Assembly (NCBI RefSeq): GCF_000213655.1
Contig: NC_015554.1
Span: forward strand, 3,100,001 to 3,164,000
Source: Alteromonas naphthalenivorans
GTDB lineage: Bacteria; Pseudomonadota; Gammaproteobacteria; Enterobacterales; Alteromonadaceae
DNA length: 64,000 nt
Direction of reading: 5' to 3'
The notes beneath the pieces are model-generated. The model was given only the letters and a program-made list of their open reading frames with translations. It was not told the origin of the DNA and did no database searches. Position numbers and translations under genes: made by a program. Positions 1 through 64,000 of this stretch are shown here, in pieces (within the stretch, counting starts at the first letter, position 1; each line of letters opens with the position of its first letter).

Positions 1-331
1 TTGATTGACGAACTGTTTTCCAGTTAGTCAACATACCACCTAACCAACGCTTGTTAACGTAAAACTGGTCACATTTAACAGCTGCATCTTTTACCGCATC
101 GCCAGCAGCGCGCTTAGTACCTACGAAAAGGATTTTCCCTTTCTTAGATGCTACGCTTGATAGGTAGTTAAGAGCGTTGTTGAAAAGTGGAACTGTTTTT
201 TCAAGGTTGATGATATGAACTTTGTTACGTGCGCCAAAGATGTATGGTTTCATCTTAGGGTTCCAGTAACGAGTTTGGTGACCGAAATGCACACCGGCTT
301 TCAGCATGTCACGCATTGAAACATTTGCCAT
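1..331 (-). CDS. rpsB: 30S ribosomal protein S2 (5' part, cut by window edge)
   Basis: Reading the minus strand from the ATG at 329-331 gives [20 protein letters not shown] followed by the S2 signature regions ([39 protein letters not shown]). S2 binds late to the 30S subunit and helps recruit S1. Only about the first 110 of some 240 residues are inside the window; the gene continues to the left, where tsf would be expected from gammaproteobacterial gene order. A good ribosome binding site (AGAGGA) lies about 7 bases before the start. It is divergent from map, the usual arrangement. The identity is certain; the missing 3' part is a window effect, not a truncation. Confidence 0.97.
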
Positions 332-693
332 TTTAATTTCCTCTCGGGGTTAGGCCTCCATATACCCATTGTATCGATCCCACCTAAGTAAATAAGTAGA
401 ACACCCCGATACGCAGTGTTGGTATATGTGTGTTTTAATTAAATTTAATTTACCCTTTTGACCAAACGCTTTTAAGGGCATTCCGTCAGGGCGCGCGCTT
501 TATACCATATTACGCATACCCACTCAAGTTTTACTGCCAGTTTTGCCATTACTTGCATTCTTTAAGACTGCCCCTATACACATTCAATCCTAATGGCTAA
601 AATATACCTATATAGATATATTCTGTGCGTTAACCTCTGCCCTATTTTACAAGCGGTAGCGTAACGGCCTAAATAAACGAATAGAGAGACGCT
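332..693. promoter_or_regulatory. rpsB / map divergent intergenic region
   Basis: No gene is seen here. The rpsB-proximal half should hold the rpsB promoter and 5' leader; in Enterobacteria this leader is the target of S2 feedback, and a short stem (AACAC/GTGTT on the minus strand near 400-420) is visible, but I cannot show that it is an S2 site. For map, a candidate sigma-70 promoter is TTGCAT (553-558), 16 bases, TATACA (575-580). Both promoter assignments are by eye. Confidence 0.4.
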
Positions 694-1488
694 GTGTCAG
701 CAATTATTAAGACCTCTGAAGAAATCGAAAAAATGCGCGTGGCTGGAAAACTAGCAGCCGATGTACTCACTATGATTGGACCCTATGTAAAAAAGGGTGT
801 AACGACAGATGAGTTAAATACAATTTGTCATGATTACATTGTTAATGAGCAGCAAGCTATTCCTGCGCCATTAAACTATGGTCACCCGCCTTTCCCTAAA
901 TCAATTTGTACGTCTGTAAACCATTGCATCTGCCATGGCATCCCCTCGGACAAAAAATTGAAAGATGGTGACGTTATTAATATCGATGTCACTGTTATTA
1001 AAGATGGTTACCACGGTGATACTTCTAAGATGTTTACCGTTGGAAAGCCAACGATTATGGCAGAGCGTTTAAGCCGAGTTACACAAGAATGCTTATATAA
1101 AGCGATTAAAGAAGTAAAACCGGGTATGACATTGGGCGATATTGGTCATATCTGCCAAACCCACGCAGAAGCGCATAACTATTCAATCGTGCGCGAGTAC
1201 TGTGGTCATGGTATTGGCGCGAGTTTCCACGAAGAGCCACAAATCGTGCATTACGGTAAGCCTGGCACTGGCGATGTGCTTGAGGCGGGCATGTGCTTCA
1301 CCATTGAACCTATGGTGAATGCAGGTAAGCGTTACTCAAAAATTCTTCCTGACCAGTGGACGGTAGTAACCAAAGACAGAAGTTTAAGTGCACAATGGGA
1401 GCATACCTTACTGGTTACCGAAGACGGTGTGGAAGTATTAACATTGCGTGACGAAGAAGACCTTCCGCGAGTGATTTCACACAGTTAA
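694..1488 (+). CDS. map: Methionine aminopeptidase, type I
   Basis: 264 residues, the usual length of type I enzymes. It removes the initiator methionine from nascent proteins. The five dinuclear metal ligands can be placed: Asp98 in INIDVT, Asp109 in YHGDTSKMF, the His of GHGIGASFHEE, Glu in FTIEPMVN, and Glu in QWEHTLLVT; the spacing matches the E. coli enzyme. The start is GTG at 694, preceded by AGAGAG. It is divergent from rpsB and upstream of glnD, the conserved order in gammaproteobacteria. A terminator-like hairpin follows at 1561. Confidence 0.97.
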   Translation: MSAIIKTSEEIEKMRVAGKLAADVLTMIGPYVKKGVTTDELNTICHDYIVNEQQAIPAPLNYGHPPFPKSICTSVNHCICHGIPSDKKLKDGDVINIDVTVIKDGYHGDTSKMFTVGKPTIMAERLSRVTQECLYKAIKEVKPGMTLGDIGHICQTHAEAHNYSIVREYCGHGIGASFHEEPQIVHYGKPGTGDVLEAGMCFTIEPMVNAGKRYSKILPDQWTVVTKDRSLSAQWEHTLLVTEDGVEVLTLRDEEDLPRVISHS

Positions 1489-1560
1489 CGTTTTGCACAC
1501 TGACAAATAATGGTCAGTTTCGATAAGCACTCTTTATTTAGTGTTTGAATCGCCTATATA

Positions 1561-1602
1561 AACATATAGCAGCTTAACTTTTTTGGTTGCTATATGTTTT
1601 TA
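1561..1602 (+). terminator. Probable intrinsic terminator after map
   Basis: An 11-bp perfect stem, AACATATAGCA (1561-1571) with TGCTATATGTT (1588-1598), encloses a 16-base loop and is followed by TTTTA. The stem is AT-rich and the loop long, so efficiency may be modest. Confidence 0.6.
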
Positions 1603-1935
1603 TACTTCTACTACGCCTTCATGCTTTTTTCCTTTCTTTCGTTGTTGGTTACGAATGTACATCACAGGTTTTTAGCAGGAACGACAGCACACTAGTTACC
1701 ACGCTATTCCTCTGAGCTATCGCATTGACTGTTACTTTCAGTCCTATTGCTATCAGTCCTATTGCTATCAGCCCTATTGCTATCAGTCCTATTGCCCGCC
1801 TTGAAAATAGCGCTGTCATATTTCATCTTATGCTTGCAGCATACCTATAACATTTTCGTATATTTATTCACAATATTGCCTTGGGTATGCAACTAATCGG
1901 CACTGCGATTTCGTTTCATTTCATGGTAAGGTTCA
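1603..1935. other. map-glnD intergenic region, no gene seen
   Basis: About 330 bases between the map terminator and glnD. No open frame resembles a protein. The notable content is a 15-bp tandem repeat (annotated separately) at 1739-1798. The rest is presumed to hold the glnD promoter; I do not see a convincing consensus. Confidence 0.5.
1739..1798. repeat. Four tandem copies of a 15-bp unit
   Basis: The unit CAGTCCTATTGCTAT occurs at 1739-1753 and 1754-1768 (identical), at 1769-1783 with one change (CAGCCC), and at 1784-1798 with a diverged last third. The array lies about 140 bases before glnD, outside any coding sequence, so copy number could vary by slippage without altering a protein. 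Confidence 0.9.
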
Positions 1936-4623
1936 GTGTGTTCAAAAAGCTGTACGCATAGAAGGTGTAATTTGACGCTGCAATCCCTAATAAAAAATAT
2001 TGATCAAATAACGTCGGTTGACGACTTAGTTGCCATCAAGTCGTGTGTAGAAGATAGCTATGCATGGATAAAAGCGTCATTCGATAGCATTCCTGTTAAC
2101 CAACTTGTGACTGGGCGTGCACAATTCGTTGATGCCCTTTTGTGCCATTTGTGGCACCTCTACGGTTTAGACAATGAAAGTGAATTAGCATTATGTGCCG
2201 TAGGTGGCTATGGACGCGGGCACCTTCAACCTTATTCCGACATTGATTTGCTGATAGTGAGCAAACGAACCCTTAAGCCCGACACCCAAGAAAAAGTCAG
2301 TCGTTTTATTACTCTGCTTTGGGATATTAAGCTTGATGTGGGTCAGTCAGTACGTACCATCAAAGAAACCGTCAGCCTTGCCAAAGACGACATTTCCATT
2401 GCCACTAACCTCGTAGAAAGTCGATTGCTTTGCGGCAGCGAATCTATTTTTGAAAAGCTGTGGGATGAAGTAAACGGGCGAAATTCTTGGTCGAGTAAAG
2501 CGTTTTTCTCGGCCAAGTACGATGAACAAAAGCGACGTCACGCTAAATTTAACGGTACAGCGTACAACCTAGAGCCTAACATCAAAGAAAACCCAGGCTG
2601 TTTAAGGGATATCCAGTCTATTGGTTGGGTGGCAAAAAAACACTTTAAAGAATATGACGGCTGGAACCTAGTGGGGCACGGCTACTTTACCGAGCAAGAA
2701 CACAGCGAATTAATCACCTGTAGAATGCATTTGTGGAAAATGCGTTGTGCCTTACATTTGGTTGCAGGGCGAAGTGAAAACCGCCTTCTTTTTGATTACC
2801 AACCTGATGTTGCCGCCATGCTGGGGTATGGAGAAGAAGGAAAAAGTTCAGTTGAAAAGATGATGCGTGACTTCTTCCGCACCGTTGCCCGAGTTTCTGA
2901 ATTGAACCAAATGCTTTTGCAACGGTTCAAGTATGACATGCTTAATCAGAGTGTTCAGCGTACCGCGATTATTAACGAAGATTTCGAATTACTCGATAAT
3001 ATGATTTCGCCTCGCCATGAGAATGCTTTTTCTTCGCCAGAAGCCATTTTAGACTTTTTAAATGTGGTCACTAATACCCCTGAAGTTCAAGGTTTAAGCA
3101 CCACTTGTATTCGCCAAATAAGAAACGCACATCGTACATTTGAGAATGCTTACTTTGTTGAGCGCCCCGCTTGCCGTGAAAAGCTCATGGTCTTGCTAAA
3201 ACAACCCGACTTTTTTAATTTTGGTTGGGACATTATGCATCAGTACGGCATTTTACAAGCTTACTTACCTGAGTGGGATGCCATTGTAGGGATGATGCAA
3301 TTTGATTTGTTTCACGCCTACACAGTGGATGAACATACGCACCGCTTAGTGAAGCACGTGAATTATTTTTTCTCGAAAGAGAACAAAGATTTTCCACGCT
3401 GTGGCCGTATCTGTCGCAATCTAGACAAGCCAGAAGTATTGTATATTGCTGCTATATTTCACGATATCGCTAAAGGTCGTAACGGCGACCACTCAACGCT
3501 AGGCGCCATTGATGTTGCTAAGTTCTGTGAACAGCATGATGTACCGGCGAACGACGCGGCCATGATAAGCTGGCTAGTGGAAAACCACCTGCTAATGTCG
3601 GTAGTGGCGCAGCGCAGAGACATTTACGATCCAGACGTTATCAGTGAATTTGCTGGCGCGGTAAGAAGCCACAACCACTTAAATTTACTTTATACCCTTA
3701 CCCTTGCAGACATTCGGGCAACCAACGATAATTTGTGGAATGATTGGAAAGCATCTCTGCTTAGAGAACTTTATTTAATGACGCAAAAAGCATTAGATAA
3801 CGGGTTACAGTGCCAAGTAACATTAAGTGAGCGAGTGACTACTCACAAATATCAAGCGCAACAAATTCTGCACGAACGCAGGGTTAGCTCTGAATCCATT
3901 GATGGATTATGGGCGCGGTTAGATGATGACTATTTTGTACGATTCAAGCCCACCCAAATTGCATGGCATACCGAAGAAATCGTTAAGGCTCAGGATGATT
4001 GGCTAACACCAGATAGCGACCAGCTTCTCGTTAAAGCCAATGACAACAGTGCAAAAGGCGGCACGGAAATTTTTCTTTTCGGTAAAGATAGAAAAGCCTT
4101 ATTTGCACAAGTAGCTTCCGTTTTAGACAGTCGTAATTGCTCTATTCACGACGCCCATGTTACCGTAACCCGCGATGGCTATGTGTTTGACAGTATGTTG
4201 GTGCTTGAAAATGATGGTTCCAGGCTAACATCTGAGTCCCGAATTCAATCGCTAGAAAAAGCGATTAGCACCCAGCTTGAAAAACCAGGCCGTTCACACG
4301 AAAATAAGCGTAAACTACCTCGACAAATGAAACAGCTAGACGTGCCTACTAAAGTACGCTTTTTCGGTGTGAGCGATGAAGCGACACTCGTTGAGTTAGA
4401 AGCACTAGACGCGCCCGGCATTTTAGCTAAAATTGGCCATGCTTTTGTTGATACTAATGTCACCTTGAAGCTGGCAAAAATTGCTACTATCGGCGAGCGC
4501 GCAGAAGATATATTTATTGTCAGTAATGATGCTGGCAAAGCATTAACCCAAGAACAACAAGTGAGCTTGAAAAAGCGTATCTTGTTTAAACTCGATCAAC
4601 TTGAAGATATCACGATACCATGA
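1936..4623 (+). CDS. glnD: Bifunctional [protein-PII] uridylyltransferase / uridylyl-removing enzyme
   Basis: 895 residues. GlnD senses glutamine and adds or removes UMP on PII proteins, setting nitrogen assimilation. The nucleotidyltransferase signature [17 protein letters not shown] is at about 90-106, with Asp102 and Asp104 as metal ligands. The HD phosphohydrolase motif [13 protein letters not shown] lies near 508-520. Two C-terminal ACT domains begin near 711 ([11 protein letters not shown]) and 819 ([12 protein letters not shown]) and bind glutamine. The start is the GTG at 1936 with AAGG upstream; an in-frame TTG at 1972, also after an AAGG, is an alternative. The stop overlaps the dapD start by 4 bases, so the two are co-translated. 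Confidence 0.96.
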
Positions 4624-5444
4624 ATGAATTGAAAGCCATTATTGAAGACGCCTTCGAAAACCGCGACAACATTAGCCCATCTTCTGCACCAGCAGAAGTG
4701 AAACAAGCCGTTGCCGATGCTATTGCTTTGCTTAATAGCGGTAAAGCGCGTGTAGCTGAAAAAATCGCGGGCGAATGGGTTGTTCATCAGTGGTTAAAGA
4801 AAGCCGTTTTGCTTTTCTTCCGCCTCCACAACAACGACGTTATTGAAGGCGCTGAAAGCCGTTACTACGACAAAGTGCCTTTGAAATACAGCAACTATAC
4901 TGCTGAACAATTTGCTAATGATGGCGCGCGTATTGTGCCTCCTGCTGCAGTCCGCACGGGTACCTTCGTTGGTAAAAATGCGGTTGTTATGCCTTCGTAC
5001 GTAAACATTGGTGCATTTGTTGATGAAGGCACCATGGTAGATACATGGGCAACGGTTGGTTCTTGTGCACAAATCGGTAAGAACGTTCACTTATCTGGCG
5101 GCGTAGGCATTGGTGGTGTTTTAGAGCCACTTCAAGCGAACCCTACTATCATTGAAGATAACTGCTTTATTGGCGCACGTTCTGAAATTGTTGAAGGTGT
5201 TATTGTTGAAGAAGGCGCAGTTATTTCAATGGGCGTTTACATTAGCCAAAGCACCCGTATATATGACCGTGAAACCGGCGAAGTACATTATGGCCGCGTT
5301 CCTGCTGGCTCAGTAGTGGTTTCTGGTAACATGCCAAGCCCAGACGGTAAATACAGCCTATACGCTGCCATTATCGTGAAGAAAGTAGACGCTAAAACCC
5401 GTGCTAAAGTAGGTATTAATGCCCTACTACGTGGTGTTGAATAA
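4620..5444 (+). CDS. dapD: 2,3,4,5-tetrahydropyridine-2,6-dicarboxylate N-succinyltransferase
   Basis: 274 residues, full length. DapD transfers succinyl from succinyl-CoA to tetrahydrodipicolinate in the lysine and meso-diaminopimelate pathway, in the cytoplasm. The centre (about 100-215) is the left-handed beta-helix hexapeptide repeat region, including [20 protein letters not shown] and [15 protein letters not shown], and the succinyl-CoA site region [18 protein letters not shown] at 4620 overlaps the glnD stop (ATGA). A GC-rich terminator follows. The map-glnD-dapD order is typical of gammaproteobacteria. Confidence 0.97.
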
Positions 5445-5474
5445 GTCTGTATTCACGTATTAAACGTTTTGCAT

Positions 5475-5505
5475 TAAAAAAGGGCGCCTAGCGCCCTTTT
5501 CTATT
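5475..5505. terminator. Bidirectional intrinsic terminator between dapD and the flavodoxin gene
   Basis: Stem GGGCGC (5482-5487), loop CTA, GCGCCC (5491-5496), flanked by A6 on the left and TTTT on the right. It can end the plus-strand glnD-dapD transcript and also the convergent minus-strand operon ending at 5530. Confidence 0.85.
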
Positions 5506-5529
5506 TTTTGAGATAATTGTCGAACCCCG

Positions 5530-5979
5530 TTACACGCCTAACTGAGCTTTAATACCGTTAACCCACTCAATAACCATGGTTTCAGGTTCAAGGGTCTCAA
5601 GGGCATCCACTTCTAGCATGTCGGCTACTGCTTTACCTTGCAGCTCTAATAACAATTCATTGAATTGACGACCGGCTCCACAAAAACTTTCCCCGTAACT
5701 ACTATCACCTAACGCAGCAACAGCAAAAGGCTTGTCGTTTAGCAATGGAAACTCGTCTTTCAAATCAGAGAAGACAAATTCTAAGTTTGGTGGAACATCG
5801 CCTTGGCCAGTCGTAGAAGTAATCAATAAGATAGCGTCGGCATCGGTAAAGTCGCTTACTGAAGGATCGCTCTCAAGCTCGCAATCTACACCTTGCTCTG
5901 CAAGATTTTCTTCAACTTGCTCTGCTACATGTTGCGCATTGCCATACACGGTACCTGCAAAAATTTTTAATGTCGCCAT
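5530..5979 (-). CDS. yqcA: Flavodoxin family protein (YqcA/MioC type)
   Basis: 149 residues, a short-chain flavodoxin. The FMN phosphate loop is the N-terminal FAGTVYGNAQHVAE segment; the LITSTTGQGDVPPN and ALGDSSYGESFCGAG segments match flavin-ring loops. It is an electron carrier of unknown partner. Start ATG at 5979, preceded by GAGGAAG. It is the last gene of a minus-strand cluster with truC and yqcC, the same trio as yqcA-truC-yqcC of E. coli, which supports the YqcA name over MioC. The function of YqcA itself is not known in detail. Confidence 0.88.
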   Translation of the reverse strand: MATLKIFAGTVYGNAQHVAEQVEENLAEQGVDCELESDPSVSDFTDADAILLITSTTGQGDVPPNLEFVFSDLKDEFPLLNDKPFAVAALGDSSYGESFCGAGRQFNELLLELQGKAVADMLEVDALETLEPETMVIEWVNGIKAQLGV

Positions 5980-6047
5980 TACTTCCTCATTATCTTTTCA
6001 AATCGTGTGGGTTTCCCGTTTAAGCATCACACTTTCTAGCCCAAACC

Positions 6048-6845
6048 TTAAACCTGATATTCTTGCCACGCATCTAACACTCGTTGCATTTCTGAATGCA
6101 TTCTAACAAACACCGATAGCCACTTTCCGGTTATCGGGTGATAAAAACCCATCTGCGTACAACTTAAGGCCAAATTCTGAAAACTAAAGTGTGTTTGCAA
6201 AAATTTGTTCTGTTTTCCGTCTCCGTGGGTGGTATCTCCCAAAATAGGGTGCCTAATATGTACCATATGACGACGCAATTGATGTTTGCGTCCTGTCGAG
6301 GGCAAAAGTTTTACTAATGAATAGCGGGCGGTTTCATATTTACCTACGGCGAAAGGTAATTCATAGTTCGCTAAACTTTCGTATACCGTTGTGGCTTGCT
6401 GAGGTGCCTGCTGCGGGCGCTTATGTTTATCGGCAATTTTATCGTAACGATATTTGAGCGCATAATCGATGAGCCCTGAATGTTTAACATAACCACGAAC
6501 AATAGCGTGATACTGCTTTTGCACCTGCTTATTCATCAACTGCTGGCCAAGCAGCGCCGCTGTTTTACTGTCAAAACTAAACAATAGTACACCGGATGTG
6601 GGCCTATCTAGTCGGTGAGCGGGAAATACGTGCTTGTTGAGCTGATCCCTTAATGTCTGCACGGCGAAGCGAGTTTCATGCCTGTCGATAGGACTTCTGT
6701 GCACTAATAAACCCGGCGGTTTATCAATGGCCACGATATGCTCATCTTGATATAAAATATTAAGCGGCGGGTATGGCTGCACACTATTGCTGCCAGCCTT
6801 TTCACTTGGGGTTTCACATTGGGTAAATGGAAATTCTTCAGGCAT
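6048..6845 (-). CDS. truC: tRNA pseudouridine(65) synthase
   Basis: 265 residues, RluA/RsuA-type pseudouridine synthase that modifies U65 in tRNA. The catalytic-Asp motif is AHRLDRPTSGVLLF (about 76-89), and the N-terminal YQDEHIVAIDKPPGLLVHRS segment is the family signature. TruC is short, without an S4 domain, as here. The 3-base gap after yqcC indicates one operon; the yqcA-like flavodoxin follows. The first 25 or so residues before the conserved part are poorly conserved, so the exact start could be a few codons inside. Confidence 0.94.
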   Translation of the reverse strand: MPEEFPFTQCETPSEKAGSNSVQPYPPLNILYQDEHIVAIDKPPGLLVHRSPIDRHETRFAVQTLRDQLNKHVFPAHRLDRPTSGVLLFSFDSKTAALLGQQLMNKQVQKQYHAIVRGYVKHSGLIDYALKYRYDKIADKHKRPQQAPQQATTVYESLANYELPFAVGKYETARYSLVKLLPSTGRKHQLRRHMVHIRHPILGDTTHGDGKQNKFLQTHFSFQNLALSCTQMGFYHPITGKWLSVFVRMHSEMQRVLDAWQEYQV

Positions 6846-6848
6846 AAA

Positions 6849-7172
6849 TTACTTCTTATTGCGTTCGGTAAGTTTATCAAGTGCAAGCAACTGAACTAGG
6901 ATAGATTCGGGACAGTCTGGTGCATACATATGCGCTGCAGGGGAAATTGCCATCTTCCCTGGTAGCTGACCCATCGCTATTAAGTAATGACATTTAGGCA
7001 CAAAAACATACGCCAGCCATTCGAAAAAAGACAGGGTATCAATAGCAAAAGGGGCAGTACTGGCTAATTGCGCCTTGCTAGGTGATTTGTTCGGCCACGT
7101 TTTAGTTTGGCGCATCGCTGTTTCTAGCGTATTTAAATGATACTCGAATTCTTCTATTAACTTCATAGTCAT
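6849..7172 (-). CDS. yqcC: YqcC family protein
   Basis: About 107 residues of unknown function, all-helical in appearance. Conserved YqcC features are a TWPN-like segment, PFAIDTLSFFEWLAYVFVP and the region around MGQLPGKMAISP. The start is placed at the ATG at 7172 (MTMKLIEEF) because this aligns with the E. coli N-terminus; the same frame is open to an ATG at 7232 that has a better ribosome binding site (AAAGGT), so a protein 20 residues longer is possible. It sits directly upstream of truC in the conserved yqcC-truC-yqcA set. Confidence 0.85.
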   Translation of the reverse strand: MTMKLIEEFEYHLNTLETAMRQTKTWPNKSPSKAQLASTAPFAIDTLSFFEWLAYVFVPKCHYLIAMGQLPGKMAISPAAHMYAPDCPESILVQLLALDKLTERNKK

Positions 7173-7334
7173 TACATGGTTTAAGGTTTGCCGTATAGAT
7201 CTGGACGGCAGTATACCAGAGGCAGCACTCATTCCGCTCGCACCTTTAAAAGAACAATGCCTTTGCCTGTCGGCAACTAAAATATGCTAAACTTTGCGCC
7301 CTAAAATCAGTTTTATGAAGTGAGAACGCCTGAA

Positions 7335-8381
7335 ATGAACGCAAACAGTATTAACTCTATCAGCGAATTTTTATTGCATGCAGGTACAGAATATATTGTT
7401 TTTGATATGGGTCGAAGACTTACCGCTTTAGACAATCAGGCGTTTTTGGATATTGAGAATGGCTCAACTGTTGCGCCCTTCCCTCGCCAGCAACATGCGT
7501 GGTTCGGCATTGTTTTTTGGAATAAAAATAGCTCAAATCAGCACTATATTTGGTTTATCAAACTCCCTCTAGACGAGCAGGGATTAGTGGTAGCGGCTTC
7601 AAGAAACCATTTTCTGCAAATTATTGTCGATGCACTAGGCCAATCAATTTCTGATGATTCTGAAGCGGCTAACACATTGCCAGATAATCCTTATTCATTT
7701 GTGCCCGCGCAGTCATTACTTGCGCAATTTAATGCACTGGTTCGCGCGAAGCTGAATCAGCCGATTAGCGTCAGCGCACAGTATGTTATCGCCTACGTGA
7801 AAGCGCCGCAGGTGGCTGACTGGCAAACCATTCCCTTACAGGCAATTGCGGATGTGGTCATTAGATTAGACTCAATGGAAAACGCTCAAGAAGTGCAAGA
7901 CAGTGTGCTGCGTAACTTTTCACTTTTTGCCGAACCATTTCAACGGGCTTTTATGGAAATGGCCGAAGTTGCGAACGTATCTGAGCGGCTTAACCAATGC
8001 ATGCTTTCAGTGTTAGACGGTGATGAAATAAGTTTAGCCGCGCTACGGGGTTTGTCTTGTGAGACCAAAAACGACACTATATATACGCAATTAGTGTCTC
8101 ACTTTGAAGCTAAGAAATTGAACCGATTAGATATATTAAGTGTTATTGCTGCCCGCCATTTTCAGCAAATGGACGAGAAATTACTGCTGCTATTTTTTGA
8201 AGCGGTTGCCGAGGTCGATAACCAAGAAAACTATAATGGCGACGTATTCCGCGGCTTCTTCTCTGATCTTGTTCAAGTACCCCAGTTACGTGAATTAGTA
8301 CTAGGCATACTAAGAACCCCAGAACGCAGTGACTTACTGGCCAGCGCAATTGGCACGCTGTTTTCACAAACTAAGGGGTAA
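7335..8381 (+). CDS. DUF3549 family protein
   Basis: About 348 residues. The N-terminal part (ISEFLLHAGTEYIVFDMGRR, FPRQQHAWFGIVFW, HYIWFIKLPLDEQGL) is characteristic of the DUF3549 family of Vibrio, Shewanella and Alteromonas. No catalytic motif or signal peptide is seen; it looks cytoplasmic. The start is placed at ATG 7335 (MNANSINS) from similarity to family N-termini; a GTG at 7320 is in frame. The next gene, DUF3301, starts 3 bases after the stop, so both are one operon divergent from yqcC. Biochemical role is unknown. Confidence 0.85.
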   Translation: MNANSINSISEFLLHAGTEYIVFDMGRRLTALDNQAFLDIENGSTVAPFPRQQHAWFGIVFWNKNSSNQHYIWFIKLPLDEQGLVVAASRNHFLQIIVDALGQSISDDSEAANTLPDNPYSFVPAQSLLAQFNALVRAKLNQPISVSAQYVIAYVKAPQVADWQTIPLQAIADVVIRLDSMENAQEVQDSVLRNFSLFAEPFQRAFMEMAEVANVSERLNQCMLSVLDGDEISLAALRGLSCETKNDTIYTQLVSHFEAKKLNRLDILSVIAARHFQQMDEKLLLLFFEAVAEVDNQENYNGDVFRGFFSDLVQVPQLRELVLGILRTPERSDLLASAIGTLFSQTKG

Positions 8382-8384
8382 TGA

Positions 8385-8690
8385 ATGACACTTCTTGAAT
8401 TAACCTTATGGTTGGGCTTAGGCTTTGTCGCCTTTCAGTTTTGGCGCATACGAAGTATTTCCGAATTTACTGATAGTTACCTGCGCCAGTACTGTAAAAA
8501 CAATCAACTGCAACTGCTCAGTATTGCCAGAGCCAAAACCCGCATTACCTTCAACTACAGCAAGCCTGATTGGCATAATATCTTTGTGTTTGAATTTTCC
8601 GGTAATGGTGAAGACAGATACAGCGGAGAAGTGGAGTTAGTAGGCAAACATATTATAAGAACTACCTTACCACCTCACAGAGTTAATTAA
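8385..8690 (+). CDS. DUF3301 family membrane protein
   Basis: 101 residues. One N-terminal membrane segment (LLELTLWLGLGFVAFQFW) is followed by a soluble domain, probably cytoplasmic, with the pattern YCKNNQLQLLSIARAKTRI and a C-terminal GEVELVGKHI..T.LPPHR. This is the DUF3301 family, usually found directly behind DUF3549 genes, as here. Function is unknown. No terminator is seen immediately after it; the strong hairpin at 8810 belongs mainly to the opposite-strand csrB. Confidence 0.85.
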   Translation: MTLLELTLWLGLGFVAFQFWRIRSISEFTDSYLRQYCKNNQLQLLSIARAKTRITFNYSKPDWHNIFVFEFSGNGEDRYSGEVELVGKHIIRTTLPPHRVN

Positions 8691-8803
8691 GTTCTTCGGA
8701 TTCGTTAGCCCGCTATAGTATTAGGTATGAACGAGATGACTATGCCGAGCGGAATGGGCGTCTTTAAACGTGAGCGTTTTAGTGGCAACGCCAAAAATTA
8801 CGC

Positions 8804-8838
8804 AAAAAAAAGGGGTAGCCTCTCTGCTACCCCTTTTC
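8804..8838 (-). terminator. Intrinsic terminator of csrB
   Basis: On the minus strand AAAAGGGGTAGC, a short loop and GGCTACCCC are followed by eight U residues (A-run 8804-8811 on the plus strand). It is the strongest terminator in the area and fixes the direction of the RNA. The complementary A-run means it may also act weakly on plus-strand readthrough from DUF3301. Confidence 0.9.
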
Positions 8839-9478
8839 CTGGAATTTTGAGTTTCCCTCTCTGCGTTCCTTTGCGACTAAAATCTTCCCGATTAAAATCC
8901 ATATACGCCCCTTTCCATCTTCTCTCGCGTGTTCCCGTGCGAGTTACCCATCCTTGCGTAAATCCCTTTCCATTTATCCTAAGCATCCCATCTATCCTGC
9001 ACGTGGGGGCCTCATCCTAAGGCTGTTCCTTGCCAGCAAAAGCTAGTGTTCCTATCCTTTCATCCTTTCTACATTACACATCCTGTGCAACTAGCTCAAT
9101 CCTTAAGCGGTCCGTTCGTTCCTGAGCTGCCTTGCTCTTGCGCATCCTGCGCAAACTATCCTTGCTTAAGCCTTCCAAGCTTTCCTTTACGATATATCCT
9201 ATATCTTTCCTTTTTATGACGATCCTTCGCCAAATCCTTTCTACTTCCTGTTGCGATTCCTTATCGCTTGCGCTTTCCTTGCTTGTCTCTTTGGCAATTC
9301 CATTTCAGCACGTCCGGTGCGCTTATCATCCCTGTGATGCTTCCTGCTATTCCATCTCCCCTCACTCCTGTTAAGGGATTCTCTTCCTTAAGTTGTCCAA
9401 GGTTGTCCTTAAAATCATCCTGACTCATCGTGTTTCCCTGTGACGCCATTAATAATATCCCTACCAAGAATTCCCGCT
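8804..9478 (-). ncRNA. csrB: CsrB-type regulatory RNA (CsrA sponge), unusually large
   Basis: On the minus strand this 675-base stretch carries about 47 GGA triplets, of which about 28 are AGGA, the CsrA recognition core. Several sit exactly in hairpin loops: 9138-9154 (7-bp stem, loop GGA), 9191-9205 (6-bp stem, loop GGA), 9074-9090 (7-bp stem with one wobble, loop GGA) and 9253-9267 (5-bp stem, loop AAGGA). It ends in a strong terminator with a U-run at 8804. A -10-like TGTAAT (complement of 9486-9491) puts the start near 9478. E. coli csrB also lies between yqcC and syd, and both flank this locus here. CsrB RNAs titrate CsrA, freeing its target mRNAs. E. coli CsrB is about 370 bases, so this one is nearly twice as long. 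The 5' end is inferred. Confidence 0.86.
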
Positions 9479-9600
9479 AGGCAGAATTACAATAAATTAA
9501 GGAGAAAATAAGGAGTTAATATGATCTGAAAATGAAAAACCTATAAAAATCAACAACGTTAGACTTTAGTCTAGATATAAACCACGAAAAAAAACCCACA

Positions 9601-9631
9601 TTTCCTACACTTTTGTAGGAAATGTCGTACA
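9601..9631. promoter_or_regulatory. Dyads upstream of csrB, candidate UvrY/GacA site
   Basis: TGTAGG-N6-CGTACA at 9614-9631 differs at two positions from the GacA/UvrY consensus TGTAAG-N6-CTTACA. It lies about 140-150 bases upstream of the inferred csrB start, a usual distance for csrB-type genes. It overlaps a perfect palindrome, TTTCCTACA-CTTT-TGTAGGAAA (9601-9622). A further perfect dyad, TAGACT-TT-AGTCTA, lies near 9560-9574. The assignment is by consensus and position only. Confidence 0.45.
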
Positions 9632-9740
9632 AAGCTTGTCGTCATTATGACCAATTGCGAATTTTGCCGGTCATTACAGTCGCCATTAAGACGAGTATTT
9701 TCTGTACTGAGATTGATTGATGAGTATGAACCCACTAAAA

Positions 9741-9760
9741 TACTGTACAAATAAACAGTA
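9741..9760 (+). promoter_or_regulatory. LexA box of the umuDC operon
   Basis: TACTGTACAAATAAACAGTA fits CTGT-N8-ACAG exactly with extended TA ends. It ends 12 bases before the umuD ATG. A candidate -35 (TTGATG, 9717-9722) with 18-base spacing would make the TACTGT of the box the -10, so LexA would cover the promoter. This marks umuDC as SOS-induced. Confidence 0.92.
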
Positions 9761-9772
9761 TTTTTGAAGTGT

Positions 9773-10186
9773 ATGCTTAAATTTATTCCTATCACTGCAC
9801 AAGCGGGCATCGTAGGCTTCGAGTCGCCTGCTGCAGAATATACCGAACTAGGCTTGAGTCTAGATTCTCTGCTTATTGATAAACCTGCTGCTACCTTCAT
9901 TGGCTACGCACAAGGCAAGTCGATGATGGACGATGGCATTCATGACGGCGACCTGCTGATTGTCTCAAGAGCTGAAGATATTTCTGACATGTGCATTATT
10001 GTGGCGACCTTAAACGGTGAGTTCGTCTGTAAGCGTGTAGACAAACGCCACGGCTGCTTGCGTTCTTCATCACCCTTGTACAAACCTTACTTTTTAAAAG
10101 AAGGCGATGAATTTTCAATAGAAGGGGTGGTAACGCGCTCCATTAGGCTTCACAAAAAACTCTCCCGTCGACTAGGAGGTGAGTAG
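9773..10186 (+). CDS. umuD: Translesion polymerase V autoproteolytic subunit UmuD
   Basis: 137 residues from ATG 9773 (an upstream in-frame TTG at 9764 is unlikely). UmuD is cleaved with RecA help after DNA damage to give UmuD', the partner of UmuC. The S24 Ser-Lys dyad is Ser50 (AQGKSMMDDGI) and Lys87 (EFVCKRVDK), with the same 37-residue spacing as E. coli Ser60/Lys97. The region matching the cleavage site is IVGFESPAAEY, so the scissile pair would be Val14-Gly15 instead of Cys-Gly, and the N-terminal arm is about 10 residues shorter. The stop overlaps the umuC GTG by one base. Confidence 0.94.
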   Translation: MLKFIPITAQAGIVGFESPAAEYTELGLSLDSLLIDKPAATFIGYAQGKSMMDDGIHDGDLLIVSRAEDISDMCIIVATLNGEFVCKRVDKRHGCLRSSSPLYKPYFLKEGDEFSIEGVVTRSIRLHKKLSRRLGGE

Positions 10187-11442
10187 TGTTTGCGCTAGTA
10201 GATGTCACTTCTATGTATGCATCGGTCGAGAAAATCTACAACCCTAATCTGCGAAACAAACCCGTTATGGTGTTGAGCAATAACGATGGCTGCGTGGTCG
10301 CAGCCTGCCCTATTGCCAAAAGATTAGGATTTAAAAAGTTCGTTCCCTATTTTCAGGTGAAAGAGGAAGCAAAAAAAGCAGGGGTTGTTGTTTGCTCGTC
10401 TAACTATGAGCTTTATGCCGATGTGTCTTCAAAAATGTTTTCTGTCATGTCTCAATTCTGTGATGAATTGCACGAATACAGTATTGATGAAGCTTTCATG
10501 CGCTTTTCGCCACGCCTACATGATAGTGAATGGCTGGCCCTAGGCTATGAGATAAGAAAAACTATTTGGCGTGAGGTAAAGCTTCCCGTGGGCGTTGGAT
10601 TTGGCCCCACTCCAACCCTTGCTAAAGCAGCTAATCACGCTGCAAAAAAGCTGGACGGCTTTCGAGGTTCAGCGGTTATTAATACGCAGCAAGAAAAGCA
10701 GGCATTATTACCCCGCATGGCAGTAGCAGATGTATGGGGTATTGGTGGGCGCTTGGAAAAACGATTGATGGCCATGGGTATTAATAATGCCTATACACTG
10801 TCACAACAATCCCCCGCTAAAATGCGTAAGTATTTTTCTATTGTGCTAGAAAATACAGTGAGAGAACTTCAGGGTGAACTAAGAATGACGTGGGATGAGA
10901 TAAGACCCGCTAAAAAAGAAATTTACAGCACCCGTAGTTTTGGAAAGAGAGTTACCACACAAGATGAATTGAGAGCAGCGTTAGCCACCCACGCTGAAAT
11001 AGCCACTAAAAAACTACGCGCTCAACACTCACTCGCTCACAGCGCCACCTTCTTTGCGGCAAATTCGCCTCATGACGATAGCAGATATGTTAAGCAGTCG
11101 GCGCTTTCCAGCTTTGCTGTTCCTACCAATGATACTCGACATATTATTCACGCAGCGTCTGATGCGCTCAATAAACTGTTTATTCCAGGCGTGCGTTACT
11201 ACAAAGTGGGTGTGGGTCTGTTGGACATTTGCGACGAAAAATATCGCCAAGACGATTTATTTACACCCAGTACGGACAACTCGGCATTAATGGCAGTGCT
11301 TGACAGTACAAACGCTAGATATGGCAGAAACACGATGCATTTTGGGGCTAGGGGCTTTCAACAAAATTTTGCCATGAAAAGAGACTTCTTAACGAAAAGA
11401 GCCACTACCCGATGGGAAGAGATCCCGCGCATTAAATGTTGA
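10186..11442 (+). CDS. umuC: DNA polymerase V catalytic subunit UmuC
   Basis: 418 residues, Y-family polymerase that copies past lesions. Active-site features are visible: Asp6 in ALVDVTSMYAS with Tyr11 as steric gate, SNNDGCVVA, SSNYELYAD, and YSIDEAF with the second catalytic acids near 100-104. A helix-hairpin-helix-like segment (VADVWGIGGRLEKRL) is near 180-195. QDDLF at about 355-359 fits the beta-clamp binding motif QxxLF. Start GTG at 10186 overlaps the umuD stop by one base, so the pair is co-translated under the LexA box. No clear terminator follows; the next gene is convergent. Confidence 0.96.
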   Translation: MFALVDVTSMYASVEKIYNPNLRNKPVMVLSNNDGCVVAACPIAKRLGFKKFVPYFQVKEEAKKAGVVVCSSNYELYADVSSKMFSVMSQFCDELHEYSIDEAFMRFSPRLHDSEWLALGYEIRKTIWREVKLPVGVGFGPTPTLAKAANHAAKKLDGFRGSAVINTQQEKQALLPRMAVADVWGIGGRLEKRLMAMGINNAYTLSQQSPAKMRKYFSIVLENTVRELQGELRMTWDEIRPAKKEIYSTRSFGKRVTTQDELRAALATHAEIATKKLRAQHSLAHSATFFAANSPHDDSRYVKQSALSSFAVPTNDTRHIIHAASDALNKLFIPGVRYYKVGVGLLDICDEKYRQDDLFTPSTDNSALMAVLDSTNARYGRNTMHFGARGFQQNFAMKRDFLTKRATTRWEEIPRIKC

Positions 11443-11500
11443 TACGTCGGATAGCTTCTTTCCCGTGTTAATAGCGGTGCATGCTTTGCCTGTTGGTAAC

Positions 11501-11935
11501 TCAAGACTGTTGAGCGAAATACGCCAGAATTTCAGCCTTGGTCATTTCTTTTGTTTTATTAGAAAAGCAATAGTAGTGCGGGCGTTGATCGCTGAAGTAC
11601 TGCATATCCATTTCTAACCCATCTAGTGCTTGAAATATATCGACAGGAATATTGTACTCACCGGTCTCATTGAGCTTGTAAAATAGATGAGTACCACAGT
11701 TGCCACAAAAACCGCGAGAAGCCCAATCTGACGACCGGTGAATGCTAACGTTATTACCACTAGAGGTCGTGTCTTCGAATTTGACCTGCGTACCGCATTG
11801 TAATGCAAACAGCGCCGAACCGCCCCACTGTCTGCAAGAATCACAATGGCAAACAGTGAATTTAGGGTTAATATTCTCCGCCATTACGGTAATAGCCCCG
11901 CACAGGCAACTTCCTTGCGCACTTAGCATTTGCAT
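11501..11935 (-). CDS. GFA family zinc-binding protein
   Basis: 144 residues. The GFA (glutathione-dependent formaldehyde-activating enzyme-like, CENP-V type) fold is shown by its cysteine sets: GSCLCGAI near the N-terminus, CHCDSCRQWGGSALFA about 30 residues later, and GFCGNCGTHLFY in the middle. These bind two zinc ions. Substrate and role cannot be read from the sequence; most family members are uncharacterised. The start ATG at 11935 follows TAAGGTGGT. It is convergent with umuC and downstream of an acetyltransferase gene on the same strand (about 40-base gap). Confidence 0.87.
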   Translation of the reverse strand: MQMLSAQGSCLCGAITVMAENINPKFTVCHCDSCRQWGGSALFALQCGTQVKFEDTTSSGNNVSIHRSSDWASRGFCGNCGTHLFYKLNETGEYNIPVDIFQALDGLEMDMQYFSDQRPHYYCFSNKTKEMTKAEILAYFAQQS

Positions 11936-11975
11936 ACCACCTTATTTATTAAACAACGTAAAGTCCTCACCCAGT

Positions 11976-12692
11976 TTACGCATTTTTTATGACAATTTTT
12001 GCAGGCTTTCGCCTAAACATTACATCGCCTTTTACGTGAGATAGGCTTAGCTCTCCCACCACATCATAGTTATCGTCGTTAAAAAAGGGCTTGTGTTTAG
12101 CTACTGTAACAAACACTGCTACCCCTTCACTTTTAGCATCTTCTTCCACTACGCTGTCAATAGCACCTAATAGTGTATGACCTAGTCCATGGTGTTGATA
12201 ATCAGGGTGAACGGCAATAAAACTTAGCATATGAAAGTTAACCGCAGGGACTAGTGCGCGAACTTTTTCTTCTTTTTCTAGCATTTGCTTTGTGCCGAAA
12301 AGGCCAGCGGTAAGTAGCATACGCAAACGCCAATGCCAGTAACGCCCAGAACCAAATGCAGCGTCTGGCGCGGTAAGGCATGCGACCGCGAGTAGTCGCT
12401 CGCCATCGAACAGCCCTACAATAGGTTGCTCTGCCACCCAAAAAGCGTTTAACTCTTCTCTGATAGCAGAGCGCAACCGACTCTCATAACCTTCTTTTTC
12501 AGCCTGAAATATGTCGCTAAAAAGTGGATCATCTACGTACGCATTAAATAATATAGAAGCAGCAACCTTCAAATCATCTACACCAAGGTAAATGGCTTTG
12601 ATAGCTTCAAGGGATGACACAAGTGGCTCTAATGCTTCATTGACCCCTTGTGCATTCATCGCTTGGCCGTCGGTTAGTGTGTCATTTGTCAT
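11976..12692 (-). CDS. GNAT family N-acetyltransferase
   Basis: 238 residues from the ATG at 12692, which has GAGGG 8 bases upstream; an in-frame TTG at 12707 is less likely. The acetyl-CoA binding motif A of GNAT enzymes is FIAVHPDYQHHGLGHTLLGA (the Q-x-x-G-x-G/A pattern reads QHHGLGHT) in the C-terminal half, followed by VTVAKHKPFFNDDNYDVVGE, the typical beta6-beta7 end. The N-terminal 70 residues are unusual and not recognised. Substrate is unknown. A single gene or part of a pair with the GFA gene. Confidence 0.82.
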   Translation of the reverse strand: MTNDTLTDGQAMNAQGVNEALEPLVSSLEAIKAIYLGVDDLKVAASILFNAYVDDPLFSDIFQAEKEGYESRLRSAIREELNAFWVAEQPIVGLFDGERLLAVACLTAPDAAFGSGRYWHWRLRMLLTAGLFGTKQMLEKEEKVRALVPAVNFHMLSFIAVHPDYQHHGLGHTLLGAIDSVVEEDAKSEGVAVFVTVAKHKPFFNDDNYDVVGELSLSHVKGDVMFRRKPAKIVIKNA

Positions 12693-12800
12693 AGGTGCAG
12701 CCCTCAATAATCTATAAATTAATAGTCACAGAATGCAAAAAGTGACCAATTAATGGTCACTTTACGGCAAAAACACCAAGATGTTAAATTAATGTTACTC

Positions 12801-13166
12801 TTAATTCATTAGGTGGTAAGCGCTATCACCCCACCCTACTAGGCCACTATCTTTAAATACTATTGGCGTACATTCATCTTTCGTTGTTATGCCATCACCC
12901 ATGGTTCTTTGAGTACGATAAAACAATACGCGATAGGTACCGTCTTGCTTTTCATAAAGCTCGTTGAAATCAGCCACCCCCATTTTTCTTAATACGCTTT
13001 CATAGCTCATTCCTGTTTCAAGGTTCGAGATATGTTTGCGGTTATTGTATTCTCGGTCTTCTACATCAGTACCATAATGGCTATCACTCCCCCCACCTAC
13101 AGATACCACGCAACCAGTAAGTAAGAATGATGATGCTAATGCGAGTGGTAAGATAATCGATTTCAT
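12801..13166 (-). CDS. DUF3192 family lipoprotein
   Basis: 121 residues from ATG 13166, which follows AGAGGAA; a longer frame to 13211 lacks such a site. The lipobox LLTGC puts the lipid at Cys19, so the mature protein is membrane-anchored, with a glycine/serine linker. The DUF3192 core is RKHISNLETGMSYESVLRKM, VLFYRTQRTMGDGITTKDEC, TPIVFKDSGLVGWGDSAY. It resembles the SmpA/OmlA (BamE) fold in layout, which is an inference. A second DUF3192 gene is at 18471. Function is unknown. Confidence 0.83.
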   Translation of the reverse strand: MKSIILPLALASSFLLTGCVVSVGGGSDSHYGTDVEDREYNNRKHISNLETGMSYESVLRKMGVADFNELYEKQDGTYRVLFYRTQRTMGDGITTKDECTPIVFKDSGLVGWGDSAYHLMN

Positions 13167-13411
13167 GTGATTTCCTCTGATTTTTATCGTTTGTAGTTTT
13201 GTTATATGCAATTAGGTAATCAAGAATGAGACCAATTGTTTAAGCTTCTGATTTTAATAGCTTTAGTTAAATTTAGTGATTATTAAATTCATAACACGTG
13301 GTTTATTATATTAATTAGTGGTCAGTTTGACACAATTTATTGGTTAAAAACCCTAGCGAAATCAAGCTTAAGTGGATAAGCTGGACGTCTTGTAATTTAT
13401 TGGCGAATGAA

Positions 13412-13702
13412 ATGTCACTGCAAAATAATAATCTGCAGAAATTAATGATTGTATGTCAGCAAATGGTGCAAAAAGGGACATCGCCTTCTGTGGCACTACT
13501 TAGAGCAAAAGCGCCTTTTAAAGCATCGGTAACAGAGGCTATTGAAGCTATCAAACATTTTAATGCTGCGAATGGCGCATCAGATCCTGCATCTATTAAC
13601 GGGAAGGAAGTAGAAACCATTGCGTCGCTTTCAAAACGGGTGGCGTTGCTTGAACAGCAAATGGCGATGCTACAAAAGCGGCTAGAAGCATCTATTGAGT
13701 AA
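13412..13702 (+). CDS. Small protein of unknown function with C-terminal coiled coil
   Basis: 96 residues from ATG 13412; the frame is open further upstream to 13340 but that part (with several Trp and Cys) looks non-coding. The N-terminal half, LQKLMIVCQQMVQKGTSPSV followed by ALLRAKAPFKASVTEAIEAI, has the look of a DNA-binding helix-turn-helix; the C-terminal end, SLSKRVALLEQQMAMLQKRL, is a heptad-like coiled coil suggesting dimers. This layout recalls small KfrA-like DNA-binding proteins, but I do not recognise the family. It is convergent with syd. Confidence 0.6.
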   Translation: MSLQNNNLQKLMIVCQQMVQKGTSPSVALLRAKAPFKASVTEAIEAIKHFNAANGASDPASINGKEVETIASLSKRVALLEQQMAMLQKRLEASIE

Positions 13703-13768
13703 GCCTAAACACTTAATAAAGTCCCTGACGTCACTAGCTTTAAACGCCACCTTCATTGGTAACGACTA

Positions 13769-13797
13769 CATGCCGTGTCTTTTTTCAGCACGGCATG
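13769..13797. terminator. 9-bp inverted repeat between convergent genes, possible terminator
   Basis: CATGCCGTG (13769-13777) and CACGGCATG (13789-13797) are perfect complements around an 11-base loop that contains six T. It lies between the convergent small gene ending 13702 and syd ending 13809. No U-run follows the stem on either strand, so it may be a factor-dependent terminator or a protective 3' hairpin. Confidence 0.5.
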
Positions 13798-13808
13798 ACA
13801 CAAAAAAC

Positions 13809-14366
13809 TCATTCAGCTCGTAGTGTGGCTATGAATGCCGGCAGGCTTGGCGAAATGACTTTTTGTGGTGGCCTTCCAACTTGTTCTAACACCACTTCTC
13901 CAGTGCTATTTAACACACTCAAAACAAAATCATCTTCATCGGTTAATGCAAAAAAGAGTGTTGGCGCTTGTTTCAGTCTCTTTTTCATTAATAGGTGTCC
14001 AATTAAATTTTGTTGAAGCCGCTCAAAGTCTTCTTCATTCCAAACTTGCAATAACTCACAAGCCCCATGCTCTGCAGCTACTGGTAAATTGTTACTGAAA
14101 AATTGGGTAAAGAACTGACAAAAATCAGCGTTGAGCTTAATGTCTAATGCCTCTTCAACATTCTTAAAACTTAGCGCAGACTGCTGACTGTCACTTTGGC
14201 GCTTGGGCTCCCACGGTACCAATTCACCCTCATCACCCTGCTTTAAGTAGCAAGGTGAGGGCCATTGACTATCATAAGGTATAGTCAGCAGACTGCCACT
14301 GCGCTCATGATGGGAAGTGAAAGCACCGATAAGTTGGGTTAATTCATTACTAATTGTTAAGGCCAT
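13809..14366 (-). CDS. syd: SecY-interacting protein Syd
   Basis: 185 residues from ATG 14366 (MALTISNELTQLIGAFTSHH); the frame is open to 14435 but the extra part is not Syd-like. E. coli Syd binds the SecY cytoplasmic surface and may proofread the translocon. Diagnostic regions are SKxx-like PYDSQWPSPCY, LQVWNEEDFERLQQNLIGHL, and KRLKQAPTLFFALTDEDD, close to the E. coli sequence, and the C-terminal SLPAFIATL. It is divergent from queF, as in E. coli, where csrB is also next to syd. Confidence 0.94.
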   Translation of the reverse strand: MALTISNELTQLIGAFTSHHERSGSLLTIPYDSQWPSPCYLKQGDEGELVPWEPKRQSDSQQSALSFKNVEEALDIKLNADFCQFFTQFFSNNLPVAAEHGACELLQVWNEEDFERLQQNLIGHLLMKKRLKQAPTLFFALTDEDDFVLSVLNSTGEVVLEQVGRPPQKVISPSLPAFIATLRAE

Positions 14367-14465
14367 TATGGGGTTACACCAATATTTTTGAGGTACACTA
14401 TAGGTATAAGGTGCCAAGTTCAAGTAAGACGGCACATCTAAAACGGTTAGAATATATAGGTAAAT

Positions 14466-15317
14466 ATGACTTCGAAGGTAAACGATAAAATTTCTATTTC
14501 AGCGCCCAAGGATCTTTCATTGGGGAAGCAGGTTGAATATGAATTTCATTACAACCCTAACCTACTTCAGGGCGTACCCCGTAGCTTAAGCCGAGATACG
14601 TTATCGTTGAACGCTGAAGCCCTGCCCTTTACAGGTATTGATACATGGACTGGGTATGAATTGTCTTGGCTCAACAAAAAAGGAAAGCCTCACGTAGCCT
14701 TGCTTGAATGTAATGTACCTATTACTTCTGCAAATCTCATAGAGTCGAAGTCATTCAAGTTATATTTAAATAGCTTTAATCAAACCGCTTTTGAAAGCCC
14801 TGAAGATGTGCGAGCCACACTGGCATCCGACCTATCAAAATGTGCGGGTGAGCCCGTGATGGTCAGCTTAACGCTTCCCAATCAATTCAATACATTAACT
14901 TTTAAAGAATTTGAAGGTGTACTGCTTGATGAACTTGATATCTCAGTTGAAACTTACGAGCCTGACACATCGCTGTTAAAAGTAACGGACGAGAAAAAGG
15001 CTGAAAGTTTGGTTTCCCACTTACTTAAATCGAATTGCCTTATTACCAGTCAGCCTGACTGGGCCAGTGTGCAAATTCGTTATGAAGGGAGAAGCATAGA
15101 TCACGAAGGCTTACTAAAATATTTGATTAGCTTCAGGCAGCACAATGAATTTCATGAACAGTGTGTAGAGCGAATTTACTGTGACATTATGCAACACTGC
15201 CAACCTGAGAAGTTGACAGTATGCGCGCGTTACACAAGACGTGGAGGGCTCGACATAAACCCTTTCCGCTCTAATTTTGAAACGCCCTACGCAAATAAAA
15301 GGCAAGCTCGCCAATAA
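14466..15317 (+). CDS. queF: NADPH-dependent 7-cyano-7-deazaguanine reductase
   Basis: 283 residues, the long bimodular QueF of gammaproteobacteria. It reduces preQ0 to preQ1 in queuosine synthesis. The NADPH-binding QueF motif is ESKSFKLYLNSFNQ (near 98-111). The catalytic Cys is in KSNCLITSQPDW at about residue 191, with the proton-donating Asp seven residues on. The C-terminal RYTRRGGLDINPFRSN is typical. It is divergent from syd with about 100 bases between. A weak AT-rich hairpin (15324-15353) follows. Confidence 0.96.
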   Translation: MTSKVNDKISISAPKDLSLGKQVEYEFHYNPNLLQGVPRSLSRDTLSLNAEALPFTGIDTWTGYELSWLNKKGKPHVALLECNVPITSANLIESKSFKLYLNSFNQTAFESPEDVRATLASDLSKCAGEPVMVSLTLPNQFNTLTFKEFEGVLLDELDISVETYEPDTSLLKVTDEKKAESLVSHLLKSNCLITSQPDWASVQIRYEGRSIDHEGLLKYLISFRQHNEFHEQCVERIYCDIMQHCQPEKLTVCARYTRRGGLDINPFRSNFETPYANKRQARQ

Positions 15318-15389
15318 TTTAGCGCACAGATTTAATAGAATCATTAAATGTGCAGGATGACTTCACCTAAGGTTGAGTAAACAACAATT

Positions 15390-16943
15390 ATGGACGCCAA
15401 ACAGCTTCAAACTTATAAGCAACACAATACGCTACTTTCACAATTTATCGTTCGCTTGTCTGCCTTTTATGAAGGGTTTTCCGACAAAGTTGATAGCGAA
15501 CTACAAATATTGAGAGGGCATTTGTCCGGCACGCCAAACTTTACTCTTGCTACGGTAAGCATCAACAAGCTTAATAGCGCGCTTCAACATCAAGAACTGA
15601 CATTAAAAAAATACAGTATTGAAACTGTGGCTTTGCTGGAAAGTGCAACTAAGCGTCTTCAAAAAGTAGTGTTTGAAGATGAAGTGCTTCAAAAACGAGC
15701 CACACAGCAATTGATAACTCTGAACCAGCCGGTAGGGGATATTTTTAGTATTTACAAGCTATTCCAGCAGGCTATTGAGTTGCATCATGCGGCATTGGCG
15801 AGTAGTGCAGCCAGTGAGCTTGAAGCTGGAAAGAATAAGGGTGAAGCACCTGCACTGGAAAATAGTAAAGAAAGCAATAAAGACAATACGGTGAACCCGC
15901 TTTATAAGTCTATTTTAGAGGAACTAAACCAACTTATTGCCAGCTATGCCCAGCGCCAACCTGACGACAGTCAATTAGTTGATATACAGAAAAAACTGAC
16001 GGAAGGTATGTCGGAAGACCAATTGCTTAAAAGCTGTGTTGTTATCCTTCGAATGATAGTACAAGACGCCATGGCTGAGGCCAGCCTAACTGGCAAGGTT
16101 ATTCAAAGCTTGCATAACTCCATAGGCAAAATGGGAGGAGACATTCAGCTAAGCATGGAAAATAGCCGGACTCAGTTTGAGCAACGACAAGTCGGTAATG
16201 CGCAGCTTCAGTCGCATATTGAAAGTATTGAAGAGGCGGTATCACACAGCGACTCTTTGGAGTCTCTAAAAGAACACACACAATTCTGTGTTCAAAATAT
16301 TGCCAGCACATTGAATGAACAAGCGCAATTAGACTCACAAGGTCAAGCATCGTTAATGGGGTTACTTGGCTCAATGCAAAGCAGAATTGAGCAGCTGCAA
16401 AAACAAACCCTAACCTATAAAAAGAAACTGGCTGAGCAAATGATGCTGAGCCAAACCGACCCGCTTACCCGCTTACCTAATCGCCAAGCTTACAATGAAA
16501 AGTTATCGAAAGCAGTTCAGTCTTGGCAAGATAACGGTGATGATTTAGCGGTGGCCGTCATCGATATAGACCACTTTAAGTCAATCAACGACCGTTTCGG
16601 TCATGCTGCCGGCGATAAAACACTACAAGTGGTAGGAAAGAACCTTAAACAACAATTAACAGAGAACACCTTTATGGCGCGCTGGGGCGGTGAAGAATTT
16701 GTTTTACTTCTACCCGGTATGAATAAACAAAAAGTCATCAGTTTACTTGAAACCATGAGAACGAAACTGGCCTCTTTACCGTTTAAGTTTAAGCAAGAAA
16801 AAGTCACTATAACGGCATCATTTGGTGCTTCATTTTTCAATAAAGGTGACACCCCAGACGCTGTTTTTGAACGTGCTGATAACTTGCTCTACCAAGCTAA
16901 AAATAGCGGTCGCAACCGCGTTATTACTGACAGAGACGAATAA
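15390..16943 (+). CDS. Diguanylate cyclase with N-terminal coiled-coil region
   Basis: 517 residues. The C-terminal GGDEF domain (about 350-515) makes c-di-GMP from two GTP; it has SQTDPLTRLPNRQAYNE, VIDIDHFKSINDRFGHAAGD and the active-site RWGGEEF near 433. The inhibitory I-site RxxD five residues before GGEEF is absent. The N-terminal 340 residues contain no membrane segment and are largely helical, with coiled-coil stretches (for example near 300-350), so it is probably a soluble cyclase with an unknown sensory part. ppnN starts 2 bases after its stop, so they share a transcript. Active-site residues are intact. Confidence 0.93.
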   Translation: MDAKQLQTYKQHNTLLSQFIVRLSAFYEGFSDKVDSELQILRGHLSGTPNFTLATVSINKLNSALQHQELTLKKYSIETVALLESATKRLQKVVFEDEVLQKRATQQLITLNQPVGDIFSIYKLFQQAIELHHAALASSAASELEAGKNKGEAPALENSKESNKDNTVNPLYKSILEELNQLIASYAQRQPDDSQLVDIQKKLTEGMSEDQLLKSCVVILRMIVQDAMAEASLTGKVIQSLHNSIGKMGGDIQLSMENSRTQFEQRQVGNAQLQSHIESIEEAVSHSDSLESLKEHTQFCVQNIASTLNEQAQLDSQGQASLMGLLGSMQSRIEQLQKQTLTYKKKLAEQMMLSQTDPLTRLPNRQAYNEKLSKAVQSWQDNGDDLAVAVIDIDHFKSINDRFGHAAGDKTLQVVGKNLKQQLTENTFMARWGGEEFVLLLPGMNKQKVISLLETMRTKLASLPFKFKQEKVTITASFGASFFNKGDTPDAVFERADNLLYQAKNSGRNRVITDRDE

Positions 16944-16945
16944 GT

Positions 16946-18304
16946 ATGAAGAAAGTGCAGTTAAATCCTGTTGGTTGGATGAGTCAGTTGTCGCAAATTG
17001 AAGTGGCTCAATTACAAGATACAACAAATAGTGCACTGTATGGCATGTTCAGAAACTGTTGCTTAGCAGTACTAAATAGTGGTGTCGATGAAGATGATTA
17101 CGAAGTGCTTTTTGCGCCTTACGAAAATTTCGATATCAAGCTGGTACGTAGAGAACGCGGCGTTAAAATTGAATTGGTAAATCCACCAGAAGTTGCTTTT
17201 GTGGATGACACTTTAGTTACTGGTGTACATGAGCACATCTTTGCCGTGCTTCGCGATCTGCTTTATATGGGTAATAAGTATGCGTTTACCCACAAAAGTG
17301 CGCCAGCCGATAGTGTGAGCATTACCGACATGGTGTTTGACATGTTGCGCCATGCACAGGCACTTGAAGGAAACGATAGCCTTAATACGGTGGTGTGCTG
17401 GGGCGGGCATTCTATTAATCTAACTGAGTATAAATATACAAAAGAAGTGGGCTACCAGTTAGGGCTCAGAGAAATGAATATTTGTACAGGCTGTGGCCCA
17501 GGTGCAATGAAAGGGCCCATGAAAGGGGCTACCATTGGGCATGCTAAACAACGATATAAGGAAGGCCGTTACATTGGTATCTCTGAACCTAGCATTATCG
17601 CAGCAGAGCCACCCAATGCGATTGTTAATGAACTCGTCATCATGCCAGATATTGAAAAGCGCCTTGAGGCCTTTGTTCGCCTAGCCCACGGCATTGTGAT
17701 TTTCCCCGGCGGCGTTGGCACCGCTGAGGAGTTACTTTATCTGCTTGGCATATTAATGAATGAACGAAATGCCCAGCAGCCCTTCCCTGTCATCCTTACC
17801 GGTCCAGCGGGTTCTGAGACTTACTTTGAAGCCATTGATGAATTCATCGGTACGACGATAGGGAAAGAAGCACAGAGCAAATACCAGATCATTGTTGACG
17901 ATCCTGAAGAAGTTGCTCGGGTTATGCGCACAGGGCTTGGGAGAGTTAAAAAGTACCGAGAAGCAATGGGCGATGCCTACAGCTTTAATTGGTCACTAAA
18001 GATAGAAGAAGACTTTCAGCGTCCATTTATTCCTACGCATCAAACCATGTCAGATTTAGCGTTACATCATGATCAGGATAATGCTTCGCTAGCGATAGCG
18101 CTAAGGCAAGCATTCTCAGGTATTGTGGCTGGTAACGTTAAGGCAGAAGGGATTCAGCACATTAAACAGCATGGGCCATTTAGGCTGACAGGTGATGCAA
18201 CGTTGATGGAGCGGGTTGATACACTATTAGAATCTTTTGTTTCTCAACAGAGAATGAAGCTTCCCGGCTCTGCATACACACCGTGCTATACCATTGAGAA
18301 ATAG
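16946..18304 (+). CDS. ppnN: Nucleotide 5'-monophosphate nucleosidase PpnN
   Basis: 452 residues, near the 454 of E. coli PpnN (YgdH). It cleaves nucleoside monophosphates to base and ribose 5-phosphate and is activated by (p)ppGpp in E. coli. The LOG-type core has CTGCGPGAMKGPMKGATIGH (20 residues) and the PGGVGTAEELLYLL motif near residue 253, with the catalytic Glu of PGGxGTxxE. The N-terminal extension (1-150) is the PpnN-specific regulatory domain. In E. coli ygdH also lies near queF and syd; here a cyclase gene is inserted between. Confidence 0.95.
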   Translation: MKKVQLNPVGWMSQLSQIEVAQLQDTTNSALYGMFRNCCLAVLNSGVDEDDYEVLFAPYENFDIKLVRRERGVKIELVNPPEVAFVDDTLVTGVHEHIFAVLRDLLYMGNKYAFTHKSAPADSVSITDMVFDMLRHAQALEGNDSLNTVVCWGGHSINLTEYKYTKEVGYQLGLREMNICTGCGPGAMKGPMKGATIGHAKQRYKEGRYIGISEPSIIAAEPPNAIVNELVIMPDIEKRLEAFVRLAHGIVIFPGGVGTAEELLYLLGILMNERNAQQPFPVILTGPAGSETYFEAIDEFIGTTIGKEAQSKYQIIVDDPEEVARVMRTGLGRVKKYREAMGDAYSFNWSLKIEEDFQRPFIPTHQTMSDLALHHDQDNASLAIALRQAFSGIVAGNVKAEGIQHIKQHGPFRLTGDATLMERVDTLLESFVSQQRMKLPGSAYTPCYTIEK

Positions 18305-18470
18305 CTAGACGCATTTCCTTACGTTTAACACTTACCGTCGATGAACTTTTTACGGTACACTGTAGACTTAAGTAGTTATTCAAATAAAGGAACTGCGAAA
18401 TTACAGTTTGTAACCTATATACATGTTGTAAATTGTTTATTTTAGCGCAGAAAAACGAAAAGTTAGGGTT

Positions 18471-18845
18471 ATGAACTCCAAGGTAATTCGACTCATTTTT
18501 GCTGGCATAGCATTGTATGCAGCTTTTGTATTTCTAGTGATTTCAGTTTATCCCGATAAACCTGAAAATATGGACTGGAAAGATCGCGAAGAATATAACC
18601 GCGTGCAAATTACCAAATTAAAGCTGGGTAGCACCCGAGAGGAAGTGCTGGCCTTGCTTGGTTCGCCTGATATTACCGAAGCCAAACGACAAAATGAAAA
18701 TGCTATTCAAGTGATGTTTTACCGTACACAGCACGTTCGTGCAGATGGTTTAACCACGCAAGACGAATGCACGCCATTATTGTTTGAAAATGAGAAATTA
18801 ATTGCGTGGGGCGACGGGGCGTATTCAAGTTACCAGCAAAGCTAG
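18471..18845 (+). CDS. DUF3192 family membrane-anchored protein (paralogue)
   Basis: 124 residues. One N-terminal membrane segment (LIFAGIALYAAFVFLVISVY) replaces the lipobox seen in the paralogue at 12801. The shared DUF3192 core reads QITKLKLGSTREEVLALLGS, MFYRTQHVRADGLTTQDECT, PLLFENEKLIAWGDGAYSS. The ends differ but the FYRTQ and TTxDECTP motifs are near identical, so the two arose by duplication or are ancient paralogues. Start ATG 18471 with TAGGGT upstream. The next gene begins 4 bases after the stop. Confidence 0.85.
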   Translation: MNSKVIRLIFAGIALYAAFVFLVISVYPDKPENMDWKDREEYNRVQITKLKLGSTREEVLALLGSPDITEAKRQNENAIQVMFYRTQHVRADGLTTQDECTPLLFENEKLIAWGDGAYSSYQQS

Positions 18846-18849
18846 CCAA

Positions 18850-20508
18850 ATGGAGCTCAATGATGCTTCTGAGCTTTCTGACGCTCTGCTTTCGCTACCT
18901 GCACTGACTTCATCGCCTCAAGACACTGTTAATACCTGTCTTCAGCGAGCTAAGCTTACACTTTCATTTACTCAAACCCACCCCGCCATTCCTTTAGCAC
19001 TTCAAAAGTGTACGAGTGACATTGATACTCTCACCCGGCATATGTTGAACCTAGCACTGTTTGGCAAACTCAATAACTATAACGACCACTTTTTACAGCA
19101 TATTATTGCGGCCCACTTGGCTACGTATTATTTAGTCGCTTCTAATCTAGCTTCTTCTAATGTGGCTAATACCTCAAAAGGCCAGATAATTAGTCAAAAA
19201 AAAGCGTTACTTACGTTCATTAACGACCATAACCTCACCATGTGGCGACAGATTATCGCGTTACAAAAAGTGCTTTTCAGCTCACAATCCATAAAACATA
19301 TTGGCGAAGCAAAATTAACCTCACTGCAACGCATAAGCCTAATAACCAGTGTGTTTTCTTATTGTACTGACAGTCACTCGAGGTCGAGTCTTCTGGCGTT
19401 TATCGCTCAGCGTGTACCCACCATGCAGCGAACTTTCTTGCATCCTATTGCATCACTCATTTCAATACCTTCACCTGGAGCTAGGGTATACGTAAAAGCG
19501 CACCCCGCTATTGTGATAGATATACAAAAACAGCATGCGCTTGTTCATTCACCAAGTAGGAATGAGGACGAGAAAATACTATGGGTTAAGCGTAATACCC
19601 TTTTAGCCCCTAAAGAGCTGTATCTGAGCTTTGAAGATTTCTCAGATCAATATCTAGCTTGTGAGAACGCCCGAAGCGTGAAAGGAGAGCAGCCTTTTTT
19701 ACCCACAACCTTCCCTATTCAGCGCCCCCCCTTAGCCCTGATAGAGATTATTGATGAATTGCAAAAAGCTGATGTGGATGTACCTAATTTATGTCAAAAG
19801 GTAGAGAAGGTACCCAGCTTCCAGCAGTTCTTGCTTTCCACTGCTAGCCTAGACAATCGCCTTAAACTCCCGGTTACAAGCCTTAAACAAGCAATATTAA
19901 CCTATGGTTTGGAAAGAGTGGGCGATATGCTGGTACAACATGCCTTAATAGAACGCTTAACCCAACATCAATATCCATTGCTTGCCATCAGCAAACAATT
20001 TACCTCTTTGGCGTGTGGTATTGCAGCGCAGTTAGCATCAATAACAAAAACCAAATTTACCCCTCAATCTGCCGCTCTAGTGACCACATTTTTGTGTGCG
20101 CCTTTATTCACGCTGCCAGGATTAAAAGTAGCGACTCAACTACCCGTTAATCACAAAGACTACTTTCAGATAGATAACGCTTTCAAGGTTAAAGGCGTTT
20201 CTTCATGGCATATTATTTCAGGTGAACTTGCAGGAAATTGGCACCAAAGTGCGACATGGCGAGCAGTGATTCACCAGTCTGGTCGGCGCCACGCAGAGGT
20301 GGCCGCTTCTTTGAAAAAGGAACATGCCATTTTACAACTGTCTTTCGGTCTTGCCAGAGAATACTTATTCCCGTTGAAGGTGCGAGATACCGCCACTGAC
20401 AACACCTTCGATACACTGCGAAGAACCATAGACTTGAAAAGTGAAGACGTTTGCCGCGTGATGGAAGGACTCGGCGAATATCTGTTTTGCCCACTTAATT
20501 TGCACTAG
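18850..20508 (+). CDS. HDOD-like domain protein
   Basis: About 552 residues from ATG 18850; the frame is open into the preceding gene, but that part is an overlap shadow. The C-terminal half, around LPVTSLKQAILTYGLERVGD and the following HALIERLTQ and SLACGIAAQLA, has the helical pattern of HDOD domains (HD-related output domains without phosphohydrolase residues). The N-terminal 300 residues are mostly helical and not recognised; a segment near 215-265 (GARVYVKAHPAIVIDIQK) looks like a small beta-barrel. No signal peptide. The role may be in signalling, near a diguanylate cyclase, but this is inference. Confidence 0.6.
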   Translation: MELNDASELSDALLSLPALTSSPQDTVNTCLQRAKLTLSFTQTHPAIPLALQKCTSDIDTLTRHMLNLALFGKLNNYNDHFLQHIIAAHLATYYLVASNLASSNVANTSKGQIISQKKALLTFINDHNLTMWRQIIALQKVLFSSQSIKHIGEAKLTSLQRISLITSVFSYCTDSHSRSSLLAFIAQRVPTMQRTFLHPIASLISIPSPGARVYVKAHPAIVIDIQKQHALVHSPSRNEDEKILWVKRNTLLAPKELYLSFEDFSDQYLACENARSVKGEQPFLPTTFPIQRPPLALIEIIDELQKADVDVPNLCQKVEKVPSFQQFLLSTASLDNRLKLPVTSLKQAILTYGLERVGDMLVQHALIERLTQHQYPLLAISKQFTSLACGIAAQLASITKTKFTPQSAALVTTFLCAPLFTLPGLKVATQLPVNHKDYFQIDNAFKVKGVSSWHIISGELAGNWHQSATWRAVIHQSGRRHAEVAASLKKEHAILQLSFGLAREYLFPLKVRDTATDNTFDTLRRTIDLKSEDVCRVMEGLGEYLFCPLNLH

Positions 20509-20709
20509 TAAAATTAATCTTTACGAATGGCTATAACTTAGCCCCGCTATCGTATAAAATACGCCGCTTAGCGCCGCTTCAATGAGCTCCCCCTAATTTT
20601 CATAACAATAACAAGATGAGGCGGTCTTCTTTGGCGCGTTTCGCTCGCTAAGCTAAAATGTAGTAAACCTAACGATTTTGACAATAGAATTATCAGAGGA
20701 TCCTTCCAC

Positions 20710-21717
20710 ATGACTCAGCAACACATTACAGTCATTCGCGGTGACGGCATTGGCCCAGACATTATTGATGCAACCACTAAAATTTTAGATAAAGTTGGCT
20801 GTGATTTTGCCTATGACTACGCAGATGCAGGCTTAGTTGCCCTTGAAGAGCATGGTGAACTTCTACCACAAGCAACACTAGACCTTATTGCTAAAAATAA
20901 AGTGGCACTTAAAGGCCCACTAACTACACCAGTTGGCGAAGGTTTCACATCAATTAACGTTAGCTTACGTAAACAATTTAAACTTTACGCAAACTTACGC
21001 CCAGTGATCTCGTTCAAAGGCACTAAAGCGCGTTACGAAGATATTGATATCATTACCGTGCGTGAAAACACTCAAGGTATGTATTCGGGTCTTGGACAAG
21101 TGGTTTCAGAAGACGGTAACGAAGCTGAAGCGATGAGTAAAATCACCCGTGACGGCGCTGAAAAAATTGTAACCTTCGCATACGAATTAGCGCGTCGTGA
21201 AGGCCGTAAGAAAGTTACTGCCGTTCACAAAGCTAATATCTTGAAGTCTACTTCGGGTTTATTTCTAAAAGTAGCTCGTGAAGTGGGCGAACGTTACCCA
21301 GATATCGAATCTACAGAAATGATTGTAGATAATACCTGTATGCAGTTGGTAATGAACCCACATCAGTTCGACGTAATTGTTACGACTAACTTATTCGGTG
21401 ATATCCTTTCTGACCTGTGTGCAGGACTTGTTGGCGGCCTTGGTATGGCTCCTGGTGCTAACATTGGTGAAGACTGTGCTATTTTCGAAGCTGTTCACGG
21501 TTCTGCTCCTGATATTGCAGGTAAGAACTTGGCTAACCCAACATCAGTTATTCTTGCAGCGGCTCAAATGCTTGAATACTTGAACATGGGTGATAAAGCA
21601 GAAAAGATTCGTAGCGCATTAAAAGATGTTATTGAAACTGGCGACCGCACTACTCGCGACCTTGGTGGTGAAGCCGGTACAAATGAATTTACTCAAGCGT
21701 TAATTGACCGCCTTTAA
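20710..21717 (+). CDS. Isocitrate dehydrogenase, small NAD-dependent type
   Basis: 335 residues, beta-decarboxylating dehydrogenase family. It fits the small isocitrate dehydrogenases: the substrate loop [19 protein letters not shown] has the S-x-N-x-x-LRK pattern of isocitrate enzymes, and [28 protein letters not shown] and [17 protein letters not shown] are the other family motifs. The C-terminal [20 protein letters not shown] binds the nicotinamide nucleotide; the NAD preference is inferred from length and type. Homoisocitrate dehydrogenase is a less likely alternative. Ribosome binding site AGAGGA before ATG 20710; a strong terminator follows, so it is monocistronic. Confidence 0.88.
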
Positions 21718-21738
21718 GGCTAAATAGACCTCATTGAT

Positions 21739-21766
21739 AAAGCGGGCTTCAAGCCCGCTTTTTTGT
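21739..21766 (+). terminator. Intrinsic terminator after isocitrate dehydrogenase
   Basis: AGCGGGC (21741-21747), loop TTCAA, GCCCGCT (21753-21759), followed by T5. The stem is extended by A-T pairs, a textbook intrinsic terminator. Confidence 0.92.
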
Positions 21767-21944
21767 ATCTGTCTCTTACTGCATACATTCTTCTCTTTTC
21801 TCCTCCCTCACACAAAAAAGAAAAAACGCCTTAAGCTAGTGATGGCCGTCTGACAAAACTGTCCCAAAACTGGTCTTTTCATATTTGTCTCTGTAGGTAA
21901 CATCAACGCTGTACAAATGGTGTACACCCAAACAAGGAATGACA

Positions 21945-22262
21945 ATGAAAAGACAATTAACAAGCTTACTGGTTTTATCTGCGCTATTTATTTACACACC
22001 AGGCATATCGGCTGCCCCATTAGATAATGATGCTTCATCATCGATGGTAAGTGTTGGTATCGCGACAAAAATCGACCTTAATATCGCGAGTATTGAAGAG
22101 CTTCAAACATTACCCGGCGTAGGTATTTCTAAGGCAAAAGCGATTATCGCTTACCGTCAAGATGTTGGACCGTTTTTAGAAGTTGCCCAAATAACTGAAG
22201 TAAAGGGCATTGGTGAAAAGATGCTATCTAAGTTACAGGGTTATGTTGTAGTAAAAGACTAA
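21945..22262 (+). CDS. ComEA-like exported helix-hairpin-helix protein
   Basis: 105 residues. The start is ATG 21945, with AAGGA at a good distance; an ATG two codons earlier abuts the same site. A signal peptide (MKRQLTSLLVLSALFIYT, cleavage near GISA-AP) is followed by a helix-hairpin-helix pair: IDLNIASIEELQTLPGVGIS and ITEVKGIGEKMLSKLQGYVV. This is the DNA-binding domain of ComEA, which in naturally competent bacteria pulls DNA into the periplasm. No other competence gene is in the window, so competence is not shown. Confidence 0.88.
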   Translation: MKRQLTSLLVLSALFIYTPGISAAPLDNDASSSMVSVGIATKIDLNIASIEELQTLPGVGISKAKAIIAYRQDVGPFLEVAQITEVKGIGEKMLSKLQGYVVVKD

Positions 22263-22302
22263 AAAACACAATTGGTGTTACTCAGTTTGGAAGACACGCA
22301 CA

Positions 22303-22330
22303 AAAAAGCGCGCCATGAGCGCGCTTTTAA
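22303..22330. terminator. Bidirectional terminator between the ComEA-like gene and galU
   Basis: AAAGCGCG and CGCGCTTTT form a stem (about 22305-22327). On the plus strand TTTT follows; on the minus strand the stem is followed by six U. It serves both convergent genes. Confidence 0.82.
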
Positions 22331-22372
22331 ATAGCTGTAATTTTAGATACTGTGATCCTAGATACTGTAACC

Positions 22373-23266
22373 CTAGATGCTAAGACTAGCAATATACTCT
22401 TTAAATTCTTGGCCTAACGCTGGGTGTCTAAGCGCGTACTCTACGTTAGCTTTCATGTAACCTAGTTTACTACCACAATCATGGCTCTTACCTTTCATGT
22501 AGTAAGCGTCAACCTGTTCAACCTTCATTAATGCATCGATAGCATCTGTAAGTTGAATTTCATCGCCGGCACCAGGAGGAGTGAACTCTAGTAAGTCCCA
22601 AATCTTCTCAGATAGCACGTAACGACCCACGACAGCTAAATCAGACGGTGCTTCATCAAGCGCAGGTTTTTCTACCATTTTGTGGATTTTCGCAGACTCA
22701 CCGGGCTCAATTGCGGCGCCATCAAGGTCAGCAATACCAAATTTAGTTACATCTTCTTGAGGAACTTGCTCGACCATAACTTGGCTAACACGGGTGGTAT
22801 TAAACTTAGCAACCATGTCTGCAAGGTTATCTTTTTTCGGATCACTTGCTGCATCGTCAATAATCACATCGGGTAATACTACCGCAAAAGGTGCATCACC
22901 AATGATAGGACGGGCACACAATACAGCGTGACCGAGACCATTCGCTACACCTTGGCGTATATGCATGATGGTGACATCTTTCGGACAAATTGACTGTACT
23001 TCTTCAAGTATCTGACGCTTAACACGCTTTTCCAATGTGGCTTCAAGCTCAAAAGACGTATCGAAATGGTTTTCAATACTGTTCTTACTAGCGTGGGTTA
23101 CCAATATAATTTCTTTTATCCCTGCTGCGACACATTCTTTCACAACATATTGAATAAGTGGCTTATCTACCACTGGAAGCATTTCCTTAGGAATTGCTTT
23201 TGTAGCAGGAAGCATTCGGGTACCTAGACCCGCAACTGGAATAACGGCTTTCTTTACTTGACTCAT
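22373..23266 (-). CDS. galU: UTP-glucose-1-phosphate uridylyltransferase
   Basis: 297 residues, full length. GalU makes UDP-glucose, the donor for polysaccharide and glycan synthesis. The N-terminal [20 protein letters not shown] is the nucleotide-binding G-G-T-R motif; [15 protein letters not shown] and the [19 protein letters not shown] end are characteristic. ATG at 23266 with AAGGACA upstream. It heads toward a shared terminator at 22303. It supplies sugar nucleotide for the nearby glycosyltransferases and, with galE at 34 kb, UDP-galactose. Confidence 0.97.
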
Positions 23267-23650
23267 AATTTAATGTCCTTGTACTGATAATCCTCAACCT
23301 AAAATGATGTATGCAATCCACATTCCATACTCACAATTTCATTTTGGCTCGAAACGGTTACGCTTTAATAAAACTTAAAGTTCACTTCACAATGATTTCT
23401 ATTATAAAAATAAAAAGCTTCATCATGAAGCACATATTTCAATTCATATCACATATAACTGGTGCTGATCAGCGCAACATCATTGAAAAATAATGTTTTT
23501 GAAATAAAAGGATTTGGCTAATCAACGCCCCTTTTTAATTCAGCGATATGCACCAAAAATTATCACCTGCACATCTTTAGTGAAAGCTTACATTCGTTAA
23601 GCAGTGCTTTTAGAATTCCAACTAAAACCATTGCATAAATAACGTAAAGC
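23267..23650. other. AT-rich intergenic region upstream of galU, no gene seen
   Basis: About 380 bases, very AT-rich. One 60-codon frame has no protein-like features. It should hold the galU promoter on the minus strand and the 3' end of the glycosyltransferase transcript; I see no convincing terminator for the latter. Confidence 0.45.
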
Positions 23651-24520
23651 CTACTTTATACTAGGCTCTTGAATCTTTCCTTTCTTCGCACTAATACCGT
23701 CGGCCAGCCCTTTCAATAAATAATGCCCACGCTTCTTCCCATCAGGAAAATAGAATCGATTGACAATATAACGTAGCGGTATTGCGGGAAGATGACGGCA
23801 CTTCCAATAAAGTGGTACATATCCCCTTCGCGCTAAGAGTAATACGTTCCTCATTTGATAGTAAAGTCGAATAGGTGCGCCTTGCTTGAATGTTAGGCCT
23901 AGCACCTTTACGCGATCATCGCCCTGACGGTGCGGCATGCATACTGATAAAGACTGAAATATAGAAAAACCGAGCTTATTGGCACGCCAGCACCACTCAT
24001 GATCCACACCGTCTATGAATAAGCCTGTTTCTTTATTTCCGACTGTAGAAAATGCTGAAGAAGATAGCATCATACCTGAAGCAATAATTTGTTTTACTTC
24101 TCTAACCTTGCTATCGATTTGACGTCCCTTTTGAACTCGGCCTACAGCAACCTTATCAGTAAATTGACAATGTATTGAAGGGCCAAGTGCCGCTATTTTA
24201 TGGGAACGCTCAAGCTCGTGGTACTGAGCTAATAATTCTACTGCCATATTTACCGTAAATAGACTATCTTGATCTAGCACTACCGCATGTGAAAGACCAT
24301 TTTTAAATAGATAATTGAGGCCTACATTCTGAGCCTCGGCAATGCCTACGTTTTCAGGATAGTGGAAGTACTGGCAGTGAGAAGAAAGCGATAAGACAGT
24401 TTTTTCAGAAGAATTGTCGACTAATACAATCGGCCATTCACAGTGAATGAACCCATCGATGAGTGATTGCACATGTTGAATATCAGGGCGATAAAGTACA
24501 ACGACAATTCCACAGTTCAA
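23651..24520 (-). CDS. Family 2 glycosyltransferase, rhamnosyltransferase-like
   Basis: 289 residues. GT-A fold signs are the N-terminal CGIVVVLYRPD, PIVLVDNSS, YFHYPENVGIAEAQNVGLNY (nucleotide-sugar binding), the acidic metal site VLDQDS near 93, and GVDHEWCWRANKLG further on. This pattern is close to WbbL-like rhamnosyltransferases, but the sugar cannot be read from sequence. The TTG start at 24520 overlaps the upstream stop by 4 bases (TTGA), so the two glycosyltransferases are co-translated. No membrane segment; probably peripheral at the inner membrane. Confidence 0.87.
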   Translation of the reverse strand: MNCGIVVVLYRPDIQHVQSLIDGFIHCEWPIVLVDNSSEKTVLSLSSHCQYFHYPENVGIAEAQNVGLNYLFKNGLSHAVVLDQDSLFTVNMAVELLAQYHELERSHKIAALGPSIHCQFTDKVAVGRVQKGRQIDSKVREVKQIIASGMMLSSSAFSTVGNKETGLFIDGVDHEWCWRANKLGFSIFQSLSVCMPHRQGDDRVKVLGLTFKQGAPIRLYYQMRNVLLLARRGYVPLYWKCRHLPAIPLRYIVNRFYFPDGKKRGHYLLKGLADGISAKKGKIQEPSIK

Positions 24521-25404
24521 TGTTTACCAAACCTATCCAATAAATGACGATCGAGTTTATACGCTAATTTAACGACTTTCCCTGGCATCAATCGAAGCGC
24601 TAGCACACCACATGCATATGCAGCATTGTAAGGCGTTAACTTTTTTAGTTTAAGCATGGCATTGAACCTTGCTCTAAATTCGTTGAGTGATTTACTAAAG
24701 CCTCTGCGCTTATAAAAGTTGTTTACGCGTCTGAAGTTCAATAAACGATCTTTAAGGTTTCTAAATACAAAGCCGTTAGAAGCCAGGGTTACCCAAAGAA
24801 AATAGTCTTGTGTGTTCATTAGGTTGCTGTCGTATCTATAACCCTGTTCAAACACCGTGTAACGTATTACTACAGTTGGATGATTCAGTGAGCACCGCCG
24901 TGGTAATATGCTGACAATTTGCTTGTGAGATGAAGGCATAACTCGCGCCCCCACTTTGCCACCATGCTCGTTTATTTCTGTCAGTGCTGAACCCAGTACT
25001 GATATATAAGCATGCTTTCGCAAATAACTTATTTGCCGTGCGAGTCGAGTAGAAATCGAGATATCATCCGCATCCATTCTCACGAAGTAGGAAGGGTTCA
25101 ACGATAATCCCCATTCAGCCGCTTTGTTCATGCAGCTAGCCAAACCAGGTTTAGTCACATTTTGGGCTAGTATAATCCTATGATCAGAAAAGGCTTTATC
25201 TTTGAGTTTATTCATCATCTTAACGGAAATTTCCCCGTCAATTACAATGGTAAAGACAAAGTCTTGATAGGTCTGATTGAGGATACTATCAATTGCTTGC
25301 TCTACCCACTCAACCTTGTCTCCCCCGTAAACCGCCATGGCGACTAAGGTTTCAACACGTTTTTTCTTATAGTTGTTGTGAAGAATTGAAAGGTTTGAGT
25401 CCAA
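24517..25404 (-). CDS. Family 2 glycosyltransferase
   Basis: 295 residues from a TTG at 25404, which has no good ribosome binding site; the true start could be nearby but must precede the conserved LVAMAVYGGDKVEWVEQAID segment near residue 20. Other GT2 features: SILNQTYQDFVFTIVIDGEI, the metal motif RMDADD near 114 and a catalytic-region DYFLWVTLAS. Donor and acceptor unknown. The stop overlaps the next glycosyltransferase start. These two genes sit between wecA and galU, so a role in adding sugars to a WecA-initiated glycan is plausible. Confidence 0.85.
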   Translation of the reverse strand: MDSNLSILHNNYKKKRVETLVAMAVYGGDKVEWVEQAIDSILNQTYQDFVFTIVIDGEISVKMMNKLKDKAFSDHRIILAQNVTKPGLASCMNKAAEWGLSLNPSYFVRMDADDISISTRLARQISYLRKHAYISVLGSALTEINEHGGKVGARVMPSSHKQIVSILPRRCSLNHPTVVIRYTVFEQGYRYDSNLMNTQDYFLWVTLASNGFVFRNLKDRLLNFRRVNNFYKRRGFSKSLNEFRARFNAMLKLKKLTPYNAAYACGVLALRLMPGKVVKLAYKLDRHLLDRFGKH

Positions 25405-25531
25405 ACAGAATTACCAATTTTAAAGCGTTGATACATGGGAAAGTAAAAGAAAAGCGCTTTCTAATCTTATTACACCAGCGTTCGAAATTTGTTTCTAGCA
25501 TTCAATTTATCAACGCATTATAAGTATTACT

Positions 25532-26587
25532 CTAACGCTTTTTGATAAAGCGAAGTACGCTCCAAATGTTCTGAATGACGATACTATACAAGACAAGTAA
25601 ACAAATAAAACCCCAAAACATGACGTATTCAGGCACAAGGTATAGTTCACCCAAGATCCCAATTACGCAATAACAGGCGCCCATGCATAGTATCGCGATG
25701 AGAGATTGACGACTCGATAACCCAGCACGCATAAAAATATTATGTAAGTGTTGGCGGTCGGGACGGAGCATAGATTGCCCCTTGCGTGCACGGCGGTACA
25801 TAATGGCAGCCATATCCATCAATGGCAATCCAACCAACCATACGGCGGTAATTGGTCTAAATGCAGCGCTATCACCTTGGGTATGGTCGACTAATAACCA
25901 TACTATCGTTAGGCCCACGAACATACTGCCCGCATCACCCATAAATATTTTATTTCCTTTAAACCCCTTCCAACTTAAATTAAAGGCTAAAAAAGGTACG
26001 ATGGCAGCCACAATAATTAATGGTTCCATAATGGCAGCGCCGTTGCCAGTAGCAGTGAGAAACCCCGCCAAGGTAAGCAGAATGACCAAACTCATGCCTC
26101 CTGCAAGACCATCTATACCATCAATCATATTAAAGGCATTGATAACACCCACTACGCAAATAACAGTAAAGAAATACCCACCGATATTTAGCGCAATATC
26201 GCCACTACCAAAAATATTACCTAACGAGGTGACATAATTTTGCGCACTCCACGCCATAATTGAAGCCACACCGAATTGACACATTAAACGCCCTTTGGCA
26301 CTTAAGTCGAAACGGTCGTCAAGCATACCAAGAAGCACAACAAAAGCAGAAGCAGTAAAGAATAGAGGATTATTTTTCATCCATACATCAGTAGCAACAC
26401 TCGCAACCAATACCGCCATAAAGATGGCGACGCCGCCAGTTAATGGAATAATGCCCGCATGGCGCTTTCTTGCGCTTGGTTGATCAACCAAGCCAAATTG
26501 ATGTGCTAACGGTGTCATCACCACTAACAAAATGAGAGCTACAAAAAACGCAGTAAAAAGGGGAACAAACTGCAGGTACGCTAACAT
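25532..26587 (-). CDS. wecA: Undecaprenyl-phosphate GlcNAc-1-phosphate transferase
   Basis: 351 residues from ATG 26587 (TTG at 26596 is possible but too close to the GAGG). A polytopic membrane enzyme that starts O-antigen or enterobacterial-type glycans by putting GlcNAc-1-P on undecaprenyl phosphate. Family motifs: LLGMLDDRFDLS, NAFNMIDGIDGLAGG, FMGDAGSMFVG (catalytic acid region) and the C-terminal DRQHLHNIFMRAGLS. About ten hydrophobic segments. It is divergent from the capsule-export operon. MraY is excluded by the motif set; other WecA-like initiators are possible. Confidence 0.92.
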   Translation of the reverse strand: MLAYLQFVPLFTAFFVALILLVVMTPLAHQFGLVDQPSARKRHAGIIPLTGGVAIFMAVLVASVATDVWMKNNPLFFTASAFVVLLGMLDDRFDLSAKGRLMCQFGVASIMAWSAQNYVTSLGNIFGSGDIALNIGGYFFTVICVVGVINAFNMIDGIDGLAGGMSLVILLTLAGFLTATGNGAAIMEPLIIVAAIVPFLAFNLSWKGFKGNKIFMGDAGSMFVGLTIVWLLVDHTQGDSAAFRPITAVWLVGLPLMDMAAIMYRRARKGQSMLRPDRQHLHNIFMRAGLSSRQSLIAILCMGACYCVIGILGELYLVPEYVMFWGFICLLVLYSIVIQNIWSVLRFIKKR

Positions 26588-27007
26588 ATTAAACAAAACC
26601 TCGTGCCACCACGGCCCATACCACCAACAATCAGTGCGTCACTGATAGGTGCTTTTCTAAAGTGTGACATGTAAACCAAATTGGTATCCATATTAAAACA
26701 ACGTCCTTTAACGACCTACCGAGGGTTTCATTCTTTTATTTGAACAGGATAGGAAAACCCTCCTTATCATAATAAACATTCTTTGTTGTAACCACCCTTA
26801 GTAGCAAAAACTTTTGTAACAGAATGAATCCAGGCTAATTAACACAACACTTTGAACAATTTTCATACACAATGCCTTGTGAACACTGTCTTTAGAGCAA
26901 ATAAGCATCCATCAAAACGTAATTCATGCCGAACCCGTGACGAAAACATGTTTTTTTTTATTCTTATGGTATCCTAGCGCCAAATTGCTATATGGATATG
27001 ACAGTCA
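26588..27007. promoter_or_regulatory. wecA / capsule export divergent intergenic region
   Basis: About 420 bases with no protein-like frame. It must hold promoters for wecA (minus) and the lipoprotein-kpsDMTE operon (plus). A loose inverted repeat, GAGGGTTT (26721-26728) with AACCCTC about 27 bases on, is visible. I looked for an ops/JUMPstart element (RfaH) and did not see one. A T9 run lies at about 26951-26959. Confidence 0.45.
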
Positions 27008-27412
27008 ATGTTAAATACGCAAAAAAGGGCTTTCTTACTCGTTGCGCTTACCAGCTTGCTCGCGGCGTGCAGTAATGTGCCTAAATCGACAACCGCCGAT
27101 ATTCCACTAGTACACGCTTCGCTAGCATACTCTTTGTCTGCCGAAGAAGATGTAGCAATAAGCATTCCAAATTTAAATTCTTCGTTTAGTCAGGGGCAGA
27201 GCATTCAAATTATGCTTGAAGGCATTGATTACGAGGCGACTAAATTGTATACCTCGGCAACCGGTAACGACTGCATTCGCTTTCAAGCTGCACTTTCTGC
27301 CACCCAGTCCAAAAATGAATATACCAAAGACAAGGTTACCGTTTGTAAACGCGACGGAGCTTGGTCTATTTTGAGCCCATTAGTAGCCTCGGCTCAATCA
27401 CGAGGAGAATAA
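27008..27412 (+). CDS. Small lipoprotein heading the capsule export operon
   Basis: 134 residues. Signal peptide with lipobox LLAAC (Cys21), so it is lipid-anchored, probably in the outer membrane. The rest is a small domain with one cysteine pair candidate (GNDCIRF, VTVCKRDG). I do not recognise a named family. Its stop is 1 base before the start of the KpsD-like gene, so it belongs to the same operon and may assist export of the polysaccharide. That role is inference from position. Confidence 0.72.
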   Translation: MLNTQKRAFLLVALTSLLAACSNVPKSTTADIPLVHASLAYSLSAEEDVAISIPNLNSSFSQGQSIQIMLEGIDYEATKLYTSATGNDCIRFQAALSATQSKNEYTKDKVTVCKRDGAWSILSPLVASAQSRGE

Positions 27413-27413
27413 G

Positions 27414-29240
27414 TTGAAGTTGTTAAATTTAGTTTCTTTTACCGCTGCAGCTGTACTTTCAATCAGTTTATCTTCTCAAACAGTTTACGCGCAGAGTGCG
27501 GAACAAATAGAACAGTTAAGACAACGCGCCCAACAAACAGGCTCGTCATCAACCTCTAGTACTGCAGCTGGCGTGTCCCCTCTCAGCGTTCAGAGTCAAC
27601 GTACACTGCCCGGCGCAGGTAGCGCACAAAGTACAATGGGGCAATTTAGCACTCAGCCAAGAGACGGCCTTTCTCTTCCGGGTGAGCCAACTATTGAAAG
27701 TGTTTTCCCCCTACAAAAAGCAATGGCTAACCCACCGTTTGCTGCGAACCTTTTTCTTGGCGGCTTCGAGTCAGAAAGAACCACAGGTTTAAACGATAAC
27801 TACTTGGTTGCGCCTGGGGATAAAATTTCTATATGGCTTTGGGGTGCAATCAATTATTCAGATGTTTCTACTGTTGATAACCAAGGCAACATATTTATAC
27901 CCAATATTGGCCCAATTCTGGTTGCTAACACGCCTGCGGGTTCAGTAAACCAGACAGTCAGTAGTAAAATTCGTCAGGTTTATACCAACGATGTAAATGT
28001 ATACGTCAACCTACTTACTTCAACACCTGTGGCTGTCTATGTTTCTGGTCCAATTTTACGTCCTGGGCAATATGCGGGCTTAGCATCTGATAGTGTTCTG
28101 TATTACTTGAAACGGGCGGGAGGTATCGATTTTCAACGTGGTAGCTTCCGTAAAATAGATGTTATTCGCGACAACGAAGTTATTGCAACCGCTGATTTAT
28201 ATGCATTTTTCAGGAACGGCAAGCTTCCAAAAATTTCTTTTAAAGATGGTGACACCATATTAGTTCGCCCTATCGGCAATACTATCGTGGTGGAAGCCGG
28301 TGCCAGAAATAGTTTCACCTTTGAGTTTTCAGATGAGGAACTCACTGGCGAGGTAGTGAACTACTTTGCACGACCGGGTGAATTTGCTTCTCATGCTTCT
28401 GTCGCTGGCGTAAGAGATAATAAACAGTTTGCACGTTACTTAAGCTTAACCGACTTTGAAAGCTTGCCTTTAAAAGCCGGCGATACAGTAGAGTACGTGG
28501 CTGATAATGAAGCACAAATTTATCGTATTAATGTAGCTGGCGCATTTTCAGGTGCATCACAATTGATGGTAGACAAAGGTACACGCTTGCTTGATGTGCT
28601 TGATCATATTGAAGCTGATACAACCTTGTCCGATACGCAGAATATTTATCTCCTGCGAGAAAGTGTTGCTATAAAGCAAAGAGAAATTATCGAGCAAGGC
28701 TTAGAGCGATTAGAGCGCAGTATGTATACTGCTCCTATCAGTTCTACCGGTGAAGGTGCTATTCGCGCACAGGAAGCTCAACTTGTAGCTGATTTTATTG
28801 CCAGAGCACGCCAAGTAGAACCCCAAGGCCGCGTGGTTGTGTCTGAAAATGGCGACACTGCGAACATTCTTTTAGAACCTAATGATACGATTGTGATCCC
28901 AGAAATTACGGATCTTATTCATATTGGTGGCGAAGTTTTACTCCCTCAATCGGTTGTATTTAACCCTGACGCAGATACTGAAGATTATATTGCATGGGCT
29001 GGCGGTTTTACCGAACGGGCTGAAGATGAGCGTATCTTGATTGTGCGCAAAAATGGCAACGTTGCGTTTGCTAATATTGATAATGGTATTTTAACGGCTA
29101 ACGGCAGTGGCGCTAAATTATTACCTGGCGATCAAATCATTGTGCTGCCGGCTATTGATACCAAAGTGCTTCAGGCAGTAAAAGATATTACGCAAATTGT
29201 CTATCAAATCGCCATTGCTGCGAACGTAGCCACAGACTAG
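27414..29240 (+). CDS. kpsD: Polysaccharide export outer-membrane/periplasmic protein (KpsD/Wza-type)
   Basis: 608 residues. A signal peptide (cleavage near VYA-QS) precedes a low-complexity Ser/Gln/Gly stretch and the Poly_export domain (NDNYLVAPGDKISIWLWGAI, VDNQGNIFIPNIGPILV), then SLBB-type repeats (VYVSGPILRPGQY; VGA.. DKGTRLLDVLDHIEA; IHIGGEVLLPQSV). KpsD-type proteins of this length work with KpsE to carry capsule to the surface. The start is TTG at 27414 with GAGGAG upstream. Genes for KpsM, KpsT and KpsE follow at once, which favours KpsD over Wza. Confidence 0.9.
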   Translation: MKLLNLVSFTAAAVLSISLSSQTVYAQSAEQIEQLRQRAQQTGSSSTSSTAAGVSPLSVQSQRTLPGAGSAQSTMGQFSTQPRDGLSLPGEPTIESVFPLQKAMANPPFAANLFLGGFESERTTGLNDNYLVAPGDKISIWLWGAINYSDVSTVDNQGNIFIPNIGPILVANTPAGSVNQTVSSKIRQVYTNDVNVYVNLLTSTPVAVYVSGPILRPGQYAGLASDSVLYYLKRAGGIDFQRGSFRKIDVIRDNEVIATADLYAFFRNGKLPKISFKDGDTILVRPIGNTIVVEAGARNSFTFEFSDEELTGEVVNYFARPGEFASHASVAGVRDNKQFARYLSLTDFESLPLKAGDTVEYVADNEAQIYRINVAGAFSGASQLMVDKGTRLLDVLDHIEADTTLSDTQNIYLLRESVAIKQREIIEQGLERLERSMYTAPISSTGEGAIRAQEAQLVADFIARARQVEPQGRVVVSENGDTANILLEPNDTIVIPEITDLIHIGGEVLLPQSVVFNPDADTEDYIAWAGGFTERAEDERILIVRKNGNVAFANIDNGILTANGSGAKLLPGDQIIVLPAIDTKVLQAVKDITQIVYQIAIAANVATD

Positions 29241-29242
29241 TT

Positions 29243-30022
29243 ATGGTAACGTTCAAAGAACAAGTTTACGCTTGGAGAAGTGTGATTTTCGCACTTTTCC
29301 TGCGTGAGTTTCAAAGTAAGTTCAATGATAAATTTGGGCTCAGCTGGGCCTTTATAGAGCCTTTTATTTTCATTGCTGCCCTTTCGTTTATAAGAGGCTT
29401 GATCAGCGGCGACGATGTTCACTCTATACCATTATTCATATTCATGATGATTGGTTTAGTTGGCCTTCAGACACTTACCTCCAATCTTCAGTCAGTATCA
29501 ACGTCCATTCGACGAAATAAACCATTATATGCATTTAGGCAGGTTCAACCGCTTGCGGCTATAGTGACTGCGGGCTTTGTTGAATTATCAATTAAAACCG
29601 TAGTGATTGCACTACTTGCTTTAGCACTCTATTTACTCGGTGACGGCTTCAAGATTCATGACCCACTGCTATTTATCACCCTTTACATCCTACTTTGGTT
29701 ATTTTCTGTTTCAATTGGTTTAGTGTTTGGTATTGCGGTTGCTTTCGTTCCTGAAGTAGACAAAATAAAATCAATGCTTACACGCCCCCTTATGTTTATT
29801 TCCTGTGTATTTTTCAGCCTTCAAGATATGCCCGAATACCTCTGGCCGTATTTCACTTGGAATCCACTAGTCCACTTTAACGAGCTTGCTCGGTATGCTT
29901 GTTTTGAGTCTTACGGACATAAAGGGGTATCGTTTAGCTTTGTGGTAGAAATTACCATTGTATTCTTATTCTTGAGTCTTTCTCTGTATCACATTACGTG
30001 GAAAAAGGTATTGTCACGATGA
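29243..30022 (+). CDS. kpsM: Capsule ABC transporter permease KpsM
   Basis: 259 residues with six hydrophobic segments (for example FIFIAALSFIRGLI, VIALLALALYLLG, LFSVSIGLVFGIAVAF) in the ABC-2 fold of polysaccharide exporters (KpsM/BexB/CtrC). N-terminal VIFALFLREFQSKFNDKFGL followed by SWAFIEPF is diagnostic. It moves the lipid-linked capsule across the inner membrane. It starts 2 bases after kpsD and overlaps kpsT by 4 bases. Confidence 0.94.
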   Translation: MVTFKEQVYAWRSVIFALFLREFQSKFNDKFGLSWAFIEPFIFIAALSFIRGLISGDDVHSIPLFIFMMIGLVGLQTLTSNLQSVSTSIRRNKPLYAFRQVQPLAAIVTAGFVELSIKTVVIALLALALYLLGDGFKIHDPLLFITLYILLWLFSVSIGLVFGIAVAFVPEVDKIKSMLTRPLMFISCVFFSLQDMPEYLWPYFTWNPLVHFNELARYACFESYGHKGVSFSFVVEITIVFLFLSLSLYHITWKKVLSR

Positions 30023-30693
30023 TCAAACTAGAGAACGTGACAAAAAGCTACCCGAGTAAAATGGGGCCCCAATATATATTTAAAAATCTTAACTTTGACT
30101 TTCCAACCGAGAACAACGTAGCCATATTGGGTAAAAACGGTGCGGGTAAATCCACCTTGTTTCGCATGTTAGCGAAGAGTGAATACCCTGATAAAGGGCG
30201 CGTGCTTACTAATAAAGCGATGTCATGGCCAGTTGCACTGCAAACAGGCGTGCATCCCCAAATGACAGGCCGTGAGAACACACGTTTCATCGGTCGTATC
30301 AATAACGTGGCGTCGTTACCGGAATACGAAGAGAAGGTTCAAGCTTTTGCTGAGTTAGATAAGCGCTTTGACTTACCCGTGCGCACTTACTCATCAGGTA
30401 TGCGGGCTAAGTTTGTATTTGCTTGTTGTATGAATATTGACTTTGATATTTATCTTATTGACGAAGCCACTTCTGTAGGCGACCCACTTTTTAGAAAAAA
30501 AGCCAGAGCGTCACTTAAAGAAAAAAGTGAAACTGCCGGCGTTATCATGGTAAGTCATGAACTCGATCAAATTCGAGAATTCTGTACATCCGCCGTCATT
30601 ATAGATGATGGTAAATTATCGTATTACGCTGATCTCGAAGAAGGCATTGACGTGTACACGCAAGATGCAGCTAACAAAAAATCGTTAAAATAG
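30019..30693 (+). CDS. kpsT: Capsule ABC transporter ATP-binding protein KpsT
   Basis: 224 residues. Start is the ATG at 30019 inside the ATGA overlap with kpsM; the frame is open 7 codons further but that part lies within kpsM. Walker A GKNGAGKST (38-46), ABC signature YSSGMRAKFVF, Walker B FDIYLIDEATS, and the H-loop MVSHE are intact. The short length and the SSGM signature are typical of KpsT/BexA/CtrD. It drives export through KpsM. Confidence 0.95.
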   Translation: MIKLENVTKSYPSKMGPQYIFKNLNFDFPTENNVAILGKNGAGKSTLFRMLAKSEYPDKGRVLTNKAMSWPVALQTGVHPQMTGRENTRFIGRINNVASLPEYEEKVQAFAELDKRFDLPVRTYSSGMRAKFVFACCMNIDFDIYLIDEATSVGDPLFRKKARASLKEKSETAGVIMVSHELDQIREFCTSAVIIDDGKLSYYADLEEGIDVYTQDAANKKSLK

Positions 30694-30704
30694 GTTTATT
30701 ACAC

Positions 30705-31829
30705 GTGGAAAAAACTCTTACTAAGCTGAATGAACTGATGAAACAGCATAAAACGCTTTTGCTTGTGCTGCCTTGGTTTTTATATGCCTTCTATCTCATT
30801 GTATGGGCTGCACCTCAATACGAAAGCCAAAGTCAGTTAATCGTAAAATCAAGTGATGGCGGCAGTAGTTTCGACCCATCTTCATTACTGATGTCGGCAG
30901 GTATTAGCTCTGGCGGCATGGGAAATGAAAGCCAACTAGTAGAAGCTTATATCAAATCTGCAGACATGATTAAGTACTTGGATGAGACCATTAACCTAAG
31001 AGAACATTACATGTCTGACGAGGCCGACTTTTTTAGCGGCTTATCAAGTTCTCATAAGCAGGAAAGCTTCTATCAGTTTTACTTAGACCACGTTGAAGTG
31101 AGTGTAGATTCAGCCTCTTCTGTTATTTCACTTCGTACCCGTGCTTTTAACCCCGAATTCGCGCAAGTCATAAACCAAGCTATTGTGGTAAAAGCGGAAG
31201 AATTTATAAACAATATCAACAACAATCTAGCCAAATCAAAGCTAACCTTCGCTAAGGGTGAGCACGAGATTGTTGAGCAAAAACTTCAACAAGCTAAAAC
31301 AGAAATTTTAGGCTTTCAGTCAAAATATAATGTGCTTGACCCTACCGCAGAAGGCGCAGCTTTCCAGCAAATTGCATTTTCGTTAGAAGCCACCTTGGCA
31401 CAAAAGAAAGCAGAGTTGAGTACCATTTCAACCATGATGTCTGATGCTGCTCCTGAGGTGATTAATATCAAGCGAGAAATTGGTGCACTGCAGAGTGAAA
31501 TTAATAAGCGCAAAGAGCAGATTAGTACCACTGACCCAGATAGCTCTGATACTGACCTTTCCGTAGGTGAACTGATGGCGCAATACAGCAACCTACAGGT
31601 TCAGTTACAGTTAGCTATACAAGCATTTTCTTCTTCACTGATTACCCTTGAAAATGCCCGAGTGGAAACCTATCAGAAATTACAGCACTTAGTAACTATT
31701 GAGACGCCTACTCTGCCGGATGACAATAAGTACCCAACAGTGGTTTACAATTTGGTGTTATTTGGCGTAATACTTTTATTGCTTTATGGCATCATTCGAA
31801 TTGTATTAGCTACAATTAGAGAGCTATAA
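30705..31829 (+). CDS. kpsE: Capsule export inner-membrane protein KpsE (PCP-3 family)
   Basis: 374 residues. It has the two-membrane-segment layout of polysaccharide co-polymerases: one near the N-terminus (LLLVLPWFLYAFYLIVW), a long periplasmic coiled-coil part (about 180-330), and one near the C-terminus (VVYNLVLFGVILLLLYGI). YESQSQLIVKSSDGGSSFDP and the GISSGGMGNESQL region match KpsE/CtrB/BexC. KpsE spans the periplasm and couples KpsMT to KpsD. Start GTG at 30705, 11 bases after kpsT. It ends the operon. No KpsC, KpsS, KpsF or KpsU follows. Confidence 0.92.
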   Translation: MEKTLTKLNELMKQHKTLLLVLPWFLYAFYLIVWAAPQYESQSQLIVKSSDGGSSFDPSSLLMSAGISSGGMGNESQLVEAYIKSADMIKYLDETINLREHYMSDEADFFSGLSSSHKQESFYQFYLDHVEVSVDSASSVISLRTRAFNPEFAQVINQAIVVKAEEFINNINNNLAKSKLTFAKGEHEIVEQKLQQAKTEILGFQSKYNVLDPTAEGAAFQQIAFSLEATLAQKKAELSTISTMMSDAAPEVINIKREIGALQSEINKRKEQISTTDPDSSDTDLSVGELMAQYSNLQVQLQLAIQAFSSSLITLENARVETYQKLQHLVTIETPTLPDDNKYPTVVYNLVLFGVILLLLYGIIRIVLATIREL

Positions 31830-31839
31830 CGGACAATAC

Positions 31840-31937
31840 CTTGAAACCTGATTTGTATCGCACTTCGCTGCTATATTCTTAATAGCATTCGTAGTAATAC
31901 ATTCGTCGTAAAAAAGAGTGCGATACAAATTTTCAAG
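31840..31937. repeat. Long interrupted inverted repeat downstream of kpsE
   Basis: Perfect 14-bp arms ATTTGTATCGCACT (31851-31864) and AGTGCGATACAAAT (31917-31930) are extended outside by CTTGAAA (31840-31846) and TTTCAAG (31931-31937), with a 4-base bulge on the left. The inner 52 bases hold a smaller hairpin (TGCTAT/ATAGCA) and two near copies of ATTCGT(A/C)GTAA. It could be a folded RNA end, a MITE-like element or a protein site; no target duplication is evident. Confidence 0.8.
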
Positions 31938-32194
31938 TAAACGACAGGCAGTAAGCTATTCCCTCATATTTTTAGCGCCAGCCCGCGAAAAGCATAAAGA
32001 GCAACCCAAGCGGCAACGCTCAATTTTCAAACAAAACGTGCTTTTGACAGGCTTAAAAGTAGAGTTTATCGCCCAAATCTTGTGTCTTCACTCGAGCTTT
32101 AGTATAACGGCTTATCCTTTATTGGACCTATATCAAAAGAGTGTATGCATTAAGCACTCTACTATAACAACCATAATTAATATGGAATGATAAC
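31938..32194. other. Intergenic region upstream of the peptide transporter, no gene seen
   Basis: About 255 bases after the inverted repeat. A 90-codon frame over 31918-32190 has no good start or family likeness and begins inside the inverted repeat, so it is not called. This region should hold the promoter of the POT transporter. Confidence 0.5.
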
Positions 32195-33721
32195 GTGACT
32201 ATAAAAAAATCTAACGACACCAGCTTTTTCGGCCATCCAGGGGGCCTTCGAACGCTGTTTTTCACAGAAATGTGGGAACGCATGAGTTATTACGGTATGC
32301 GTGCCCTTCTTGTTTTATTTATGACAGCCAGCCTACAAACTCAAGGGCTTGGTTTTACGGTAGCCACCGCAGGGGCAATTTACGGCCTTTATACCGGCGC
32401 AGTTTACTTTTTAGGTTTACCAGGAGGTTGGTTATCTGACCGTCTCATCGGTGGTAAAAAAGCCGTGTGGTACGGTGGTATTATCATCTTCTTAGGCCAT
32501 GTGGTACTTGCTATCGACTTACAGAACTTATTTTTTGTAGGTTTAATCCTTGTAGCAACTGGGACTGGCCTATTAAAACCCAATATTTCGGCCATGGTAG
32601 GGCAGCAGTATGGCGATGATGATGCTCGCAGGGACAGTGGTTATGCCCTTTATTATATGGGTATCAACATCGGCTCTCTTATTGCCTATTTGGTAACAGG
32701 TTACCTACAAGAAAACTGGGGCTGGGACTATGCCTTTGGTGCGGCAGCGATTGGTATGGCTATTGGTCTTATTCAATATTACTTCACCAACTCGTCGCTA
32801 GCGTCAGACTCAACGGCTCCAACTAATCCTTACACAGGCAGCGCTAAGAAAACCGCGTGGACAGCCGTTATTACAACCGTAGCGTTAGCTGTCGTTGTTA
32901 TTGTTCTTGCTCACATGGGGACAATTGTTATTGACCCTCTTGCACTCGCTCAGCAAGTGGCTGTATTTTTCACTGTCGTATTTTTTGCTTATTTTGGTTT
33001 TATCTATTTCAAAGGCGCATTAAGCGACAATGAAAAAAGACGCATGTGGGCATTATTTTTAGTTTGTATTGCCTCGGCTTGTTTCTGGTCAGGCTTTGAG
33101 CAAGCCGGTTCATCTTTAAACTTGTTCGCTCAAAACTATACCGACAGAGCTTTATCTGCTGGTTCAATTTTCACGTCATGGTTCGGGCTTTCTACCATTC
33201 CAACCGTATGGTTCCAGCTTTCTAACTCGCTATTTATTATTATCCTTTCGCCTTTCTTCGCTGCGCTTTGGATTAACCTTGCTAAGCGTATGATTGACCC
33301 TTCGTATACCCTTAAGTGTGCAATTGGTCTTGTGATTATGGCAACAGGCTTCTTGGTAATGTTTATGGCCTCTCAGTACGCTGCTCAAGGTTTAAAAGTA
33401 GCCCCTATGTGGTTGGTCACTACTTACTTCTTACATACTGTTGGTGAGTTATGTTTAAGCCCCGTTGCACTTAGTGCGGTAAGTAAACTATCGCCTAAGC
33501 GTTTTGCTGGTCAAATGATGGGGGTTTTCGTTCTAACCTACTCTATCGGTAACATTATTGCCGGCCTATTGTCAGGTAATTTCGATCCTGAAAATGTAGC
33601 CGAAATGCCTAACCTTTACCTACAAATCGCGTTGTTTAGTATTGCTATCGGTATTGTGATCGCACTGCTGAGTCTCAAATCACGTTTTTGGGAAAAAGCT
33701 GGCGTTGAGTCGCAAGCCTAA
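32195..33721 (+). CDS. Proton-dependent oligopeptide (POT) transporter
   Basis: 508 residues, about 14 hydrophobic segments, full-length member of the POT/PTR2 branch of the major facilitator superfamily. The proton-coupling ExxER motif is in FFTEMWERMSYYGMRALLVL; the family signature TGLLKPNISAMVGQQY and GYALYYMGINIGSLIAYLVT are intact, as is FWSGFEQAGSSLNLFAQN in helix 7. It imports di- and tripeptides with protons. The GTG at 32195 has only a weak GGA upstream. A strong terminator at 33819 ends it, so it is monocistronic. Confidence 0.94.
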   Translation: MTIKKSNDTSFFGHPGGLRTLFFTEMWERMSYYGMRALLVLFMTASLQTQGLGFTVATAGAIYGLYTGAVYFLGLPGGWLSDRLIGGKKAVWYGGIIIFLGHVVLAIDLQNLFFVGLILVATGTGLLKPNISAMVGQQYGDDDARRDSGYALYYMGINIGSLIAYLVTGYLQENWGWDYAFGAAAIGMAIGLIQYYFTNSSLASDSTAPTNPYTGSAKKTAWTAVITTVALAVVVIVLAHMGTIVIDPLALAQQVAVFFTVVFFAYFGFIYFKGALSDNEKRRMWALFLVCIASACFWSGFEQAGSSLNLFAQNYTDRALSAGSIFTSWFGLSTIPTVWFQLSNSLFIIILSPFFAALWINLAKRMIDPSYTLKCAIGLVIMATGFLVMFMASQYAAQGLKVAPMWLVTTYFLHTVGELCLSPVALSAVSKLSPKRFAGQMMGVFVLTYSIGNIIAGLLSGNFDPENVAEMPNLYLQIALFSIAIGIVIALLSLKSRFWEKAGVESQA

Positions 33722-33818
33722 GTTGATTAATAAAGATAGGAACAGGTGATTAAATTTTTGTTGAAAAGAGCTCATTAGACCAATTACGGTTTGAACCTTT
33801 CCTGCAATCACCTACAAT

Positions 33819-33853
33819 AACCGCCGTTACACAATATGTGTCGGCGGTTTTTA
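33819..33853 (+). terminator. Intrinsic terminator after the POT gene
   Basis: AACCGCCG (33819-33826) pairs with CGGCGGTT (33842-33849), with further ACACA/TGTGT pairing inside, and a T-run follows. The structure is only a few bases before the next gene. Confidence 0.88.
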
Positions 33854-33865
33854 TTTGAGTACGCT

Positions 33866-34168
33866 ATGAAATTTTATTTTTCCACCCGAAATATTCCTCA
33901 GCTAAAAGGTCTCCCTCTTACTGAACGCGTTAAGCGTTTAGACAGAGCAGCTTCACGAATGACCGTTCCAGAAAAAACACTCATGAACGTGCTCAAGCTA
34001 CTGGTTTTCATACCCGCTTTTGTGCTTATATTACAAACCGCATCGAACTGGACATCACTGTTGTGGGCGGGACTCGTATTTTTGCTGTACCCGCTTTTAG
34101 TTAAGCCTATACAACATTCTATCTGTGCTAAACATTTGGCACCTAATTCAGACAAGGAGCATGCATGA
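33866..34168 (+). CDS. Small membrane protein (DUF6170-like)
   Basis: 100 residues from ATG 33866 ([20 protein letters not shown]); the frame is open ten codons further into the POT terminator. A positively charged N-terminal half is followed by two hydrophobic segments ([16 protein letters not shown] and [15 protein letters not shown]). I believe it belongs to the DUF6170 family of Alteromonadales and relatives, but that name is from memory. It overlaps the galE start by 4 bases (ATGA), so it is translationally coupled to galE. Function is unknown. Confidence 0.7.
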
Positions 34169-35187
34169 AAACCATCTTGGTTACCGGTGGCGCAGGATAC
34201 ATTGGAAGTCATACTGTACTTCAACTACTCGAACAAGATTACAGCGTTGTTGTCTTGGACAACTTGGCGAACTCGAGTGCAGAGTCACTGAGACGTGTTG
34301 AGGCTATCTCAGGAAAATCCGTCACTTTCGTTCAAGGTGATATTCGCGACACTGCTGTGCTTGATGGTATATTTAGCGAGCATACGATTTATGCGGTTAT
34401 TCACTTTGCGGGCCTAAAAGCCGTAGGAGAATCGGTTCAGCAGCCCCTGTCTTACTATGAAAACAATGTGTATGGCACGCTTACCCTGTGTAAATCAATG
34501 CAAAAGCACAACGTTAAGAATATTGTGTTTAGCTCTTCTGCTACAGTATATGGCGATCCTGCAGCCCTTCCTTTACGCGAAGACATGGCCACGGGACACC
34601 CAACCAACCCTTACGGTATGTCTAAGTTAATGGTAGAGCATGTGTTGGCTGATTTGTTTGTGTCAGACAGCGAATGGAACATTGTGCTACTTCGTTACTT
34701 TAACCCAGTAGGCGCACACGCATCAGGCAGCATTGGTGAAGATCCAAACGGTATTCCAAACAACCTCATGCCTTATATTTCACAAGTCGCTACGGGAAAA
34801 TTAGAAAAACTCAGCGTATTTGGTGACGATTACGATACCCATGATGGTACTGGTGTACGTGATTATATTCACGTAGAAGACTTGGCTAATGGGCACTTGA
34901 AAGCGATTGATAGAATTGCTTTGAATATGGGCCTTGATAAATATAACTTGGGAACTGGTCAAGGTTACTCAGTGTTAGATATGATCAAAGCGTTTGAAAA
35001 GGCATCGGGTAAAACAATCCCTTATGCTATAGCACCGCGCCGTGGAGGCGATGTAGCGGCATGTTACGCAGACCCGACTAAGGCAGCTACTGAACTTAAT
35101 TGGCACGCTGAGAAAGGCTTAGAGGCCATGTGTGCAGACACATGGAATTGGCAATCACAAAATCCTCAGGGCTATCCTAAAGCTTAA
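34165..35187 (+). CDS. galE: UDP-glucose 4-epimerase
   Basis: 340 residues, extended short-chain dehydrogenase fold. The NAD-binding [14 protein letters not shown] is at the N-terminus; the catalytic [10 protein letters not shown] serine and the Tyr-x3-Lys in [11 protein letters not shown] are intact, with RYFNPVGAH and the C-terminal [14 protein letters not shown]. It interconverts UDP-glucose and UDP-galactose, using the product of galU, so it can feed the local glycosyltransferases. AAGGAG lies before ATG 34165. A long hairpin terminator follows. Confidence 0.97.
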
Positions 35188-35244
35188 TCAGCCTATCGCA
35201 TATTTAGTAAGATAGCTCGCAATAGTGCGCTAAGCAGGATTTGA

Positions 35245-35284
35245 AAAAGCCCCTCAACGAACTGTCGTTAAGGGGCTTTTTTGT
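35245..35284 (+). terminator. Intrinsic terminator after galE
   Basis: A stem of about 14 pairs, AAGCCCCTcAACGA with TCGTTaAGGGGCTT (35247-35278), 4-base loop, followed by six or more T. A clear terminator; the complementary A-run also allows partial action on minus-strand transcripts of the mlaA operon. Confidence 0.92.
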
Positions 35285-35343
35285 TTTATTTTGCTTTTTT
35301 TTACTTTGTTAGCTGTAAACTAGTAGTATCATAGAGCTATGAA

Positions 35344-36207
35344 TTAATTACCTTCAGGGCCATCCTCTTCTGGCTCTTCTTTTGAATCGTCAGCTTCAAC
35401 ATCTGTTTCTTCATACTCCAGCATGGCTTCGAACTCGGCAAAATCATCAAGCTGGTCTTCTTCTAACGCTTTATCACCGCTTTTGCCATCGGTAACTTTA
35501 AACGCTAGGTTTTCGAAATAAGCATTTTTCACAAACGCATAGTCGTCGACTGATTGTTCAAGTTGTTGCTCTTGGTCAATTAATGAAGCACGCCCCTCTA
35601 ATAGGGAAACCAAGTACCGAGCAATAGCAAACTGCCCATCGATAATCGCCATAGGATATACCATGCCGTCAACAACACTACCCGTAAAGCTTCTAGGATC
35701 GTTAGGCCCTAACGCAGGCAGCATTAAATAGGGGCCGGTATTTACACCCCACACGCCCATAGTTTCGCCAAATTCTTCTTCTTTTTCGACTATTCCAATG
35801 TGCGAAGCAACATCAATAGTACCAAACAGACCCACAGTCGAATTAAGTACGAAACGCGCTAAGCTGTCCATTCCATCATCAACTTTGCCTTGGAACATAT
35901 TGTTCATAAAATTTGCCGGTTCTTGCAAGTTTTCAGCGGCATTAAGTAAACCGGTACGGGCAAACTGCGGCATCACGGTAACGTAACCAACCGTGATAGG
36001 CCTTAAAACGTAAGCATCTAATACTTCCCAGTTGAAATCCCACATCACGCGGTTCACAGGCTCGAGGGGATCTCTAGGGTCGCCAGCATCTTGAACGGAT
36101 GTGTTATTTTGCTCAACTTGTTGAGACACTTGCTGACTTGCGCACCCGCCTAACAAACTCGCTAATAAAAGCGCACTTACCGAGACCCATTTTGAAAATT
36201 TAATCAC
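35344..36207 (-). CDS. mlaA: Outer-membrane lipoprotein MlaA (VacJ)
   Basis: 287 residues. Lipobox LLGGC gives lipid-modified Cys22. MlaA removes mislocalised phospholipid from the outer leaflet with OmpC-type porins and passes it to MlaC. Family motifs: DPLEPVNRVMWDFNWEVLDA, NAAENLQEPANFMNNMFQGK, FVLNSTVGLFGTIDVAS and GVWGVNTGPYLMLPALGPND. The C-terminus is a highly acidic tail of about 40 residues, longer than in E. coli. The GTG start overlaps the ccmI stop (GTGA) with AAGGA upstream, so it is translated with the ccm operon. Confidence 0.95.
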   Translation of the reverse strand: MIKFSKWVSVSALLLASLLGGCASQQVSQQVEQNNTSVQDAGDPRDPLEPVNRVMWDFNWEVLDAYVLRPITVGYVTVMPQFARTGLLNAAENLQEPANFMNNMFQGKVDDGMDSLARFVLNSTVGLFGTIDVASHIGIVEKEEEFGETMGVWGVNTGPYLMLPALGPNDPRSFTGSVVDGMVYPMAIIDGQFAIARYLVSLLEGRASLIDQEQQLEQSVDDYAFVKNAYFENLAFKVTDGKSGDKALEEDQLDDFAEFEAMLEYEETDVEADDSKEEPEEDGPEGN

Positions 36208-37502
36208 AATAATTCCTTCTCTATCATCACGTTGATGTCTTTCACGTTTTGAGGTGCCACCTCGGTAACTTGACTACCTTCCCATTCCCCAGGCGATACA
36301 GATACATCGCCATCAGCAGATACTCGAGCGGTAAGCGTAACTTTGCTGAGTGAGTCTAATGTGTATTGCGGCATCATTGCATTATCCGTATCTAATGCAA
36401 TAGTGACAGGAAAATCTTGTAACGGGATCTTAACCACGGCCGCCGGCATTCTGTTTTCTGAGTTAGCATCTTGCGCAAACACAATAAGAAAGCCGGATTG
36501 CGGTAACGCTGAACGGGCTTCATCAGATACATTAACGGTAATATTAAAACCTGTTTTCGTACTAGTCGTCTTTTCAATCGCGGGCGCTTGCGTACCAGAT
36601 GATTCATCTATGGGACTATTATCTAGTACAAGCACTTGCCCGTCTTGCGCTTGAAGTTCTTGCTCTCGCATGGCAAGTCGCTGACCAATATCGTTACCCG
36701 CAGGTAGCTTATCTTTAACTTGCCCGTAATAACGGGTTAGGTTTTCTAAATCGCCTAGCTGCGCAGAAACCACCGCCATCATTAGCGCTAAATTATCATT
36801 TTCTGGCGTACTGCGTAATAACCCCTTAAGCACACCTTGTGCGCGATTGAGGTTATTCACATCACCCGTAGTCATCAAAGCTTGGGCTAGCGTAATTTGG
36901 TGAGACGTATTTCCAGGTTTTAGCGCAACGGCCTTATCTATGGCTTCAATGGCCTGCACTTCTTGGCCTAGGCTTAACATAAGCCGCCCCAAATATAGCC
37001 AGCCCGTATCATCTTCAGGGGCTTCTCGTAGGCGTTGACGAATGGCCAATGCCAAATTAGCCACGTCTTCGGGCCCTAAATCACTTCCATTGCCACTGGC
37101 TAATTGTGCGCTTAACTCTGGTAACGCTGCAATAGCATCAGAGGCACGCTGCACTTGGCTAAATTGATTCACCGAAGCGTATACCACTACACCCGCAACG
37201 ACGGCGACTAGACCACCAATAAGTAAAGGAAGACCTGCCGTGCCAGTACGTGTTGATTCAAAACTACTTTCATCAACCAATGCGACTTTTAGTTCATCAA
37301 CAGCCACTCGCATATCGTGCTCGGTGATTAAGCCTTCTTGCACTTCTCTTTCAAGCTCTTGCAATCGCTGCTTTACAATTTGCGTGTTGCTTAGGTTATC
37401 CGCTTTAGCGTGATTTTTTCTACGAAGCCAAGGGAATGCCAACAGCATAAGTACTAAGGTAATTAACCCTGAAACAACAATATAAAACTCAGTCCAACTC
37501 AT
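36204..37502 (-). CDS. ccmI: Cytochrome c maturation protein CcmI
   Basis: 432 residues. Two N-terminal membrane segments (FYIVVSGLITLVLMLLAFPW; GLPLLIGGLVAVVAGVVVYA) flank a cytoplasmic leucine-rich coiled loop, followed by periplasmic TPR repeats (GWLYLGRLMLSLGQEVQAIE, HQITLAQALMTTGDVNNLNR) and a C-terminal beta domain. CcmI binds apocytochrome c and brings it to CcmFH. In E. coli this part is fused to CcmH; here it is a separate gene overlapping ccmH by 4 bases. It also overlaps mlaA downstream. Confidence 0.94.
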   Translation of the reverse strand: MSWTEFYIVVSGLITLVLMLLAFPWLRRKNHAKADNLSNTQIVKQRLQELEREVQEGLITEHDMRVAVDELKVALVDESSFESTRTGTAGLPLLIGGLVAVVAGVVVYASVNQFSQVQRASDAIAALPELSAQLASGNGSDLGPEDVANLALAIRQRLREAPEDDTGWLYLGRLMLSLGQEVQAIEAIDKAVALKPGNTSHQITLAQALMTTGDVNNLNRAQGVLKGLLRSTPENDNLALMMAVVSAQLGDLENLTRYYGQVKDKLPAGNDIGQRLAMREQELQAQDGQVLVLDNSPIDESSGTQAPAIEKTTSTKTGFNITVNVSDEARSALPQSGFLIVFAQDANSENRMPAAVVKIPLQDFPVTIALDTDNAMMPQYTLDSLSKVTLTARVSADGDVSVSPGEWEGSQVTEVAPQNVKDINVMIEKELL

Positions 37503-37942
37503 TCTTTTTCCTGCTCAAGCAATGCATCTGCCTTAGCCAGTTTGGCTTTGATATCCTGCGGAGCTGTCGAAGACTTCCGGCGTACTACAAAAAAAAGCGC
37601 GAAAACGACAAACAACACAGGTGCAGCCCACAGCCACATGGTGGCAATGGTTACCGGTGGTTGGTAATGCACAAAATCCCCGTAACGGGCTTTCATAAAA
37701 TCAATAACTTCCTGCTCAGACTTGCCTTCTTTCAACAACGCATAAACTTTACGGCGCATATCGTGGGCAATCATGGCATCACTGTCGGCAATATTCTGGT
37801 TCTGGCACATAGGGCAACGTAGTTCGGCGGTTAAACTCAAAAACTGAGCACGTTGCGCAGGCGTATCAAACGCAAAGTTATCTTCAGCGCTACAAGCAGA
37901 AAAAGCGATAAATAAAGTGATAACGAATAGTAAACGTTTCAT
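37499..37942 (-). CDS. ccmH: Cytochrome c maturation thiol reductase CcmH
   Basis: 147 residues. A signal segment is followed by the redox motif LRCPMCQNQNI (Cys43, Cys46) and the conserved ARYGDFVHYQPP, then a membrane anchor (TMWLWAAPVLFVVFALFFVV). CcmH keeps the apocytochrome CxxCH thiols reduced for haem attachment. It is the short CcmH typical of organisms with a separate CcmI. Both ends overlap neighbours by ATGA. Confidence 0.96.
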   Translation of the reverse strand: MKRLLFVITLFIAFSACSAEDNFAFDTPAQRAQFLSLTAELRCPMCQNQNIADSDAMIAHDMRRKVYALLKEGKSEQEVIDFMKARYGDFVHYQPPVTIATMWLWAAPVLFVVFALFFVVRRKSSTAPQDIKAKLAKADALLEQEKE

Positions 37943-38559
37943 TCGCCGACTCTCTTAGTGCTTTCTGCTTCCTTTTTACCATCGGCCTCGGCCACTAACT
38001 GTTGATAAAGCGGCCCCACTTTGTTTTGCCATACACGTTCGTTGATATCACCAATATGATGCATGCGAATAACCCCGTTAGCATCCAGTACAAAGTGTTC
38101 TGGGGCGCCAGTAACCCCTAAATCTAGAGACGTATCGCGATATACATCAAAAATATTAAATGCATAAGGGTTACCGTAACGCCTTAGCATACTAGTAACT
38201 TCTTGTTGCACTCGGGTGAGTGTTTTTGTCCCAAAGTCAGGGTCAAGATCTTGGTCAAAGTACAAACCTACAAACTTTACTCCTAGCTCATTTTTAAGCT
38301 GGGTTAAATACGGCATTTCTACCGCACAGGTTACGCACCACACTCCCCATACATTCACAATAGTCACCTCACCTTTCAGTGAATCTGGGGTGTAGGTGGT
38401 ATCGGGTTGCATTAAATCGGGTAATGTAAATTCGGGCAGTGGCTTGCCTTTAACTTGTGAATCTAGCTCTCGTGGGTCTGAAAACAACCCTTGGAACAAG
38501 AAAATCACCAGCATAGAGAACAGCACCAATGGAATGACAACTAAAGGCGCCTTTTTCAT
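37939..38559 (-). CDS. ccmG: Thiol:disulfide interchange protein CcmG (DsbE)
   Basis: 206 residues; a membrane-anchored periplasmic thioredoxin. After the N-terminal anchor (VVIPLVLFSMLVIFLFQGLF) comes the thioredoxin fold with VNVWGVWCVTCAVEMPYL; active-site Cys75 and Cys78. GVTGAPEHFVLDANGVI holds the cis-proline region. It reduces CcmH and apocytochrome c. A C-terminal charged tail (EADGKKEAESTKRVGE) is somewhat longer than usual. The E. coli name is dsbE. Overlaps ccmF and ccmH by 4 bases each. Confidence 0.96.
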   Translation of the reverse strand: MKKAPLVVIPLVLFSMLVIFLFQGLFSDPRELDSQVKGKPLPEFTLPDLMQPDTTYTPDSLKGEVTIVNVWGVWCVTCAVEMPYLTQLKNELGVKFVGLYFDQDLDPDFGTKTLTRVQQEVTSMLRRYGNPYAFNIFDVYRDTSLDLGVTGAPEHFVLDANGVIRMHHIGDINERVWQNKVGPLYQQLVAEADGKKEAESTKRVGE

Positions 38560-40601
38560 TGTGTGACCTCCTGACTGCCGGCATCACTTGTATTTTTCTT
38601 ATCCGCTTCAAGGGGGTGTGCCTTTCCTGTCATGCGGTTAATAGCTTTCGCCACTTTTTTCACTTTGGTCATGCGATAGCGTTTATCGCTGATCGAGAAT
38701 ATACCGCCAATCGCCATGACAACCGCGCCTGCCCATAACCATGCTACAAACGGTTTTATGTAAATACGAACTGCCCAGGCTCCATCATCAAGGGGCTCGC
38801 CCATGGCAATAAATAAATCCCGCGATACCGTAGAATGAATTGCCGCTTCTGTCATTGGCATACGCTGAACTGTATACATACGCTTTTCTGGTTCTAAATG
38901 TACAACAAATTCATCCGCCCTGTTCACATCAAATACACCCACATCAGCGGTGTAATTAGGGCCTTGGAAAGGCTTAATATCGGTAAAAGTAAAAGCATAA
39001 CCGCCAAGCTCTACTGTTTCGCCCACTTCCATTCTTACATCCCGCTCTAACTCATAGTTAGACACTAAAGTAATGCCGATAATACTGATGGCAAACCCGA
39101 TATGGCCTAATACCATGCCCCAATGACTTGGCGTAAGCTTGCGTAGCTTTGTAAATGTACTGGTATTACTTGGGTTAGCATTAACGCGCTGAAGCACTTC
39201 TTGCACGGTAGTAATCAAAATCCAAAACACGAGTATCATGCCCAGTACACCCATATACTGTGGAGTGTCGTAACTAAAATTGACCAAAAGCGCTGCACTT
39301 ATTGCAATTCCACCAGCGACAAGCAACTGATTTTTGAGTGCACCTGCAGTCTGGTGTTTCCAGCGAGTTAAAGGCCCAAGGCCTAAGAACAACACAAACG
39401 GCACAATCAACAGGGTAAACATTTGATTAAAAAATGGCGCCCCCACTGAAATACTGCCTAGCCCTAGTTCTTTATGAACAAGTGGCAATAAGGTACCAAG
39501 TAACACCACTAACGTAGCGGCACACAAAAATACGTTATTACCCATGAGCAATACTTCACGAGAAAACGCTTGGTATCGACCGGGGCTCTTTAAAGCTGAA
39601 GCGCGCATGGCATATAGCAACAAGCCAAAGCCACTCAACACGATAAGAATACCGAGTATGAATAGCCCACGTGTTGGGTCGCTTGCAAAAGAGTGAACGG
39701 AAACAATCACTCCTGAGCGAACTAAGAAGGTTCCCAACAAACTCAACGAAAACGCAGCAATAGCGAGTAATACCGTCCACGACTTAAAGGCTTTTCGTTT
39801 TTCCGTTACCGCCAAAGAGTGCATCAAGGCGGTTCCCACCAACCAAGGCATAAAGGATGCGTTTTCTACGGGATCCCAGAACCACCAGCCACCCCAGCCA
39901 AGTTCGTAGTAAGCCCACCAGCTACCAAGAGCGATACCTACAGTAAGAAACGCCCAGGCAGCAATGACCCACGGACGAGCCCAACGCGCCCATGTGGAAT
40001 CGAGTTGACCTGAAATCAATGCAGAAATAGCAAAAGCGAACGCCACTGAGAAGCCTACATACCCCATGTATAACATTGGCGGGTGAATGATCATGCCAAA
40101 ATCTTGCAGAAGCGGGTTTAAATCTCGGCCATCGACAGGGAAAAACGGCAACATGCTATTGAAGGGATTTGAGGTAAGCAGCATAAACAAATAAAAGCCA
40201 ATACCAACCATACCTAGCACCGATAGCACCCTTGCAACCATGGTAAGAGGAATACCTCGGCTAAATATGGCGACTGCTACCGTCCAAATTGACAGCATTA
40301 AAACCCACAGCAAAAACGAACCTTCATGCCCGCCCCAAACTGCAGTAATTTTATAGACAAGTGGAAGCTGGCTGTTGGAATGCTGCGCCACATACTCAAC
40401 ACTGAAATCATCGGTAACAAAGGCATAGGTTAAGCACAAATACGCGATTAGGGTAAAAACAAACAATCCAATCGCCAAGGGCTTTGCGGTAGCCATTAGC
40501 GTGTCGTGTTGACGATGAGCCCCCCAAAGCGGGTAAACTGCAAGCAATATAGATAATACTAAGGCGAGTGTTAACGCAATGTTCCCAATCTCAGGCACCA
40601 T
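38556..40601 (-). CDS. ccmF: Haem lyase subunit CcmF
   Basis: 681 residues, slightly longer than the 647 of E. coli. A polytopic inner-membrane haem lyase (about 15 segments) that attaches haem to cytochrome c with CcmH and CcmI. The WWD haem-handling motif is GGWWFWDPVENASFMPWL; HPPMLYMGYVGFSVAFAFA carries a conserved haem-ligand His, and SVWGGHEGSFLLW-like VWGGHEGSFLLWVLML is also present. ATG 40601 follows GGAGG; ccmE ends 2 bases before. Confidence 0.97.
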   Translation of the reverse strand: MVPEIGNIALTLALVLSILLAVYPLWGAHRQHDTLMATAKPLAIGLFVFTLIAYLCLTYAFVTDDFSVEYVAQHSNSQLPLVYKITAVWGGHEGSFLLWVLMLSIWTVAVAIFSRGIPLTMVARVLSVLGMVGIGFYLFMLLTSNPFNSMLPFFPVDGRDLNPLLQDFGMIIHPPMLYMGYVGFSVAFAFAISALISGQLDSTWARWARPWVIAAWAFLTVGIALGSWWAYYELGWGGWWFWDPVENASFMPWLVGTALMHSLAVTEKRKAFKSWTVLLAIAAFSLSLLGTFLVRSGVIVSVHSFASDPTRGLFILGILIVLSGFGLLLYAMRASALKSPGRYQAFSREVLLMGNNVFLCAATLVVLLGTLLPLVHKELGLGSISVGAPFFNQMFTLLIVPFVLFLGLGPLTRWKHQTAGALKNQLLVAGGIAISAALLVNFSYDTPQYMGVLGMILVFWILITTVQEVLQRVNANPSNTSTFTKLRKLTPSHWGMVLGHIGFAISIIGITLVSNYELERDVRMEVGETVELGGYAFTFTDIKPFQGPNYTADVGVFDVNRADEFVVHLEPEKRMYTVQRMPMTEAAIHSTVSRDLFIAMGEPLDDGAWAVRIYIKPFVAWLWAGAVVMAIGGIFSISDKRYRMTKVKKVAKAINRMTGKAHPLEADKKNTSDAGSQEVTQ

Positions 40602-40603
40602 GG

Positions 40604-41188
40604 TTACTGGCCTCCTGGCTTAGACTTTAATATTGGCTTTGAACTTGGCTCTGCTCCCGTCACTGATGCTGTTTCTGACGCTAATTCTGGACTTGCTTCA
40701 TACTGATAAGAAGATGACGCATCGGTGACGGGCATATTGGCAGGTTTTTCATGTTTAATTCCCTTCATTTTTTCTGCCAGCTCTGGTGGCATGTATTCTT
40801 CATCATGCTTAGCAAGAACTTCTTGCGCAGTAATTTCTGTTGCCGAAGTAAGCACACCGGTAGCCACAATCCCTTGGCCTTCACGAAACAAGTCAGGCAG
40901 TATCCCCGTGTAGGTCACCGTAACGATGGGGCCCGTATCTATCAAATCAAAGGACACCGCTAGGCTTTTGCTGTCTCGGCTCACGCTACCAGGTACGACC
41001 ATGCCGCCAATACGAAGCCGCTGACCAACATGAGGCATTTGCCCTTGCTTACCTTCAATAATTTCACTTGGCGTATAAAATAAATCGATACTGTCGTTTA
41101 ATGCATAAAGCATTAAACCAATTGCGCTGGCGATTAACAGCCCAACAATGCCCACTACCGCCAAACGCTGCTTTCTTCTAGGGTTCAT
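40604..41188 (-). CDS. ccmE: Haem chaperone CcmE
   Basis: 194 residues. An N-terminal anchor ([20 protein letters not shown]) precedes the periplasmic OB-fold. Haem is bound covalently by His128 in [12 protein letters not shown], with Tyr132 as axial ligand, the same spacing as E. coli His130/Tyr134. The Ser/Pro-rich C-terminal tail is flexible. It carries haem from CcmABCD to CcmF. Confidence 0.96.
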
Positions 41189-41223
41189 GCCACTATCTCA
41201 CTTTAAAAACTACTGACTACAAC

Positions 41224-41439
41224 TTACTGTGCTGATGAAGCGTGTGATTTTTCTCTCGCTTCTTTAATTCGCACCTGACGCTGTTGTTCTTTTAAAACCG
41301 ACTTCAGTAACCCTTTATGTTGCCTAAAGCTTAATACTACTAGCAGTATCATTGCTCCAAAGGTCACACCAAAAGATAACCAAACATAGAAGGCATAACC
41401 TCCCATGTCTAAAAATGCTGAGAATGAATCAAACTGCAT
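41224..41439 (-). CDS. ccmD: Haem exporter protein CcmD
   Basis: 71 residues with one membrane segment (YAFYVWLSFGVTFGAMILLV) preceded by FSAFLDMGG and followed by a basic tail, the classical CcmD layout. It helps release CcmE from CcmABC. The start overlaps the ccmC stop (TAATG). Confidence 0.93.
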   Translation of the reverse strand: MQFDSFSAFLDMGGYAFYVWLSFGVTFGAMILLVVLSFRQHKGLLKSVLKEQQRQVRIKEAREKSHASSAQ

Positions 41440-42188
41440 TAGCTATTCTCACTTGTTGCGTGCGCTAATTTTTGCACCCAAGGGCGATGCATCTCACGGC
41501 GCACAATTTCGCTGCGTAGCCTTACCGTAGTCACTGCCCCAATAAAAAATGCAAAACCTAATAAACTAATTAATAACGGCCACAACATTTCAGGCGCAAT
41601 AGAAGGCTGATCGAACTTGCTGATGGTGGCCCCTTGATGCAAGGTATTCCACCATTCTACGGAGTAATGAATAATAGGAATATTTACTACGCCGACTAAA
41701 GCCATCACGCCTGCTGCTTTACCCGCCTGTTGTTTATCTTCAAAGGCACCATAGAGCGCAATAACCCCGATATACAAAAATAACAAAATAAGTTCTGAGG
41801 TTAGGCGTGCATCCCATACCCACCACGCGCCCCACATAGGTTTACCCCAGGCTGCACCGGTAAATAACGCAATAAAAGTCATGACAGCACCCACTGGCGC
41901 CATGGCTATCATGCTCATATAGGCCGTTCGCCATTGCCATACCATTCCTACCAAGGCCGCAATCGCCATAGCCACATAGGTGCCCATAGACAACATGGCG
42001 CTGGGCACATGAATGTAGATAATGCGAAACGAATCACCTTGTTGATAATCTTGTGGTGCAAAGGCTAGCCCCCACACTGTACCTACGGCCAAGCATAACA
42101 ATGCACCAATCCACAACCAAGGCTGCAAAGTTAGGCACAATTGGTAAGCATTTTCTGTTTTAGCGTAAGGATGTAACCACTTCCACAT
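41439..42188 (-). CDS. ccmC: Haem transporter / CcmE haem-loading protein CcmC
   Basis: 249 residues from ATG 42188 (MWKWLHPYAKTENAYQLCLT). The frame is open 120 codons further, but that region is the antisense-frame shadow of ccmB and is rejected. Six membrane segments; WWD motif KPMWGAWWVWDARLTSEL and conserved haem-ligand His in YIHVPSAMLSMGTYV and IPIIHYSVEWWNTLHQG. The start overlaps the ccmB stop (TGATG). CcmC places haem on CcmE. Confidence 0.96.
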   Translation of the reverse strand: MWKWLHPYAKTENAYQLCLTLQPWLWIGALLCLAVGTVWGLAFAPQDYQQGDSFRIIYIHVPSAMLSMGTYVAMAIAALVGMVWQWRTAYMSMIAMAPVGAVMTFIALFTGAAWGKPMWGAWWVWDARLTSELILLFLYIGVIALYGAFEDKQQAGKAAGVMALVGVVNIPIIHYSVEWWNTLHQGATISKFDQPSIAPEMLWPLLISLLGFAFFIGAVTTVRLRSEIVRREMHRPWVQKLAHATSENS

Positions 42189-42856
42189 CAGTTTTGACTC
42201 ACTTTCAAAGAATAAGCTATGGCAAACGGCGCAGCGGCAGCAGCCAGTAACAGCATGGCGCCAATAATAGCAAGTTGAGGGTGATAAGGTAATTGCAGTG
42301 CGGCAGAATCTACAGCAGACGTGGCAAAAATCAGTAACGGAATAAAAACGGGAATTAAAAGCAATGCTAAAAGCAGTCCGCCCCGTGCTAACCCCACCGT
42401 TAATCCCACTGCAATAGCGCCAATTAGCGACAGCAAAGGTGTGCCAATTAGCAAAGTAAGCATTAATGCTATAAACATATCCATGCTTAGGTTTAAAAAC
42501 ATCGCGAGCAACGGCGACAAAATCAATAATGGAACAAAACTCACTAGCCAATGTGCCAGTACTTTAACCGTAGCAACGGCCGGCAATGACATGCCACTTA
42601 AGGTATATTGTTCTAAAGAACCATCGATAAAATCATCACGAAAAAGCCGTTCCATCCCTAATAAGGATGACAATATAGCCGCGATCCAAATAACGCCGGG
42701 GCCAATACGTTGCAGCGTTTCTGGAGAAGGGCTTACGCCCAAAGGAAATAGGGTAACCACCATCAATAAAAACATGAGGGGTTGAACCAGCTCAGCTTTT
42801 TGCTGAAACGCAATCTGCATATCACGTTTGAAGATACCGAGTAGTAAGGGATTCAA
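42188..42856 (-). CDS. ccmB: Haem exporter permease CcmB
   Basis: 222 residues, six hydrophobic segments, ABC permease partner of CcmA. LGIFKRDMQIAFQQKAELVQ at the N-terminus, PGVIWIAAILSSLLGMERLF, DGSLEQYTLSGMSL and the central GTPLLSLIGAIAVGLTVGL are the family regions. With CcmA it uses ATP to release holo-CcmE. It overlaps ccmA by 4 bases and ccmC by 1. Confidence 0.96.
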   Translation of the reverse strand: MNPLLLGIFKRDMQIAFQQKAELVQPLMFLLMVVTLFPLGVSPSPETLQRIGPGVIWIAAILSSLLGMERLFRDDFIDGSLEQYTLSGMSLPAVATVKVLAHWLVSFVPLLILSPLLAMFLNLSMDMFIALMLTLLIGTPLLSLIGAIAVGLTVGLARGGLLLALLLIPVFIPLLIFATSAVDSAALQLPYHPQLAIIGAMLLLAAAAAPFAIAYSLKVSQN

Positions 42857-43506
42857 AACCGGTACTCCAAATCGACACAGCGGTGCGGACCCGCTTCAGA
42901 AGACAGCGCTTGGTGGGAAGTAGTAATAATCATGCCGCCGTCTGCCACATGCTGTTTCATTTTACGCTCAAGTAATATTACACCTGCGCTATCAAGTGCG
43001 GTGAAAGGCTCATCTAATACCCATACTGTTGCACTCTTGAGCCAAAGCCGACTCAGTGCAACACGACGTTGTTGTCCAGCAGATAAGAATCTGACAGGCA
43101 CATCTTCAAGGCCAACTAACCCTAAGCGTTCAAGCACTTGATAAATGGTGCATCCGATATCGGATGCTTGGGTAACATCTTGATTTTGAATACCGTGTTG
43201 CGCTAGCCAAAAGCGTAAATTATCAATGGCAGACAATGCACCATTTAATGCGCTTTTGTGGCCTAAATAAATAAGATTTTGATAATATAATGAAGGATTG
43301 CTACTGATATTCACGCCGTCGAAAGTCACGTCACCGTATTCGGGCGAACTTAAGCCAGTAAGGATACGCAAAAGGCTGGTTTTGCCTGCACCGTTAGGCC
43401 CACGCAAATATACTAATTCCCCTGCATTAAGATTTAACGAAAAATCGTCAAATAAAACACGATCGCGTTTTATGCAAGTTAGTCCAGATGCACATAAATC
43501 GGACAC
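42853..43506 (-). CDS. ccmA: Haem exporter ATP-binding protein CcmA
   Basis: 217 residues from the GTG at 43506, chosen because AAAGGAG lies 5 bases upstream and the N-terminus then matches other CcmA proteins; a GTG at 43527 is also in frame. Walker A GPNGAGKTS, signature LSAGQQRRVALSRL, Walker B VWVLDEPFTALD and the H-loop TTSH are intact. First gene of the nine-gene ccm operon (ccmABCDEFGHI) plus mlaA; it is divergent from the fliK-like gene. Confidence 0.96.
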   Translation of the reverse strand: MSDLCASGLTCIKRDRVLFDDFSLNLNAGELVYLRGPNGAGKTSLLRILTGLSSPEYGDVTFDGVNISSNPSLYYQNLIYLGHKSALNGALSAIDNLRFWLAQHGIQNQDVTQASDIGCTIYQVLERLGLVGLEDVPVRFLSAGQQRRVALSRLWLKSATVWVLDEPFTALDSAGVILLERKMKQHVADGGMIITTSHQALSSEAGPHRCVDLEYRF

Positions 43507-43690
43507 ACACGCTCCTTTACTATTCACTGTTCAAAACCGGCGTAGTTTATCACAGTAAGTTTCTTTCGCAGTCGCGAATTATGATTAAATATGATTTACT
43601 TCAACAACAAACACGGTGATATGCCCCGCTTATTACCTATACTTTCCATTACGGATTAAACTCGTCGCTCCCCTGGCCGATAAGCTCCAT

Positions 43691-46279
43691 ATGACATCAC
43701 AGTTAAGCGCACTGCTTTCAAACATTACTCAGGATACTTCAGGGTCGAAATCGTCGGCAGCATCCGTGTTGAATAATTTATCCCAAGCTGCGGCGCTCGA
43801 TACCGCCGCAAAGGTAACGGTGGCGCGATTGCCTGAACAGATACTTGCTATTCAAACGCAAGGGCAACCGGCAACACAGGTTTCACTGTTGAAAAGCGCA
43901 GATTTATTGCCGCCACAGCGCCCTCAATTAACCTCTTTCAGCCAAGGTGGAGTAACTCAAGCTGCCCTTATTAGCACTGAAACAGGCATGAGTACCAGTC
44001 AAGTTACCGCGATGCAGCTTAAAACCCTTTCACTTTCTCTAGCGACAATGCTGGCGTCTATGCCGACACCACAACAAAGCATGCGTGTTGACGTGCAAGC
44101 AACCGTTACGCAATTAACGAGTAATCAACTGAGTCTAACGCTGGCAGATGGTCAGCCGTTAAATTTATCACTAAAGCCTGACGCCGCAGCGCAATTGAGC
44201 GCCGATATCAAAAACAATGGCAAGCTGGTTTCACTTTCACTTAATCAAGTGCCTGGTGATACTGGTAAATTGACTGTTTCAGTAACGTCAGCGAAACAAG
44301 CAAACTTAGCGAGTCAAGGTACTCAATCAGCAGCTTCCACGTTACAAGCCGCGCCTCTATCAGTGACCGACAGCAAAATTACGACTGTGCTCACCAATGC
44401 ATTGCGTTCCCAAGGTATCGCCTTCGGGCATGGTAACCCTGTTAACGGGAATGTGCCTGATGCCATCGCTAAGCTACTCCCTAATATTCAATCACAAAAT
44501 ACTTTGCAGCAAGTATCTATGCTCAGCCTTAAGGGCAATACGTTAACATCGTATTCCGCTGCCAGTCAGGCAGTATTGACGTTCCCCACATCCGATAGCG
44601 GTACTGTCATTCCAAGAGCTTCAGAGCAACTTACCACCAAACTTAGCGCTTTAGCTATTCCTGTGGGAGCAATAGTTGGAAAAGGGATTGGAAAAGGGAT
44701 TGAAAAAACGGCTGGAAATAGTTCCGCTTTGACTGAGACTACAGGAAAAACTTCGGCAAATGGTAGTGAAAATGTAGCTCAACGAGCAAAAACAGACAGT
44801 GCTAATCATGCTTCAAATTCGTCATCAATTACGTTGTCACCAGAATTCTCAACTGCGGTAGATAGCAAAGGTGCTTCGATACAAGGGACCGATGTTCACA
44901 AGGCTATTGTTACTTTATCTCGAGCATTACTTAGTCAGACGGGGTCCACTCAACAAGCGCTAACACAATTAACATCAATACTTAGCGGGACTGCAGAAGG
45001 CAGCGATAAAACCACTGCCGTATTAGGACAAATTGCAAAGCAAATTACAGGAATGAACAGCAACGCATTACCCAGTGCTAGACCATTAGTAACACCGCAG
45101 GTACCCAATGCAACTACCACACCTGCTTCACCTAACTCGAGCCACGAGACTAACGCTTTTACAAATGACAATACTGTTAGTTTAAAAACGGGCGCTGGAG
45201 ATATTAATACAGGTAACGTTGATACCAGTTTACGAAAAGGCATTTTTCAGCTAATAGCTTTGCTCGGTGGCTCGGGGAACAGCATTCGCGGTAATGTTAT
45301 ACAGAGCAATACCTCTCAAGGTACAGGCTCTCAGGGTACTGCTACTCAAGGTACTGCCACTCAAGGTAAAGATACGCTAGGTAATCACACTGGGGCAGCT
45401 TCAAATACGCCCACTACAAACGATAAAACTGCAAATCAAGTTACTGGTTCACAGGATATAGAGAAAAATAATGTAGAGGCAAAAACCTCAACGCCAAACA
45501 ACCAACAGAGCATGCAGGCGACTCAAAATAATACCGATTCATCTATAGCGTCGCGCATTTATGGTTTACTTAACGCTCCCGCTATCGCGGTAACGCCGTT
45601 ATCATTGACGTCCCCCATTGCCGCCTCTAATTTTGTACAAGGTTTAGTGGCATTGTTACAACTGTCTTTAGCGGGTAGAGCACTATCGAGACAGCCATCT
45701 CTCAAAGTACAAATTGATTCACCTGATAGCATTATAAGTAAAACAATAACGAATACCTCTGGTTCTGCCCCCTCTAGCCGCGTTGCGCAAGATGTTGCCA
45801 ATCTTGATAGTCGCACAAACTTACTGGCTAATTTAAAAACCTTATTAGCGAACCATCAACACAGCAAAGTGGCTCAAGCCGAAAACCGGGTTCAGGGGCA
45901 AGATCGTTTTTTCTATGCATTACCTTCTGTATCTCAACATTACGCACCGGCTGAACTTTTAGTGCAAAGAGAGCCAGATCGACAACACGGAAAAGAAGAC
46001 AAAGATGGCGAGAAACGTTTATGGAATGTCACAATGAAGCTAGATATCGGTGATGCGGGCCAACTCCTCGCTAAATCCAAGATAGACACCGATACCATTA
46101 CCATCGACCTCTATACTTCCAACGAAACCGTACTGACTCGTGTTGCTGATACCTTGCCGTATTTAGAACGACGATTGGCTGATTTAGGGCTGAATGTCGA
46201 GAAAATGAGTTTTCAGCGGGGTCATATTCCTGACACACTAAATAAACGCCCACATCAAATTTTTGAGACACGAGTATGA
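43691..46279 (+). CDS. FliK-like hook-length control domain protein
   Basis: 862 residues from ATG 43691; a GTG at 43616 is in frame, and neither has a strong ribosome binding site. The C-terminal about 90 residues (RLWNVTMKLDIGDAGQLLAK, TIDLYTSNETVLTRVADTLP, LGLNVEKMSFQRG) match the Flg_hook domain of FliK. The long N-terminal part is Ser/Thr/Gln-rich and low-complexity, as in FliK rulers, including repeats of the type TQGTATQG near residues 540-560. It precedes an FlhB C-terminal-like gene, overlapping it by 4 bases. Whether it acts in the flagellar system or another type III system is not known. Confidence 0.85.
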   Translation: MTSQLSALLSNITQDTSGSKSSAASVLNNLSQAAALDTAAKVTVARLPEQILAIQTQGQPATQVSLLKSADLLPPQRPQLTSFSQGGVTQAALISTETGMSTSQVTAMQLKTLSLSLATMLASMPTPQQSMRVDVQATVTQLTSNQLSLTLADGQPLNLSLKPDAAAQLSADIKNNGKLVSLSLNQVPGDTGKLTVSVTSAKQANLASQGTQSAASTLQAAPLSVTDSKITTVLTNALRSQGIAFGHGNPVNGNVPDAIAKLLPNIQSQNTLQQVSMLSLKGNTLTSYSAASQAVLTFPTSDSGTVIPRASEQLTTKLSALAIPVGAIVGKGIGKGIEKTAGNSSALTETTGKTSANGSENVAQRAKTDSANHASNSSSITLSPEFSTAVDSKGASIQGTDVHKAIVTLSRALLSQTGSTQQALTQLTSILSGTAEGSDKTTAVLGQIAKQITGMNSNALPSARPLVTPQVPNATTTPASPNSSHETNAFTNDNTVSLKTGAGDINTGNVDTSLRKGIFQLIALLGGSGNSIRGNVIQSNTSQGTGSQGTATQGTATQGKDTLGNHTGAASNTPTTNDKTANQVTGSQDIEKNNVEAKTSTPNNQQSMQATQNNTDSSIASRIYGLLNAPAIAVTPLSLTSPIAASNFVQGLVALLQLSLAGRALSRQPSLKVQIDSPDSIISKTITNTSGSAPSSRVAQDVANLDSRTNLLANLKTLLANHQHSKVAQAENRVQGQDRFFYALPSVSQHYAPAELLVQREPDRQHGKEDKDGEKRLWNVTMKLDIGDAGQLLAKSKIDTDTITIDLYTSNETVLTRVADTLPYLERRLADLGLNVEKMSFQRGHIPDTLNKRPHQIFETRV

Positions 46280-46587
46280 GTGAGAAAGCAAAGCGTGCGA
46301 TTGGGCTTAAGTATGATGGTGGCGATAAAAAAACAGCCCCAAAAGTTGTCGCAAAAGGCTACGGAGATCTTGCAGAAGCGATTATCGCCATGGCTGAAGA
46401 GTCTGGCATTCTTATTCATGAAGACCCCTATCTTAGCGAAGTGCTTAGCACCTTAGATTTAGGGCAAGATATACCCGAATCGTTGTATTTTGTTATCGCC
46501 GAACTGCTAGCATATTCCTATGTACTACAAGGAAAAATACCGCCTGGCTGGGAAGGTGTGGTTAAGCATATAAATTATGAGGTATAA
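46276..46587 (+). CDS. Stand-alone FlhB cytoplasmic-domain homologue (FlhX/FhlB-like)
   Basis: 103 residues matching the C-terminal cytoplasmic domain of FlhB/EscU (export-gate switch): AIGLKYDGGDKKTAPKVVAK, GYGDLAEAIIAMAEESGILI, HEDPYLSEVLSTLDLGQDIP, ESLYFVIAELLAYSYVLQGK. No membrane part and no NPTH self-cleavage site are present; the domain begins about where the cleaved fragment of FlhB begins. It overlaps the FliK-like gene by 4 bases, and FliK acts on this very FlhB domain, so the pair probably works together. A terminator follows. Confidence 0.9.
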   Translation: MSEKAKRAIGLKYDGGDKKTAPKVVAKGYGDLAEAIIAMAEESGILIHEDPYLSEVLSTLDLGQDIPESLYFVIAELLAYSYVLQGKIPPGWEGVVKHINYEV

Positions 46588-46590
46588 AAA

Positions 46591-46622
46591 GCGACTTTGA
46601 AATTATCAAAGTCGCTGCTTTT
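46591..46622. terminator. Intrinsic terminator after the FlhB-domain gene
   Basis: GCGACTTTGA (46591-46600) and TCAAAGTCGC (46606-46615) form a 10-bp perfect stem with loop AATTA, then TGCTTTT. A-run on the left lets it also serve the convergent natAB transcript. Confidence 0.85.
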
Positions 46623-46654
46623 CATCTTAAGTTATGTTGGGTTGATTTACCCTA

Positions 46655-47851
46655 CTATCTAAATAGTACTTTCTCTTTATTAAACCAGTACACACAAAAT
46701 GCAATGAGTGCGGCGGCGATGGCGACTGTAGAAGTAAATATGCCGAACAAGGCAAAATAATCCATAGTGCCTTTGAATAACTCTTTCATCGCTAATGCTA
46801 CATTGGTGAGTGGCACCCAAATCCAACCACCTTCTAATTTAACCCCCGGCATCATTGCAATTAACACAGGGAAAACTACTACCATAACAAGTGCCCCCAT
46901 ATAACTTTGGGCTTCTTTAAATGATCGAGCATAAATAGAAAGAGACAATAAGACCGCGGCAAATATTGCCACCACCGGAATTAGCATTAAAAAGATAAGC
47001 ACAAAATCAATGATGCCAATCATCGCCATCACCTCTGCTACAAATTCAATTGCCAACCCTTGAGACAAAACTATGCCCCATATGGCCATGGAAGATACGG
47101 TGATAAGTGCTGTAATTAGACCCGCGACACCGATGGTAAAGAATTTTCCCAATACCAGTTTATAACGCTCCATCGGCGATATTAATAGTGTCTCTAGCGT
47201 ACCCCGCTCTTTTTCACCCGCACCTAAGTCTGATGCTGGTGCCATAGCACCTTGTAGGCATAAAATGAAAATGAAATAAGGTAATAACCCGCCCAAGCGT
47301 TCACCCCATACTTCACGATCATCCGCTATGTTTTCTTTTTCAATGACAATAGGCGCGAGTAACGCTTGCTGCTGTGACTCATTCAGTCCTAAATTAGCAA
47401 AGGCCGTTTTTTGAAATTCATCAGTGTAAACATCGACAATTTCAGACACTCTTCCTAACACTTTATTTAAGCCTGCGTCATTTAAATACAATTGCAGCTT
47501 ATGCTGACCAGAAGTGAGAACCTCGTTGTTAAAGGTTTCTGGGATAACTAGAACAAAGTCTAGTGTTTCATCTTTAATGAGCTTGGCATAGTCAGCTTCA
47601 CCTTGGATATCCACCATCGTAAATTTGTCAGCTTCATTAGCGAATTGTTGCGACATCTCTGGCGCATATTGCTCGCCCACAATGGCATATTTCAATACAA
47701 CGTTTTCGGCCTTTTCAGCGGCGGAATTCATGAAAAACATGGCGACACCGAAAATTAATGGGAAAAGCAGTAAAGGCAACACAATCATGAAAATAATAGT
47801 TTTACGGTCGCGCAATAACTCTTTGAATTCTTTTTTAAAAATTAACCACAT
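46655..47851 (-). CDS. natB: ABC-2 type permease, NatB-like
   Basis: 398 residues. The N-terminal KEFKELLRDRKTIIFMIVLP and a membrane segment, a large extracytoplasmic loop (about 40-190), then five more hydrophobic segments, with ASDLGAGEKERGTLETLLIS, the ABC2 family signature. This matches NatB of the NatAB Na+ exporter, but substrates of this family are often wrongly inferred, so sodium export is tentative. It overlaps natA by 10 bases. Last gene of the pair. Confidence 0.82.
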   Translation of the reverse strand: MWLIFKKEFKELLRDRKTIIFMIVLPLLLFPLIFGVAMFFMNSAAEKAENVVLKYAIVGEQYAPEMSQQFANEADKFTMVDIQGEADYAKLIKDETLDFVLVIPETFNNEVLTSGQHKLQLYLNDAGLNKVLGRVSEIVDVYTDEFQKTAFANLGLNESQQQALLAPIVIEKENIADDREVWGERLGGLLPYFIFILCLQGAMAPASDLGAGEKERGTLETLLISPMERYKLVLGKFFTIGVAGLITALITVSSMAIWGIVLSQGLAIEFVAEVMAMIGIIDFVLIFLMLIPVVAIFAAVLLSLSIYARSFKEAQSYMGALVMVVVFPVLIAMMPGVKLEGGWIWVPLTNVALAMKELFKGTMDYFALFGIFTSTVAIAAALIAFCVYWFNKEKVLFR

Positions 47852-48642
47852 TGCCCCACCTCCGCTGTATTCATTTTTAAAGTGTGCAAAAAGCTTTTAT
47901 GCATTTGTCCGTCAGATAGCGCACTAAAAGCGGCAAGGGAATCGTTAAATACACTTTCGCCTTGATTGATCACCGTTACACGGTCGCAAAGCATTTGAAC
48001 TTCATCCAAATGATGGGTAGAAAAAATAACTGGCGTTCCTTTATCTTTAAGGCGCTGAATAAAGTCCATCACTGTTGAGGTGGCCATAATATCTAAGCCT
48101 GTAGTAGGCTCATCAAGCACAACTAAGGAAGGTTCATGAATAACAGCGCGGGCAATGGCTGTTTTTTGTTTCATACCAGATGAGAAGTTTTCTGCGCGTC
48201 TATCTAAAAAGCTCTGCATGTCGAGTAAGTCAGCCATTTCTTCAATACGTGCAGAAATTATCGATTTAGTAATGCCATGTAATTCGCCAAAATAAGCAAT
48301 ATTTTCTCGCCCAGTCAGTCTGCCATATAAACCAGTTGAGCTAGACAGAAACCCTATTTTTTTACGCGCAATTATTGGGTTGGCTAGCACGTCTTCACCA
48401 TCAATTACCACGGTGCCGCTATCTGGCTTAAGTGCGGTTGAAAGCATGCGTAATGTAGTGGTTTTTCCTGCTCCATTAGGGCCAAGCAAACCAAGCACTT
48501 CTCCTTGACCACATGAAAACGATACATCCTTCACTGATTGAAAGTAGCGCCCTTTTAATCGTGGATCCTTTTTCTCTTGCTCACTTAGCTTTTTGGGGTT
48601 CTCCACCTCAAAGCGTTTAGCAAGACTAGATATATCAATCAT
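47842..48642 (-). CDS. natA: ABC transporter ATP-binding protein, NatA-like
   Basis: 266 residues. Walker A GPNGAGKTT, signature FSSGMKQKTAIARAVI, Walker B LVVLDEPTTGLD and H-loop ISTHHLDE (FSTHHLDE) are intact. The N-terminal insert RFEVENPKKLSEQEKKDPRL before KGRYFQSVKDVSF is typical of NatA proteins. AAGGGAT precedes ATG 48642. With natB it forms a two-gene operon behind recA; between them the recA terminator at 48794 separates the transcripts. Confidence 0.85.
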   Translation of the reverse strand: MIDISSLAKRFEVENPKKLSEQEKKDPRLKGRYFQSVKDVSFSCGQGEVLGLLGPNGAGKTTTLRMLSTALKPDSGTVVIDGEDVLANPIIARKKIGFLSSSTGLYGRLTGRENIAYFGELHGITKSIISARIEEMADLLDMQSFLDRRAENFSSGMKQKTAIARAVIHEPSLVVLDEPTTGLDIMATSTVMDFIQRLKDKGTPVIFSTHHLDEVQMLCDRVTVINQGESVFNDSLAAFSALSDGQMHKSFLHTLKMNTAEVGQCG

Positions 48643-48789
48643 TATCCCTTCCCTTTTTTTATTATTTAAATCGAATGCTTACAGTACTAGTCTTTGCCTT
48701 TCTATTTTTATTACAGCTTTACTGTTTTTTTATTTTAATTCAATCCAAGATATAGAATTAAAGTGTTAAGAAGTATGTTTTTTGAACAC

Positions 48790-48818
48790 AAAAAAGCCCA
48801 CCATTTGGTGGGCTTTTA
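48790..48818. terminator. Intrinsic terminator after recA
   Basis: AAGCCCACC (48794-48802), loop ATTT, GGTGGGCTT (48807-48815). On the minus strand (recA direction) the stem is followed by a run of U from the left A-tract. Confidence 0.92.
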
Positions 48819-48856
48819 AATAACACAAATGCGCTATTTTATAGTCAGTTTAGTCG

Positions 48857-49894
48857 CTACTGCTGATCATCTTCTGCAGCAGGTGCTTCTTCTACTTTCA
48901 CTGTCTTAGGTAAAAGTAGCTCAGCGCGAATTTGTTTTTCAATCTCATCGGCAATAGCTGGGTTTTCTTTTAGGAACTTCATTACGTTCGCTTTACCCTG
49001 ACCGATACGATCACCTTTGTAGCTGTACCAAGCACCGGCCTTATCAACCAATTTCTGCTTAACACCTAAGTCGATAAGCTCAGCTTCTTTACTTATACCT
49101 TCGCCGTAGCGAATCATGAATTCAGCTTGCTTAAATGGCGGTGCTACTTTGTTTTTCACTACTTTAACGCGAGTTTCGTTACCTACTACCTCATCGCCTT
49201 CTTTGACCGCACCGATACGGCGGATATCTAAACGTACTGAAGAGTAGAACTTAAGTGCGTTACCACCAGTTGTTGTTTCTGGGCTTCCGAACATTACACC
49301 AATTTTCATACGAATTTGGTTAATGAAGATACACAAGGTATTTGAACGCTTGATGTTACCTGTGAGTTTACGCAATGCTTGCGACATTAATCGCGCTTGC
49401 AAACCAACGTGTGAGTCACCCATGTCACCTTCAATTTCCGCTTTTGGCGTAAGGGCAGCAACCGAGTCAACAATAACGACATCAACACCGCCAGAACGAA
49501 CCAGCATGTCACAAATTTCAAGCGCTTGTTCACCCGTATCAGGCTGAGAAACTAAAAGCTCATCGATGTTTACACCTAGCTTCGACGCGTAAATTGGATC
49601 AAGTGCGTGCTCAGCATCTACGAAGGCACAAGTTTTACCATTCTTTTGAGCCTCTGCAATTACCTGCAAGGTAAGTGTCGTTTTACCCGAGGCTTCAGGT
49701 CCGTAAATTTCTACCACACGACCACATGGCAAGCCGCCTATGCCCAAAGCAATATCAATGGTGAGTGAACCAGTAGAGATAGCCTCAATGTCCATCGCTT
49801 GGTTGTCGCCTAAACGCATAATAGCGCCTTTACCGAACTGCTTTTCAATTTGCCCAAGTGCGGCACTTAAAGCTTTAGATCTATTACTGTCCAC
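48857..49894 (-). CDS. recA: Recombinase RecA
   Basis: 345 residues. RecA forms filaments on single-stranded DNA, drives strand exchange and triggers LexA and UmuD self-cleavage. Walker [10 protein letters not shown] (65-73), [40 protein letters not shown] and the acidic C-terminus ([11 protein letters not shown]) are all present. Start GTG 49894 with AGAGGATA upstream. Promoter with LexA box at 50066-50093. No recX follows within the window; downstream lies a terminator and natAB. It links to the LexA-box umuDC at 9.7 kb. Confidence 0.98.
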
Positions 49895-50065
49895 GTCAAT
49901 ATCCTCTAGGATTAGCGGTTAAATTCTTTAGTTGGTGATGTCTTTGTTGAAGCTGCCTTTGCTATTTATACTAACTATCTTTACTAACAGTATTATTCAT
50001 CCATACAGCTAGCATTCATTGCATCAACATTTGCTTACCGACACCTTACCAAGTGTTGCGTGCAT

Positions 50066-50093
50066 TCTATACTGTACAAGCATACAGTTTCAA
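50066..50093 (-). promoter_or_regulatory. recA promoter with LexA box
   Basis: On the minus strand TTGAAA (50093-50088), 16 bases, TATAGA (50071-50066). The LexA box AACTGTATGCTTGTACAGTA (complement of 50070-50089), matching CTGT-N8-ACAG, fills the space between -35 and -10. This gives classical LexA repression with a leader of about 165 bases. Confidence 0.92.
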
Positions 50094-50157
50094 CCTGAGT
50101 TTTCATTTTATTTTGCTTGTTGGGTTCTTATTAGTAGCATCTTAGATGATCGTCTGT

Positions 50158-50646
50158 TCAATCAGCCAACATCGCCAATAGATGGGTAATCGCAAATTCT
50201 ATTGCATGCAGACGAACAGTCTCGCGGTCTCCAGCAAAAACCTGCTTAATCGTTTCTGATTTAGCACCACAGATAAACCCAAACCAAACTGTACCCACAG
50301 GCTTTTCTTCGCTGCCGCCACCTGGGCCTGCAATTCCACTTACGGTTACCACAACATTCGCGTCGCTCTTGTACTTAACGCCCGCCGCCATTTCTCCAAC
50401 GGTCTGCATCGACACCGCACCATGCGCATTGAGGGTTTCTGGTTTCACACCTAGTTCACGCATTTTAGCGTCGTTTGAATACGTCACCCAACTTTGGTTA
50501 AACCAGTCTGAACTGCCAGCAATACTGGTAAAGGCGAACGCAACGCCGCCTCCGGTGCAAGACTCTGCGCTTGAAACCGTCCAGCTTTTACGGCGAAGCG
50601 CATTACCCAACGCGGTCACCATCTCTGTTGTATTGTCAGATACCAT
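50158..50646 (-). CDS. pncC: Nicotinamide-nucleotide amidase (CinA C-terminal domain)
   Basis: 162 residues, the single-domain CinA/PncC. It converts NMN to nicotinate mononucleotide in the pyridine nucleotide cycle. The active-site region is SSAESCTGGGVAFAFTSIAG, with SYSNDAKMRELGV-like TYSNDAKMRELGV and the VSGIAGPGGGSEEKPVGTVW motif. The gene is directly upstream of recA on the same strand, as ygaD-recA in E. coli. Divergent from mutS. Confidence 0.95.
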   Translation of the reverse strand: MVSDNTTEMVTALGNALRRKSWTVSSAESCTGGGVAFAFTSIAGSSDWFNQSWVTYSNDAKMRELGVKPETLNAHGAVSMQTVGEMAAGVKYKSDANVVVTVSGIAGPGGGSEEKPVGTVWFGFICGAKSETIKQVFAGDRETVRLHAIEFAITHLLAMLAD

Positions 50647-50934
50647 GAATGTCCTTTATTGCTATCAGCGCTATCATCAGCATCGGCCGTTGAAGCATTA
50701 ATTTGAAGCATTAAGCTGTGCCGATGTACTCATTGGTGAGAGCTACCACTTAACTAATGAGTTCAGGAAATGGTTGAAAATTCCATACTCGTATCAATAA
50801 TACACAGCAAATACGAAAAGCGATTATTTTAGCACTCCTGCTCTTTTAATCACTCTTCTGTTAATAATTCTTCTGTTAATATAACAAATTGAGTTATCGC
50901 AAGTAGCAGCAATAAAAAAAGCACGAGGCATTTT

Positions 50935-53586
50935 TTGGAATCACACACTCCTATGATGCGCCAGTATTTAACGATAAAGGCGCAGCACCCTAACATTCTT
51001 ATGTTTTACCGTATGGGCGACTTTTATGAGTTGTTTTTCGACGATGCCAAGAAAGCCGCAGAACTGCTTGATATATCATTAACCGCACGGGGCAAATCCG
51101 GTGGCGATCCTATTCCTATGGCTGGCGTTCCTTACCACGCGGTTGAAAGCTATTTAGCCCGGTTGGTGAAAATGGGCGAGTCGGTAGCGATTTGCGAACA
51201 AGTTGGCGACCCAGCTACAAGCAAAGGCCCTGTAGAGCGCCAAGTCCAGCGCATTGTTACCCCAGGTACGGTTACCGATGAAGCCTTATTAGAAGAACGC
51301 CGCGATAATGTACTAGCGGCAGTTTGCGGCCACAGTATGCATTACGGCGTGGCTACATTAGATGTAACCAGTGGCCGGTTTGTAGTGGTCGAGTGCGACA
51401 CTGACGATGCCTTGTTAGGTGAACTACAACGAATTAATCCTGCTGAACTACTCTATCCTGAAGGCTTTGAAAGCTTACCCTTGATTGAACAGCGTAAAGG
51501 CTTGCGTCGGCGGCCCGAGTGGGAATTCGATATCGATACCGCCACCGAACAATTAACCGCTCAGTTTCAAACGAAAGAACTGGCGGGGTTTGGGGTATCA
51601 GATTTAACCAAAGGCATTGGCGCCGCCGGTTGTGTGCTTCAATATGTGAAAGATACCCAGCGTACAGCCCTTCCCCATATTCGCCGTATTCAAAAAGAAC
51701 AGCAAGACAGCCGCGTACAATTAGATGCAGCTACCCGCAGAAATCTAGAGCTTACCCACAATTTAGCCGGCGGCATTGAAAATACCCTGTTTAGCGTGAT
51801 GGATACGACCACTACCGCCATGGGTAGCCGGTTACTACAACGCTATATTCACTCGCCTATTACCGATCAACACGAATTACATAACCGTCAAGATGCCATT
51901 GAAGCACTTATCGACAATGAGCCAGATGCTATTCGCGGTCATTTAAAAACGATTGGCGATATTGAACGCATAATGGCACGTTTGGCATTGCGTTCAGCAA
52001 GGCCTAGGGATTTCGCTAGACTTAAAAACGCGTTGAATACCCTACCCGACCTTCAAGAAGCGTTGGGGGCGTATAACGTTGCACAGCTAAATGAATTAAA
52101 ACAGGCCGTCAGTACTTACCCAGAACTACAAGCTTTATTAAATAACGCTATTATCGATAACCCGCCTGTGGTTATTCGCGATGGCGGGGTTATTGCTGAA
52201 GGCTTTAATAGCGAATTAGATGAGCTTCGAAAATTGTCTCAAGGTGCTACTGATTATCTTGACGCCATGGAGCAACGCGAACGTGAACGCACGGGCATTT
52301 CAACCCTAAAAGTAGGCTACAACCGGGTTCACGGTTTCTTTATCGAGATTAGCCGTGCCAATAGCGACAAAGCACCCGCCGAATATATTCGCAGGCAAAC
52401 GCTTAAAAATACTGAACGCTTTATCACCCCAGAACTTAAAGAGCACGAAGATAAAGTACTTACCAGTCAAGGTCGTGCTCTAGCCCTAGAAAAACAGCTT
52501 TATGAAGCACTTTTCGATGAAGTCGCGCCAAGCTTAAATGCGTTAATTGAAACCGCTGCGGCGCTGGCTAAACTCGACGTATTATGCTGTTTTGCCGAGC
52601 GCGCGTTAAGTCTGGATTGGTATCGGCCAACATTAAGTATGGAAAGTGCGCTGACCTACGAAGAAGGTCGGCATCCTGTGGTGGAACAGGTTATGAAAGA
52701 CCCGTTCATTGCTAACCCATTAACACTCAACGATAGCCAGCGCATGCTTATTATTACCGGCCCTAACATGGGCGGTAAATCAACCTACATGCGCCAAACC
52801 GCGTTAATTGCACTATTAGCGTATATTGGCAGCTATGTGCCCGCACAAAACGCCCATATTGGTAAAATTGATAGAATATTTACTCGTATTGGCGCTTCTG
52901 ACGATTTAGCATCTGGTCGCTCAACCTTCATGGTAGAGATGACGGAAACCGCCAACATTCTGCACAATGCCACCGAGCATTCGTTAGTTTTAATGGATGA
53001 GATTGGCCGCGGCACCAGTACTTACGATGGCTTGTCGCTCGCATGGGCATGCGCCAGCTATCTCGCCCAAAAGCTGAATGCTTATACCCTATTTGCAACC
53101 CATTATTTTGAGCTTACCGAGTTACCTGATACCGAGAAAAGTGTAGTTAATGTACATTTGGATGCGGTAGAGCACGACGACACCATCCGGTTTATGCATA
53201 GCGTACAAAATGGCGCGGCGAGTAAAAGCTTTGGTTTACAGGTTGCACAACTTGCAGGTGTACCTAAGCCGGTTATTAAAGCGGCGCAGCAAAAACTCGC
53301 TATTTTGGAAAACGCGCATCTTATTTCTGAAACTGAATCCAGTGCTGATGTTAAAACTGATAAATCATCTAACATTGGGGATGAAACTGGCAAGCAGCAC
53401 GATAGACGCGCCAACAAAAAAGCAGCGTCAACGGCGCATGGTTCCTTACAATCTCAGTCACAACTGTTGTTCCCAGATAAACCCCATCCGGTTGTAGAAG
53501 CATTGGAAAATTTATCCCCAGATGAACTTTCACCACGCCAAGCACTAGACCTTATTTACACGCTCAAGCGTTTAAGTCAGTCATAA
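50935..53586 (+). CDS. mutS: DNA mismatch repair protein MutS
   Basis: 883 residues. The mismatch-reading Phe-x-Glu is Phe30-Glu32 in [14 protein letters not shown]. The ATPase has Walker [10 protein letters not shown] near 609-617, [35 protein letters not shown] and [11 protein letters not shown]-terminal tetramer helix [20 protein letters not shown] is present; the linker before it (about 800-850) is longer than in E. coli and low-complexity. Start TTG 50935 with GAGG 8 bases upstream. Divergent from pncC. It begins mismatch repair with MutL. Confidence 0.97.
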
Positions 53587-53637
53587 AAAACAGCGCTTGC
53601 GGCGAAAGCCACGCTCAAATAGGTAAAAGAAGCGATT

Positions 53638-53681
53638 GTGTGGGCAAACAGATTGTTTGCTCACACTAACTTGCGTATACT
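53638..53681 (+). promoter_or_regulatory. pyrG promoter overlapped by a 13-bp dyad
   Basis: A near-perfect dyad, GTGTGGGCAAACA (53638-53650) and TGTTTGCTCACAC (53654-53666), with one mismatch and a 3-base centre, overlaps a candidate -35 TTGTTT (53653-53658). A 17-base spacer leads to -10 TATACT (53676-53681). The dyad may be an operator for pyrG; no T-run follows, so a terminator is unlikely. Confidence 0.6.
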
Positions 53682-53686
53682 ATTAA

Positions 53687-55396
<1,710 letters not shown>

Positions 55397-55447
55397 TTTC
55401 TAATAAGGGAACACTTGCTCCCGTTTGTGTTTCCAAACAATTGTTAA

Positions 55448-56749
<1,302 letters not shown>

Positions 56750-56795
56750 TAGCACGCGCTTATATTAAATAAGCGCTTATTACTTATCTAATTGA

Positions 56796-56845
56796 AAGCT
56801 GTGTTAAGGCCCATATTTTATGGTCTCTTAACGCAGCTTTTTTGT
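56796..56845 (+). terminator. Intrinsic terminator after eno
   Basis: AAAGCTGTGTTAAG (56796-56809) and CTTAACGCAGCTTT (56827-56840) pair with one mismatch around a 17-base loop; a T-run follows directly. Confidence 0.82.
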
Positions 56846-56950
56846 GTCTGCTTGAAGCCTTTTCCTAACACCCTTTCAATAATGCTCCTTCAATAACGTC
56901 CCTTTCAAAAAAGATGACAATAATTAAGGACTAGCGAGCTTAATTTAAGA

Positions 56951-56983
56951 CAAAAAAATACCCCAGCTCGTGCTGGGGTATTT
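56951..56983 (-). terminator. Intrinsic terminator after the TonB-dependent receptor
   Basis: AAATACCCCAGC (56956-56967), loop TCGT, GCTGGGGTATTT (56972-56983). On the minus strand the stem is followed by seven U, which assigns it to the receptor gene. Confidence 0.92.
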
Positions 56984-57017
56984 CAATTTTAGTGTTGTTA
57001 GCGAAGCTACACGCTAT

Positions 57018-59975
57018 TTAGAAGCGGTAGTTAGCACCTAAAGTCACTCGGCGGTCGGTAAGACCTTGGAAGCACAACAGTGCACCTTCATTAATACAAG
57101 ACTGCTCAACTTCTGATTCAGTAATGTTTACCGCCTCAATACCTATGTTCAAGTCTTCGTTCACGTCGTAGTTGATGCTAGCGTTAAGCTGACCACGGTC
57201 TTCCTGAACTACTGGGAAACCCCAAGGGAAACTAGATGTGCTTCCGAAGTCGTCCGAGCGGTACGCTTCACGCCATGTGTAACGCATACGGGCTGACAAA
57301 CCAAACTTCTCGTAGTACAAGGTAAAGTTATAGGCATTTTCAGATAAGTTTAGTAAGCCTTGAACTGTTGACACTTCAATATCATCGATACCCGTAGAAG
57401 CTGCAAATACATTTGCCGCACGACTAGTGGCTGTATTCTCTGAATCACCACCATCGAACTCTTGAATCGTGTAGTTAGCAAGTACACCGAAACCTGAAGC
57501 CCAACCAAGTTCTTTTTCAAAACCTGAAAGGTCATATTGAACCGCAATTTCGATACCTTTTTGCGTGGTTTCGCCAGCGTCGTTAATCTTAGTTTCTGTA
57601 CCTACACAAATACCTGTGCCTAGTTCAGGTCCAAAAACGTTGATATCAGCAATTGGGTTAAACACACCGCCACCTTCACAAGGGTCGGTAAGATCACGAT
57701 AACCTGTTACTGGATCTTCAAATGCACTTACAATCTGGTCAACATGAAGCGCTTTACGTGTTTTATGGAATATACCAACACTTAACACGCTCGCTTCAGC
57801 AAAGTACCATTCTGCCGCTAAGTCGAAAGAGGTTACTTCTTCAGGCTCTAAACCAGGGTTACCGATAGCTACATTTGGGTTAGGGCTTGTGCTAAATGTT
57901 ACTGAAGTAGATAAGTCGTCGAAGTCAGGTCGGCGTATATCTTTACCGGCACCGAAGCGAAGGACAACATCATCAGCCACATCAGCAACAATATTTAATC
58001 GAGGTAGAATGAAATCATAATCACCGGTATTAGTTACTTGCGATACCAATTCGTTTCCATCACCGTCAACAGTAATTGAGTTACCTACAGAGGTAACGTC
58101 TGTCTGCAAATAACGCAAACCAAAATTACCGCGGAACATCTCATATTCAAAGTTTGCTTGCGCATAAAGTGCATGTGTTTCTTCTTCGATGTCGAAGAAA
58201 CCTGATGAACTTGATGTTGGCGCATTCAATGTAGCCGTCGAACCGTGTGCGTCCATAGCTTGTTGTAGTGTAGCTAATACGCCATCTGGATCTGAAGCCA
58301 CTAATTCAGGGTTAATGATTAAGAAATCTCTAACGTAAAGTTCGCGACCATCCGCATCGTTGAAGTTATTAGGCCCAGCGACTAGTAATTCAGAGAATAA
58401 ATCACCTCGAGGACTGTCTTCCATACTTCTTAAACCAACACTGGTGTTAACATCGTCACGGGTGCTCGCTGATTTATTGTAGCGATAACCAAAGTCGACT
58501 GACGTGATCATCGAGTCTACGTAATAAGAAAAATCAAAACGGATCGCATCTTCTGAGTTTTCAGTGGTATCTCTACCTATATTCACATCACGTAAAACAA
58601 CGTTAGCAGGGTCTAAAAGCTGTTCTACTGTTGGTGCGTATTCTGCACCAGAAGCAATTCCGAACGCTAGTGAACCGCCAGATAAGTCATATTCAAACGG
58701 AACACTGTTGTCGTTACCACCACCAGCATCTAGCGGTGCATTGGGGTTGATAAAGTTAAGCGTAGTATTAAAGCTAGGAGTGGTAGTATCTGAAGATGAA
58801 GAGGCAACTTCAGCACTTACAAACCATTTCTCGCCTTGCCACTCACCACCTAATCTAAAGATTTGGCTCTCTGTAATACGAGAATTTGTATCGGTAGACA
58901 AACGAAGATTAGGATCGTCGTCATCGTTATCAAGATTCACTGGAATCACACCGCGAAGAGCAGCCTGCATTGAACCTAAATCAGTGCCACCTAAAGAACC
59001 GAAATTAATCGTTTCGAAGGCATCCGGTACTGAAATATCGTTAAGTGCACTTACGCCTGACGCTTGAACACGTGAGCTTTCTTGCAAACGTTCTTGGTCA
59101 TTGATGATTGCATCGAAGAAAAACTTAGTGTTGTCGTTTGGCTGCCATTCAAAGGTACCTACAAAGTTTTTCGTTTCATATTCGTAGTTATCATAATCTT
59201 GTACGAAAAACTGAATGGGTAGGAAATCGAAGGATTGCGCACTGGCCACGCCGCTATCTGATGCAATTAAGTTATCTCGGTCAGCACGTGGTCTGAACGC
59301 CGATACATCTTGCTCCGAATAACTACCACTCACTACCACACCGAATTTACCGTGATCGTTTTCCCAGTTATCACCAAACGTCGCTGAAAGATGAGGTTGG
59401 AAACCACTGTCTGTAGACAAGCTGCTGTTTTCACCTTGAATACGAATCGACGTCAATCTCTCAGTTAATTGAAGAGGACGAATTGTTTTAAGGTTGATGG
59501 TACCACCAACAGAACCTTCAATTGTTTTCGCATCTGGTGACTTGGTAACTTCCAAACCGGCAATAATTGCTGCTGACACATCTTCAAAATCGATACCGCT
59601 TCGGCCTGCGCCTGAACTCACTGTAGATACGCCGTTTATTTCTGTTCGGTTAGCGTCGGTACCACGAATCTGAACCCCTGTTCCAACACCCGCTTCACGC
59701 GTAATTTGTATACCCGTGATGTTTTCTAACACTTCCGCTAAGTTTTGGTCAGGCAATTTACCAATGTCTTCAGCTTCAATGACTTCTACTAAATTGTTTG
59801 TAAAACGTTTTTCGTTTAGTGCACTGGCAAGCGAGGCGCGAATACCAGAAACCTGTATAACTTCTACGTCTTTTTCAGCTTCTTGTTGAGCGTCTTGAGC
59901 AAGGGTAGAAGTGGCAAAACTCAACGATGTTGCAGATAACATCGCTAAGGTAATTTTAGATAATTTGTGTCCCAT
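57018..59975 (-). CDS. TonB-dependent outer-membrane receptor (large, Caulobacter-type family)
   Basis: 985 residues. A signal peptide (cleavage near STLA-QD) is followed by the TonB box region VEVIQVSGIR, the plug domain (IEAEDIGKLPDQNLAEVLEN, RGTDANRTEINGVSTVSSGA, TKSPDAKTIEGSVGGTINLK) and a 22-strand beta-barrel ending in the aromatic RRVTLGANYRF. The plug sequence is that of the TIGR01782-type receptors, which in marine bacteria often import sugars or oligosaccharides; the ligand here is unknown. AGAGGAAA precedes ATG 59975. No transporter or hydrolase partner operon is directly attached. Two Cys near the C-terminus (SCINEGALLCFQG) probably form a loop disulfide. Confidence 0.93.
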   Translation of the reverse strand: MGHKLSKITLAMLSATSLSFATSTLAQDAQQEAEKDVEVIQVSGIRASLASALNEKRFTNNLVEVIEAEDIGKLPDQNLAEVLENITGIQITREAGVGTGVQIRGTDANRTEINGVSTVSSGAGRSGIDFEDVSAAIIAGLEVTKSPDAKTIEGSVGGTINLKTIRPLQLTERLTSIRIQGENSSLSTDSGFQPHLSATFGDNWENDHGKFGVVVSGSYSEQDVSAFRPRADRDNLIASDSGVASAQSFDFLPIQFFVQDYDNYEYETKNFVGTFEWQPNDNTKFFFDAIINDQERLQESSRVQASGVSALNDISVPDAFETINFGSLGGTDLGSMQAALRGVIPVNLDNDDDDPNLRLSTDTNSRITESQIFRLGGEWQGEKWFVSAEVASSSSDTTTPSFNTTLNFINPNAPLDAGGGNDNSVPFEYDLSGGSLAFGIASGAEYAPTVEQLLDPANVVLRDVNIGRDTTENSEDAIRFDFSYYVDSMITSVDFGYRYNKSASTRDDVNTSVGLRSMEDSPRGDLFSELLVAGPNNFNDADGRELYVRDFLIINPELVASDPDGVLATLQQAMDAHGSTATLNAPTSSSSGFFDIEEETHALYAQANFEYEMFRGNFGLRYLQTDVTSVGNSITVDGDGNELVSQVTNTGDYDFILPRLNIVADVADDVVLRFGAGKDIRRPDFDDLSTSVTFSTSPNPNVAIGNPGLEPEEVTSFDLAAEWYFAEASVLSVGIFHKTRKALHVDQIVSAFEDPVTGYRDLTDPCEGGGVFNPIADINVFGPELGTGICVGTETKINDAGETTQKGIEIAVQYDLSGFEKELGWASGFGVLANYTIQEFDGGDSENTATSRAANVFAASTGIDDIEVSTVQGLLNLSENAYNFTLYYEKFGLSARMRYTWREAYRSDDFGSTSSFPWGFPVVQEDRGQLNASINYDVNEDLNIGIEAVNITESEVEQSCINEGALLCFQGLTDRRVTLGANYRF

Positions 59976-60650
59976 GTGTGTTTCCTCTTGCAGCGTTTTG
60001 AACCGAGCTTTTAGGCTTTCAAAACAGCGTTGCTAAGTTATGTGTGGTTACATCCTGCACTATTAAAGATACACTTCATTTACAAAATGATTACAAAGCT
60101 AGACGAAAAACATACAATGGTCAACCTTTGATCACTCAAAAACACAGACTCATTAACATAAATTGTAATGCCAATTAACAACACAACAACTAACCAATAA
60201 AAGCACCCACCATCCAAATCAGATACTAATTTATAGTTATCAGACGGTTAGCTATAAATGACTGCAATTTGAGTTTATTTTTTAGGTAAAAAACGTGAGA
60301 TAAATTAAATAATTATTCTTTAGTATTGATTCGTCAAATGAAGACCAATTCGAAAGTGGTAATACTAATTGCTTATATAAATATATTCGATGCGACTAGA
60401 TTGGTAATGTAAAATGTTAATGGCTATTGTTGCCGTACGCTGGCGGGATAGATACTTTCATTTGTGGGCATTCATTACAGAAAAACTAGTTAGCGTTTCA
60501 AGGCTGTTAATTCAGTCACGCAGCCTATAATTCTCCTGCTGCCAAACTGTGACTTATATTTATTAGTTGGTAGCATTGGGTTTCTGGATACCCAGCCTAA
60601 ATCCTGCTAACGTAGGTTTATTGCGTCTTTTTTATTGTCTTACCAGTATT
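59976..60650. other. Long intergenic region upstream of the receptor, no gene seen
   Basis: About 675 bases, AT-rich. It must hold the promoter of the receptor on the minus strand; AT-rich boxes lie around 60060-60110 but none is convincing. I looked for a Fur box and saw none. A frame on the plus strand from 60567 runs into the next gene but its first 28 codons are not convincing. Confidence 0.45.
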
Positions 60651-61370
60651 ATGGCATCCGACGGACATACGTCTTCCACACAATCAGGCTTTTTTAGCAA
60701 TTCAGGCGAGCTAGGTGGTGCACAACCACAGTTCACTGAAATTTGTACTGCGTTATACGAAAGAGAGCTTTTGCTTATCGCGCACAAGGGCCCAGCCAAT
60801 GTGTCGATACTGCGCCGCCGATTAGCCGGCCTGCCCCACCATATTCGAAGTGTGGCGCGATACCTCATTGACAATAACTCACCGCTAGACATCGATCCCC
60901 ACAATGGAAGTTGGTTTATCAAGCAACCTGGAAAGTGCCCTGGGATCACCCAATCTATTGATAAAAAATATCAGTGGTATAGGCAATATGCAGATTACGG
61001 TTTGGTTGTACCGATATGCATCACTACGCTAGAAGGTATGCATATAGAGCTCGACTCAATAGATAGCGTGAACCGCACCACAAACACGCTTCATACTAAT
61101 AAACACGGATGGTTTTCTCTTGACGGCGAGGTGGCGCATAGTGAGATTGAAACCAATCAGTACACCCCAGAAAAAGACACTCCCTGCTTCACCGACGCAA
61201 ATGCGGTATTAAAACGGCAACTTCTAAAACCTACGACGGCAATTATGGCATCTGCGTGCAGCGGACATATGTGGCGACATAAATCGAAGGGAGCACCTCG
61301 AGCACTTTCATTGCGAGAAATGCGTCTGTCTACTCACATAAACTGGAAAAATTTCACCCTGAAAGGTTAA
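60651..61370 (+). CDS. Protein of unknown function
   Basis: 239 residues from ATG 60651 (MASDGHTSST); a TTG at 60567 would add 28 residues. No signal peptide or membrane segment. Regions of note are LRRRLAGLPHHIRSVARYLI (winged-helix-like, with ERELLLIAHKGPANVSI before it) and RHKSKGAPRALSLREMRLST (basic C-terminus). The pattern of a small helical domain plus basic tail would suit a DNA-binding protein, but I do not recognise a family. It stands alone between divergent receptor and convergent hydrolase genes. Confidence 0.55.
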   Translation: MASDGHTSSTQSGFFSNSGELGGAQPQFTEICTALYERELLLIAHKGPANVSILRRRLAGLPHHIRSVARYLIDNNSPLDIDPHNGSWFIKQPGKCPGITQSIDKKYQWYRQYADYGLVVPICITTLEGMHIELDSIDSVNRTTNTLHTNKHGWFSLDGEVAHSEIETNQYTPEKDTPCFTDANAVLKRQLLKPTTAIMASACSGHMWRHKSKGAPRALSLREMRLSTHINWKNFTLKG

Positions 61371-61461
61371 GCCGAGTTCTTATTTAAGGCACACCTATGG
61401 CAGGCTTTAACAACAACGCAATGATTACCTTGATACATACTTCCCTGCACAGTGTCGGTAT

Positions 61462-62454
61462 TTAATCCAACGCTTCTTCGTAGCGCTTTATAAAGCGAGA
61501 AAAGGCTTCAACGTGTGGTAAGTGCCCCAAACCGTCAAGCTCTTTCACCGTTATGGCAGTGTTGCGGGCTTTAACTTCAGCGCCAAGTTTATCGTAACGA
61601 CCTAACTCTCGCGTAACGCCCTCTTTTTTCCAACCTCGCCCAGGTCCGGTTCTATCCCGTGAACCTAAAATTAAGGTGACAGGTATTTGTAAATTACCGA
61701 ATTCTTCGATAACCGGTTGAGTAAATATCATGTCGTAGGTCAATGCACTCACTTTGGCTAGCTGAGGCCAATCATCACCTTCAATCCACCCTGTTAGAAA
61801 ACTAGCATGTTCCGCATAGGTACTATTCCAATCACCATCGTAATAGTTTTTCTTTTGATAATTAACGATATCTTCAGGCGTTTTTTTCAGTTCATTTTGA
61901 TAGAAAAATTCCACATCTTTGTACTCAACATAATGCAGATAATTCTCTAATCCTATAGGGTTGATTAATATCAATTTGCTCGTCATTTCAGGGAAAAGCA
62001 GTGCAAATCGCGATGCCACCATGCCGCCCATTGAATGACCTGTCACAATCACATCGTCTAGATTCAAAGAGGTGAGCAAATCTTTGGTATTATTCGCTAA
62101 TGCTGCAAAGCTGTATTGATAATTAACCGGCTTATCTGATTTGCCAAAGCCAATTTGGTCAGGAATAACCACCCCATATCCTTGATTGTGTAGCCAATTA
62201 GCTGTCGTTTCCCAATAACTACTGGCAAAGTTCTTACCATGCAACAACAGTACTGTTGGTTGCCCTTCTTCTGCCGGCAAATACATGTATGCCATGTTCA
62301 ATCCCTGCCCTTGAGATTCAAATGTCAAAGTGTGAACATCAAAGGGATACTCGAAGTCGGTTAGATTTTTCGAAAAGGGTTTTGCAAAAACAATGGTTGA
62401 AAACGTGAAGATAAGAAACGAATAACCTAAAGAAAAAATAGCGCGCTTCATCAT
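61462..62454 (-). CDS. Exported alpha/beta hydrolase
   Basis: 330 residues. A signal peptide (FSLGYSFLIFTFSTIVFA) suggests periplasmic location. The alpha/beta hydrolase fold has the oxyanion loop LLLHGKNFASSYWE, PDQIGFGKSDKP, nucleophile Ser141 in VTGHSMGGMVA, the acid in LGSRDRTGPG and the His in GLGHLPHVEAF. It may be an esterase, lipase or haloalkane-dehalogenase relative; the substrate cannot be read. It is followed on the left by a convergent unknown gene; the divergent leuA leader lies to the right. Confidence 0.88.
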   Translation of the reverse strand: MMKRAIFSLGYSFLIFTFSTIVFAKPFSKNLTDFEYPFDVHTLTFESQGQGLNMAYMYLPAEEGQPTVLLLHGKNFASSYWETTANWLHNQGYGVVIPDQIGFGKSDKPVNYQYSFAALANNTKDLLTSLNLDDVIVTGHSMGGMVASRFALLFPEMTSKLILINPIGLENYLHYVEYKDVEFFYQNELKKTPEDIVNYQKKNYYDGDWNSTYAEHASFLTGWIEGDDWPQLAKVSALTYDMIFTQPVIEEFGNLQIPVTLILGSRDRTGPGRGWKKEGVTRELGRYDKLGAEVKARNTAITVKELDGLGHLPHVEAFSRFIKRYEEALD

Positions 62455-62815
62455 TTTTCTCTCAAGAAGATAGTAAGTGATTTACCCTATCAAAATCACT
62501 AAAACAATACGCCTTGGTTAAGCAGCAAATTTCGCTATTCCATCGCAATTTGGCAAATTAAACAGGCAATACCAGCGCTTCACCAATTTGATGAAATTAG
62601 TATATACATCCTAACGACCCGCTTTTTACCCACTGGATTCAAAGCAGGTGAAATGAAAGTGTTAAATTACAACAAAAAGTAGGATAAAAACCCTATTTTC
62701 AAAAAACCATTATTTATAACCAAAATTTATACGCATTATTAGAATCAAAGGTTGACCTTAAAGGCGTGGATCGGTACATTGTCGCTATCAACTGGTCGGC
62801 AAAGAAAATACGCAA
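62455..62815. other. Hydrolase / leu divergent intergenic region
   Basis: About 360 bases without a gene. It carries the promoter of the leu operon on the plus strand and that of the hydrolase on the minus strand. AT-rich sequence near 62690-62745 is the likely leu promoter region, but I could not fix -35 and -10 boxes. Confidence 0.45.
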
Positions 62816-62875
62816 ATGATGCGCAATCGCTTTCTTCTAACTCTACTCCTTATGGCAGCAAGACTGCACGGGTAG
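62816..62875 (+). CDS. leuL: leu operon leader peptide
   Basis: A 19-codon frame, ATG 62816 to TAG 62873, reads MMRNRFLLTLLLMAARLHG. Six of its codons are Leu, five of them inside six codons (CTT CTA ACT CTA CTC CTT, 62834-62851). This is the layout of the leucine leader in enteric bacteria, where leucyl-tRNA shortage stalls the ribosome. A terminator hairpin 30 bases on and leuA after that complete the attenuator. A strong ribosome binding site is not seen (AAAGAAAAT). Too short for usual gene finders. Confidence 0.85.
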   Translation: MMRNRFLLTLLLMAARLHG

Positions 62876-62930
62876 ATTGCGACCAGCGATTAATTACACA
62901 GAAACCCGTGCTTAGCACGGGTTTTTTTTT
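62864..62930 (+). promoter_or_regulatory. leu attenuator: terminator and competing antiterminator
   Basis: Terminator: AACCCGTGC (62903-62911), loop TTA, GCACGGGTT (62915-62923), then T7. The stretch GCACGGGT at 62866-62873, covering the leuL stop, is identical to the 3' arm and can pair with 62904-62911 instead. A ribosome at the stop masks it (terminator forms); a ribosome stalled at the Leu codons leaves it free (antiterminator forms, leuA is read). This is established leu/his/trp-type logic. Confidence 0.88.
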
Positions 62931-62954
62931 AACTTTTATAAACGAGAGAGCGTT

Positions 62955-64000
62955 ATGACAAATCAAGTGAAAATCTTTGATACCACATTGCGAGACGGTG
63001 AGCAGGCCTTACCTGCAAGCTTAAGTGCCAAAGAAAAGCTGCAGATCGCTCTAGCACTCGAACGTTTAGGTGTTGATATCATTGAAGCAGGTTTTCCTGT
63101 TTCATCGCCTGGTGATTTCCGCTCGGTTCAAATGATCGCAAAAGAAGTTAAGAACTCTGTAGTTTGTGGTTTATCTCGTGCATTGGCAGGCGATATTGAT
63201 GCCTGCGGACAGGCACTTAGTGTGGCTGAGCAATTTAGAATTCACACTTTCATTGCTACATCAGAAATTCACGTAGGCGCGAAATTACGTAAATCTCACG
63301 ATGAAGTAGTAGATATGGCAGTTGCAGCAGTTAAACATGCTCGCAAATACACTGATGACGTTGAATTTTCATGTGAAGATGCTGGCCGTACTCACATAGA
63401 CTATTTATGCCGTATGGTAGAAGCCGCCATCAATGCCGGCGCTACCACGGTGAATATTCCCGATACGGTAGGTTACACAACGCCAACAGAATTCGGCGGC
63501 ATTATTCAGCAGTTGTTTAACCGCGTTCCAAATATCGATAAAGCCATTATCTCTGTGCATTGCCACAACGATTTGGGCTTAGCAGTAGCTAACTCGTTAG
63601 CCGCTGTAGAACAAGGTGCACGCCAAGTTGAATGTACTATTAACGGTATTGGTGAACGTGCGGGTAATGCGTCCCTTGAAGAAATTGCAATGATTTTGCA
63701 AACCCGTCAAGCCATGTTGGGTATTAACACCAACATCAATTCGCAAGAAATTTCGCGTACGTCTAAGTTGGTTAGCCAATTGTGTAACATGCCCGTTCAA
63801 GCGAATAAGGCCATTGTAGGTGCGAACGCATTTAGTCACTCATCGGGCATTCACCAAGACGGTGTATTAAAAGCGCAAAATACCTATGAGATCATGACAC
63901 CGGAAAGTGTAGGTATTAATAAAAACAACCTAAACTTAACCTCTCGTTCAGGACGCCATGTGATTAAGCATCGCTTAACTGAATTGGGTTACAAGGTAGA
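62955..64000 (+). CDS. leuA: 2-isopropylmalate synthase (5' part, cut by window edge)
   Basis: First 348 codons; the reading frame is open to the window end, so the 3' third is outside. LeuA condenses acetyl-CoA with 2-ketoisovalerate, the first step of leucine synthesis. [20 protein letters not shown] holds the catalytic [29 protein letters not shown] carries the metal-binding His; [14 protein letters not shown] and [12 protein letters not shown] are the other family motifs. Start ATG 62955 with GAGAG upstream. The leader (leuL plus attenuator) sits directly ahead. Confidence 0.97.

Follow-up and report, generated by a model that had tools for sequence, protein, structure and literature searches.

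The gap between the DUF3301 gene and an umuD-like gene of Alteromonas naphthalenivorans (8690 to 9764 of the window, that is, the whole stretch of 64,000 nucleotides analysed here) can with high confidence be assigned to csrB, a gene for a minus-strand RNA of about 641 nt that would be activated by UvrY and sequester CsrA. The CsrB-type nature of the RNA had been proposed in an earlier sequence-only reading of this DNA, and it is upheld here because synteny, a promoter layout with the UvrY box at a conserved distance, a predicted structure that exposes GGA and carries compensatory changes, and Rfam matches below threshold all point to it. The RNA is a lengthened member of the known CsrB family; what is new is the size range and the contrast between length and copy number.

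In the mechanism that we propose, phosphorylated UvrY would bind an 18-bp box at -187 and switch the promoter on, and the minus strand would be transcribed into a non-coding RNA some 641 nt long. This RNA would present about 45 GGA, many of them in loops or single strands, two GGA would hold each CsrA dimer, and CsrA would be drawn off its mRNA targets. The number of sites would be about that of two ordinary CsrBs, reached through growth of the middle part. CsrB sets the level of free CsrA in the cell. The genome has a single csrA (PF02599 found once) and a uvrY orthologue (NF007018, 302.8 bits, cut-off 280); the best BarA candidate scored 612.4 bits against a cut-off of 890.

Gene order and parts of the locus

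The order in the window is flavodoxin, truC, yqcC, DUF3549, DUF3301, the RNA, umuD, umuC, GFA, GNAT, further ORFs, syd and queF (Table 1). In E. coli it is yqcA, truC, yqcC, csrB, syd and queF, and csrB shares its strand with yqcC and syd, as it does in the window. The two genes named earlier as flanking the RNA, yqcC and syd, are thus present and in the E. coli order, but neither is adjacent to it. The strong terminator that had been said to close the RNA is there as well (8833-8804), a stem-loop followed by eight T. In the same gap as csrB, just upstream of the umuD-like gene, lies CTGTTTATTTGTACAG (9758-9743), which we take to be a LexA-like box.

Table 1. Features of the csrB locus (window positions)
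Feature	Position	Strand	Basis
csrB gene, predicted RNA of ~641 nt	8804..9444	-	5' end from conservation, 3' end from terminator
Conserved 5' leader GTCACAGGGAAACACGATGAGTCAGG	9419..9444	-	Alignment of 70 relatives' promoter regions; comparison with E. coli csrB
-10 element TATTAT, 7 nt before the 5' end	9452..9457	-	Conserved TANTAT-like element
UvrY/GacA box TGTACGACATTTCCTACA, 18 bp, start at -187	9614..9631	-	Predicted site; E. coli counterpart TGTGAGAGATCTCTTACA
Accessory half-site TGTAGGAAA, 4 bp downstream of the box	9601..9609	-	Sequence; cited passage of PMC4682653
Near-palindrome CTAGACTAAAGTCTAA, second promoter element	9559..9574	-	Conserved in relatives' promoters
Expanded middle part, ~377 nt	9038..9414	-	BLASTN of window RNA against short copies
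Conserved 3' domain, common to short copies	8834..9037	-	BLASTN against short copies; alignment of relatives
Hairpin TTGCGCA-GGA-TGCGCAA, loop = GGA	9138..9154	-	MFE fold
Hairpin presenting CAGGATG, two-sided changes at two pairs	9073..9091	-	Covariation analysis
Intrinsic terminator GGGGTAGC-AGAGAG-GCTACCCC, then eight T	8804..8833	-	Sequence
DUF3301 gene, neighbour at the 3' side of the RNA	8385..8690	+	PF11743
yqcC (DUF446)	6849..7232	-	PF04287
syd (SecY-interacting protein)	13809..14435	-	NF003439, 194.3 bits, cut-off 153
umuD-like and umuC-like genes, between the RNA and syd	9764..11442	+	PF00717; PF00817, PF11799, PF13438

Promoter and 5' end

The 5' end was deduced from an alignment of 70 promoter regions from relatives rather than mapped. 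About 7 nt after a TANTAT-like -10 element these regions carry a conserved block, GTCACA or GTCGCA followed by AGGGA/AAGGA, and the first G of this block in the window is 9444, so that the RNA would run from 9444 to 8804 (641 nt, 45 GGA, 28 AGGA). The length of about 675 bases given earlier therefore shrinks to about 641 nt with a 5' end some 34 nt further in, and "nearly twice" the E. coli CsrB becomes 1.7 times its 369 nt. The 5' half of the window RNA contains 23 GGA and its 3' half 22, with a mean spacing of 13.6 nt.

The putative UvrY box is present within one mismatch in 59/59 Alteromonas genomes. Among the 74 box-bearing genes of these genomes it starts at -187 in 42 and at -186 in 21 (63/74), the remaining positions being -188 (3), -189 (3), -185, -182 and -175 (3), which gives an overall range of -189 to -175. 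The same measurement in the control, E. coli MG1655, places the box TGTGAGAGATCTCTTACA at -191. In the cited passage of PMC4682653 the E. coli UvrY footprint has its centre at -183/-182, and a further TGTAGGAGA follows 5 bp downstream.

Between the box and the promoter, at -126 to -123, a near-palindrome of the ACTAAAGT type is found in 39/47 single-copy csrB promoters and in 1/26 promoters of multi-copy genomes. These counts use a looser pattern; a stricter one gave 21/73 promoters and missed the window itself. This second element is a point in favour of an alternative in which the RNA would titrate some other protein that recognises GGA, or would bind CsrA but answer to a regulator different from UvrY. 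We regard this as very unlikely, as csrA and a uvrY orthologue are both in the genome and, in both its sequence and its distance, the box agrees with the E. coli site known from footprinting. In its own genome the ACTAAAGT-type element has 23 matches (21 sites, at most one mismatch) compared to 5 with the reversed pattern. One of these sites lies upstream of a TonB receptor-like gene, named by eye from a translation-like start and the gene list of PMC5864184.

Two candidates for a second csrB were set aside. The BLAST match at G000:C1:729969 is only the shared promoter element upstream of the TonB receptor-like gene, and the box-like site at 2357469 (one mismatch) has no GGA island. GGA islands were also absent from 13 further box-like sites and two more, which had at most 10 GGA per 300 nt compared to 23-24 in four csrB loci.

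Motif enrichment

An exact recount of the minus strand at 8804-9478 gave the same 28 AGGA and 47 GGA as the sequence-only reading. Elsewhere in the window the richest 675-base stretch has 7 AGGA and 11 GGA if the minus strand is read and 6 AGGA and 13 GGA if the plus strand is read, and the mean number of AGGA per such stretch outside the locus is 1.3 and 1.0, respectively. Mononucleotide shuffles of 8804-9478 contain 8.0±2.7 AGGA, and dinucleotide shuffles (n=1000) contain 10.1±2.9 AGGA with a maximum of 19 and 27.4±3.4 GGA with a maximum of 39. The chance expectation of "two or three AGGA" given earlier depends on the null that is chosen. Compared with its own shuffles the stretch, rich in purines as it is, has a real excess that is about 3-fold and not 10-fold, and thus smaller than first estimated.

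Predicted structure and covariation

Folding was done with a pairing span limit of 120 and compared with 100 shuffles that left every GGA in place. In the predicted fold of the window RNA 30/45 GGA are fully unpaired, compared to 18.1±2.7 (maximum 25) in the shuffles. The claim that at least four AGGA form hairpin loops is borne out, as 7/28 AGGA lie in loops closed by at least three pairs in the MFE structure; spacer shuffles give 3.0±1.9 (maximum 9), and the loop count alone is thus not decisive. Unpaired GGA exceed the shuffled mean by more than 2 sd in seven of the eight genomes tested (G012 falls just under 2) and lie above every shuffle in six, namely the window and 5/7 related genomes. 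In the other two the shuffles reach the observed value (G012, 26 with a shuffle maximum of 27; G034, 24 with a maximum of 24).

For covariation, 18 long RNAs picked as alignable from the 47 single-copy genes plus named relatives were aligned. Their consensus fold has 89 pairs, of which 19 show two-sided changes, compared to 12.8±1.5 in column shuffles and 2-9 when the partners are slid. Across 500 column shuffles, cells are paired in 94.8±0.3% and double-change cells number 25.0±3.7; the observed values are 98.9% and 78. The number of further pair types did not exceed the shuffles (52 vs 49.7±1.6, reached by 54/500). Sliding the partners lowers pairing to 38-49%, although this control is flattered, since the structure was derived from the same alignment. 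Within two columns, 32/45 window GGA are kept in at least 15/17 relatives, and nearly all the rest fall in the middle part, which is variable. Conservation of exact GGA triplets is 0.64, compared to a mean of 0.42 for other frequent triplets, with ACA and TTT equal to GGA.

Small ORFs occur on both strands of the locus, the longest having 68 aa on the strand of the RNA and 97 aa on the opposite one, and one could take the locus for a protein-coding gene or its remnant, or for purine-rich low-complexity DNA in which AGGA is noise resembling ribosome-binding sites. It is extremely improbable that this is so: the sequence diverges with indels, yet many GGA positions and pairs are kept, and the promoter and the terminator are conserved.

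Rfam model

The check with the Rfam CsrB model, RF00018, finds the locus, but only below the gathering score (71 bits), which is not reached in the window. With permissive settings the model gives 22 bits at 9172-8802 and, in a search of the whole genome, 25.7 bits at window 9072-9273; at E<=1 the whole-genome search found the window locus alone. The sole match at gathering level to any Rfam family in the 64-kb window is a t44 RNA (349-450, minus strand, 62.6 bits).

Eight related loci, six from Alteromonas and two from other genera, were tried with the same model. At E 0.1 it gave seven matches in five of them (L144, L116, L021, L017 twice, L099 twice), all below 71 bits, and no match in L060, L083 and L150, the first two of which are long Alteromonas genes. 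The short Alteromonas copies in L116 and L099 reach 42-50 bits, and the matches nearly agree with the independently predicted genes (260-602 vs 264-602 in L116; 2861-3204 and 1576-1912 vs 2862-3204 and 1581-1911 in L099). In L017, two consecutive matches of CsrB length, 1115-1425 (25.5 bits) and 1440-1786 (48.2 bits), cover one gene of 623 nt (1160-1782). None of the six Alteromonas loci is over the threshold, which suggests that the model under-detects the family here. The gathering score is a detection threshold and not a biological feature, and a miss was not treated as excluding CsrB.

Length and copy number

The DUF3301 gene and at least one csrB were found in 59/59 Alteromonas genomes searched. 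In the 47 genomes with a single copy, csrB is 387-835 nt long (median 576) and at least 600 nt in 20/47, so that the great length of the window gene is not unique. The other 12 have two or three copies of 331-446 nt, a range that leaves aside one copy with a misplaced end and another that is cut; in L091 (G002) and L099 (G060), for example, two copies lie near each other, each with a UvrY box and a terminator. Length and the number of GGA are correlated at 0.97, with a density of 6.9±0.5 GGA per 100 nt. The longest csrB, that of G009 (L083:386-1220), measures 835 nt, contains 53 GGA and has a repeat within it, offset by 140 nt. The site total per genome is not constant, with 28-53 GGA in single-copy, 41-48 in two-copy (one copy cut short in G022) and 64-79 in three-copy genomes. 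DUF3301 proteins are most divergent in the 12 multi-copy genomes (44-49% identity), which, judged from these sequences, are probably one clade, and because of this length versus copy number counts as one contrast and not many.

Among other genera of the family, one DUF3301 neighbourhood was taken from each of 40. A GGA island is present in 19 of them, several cut or without a clear end; the 21/40 without an island concern that neighbourhood only and not csrB elsewhere. A length was obtained from 12, and ten of these span 322-431 nt (L139 and L164 were left out, their box distance being off).

Two parts of the window RNA, its first 30 nt and its 3' domain (positions 408-611), align with the short copy of G075, and between the aligned ends there are about 377 nt in the window and about 83 nt in G075. 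Other short copies of the G075 type align alike; a second type shares a shorter 3' end and partly the 5' end. Fusion of two tandem csrB copies found no support as the origin of the long RNA, as short copies like that of G075 match both of its ends and the growth lies between. An internal repeat exceeds 20 shuffles in three of eight genomes, G066, G009 and G017 (20, 21 and 25 vs maxima of 15, 15 and 16), and does not in the window (13 vs 14), G028, G012, G005 and G060.

Whether most of Alteromonas has raised CsrA sequestration by lengthening a single csrB and not by gaining copies, with Aln1a-c of A. macleodii (see below) being 5' ends or pieces of one long RNA, seems to us evenly balanced. If the lengthening is true, one transcript would have as many sites as two CsrBs, with 45 GGA over 641 nt in the window and as many as 53 over 835 nt elsewhere in the genus. 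With genes of 331-835 nt at near-constant site density, the genus offers a natural gradient along which the effects of sites per RNA and of gene number could be told apart.

Relation to Aln1a-c

In G066, which we take to be probably A. macleodii, 169 kb separate csrB (at about 1.0156 Mb) from csrA (at 1.185 Mb). In A. macleodii Te101, Aln1 lies about 128 genes before csrA according to locus tags, if the tags step by 5 (PMC5864184). The same report, in the parts cited here, describes Aln1a-c as three A(N)GGA-rich sRNAs with three nTSSs by dRNA-seq in an intergenic gap of 404 bp, as the most highly expressed genes of the data set, and as the counterpart of CsrB-C, and the promoter motif of Aln1a as common to TonB receptors. 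The ACTAAAGT element of the window promoter likewise seems common with a TonB receptor-like gene. To judge from these sequence features and the cited parts of that report, the Aln1a-c locus is very probably the window csrB locus, and the window RNA is for this reason not the first report in the genus. Percent identity was discarded as proof: G066 and G012 share 85.5% without gaps and 82.3% with gaps (82.0/75.7% over the first 404 nt), values compatible with the average of 77% given for Aln1 (PMC5864184). The ORFs of L106 did not yield a gap of 404 bp.

The Te101 data also speak in favour of several shorter CsrA-binding RNAs from separate internal starts instead of one RNA of 641 nt, as three sRNAs and three nTSSs do not match a simple long transcript, and the distance of about 128 genes compares with the 169 kb in G066. 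We consider this unlikely, though less so than the other alternatives. Single-copy genomes have a single GGA-associated UvrY box, internal matches to the 5'-end pattern within the RNAs come without a box, and the short copies in the genus each form one unit laid out in the same way. A promoter scan found no minus-strand site at the locus or inside the RNA, an argument of little weight, since it missed the predicted promoter too.

Synteny and promoter connect CsrB with Aln1, RNAs that are abundant in a marine copiotroph. The literature searched, whose coverage leaves out most subscription journals, showed no Alteromonas CsrB study besides PMC5864184, and the cited part of an RNA-seq study of A. 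macleodii strains (PMC4223743) does not mention the Aln1/csrB locus.

Comparison with known systems

The E. coli CsrB (b4408, RF00018) is like the window RNA in neighbourhood, strand, repeated GGA and its 5' start, GTCGACAGGGAGTCAG. Its box is at -191 compared to -187 in the window, with the half-site TGTAGGAGA 5 bp after it compared to TGTAGGAAA 4 bp after. It differs in size (369 nt and 22 GGA vs 641 nt and 45 GGA), and the window RNA is set apart from it by other genes intervening on both sides and by scoring below the Rfam threshold. For E. coli CsrB, 366 nt and 22 sites with up to 18 dimers are given in the cited section of PMC3856055. The CsrA dimer capacity of the window RNA could be about twice that of E. 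coli CsrB, going by the proportion of GGA counts alone.

Aln1a-c of Te101 share with the window RNA the genus, the richness in A(N)GGA, a distance to csrA in the right range and a promoter motif shared with TonB receptors, whereas they are described, in the parts of that report cited above, as three sRNAs from a 404-bp gap and not as one predicted RNA of 641 nt. Pf1 of Pseudoalteromonas fuliginea also belongs to the CsrB family, has a GacA box and affects CsrA-controlled glycogen in E. coli, but it has about 21 GGA and its matches are reported within its genus only (PMC9927453, cited passage). In Shewanella oneidensis, CsrB1 and CsrB2 likewise have a UvrY box and many AGGA and depend on UvrY, but they are two copies with predicted lengths of 420 and 421 bp (PMC3171408, cited portion). 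Bands of about 700, 600 and 450 are given there for csrB2, and long CsrB forms may thus exist in Shewanella oneidensis too.
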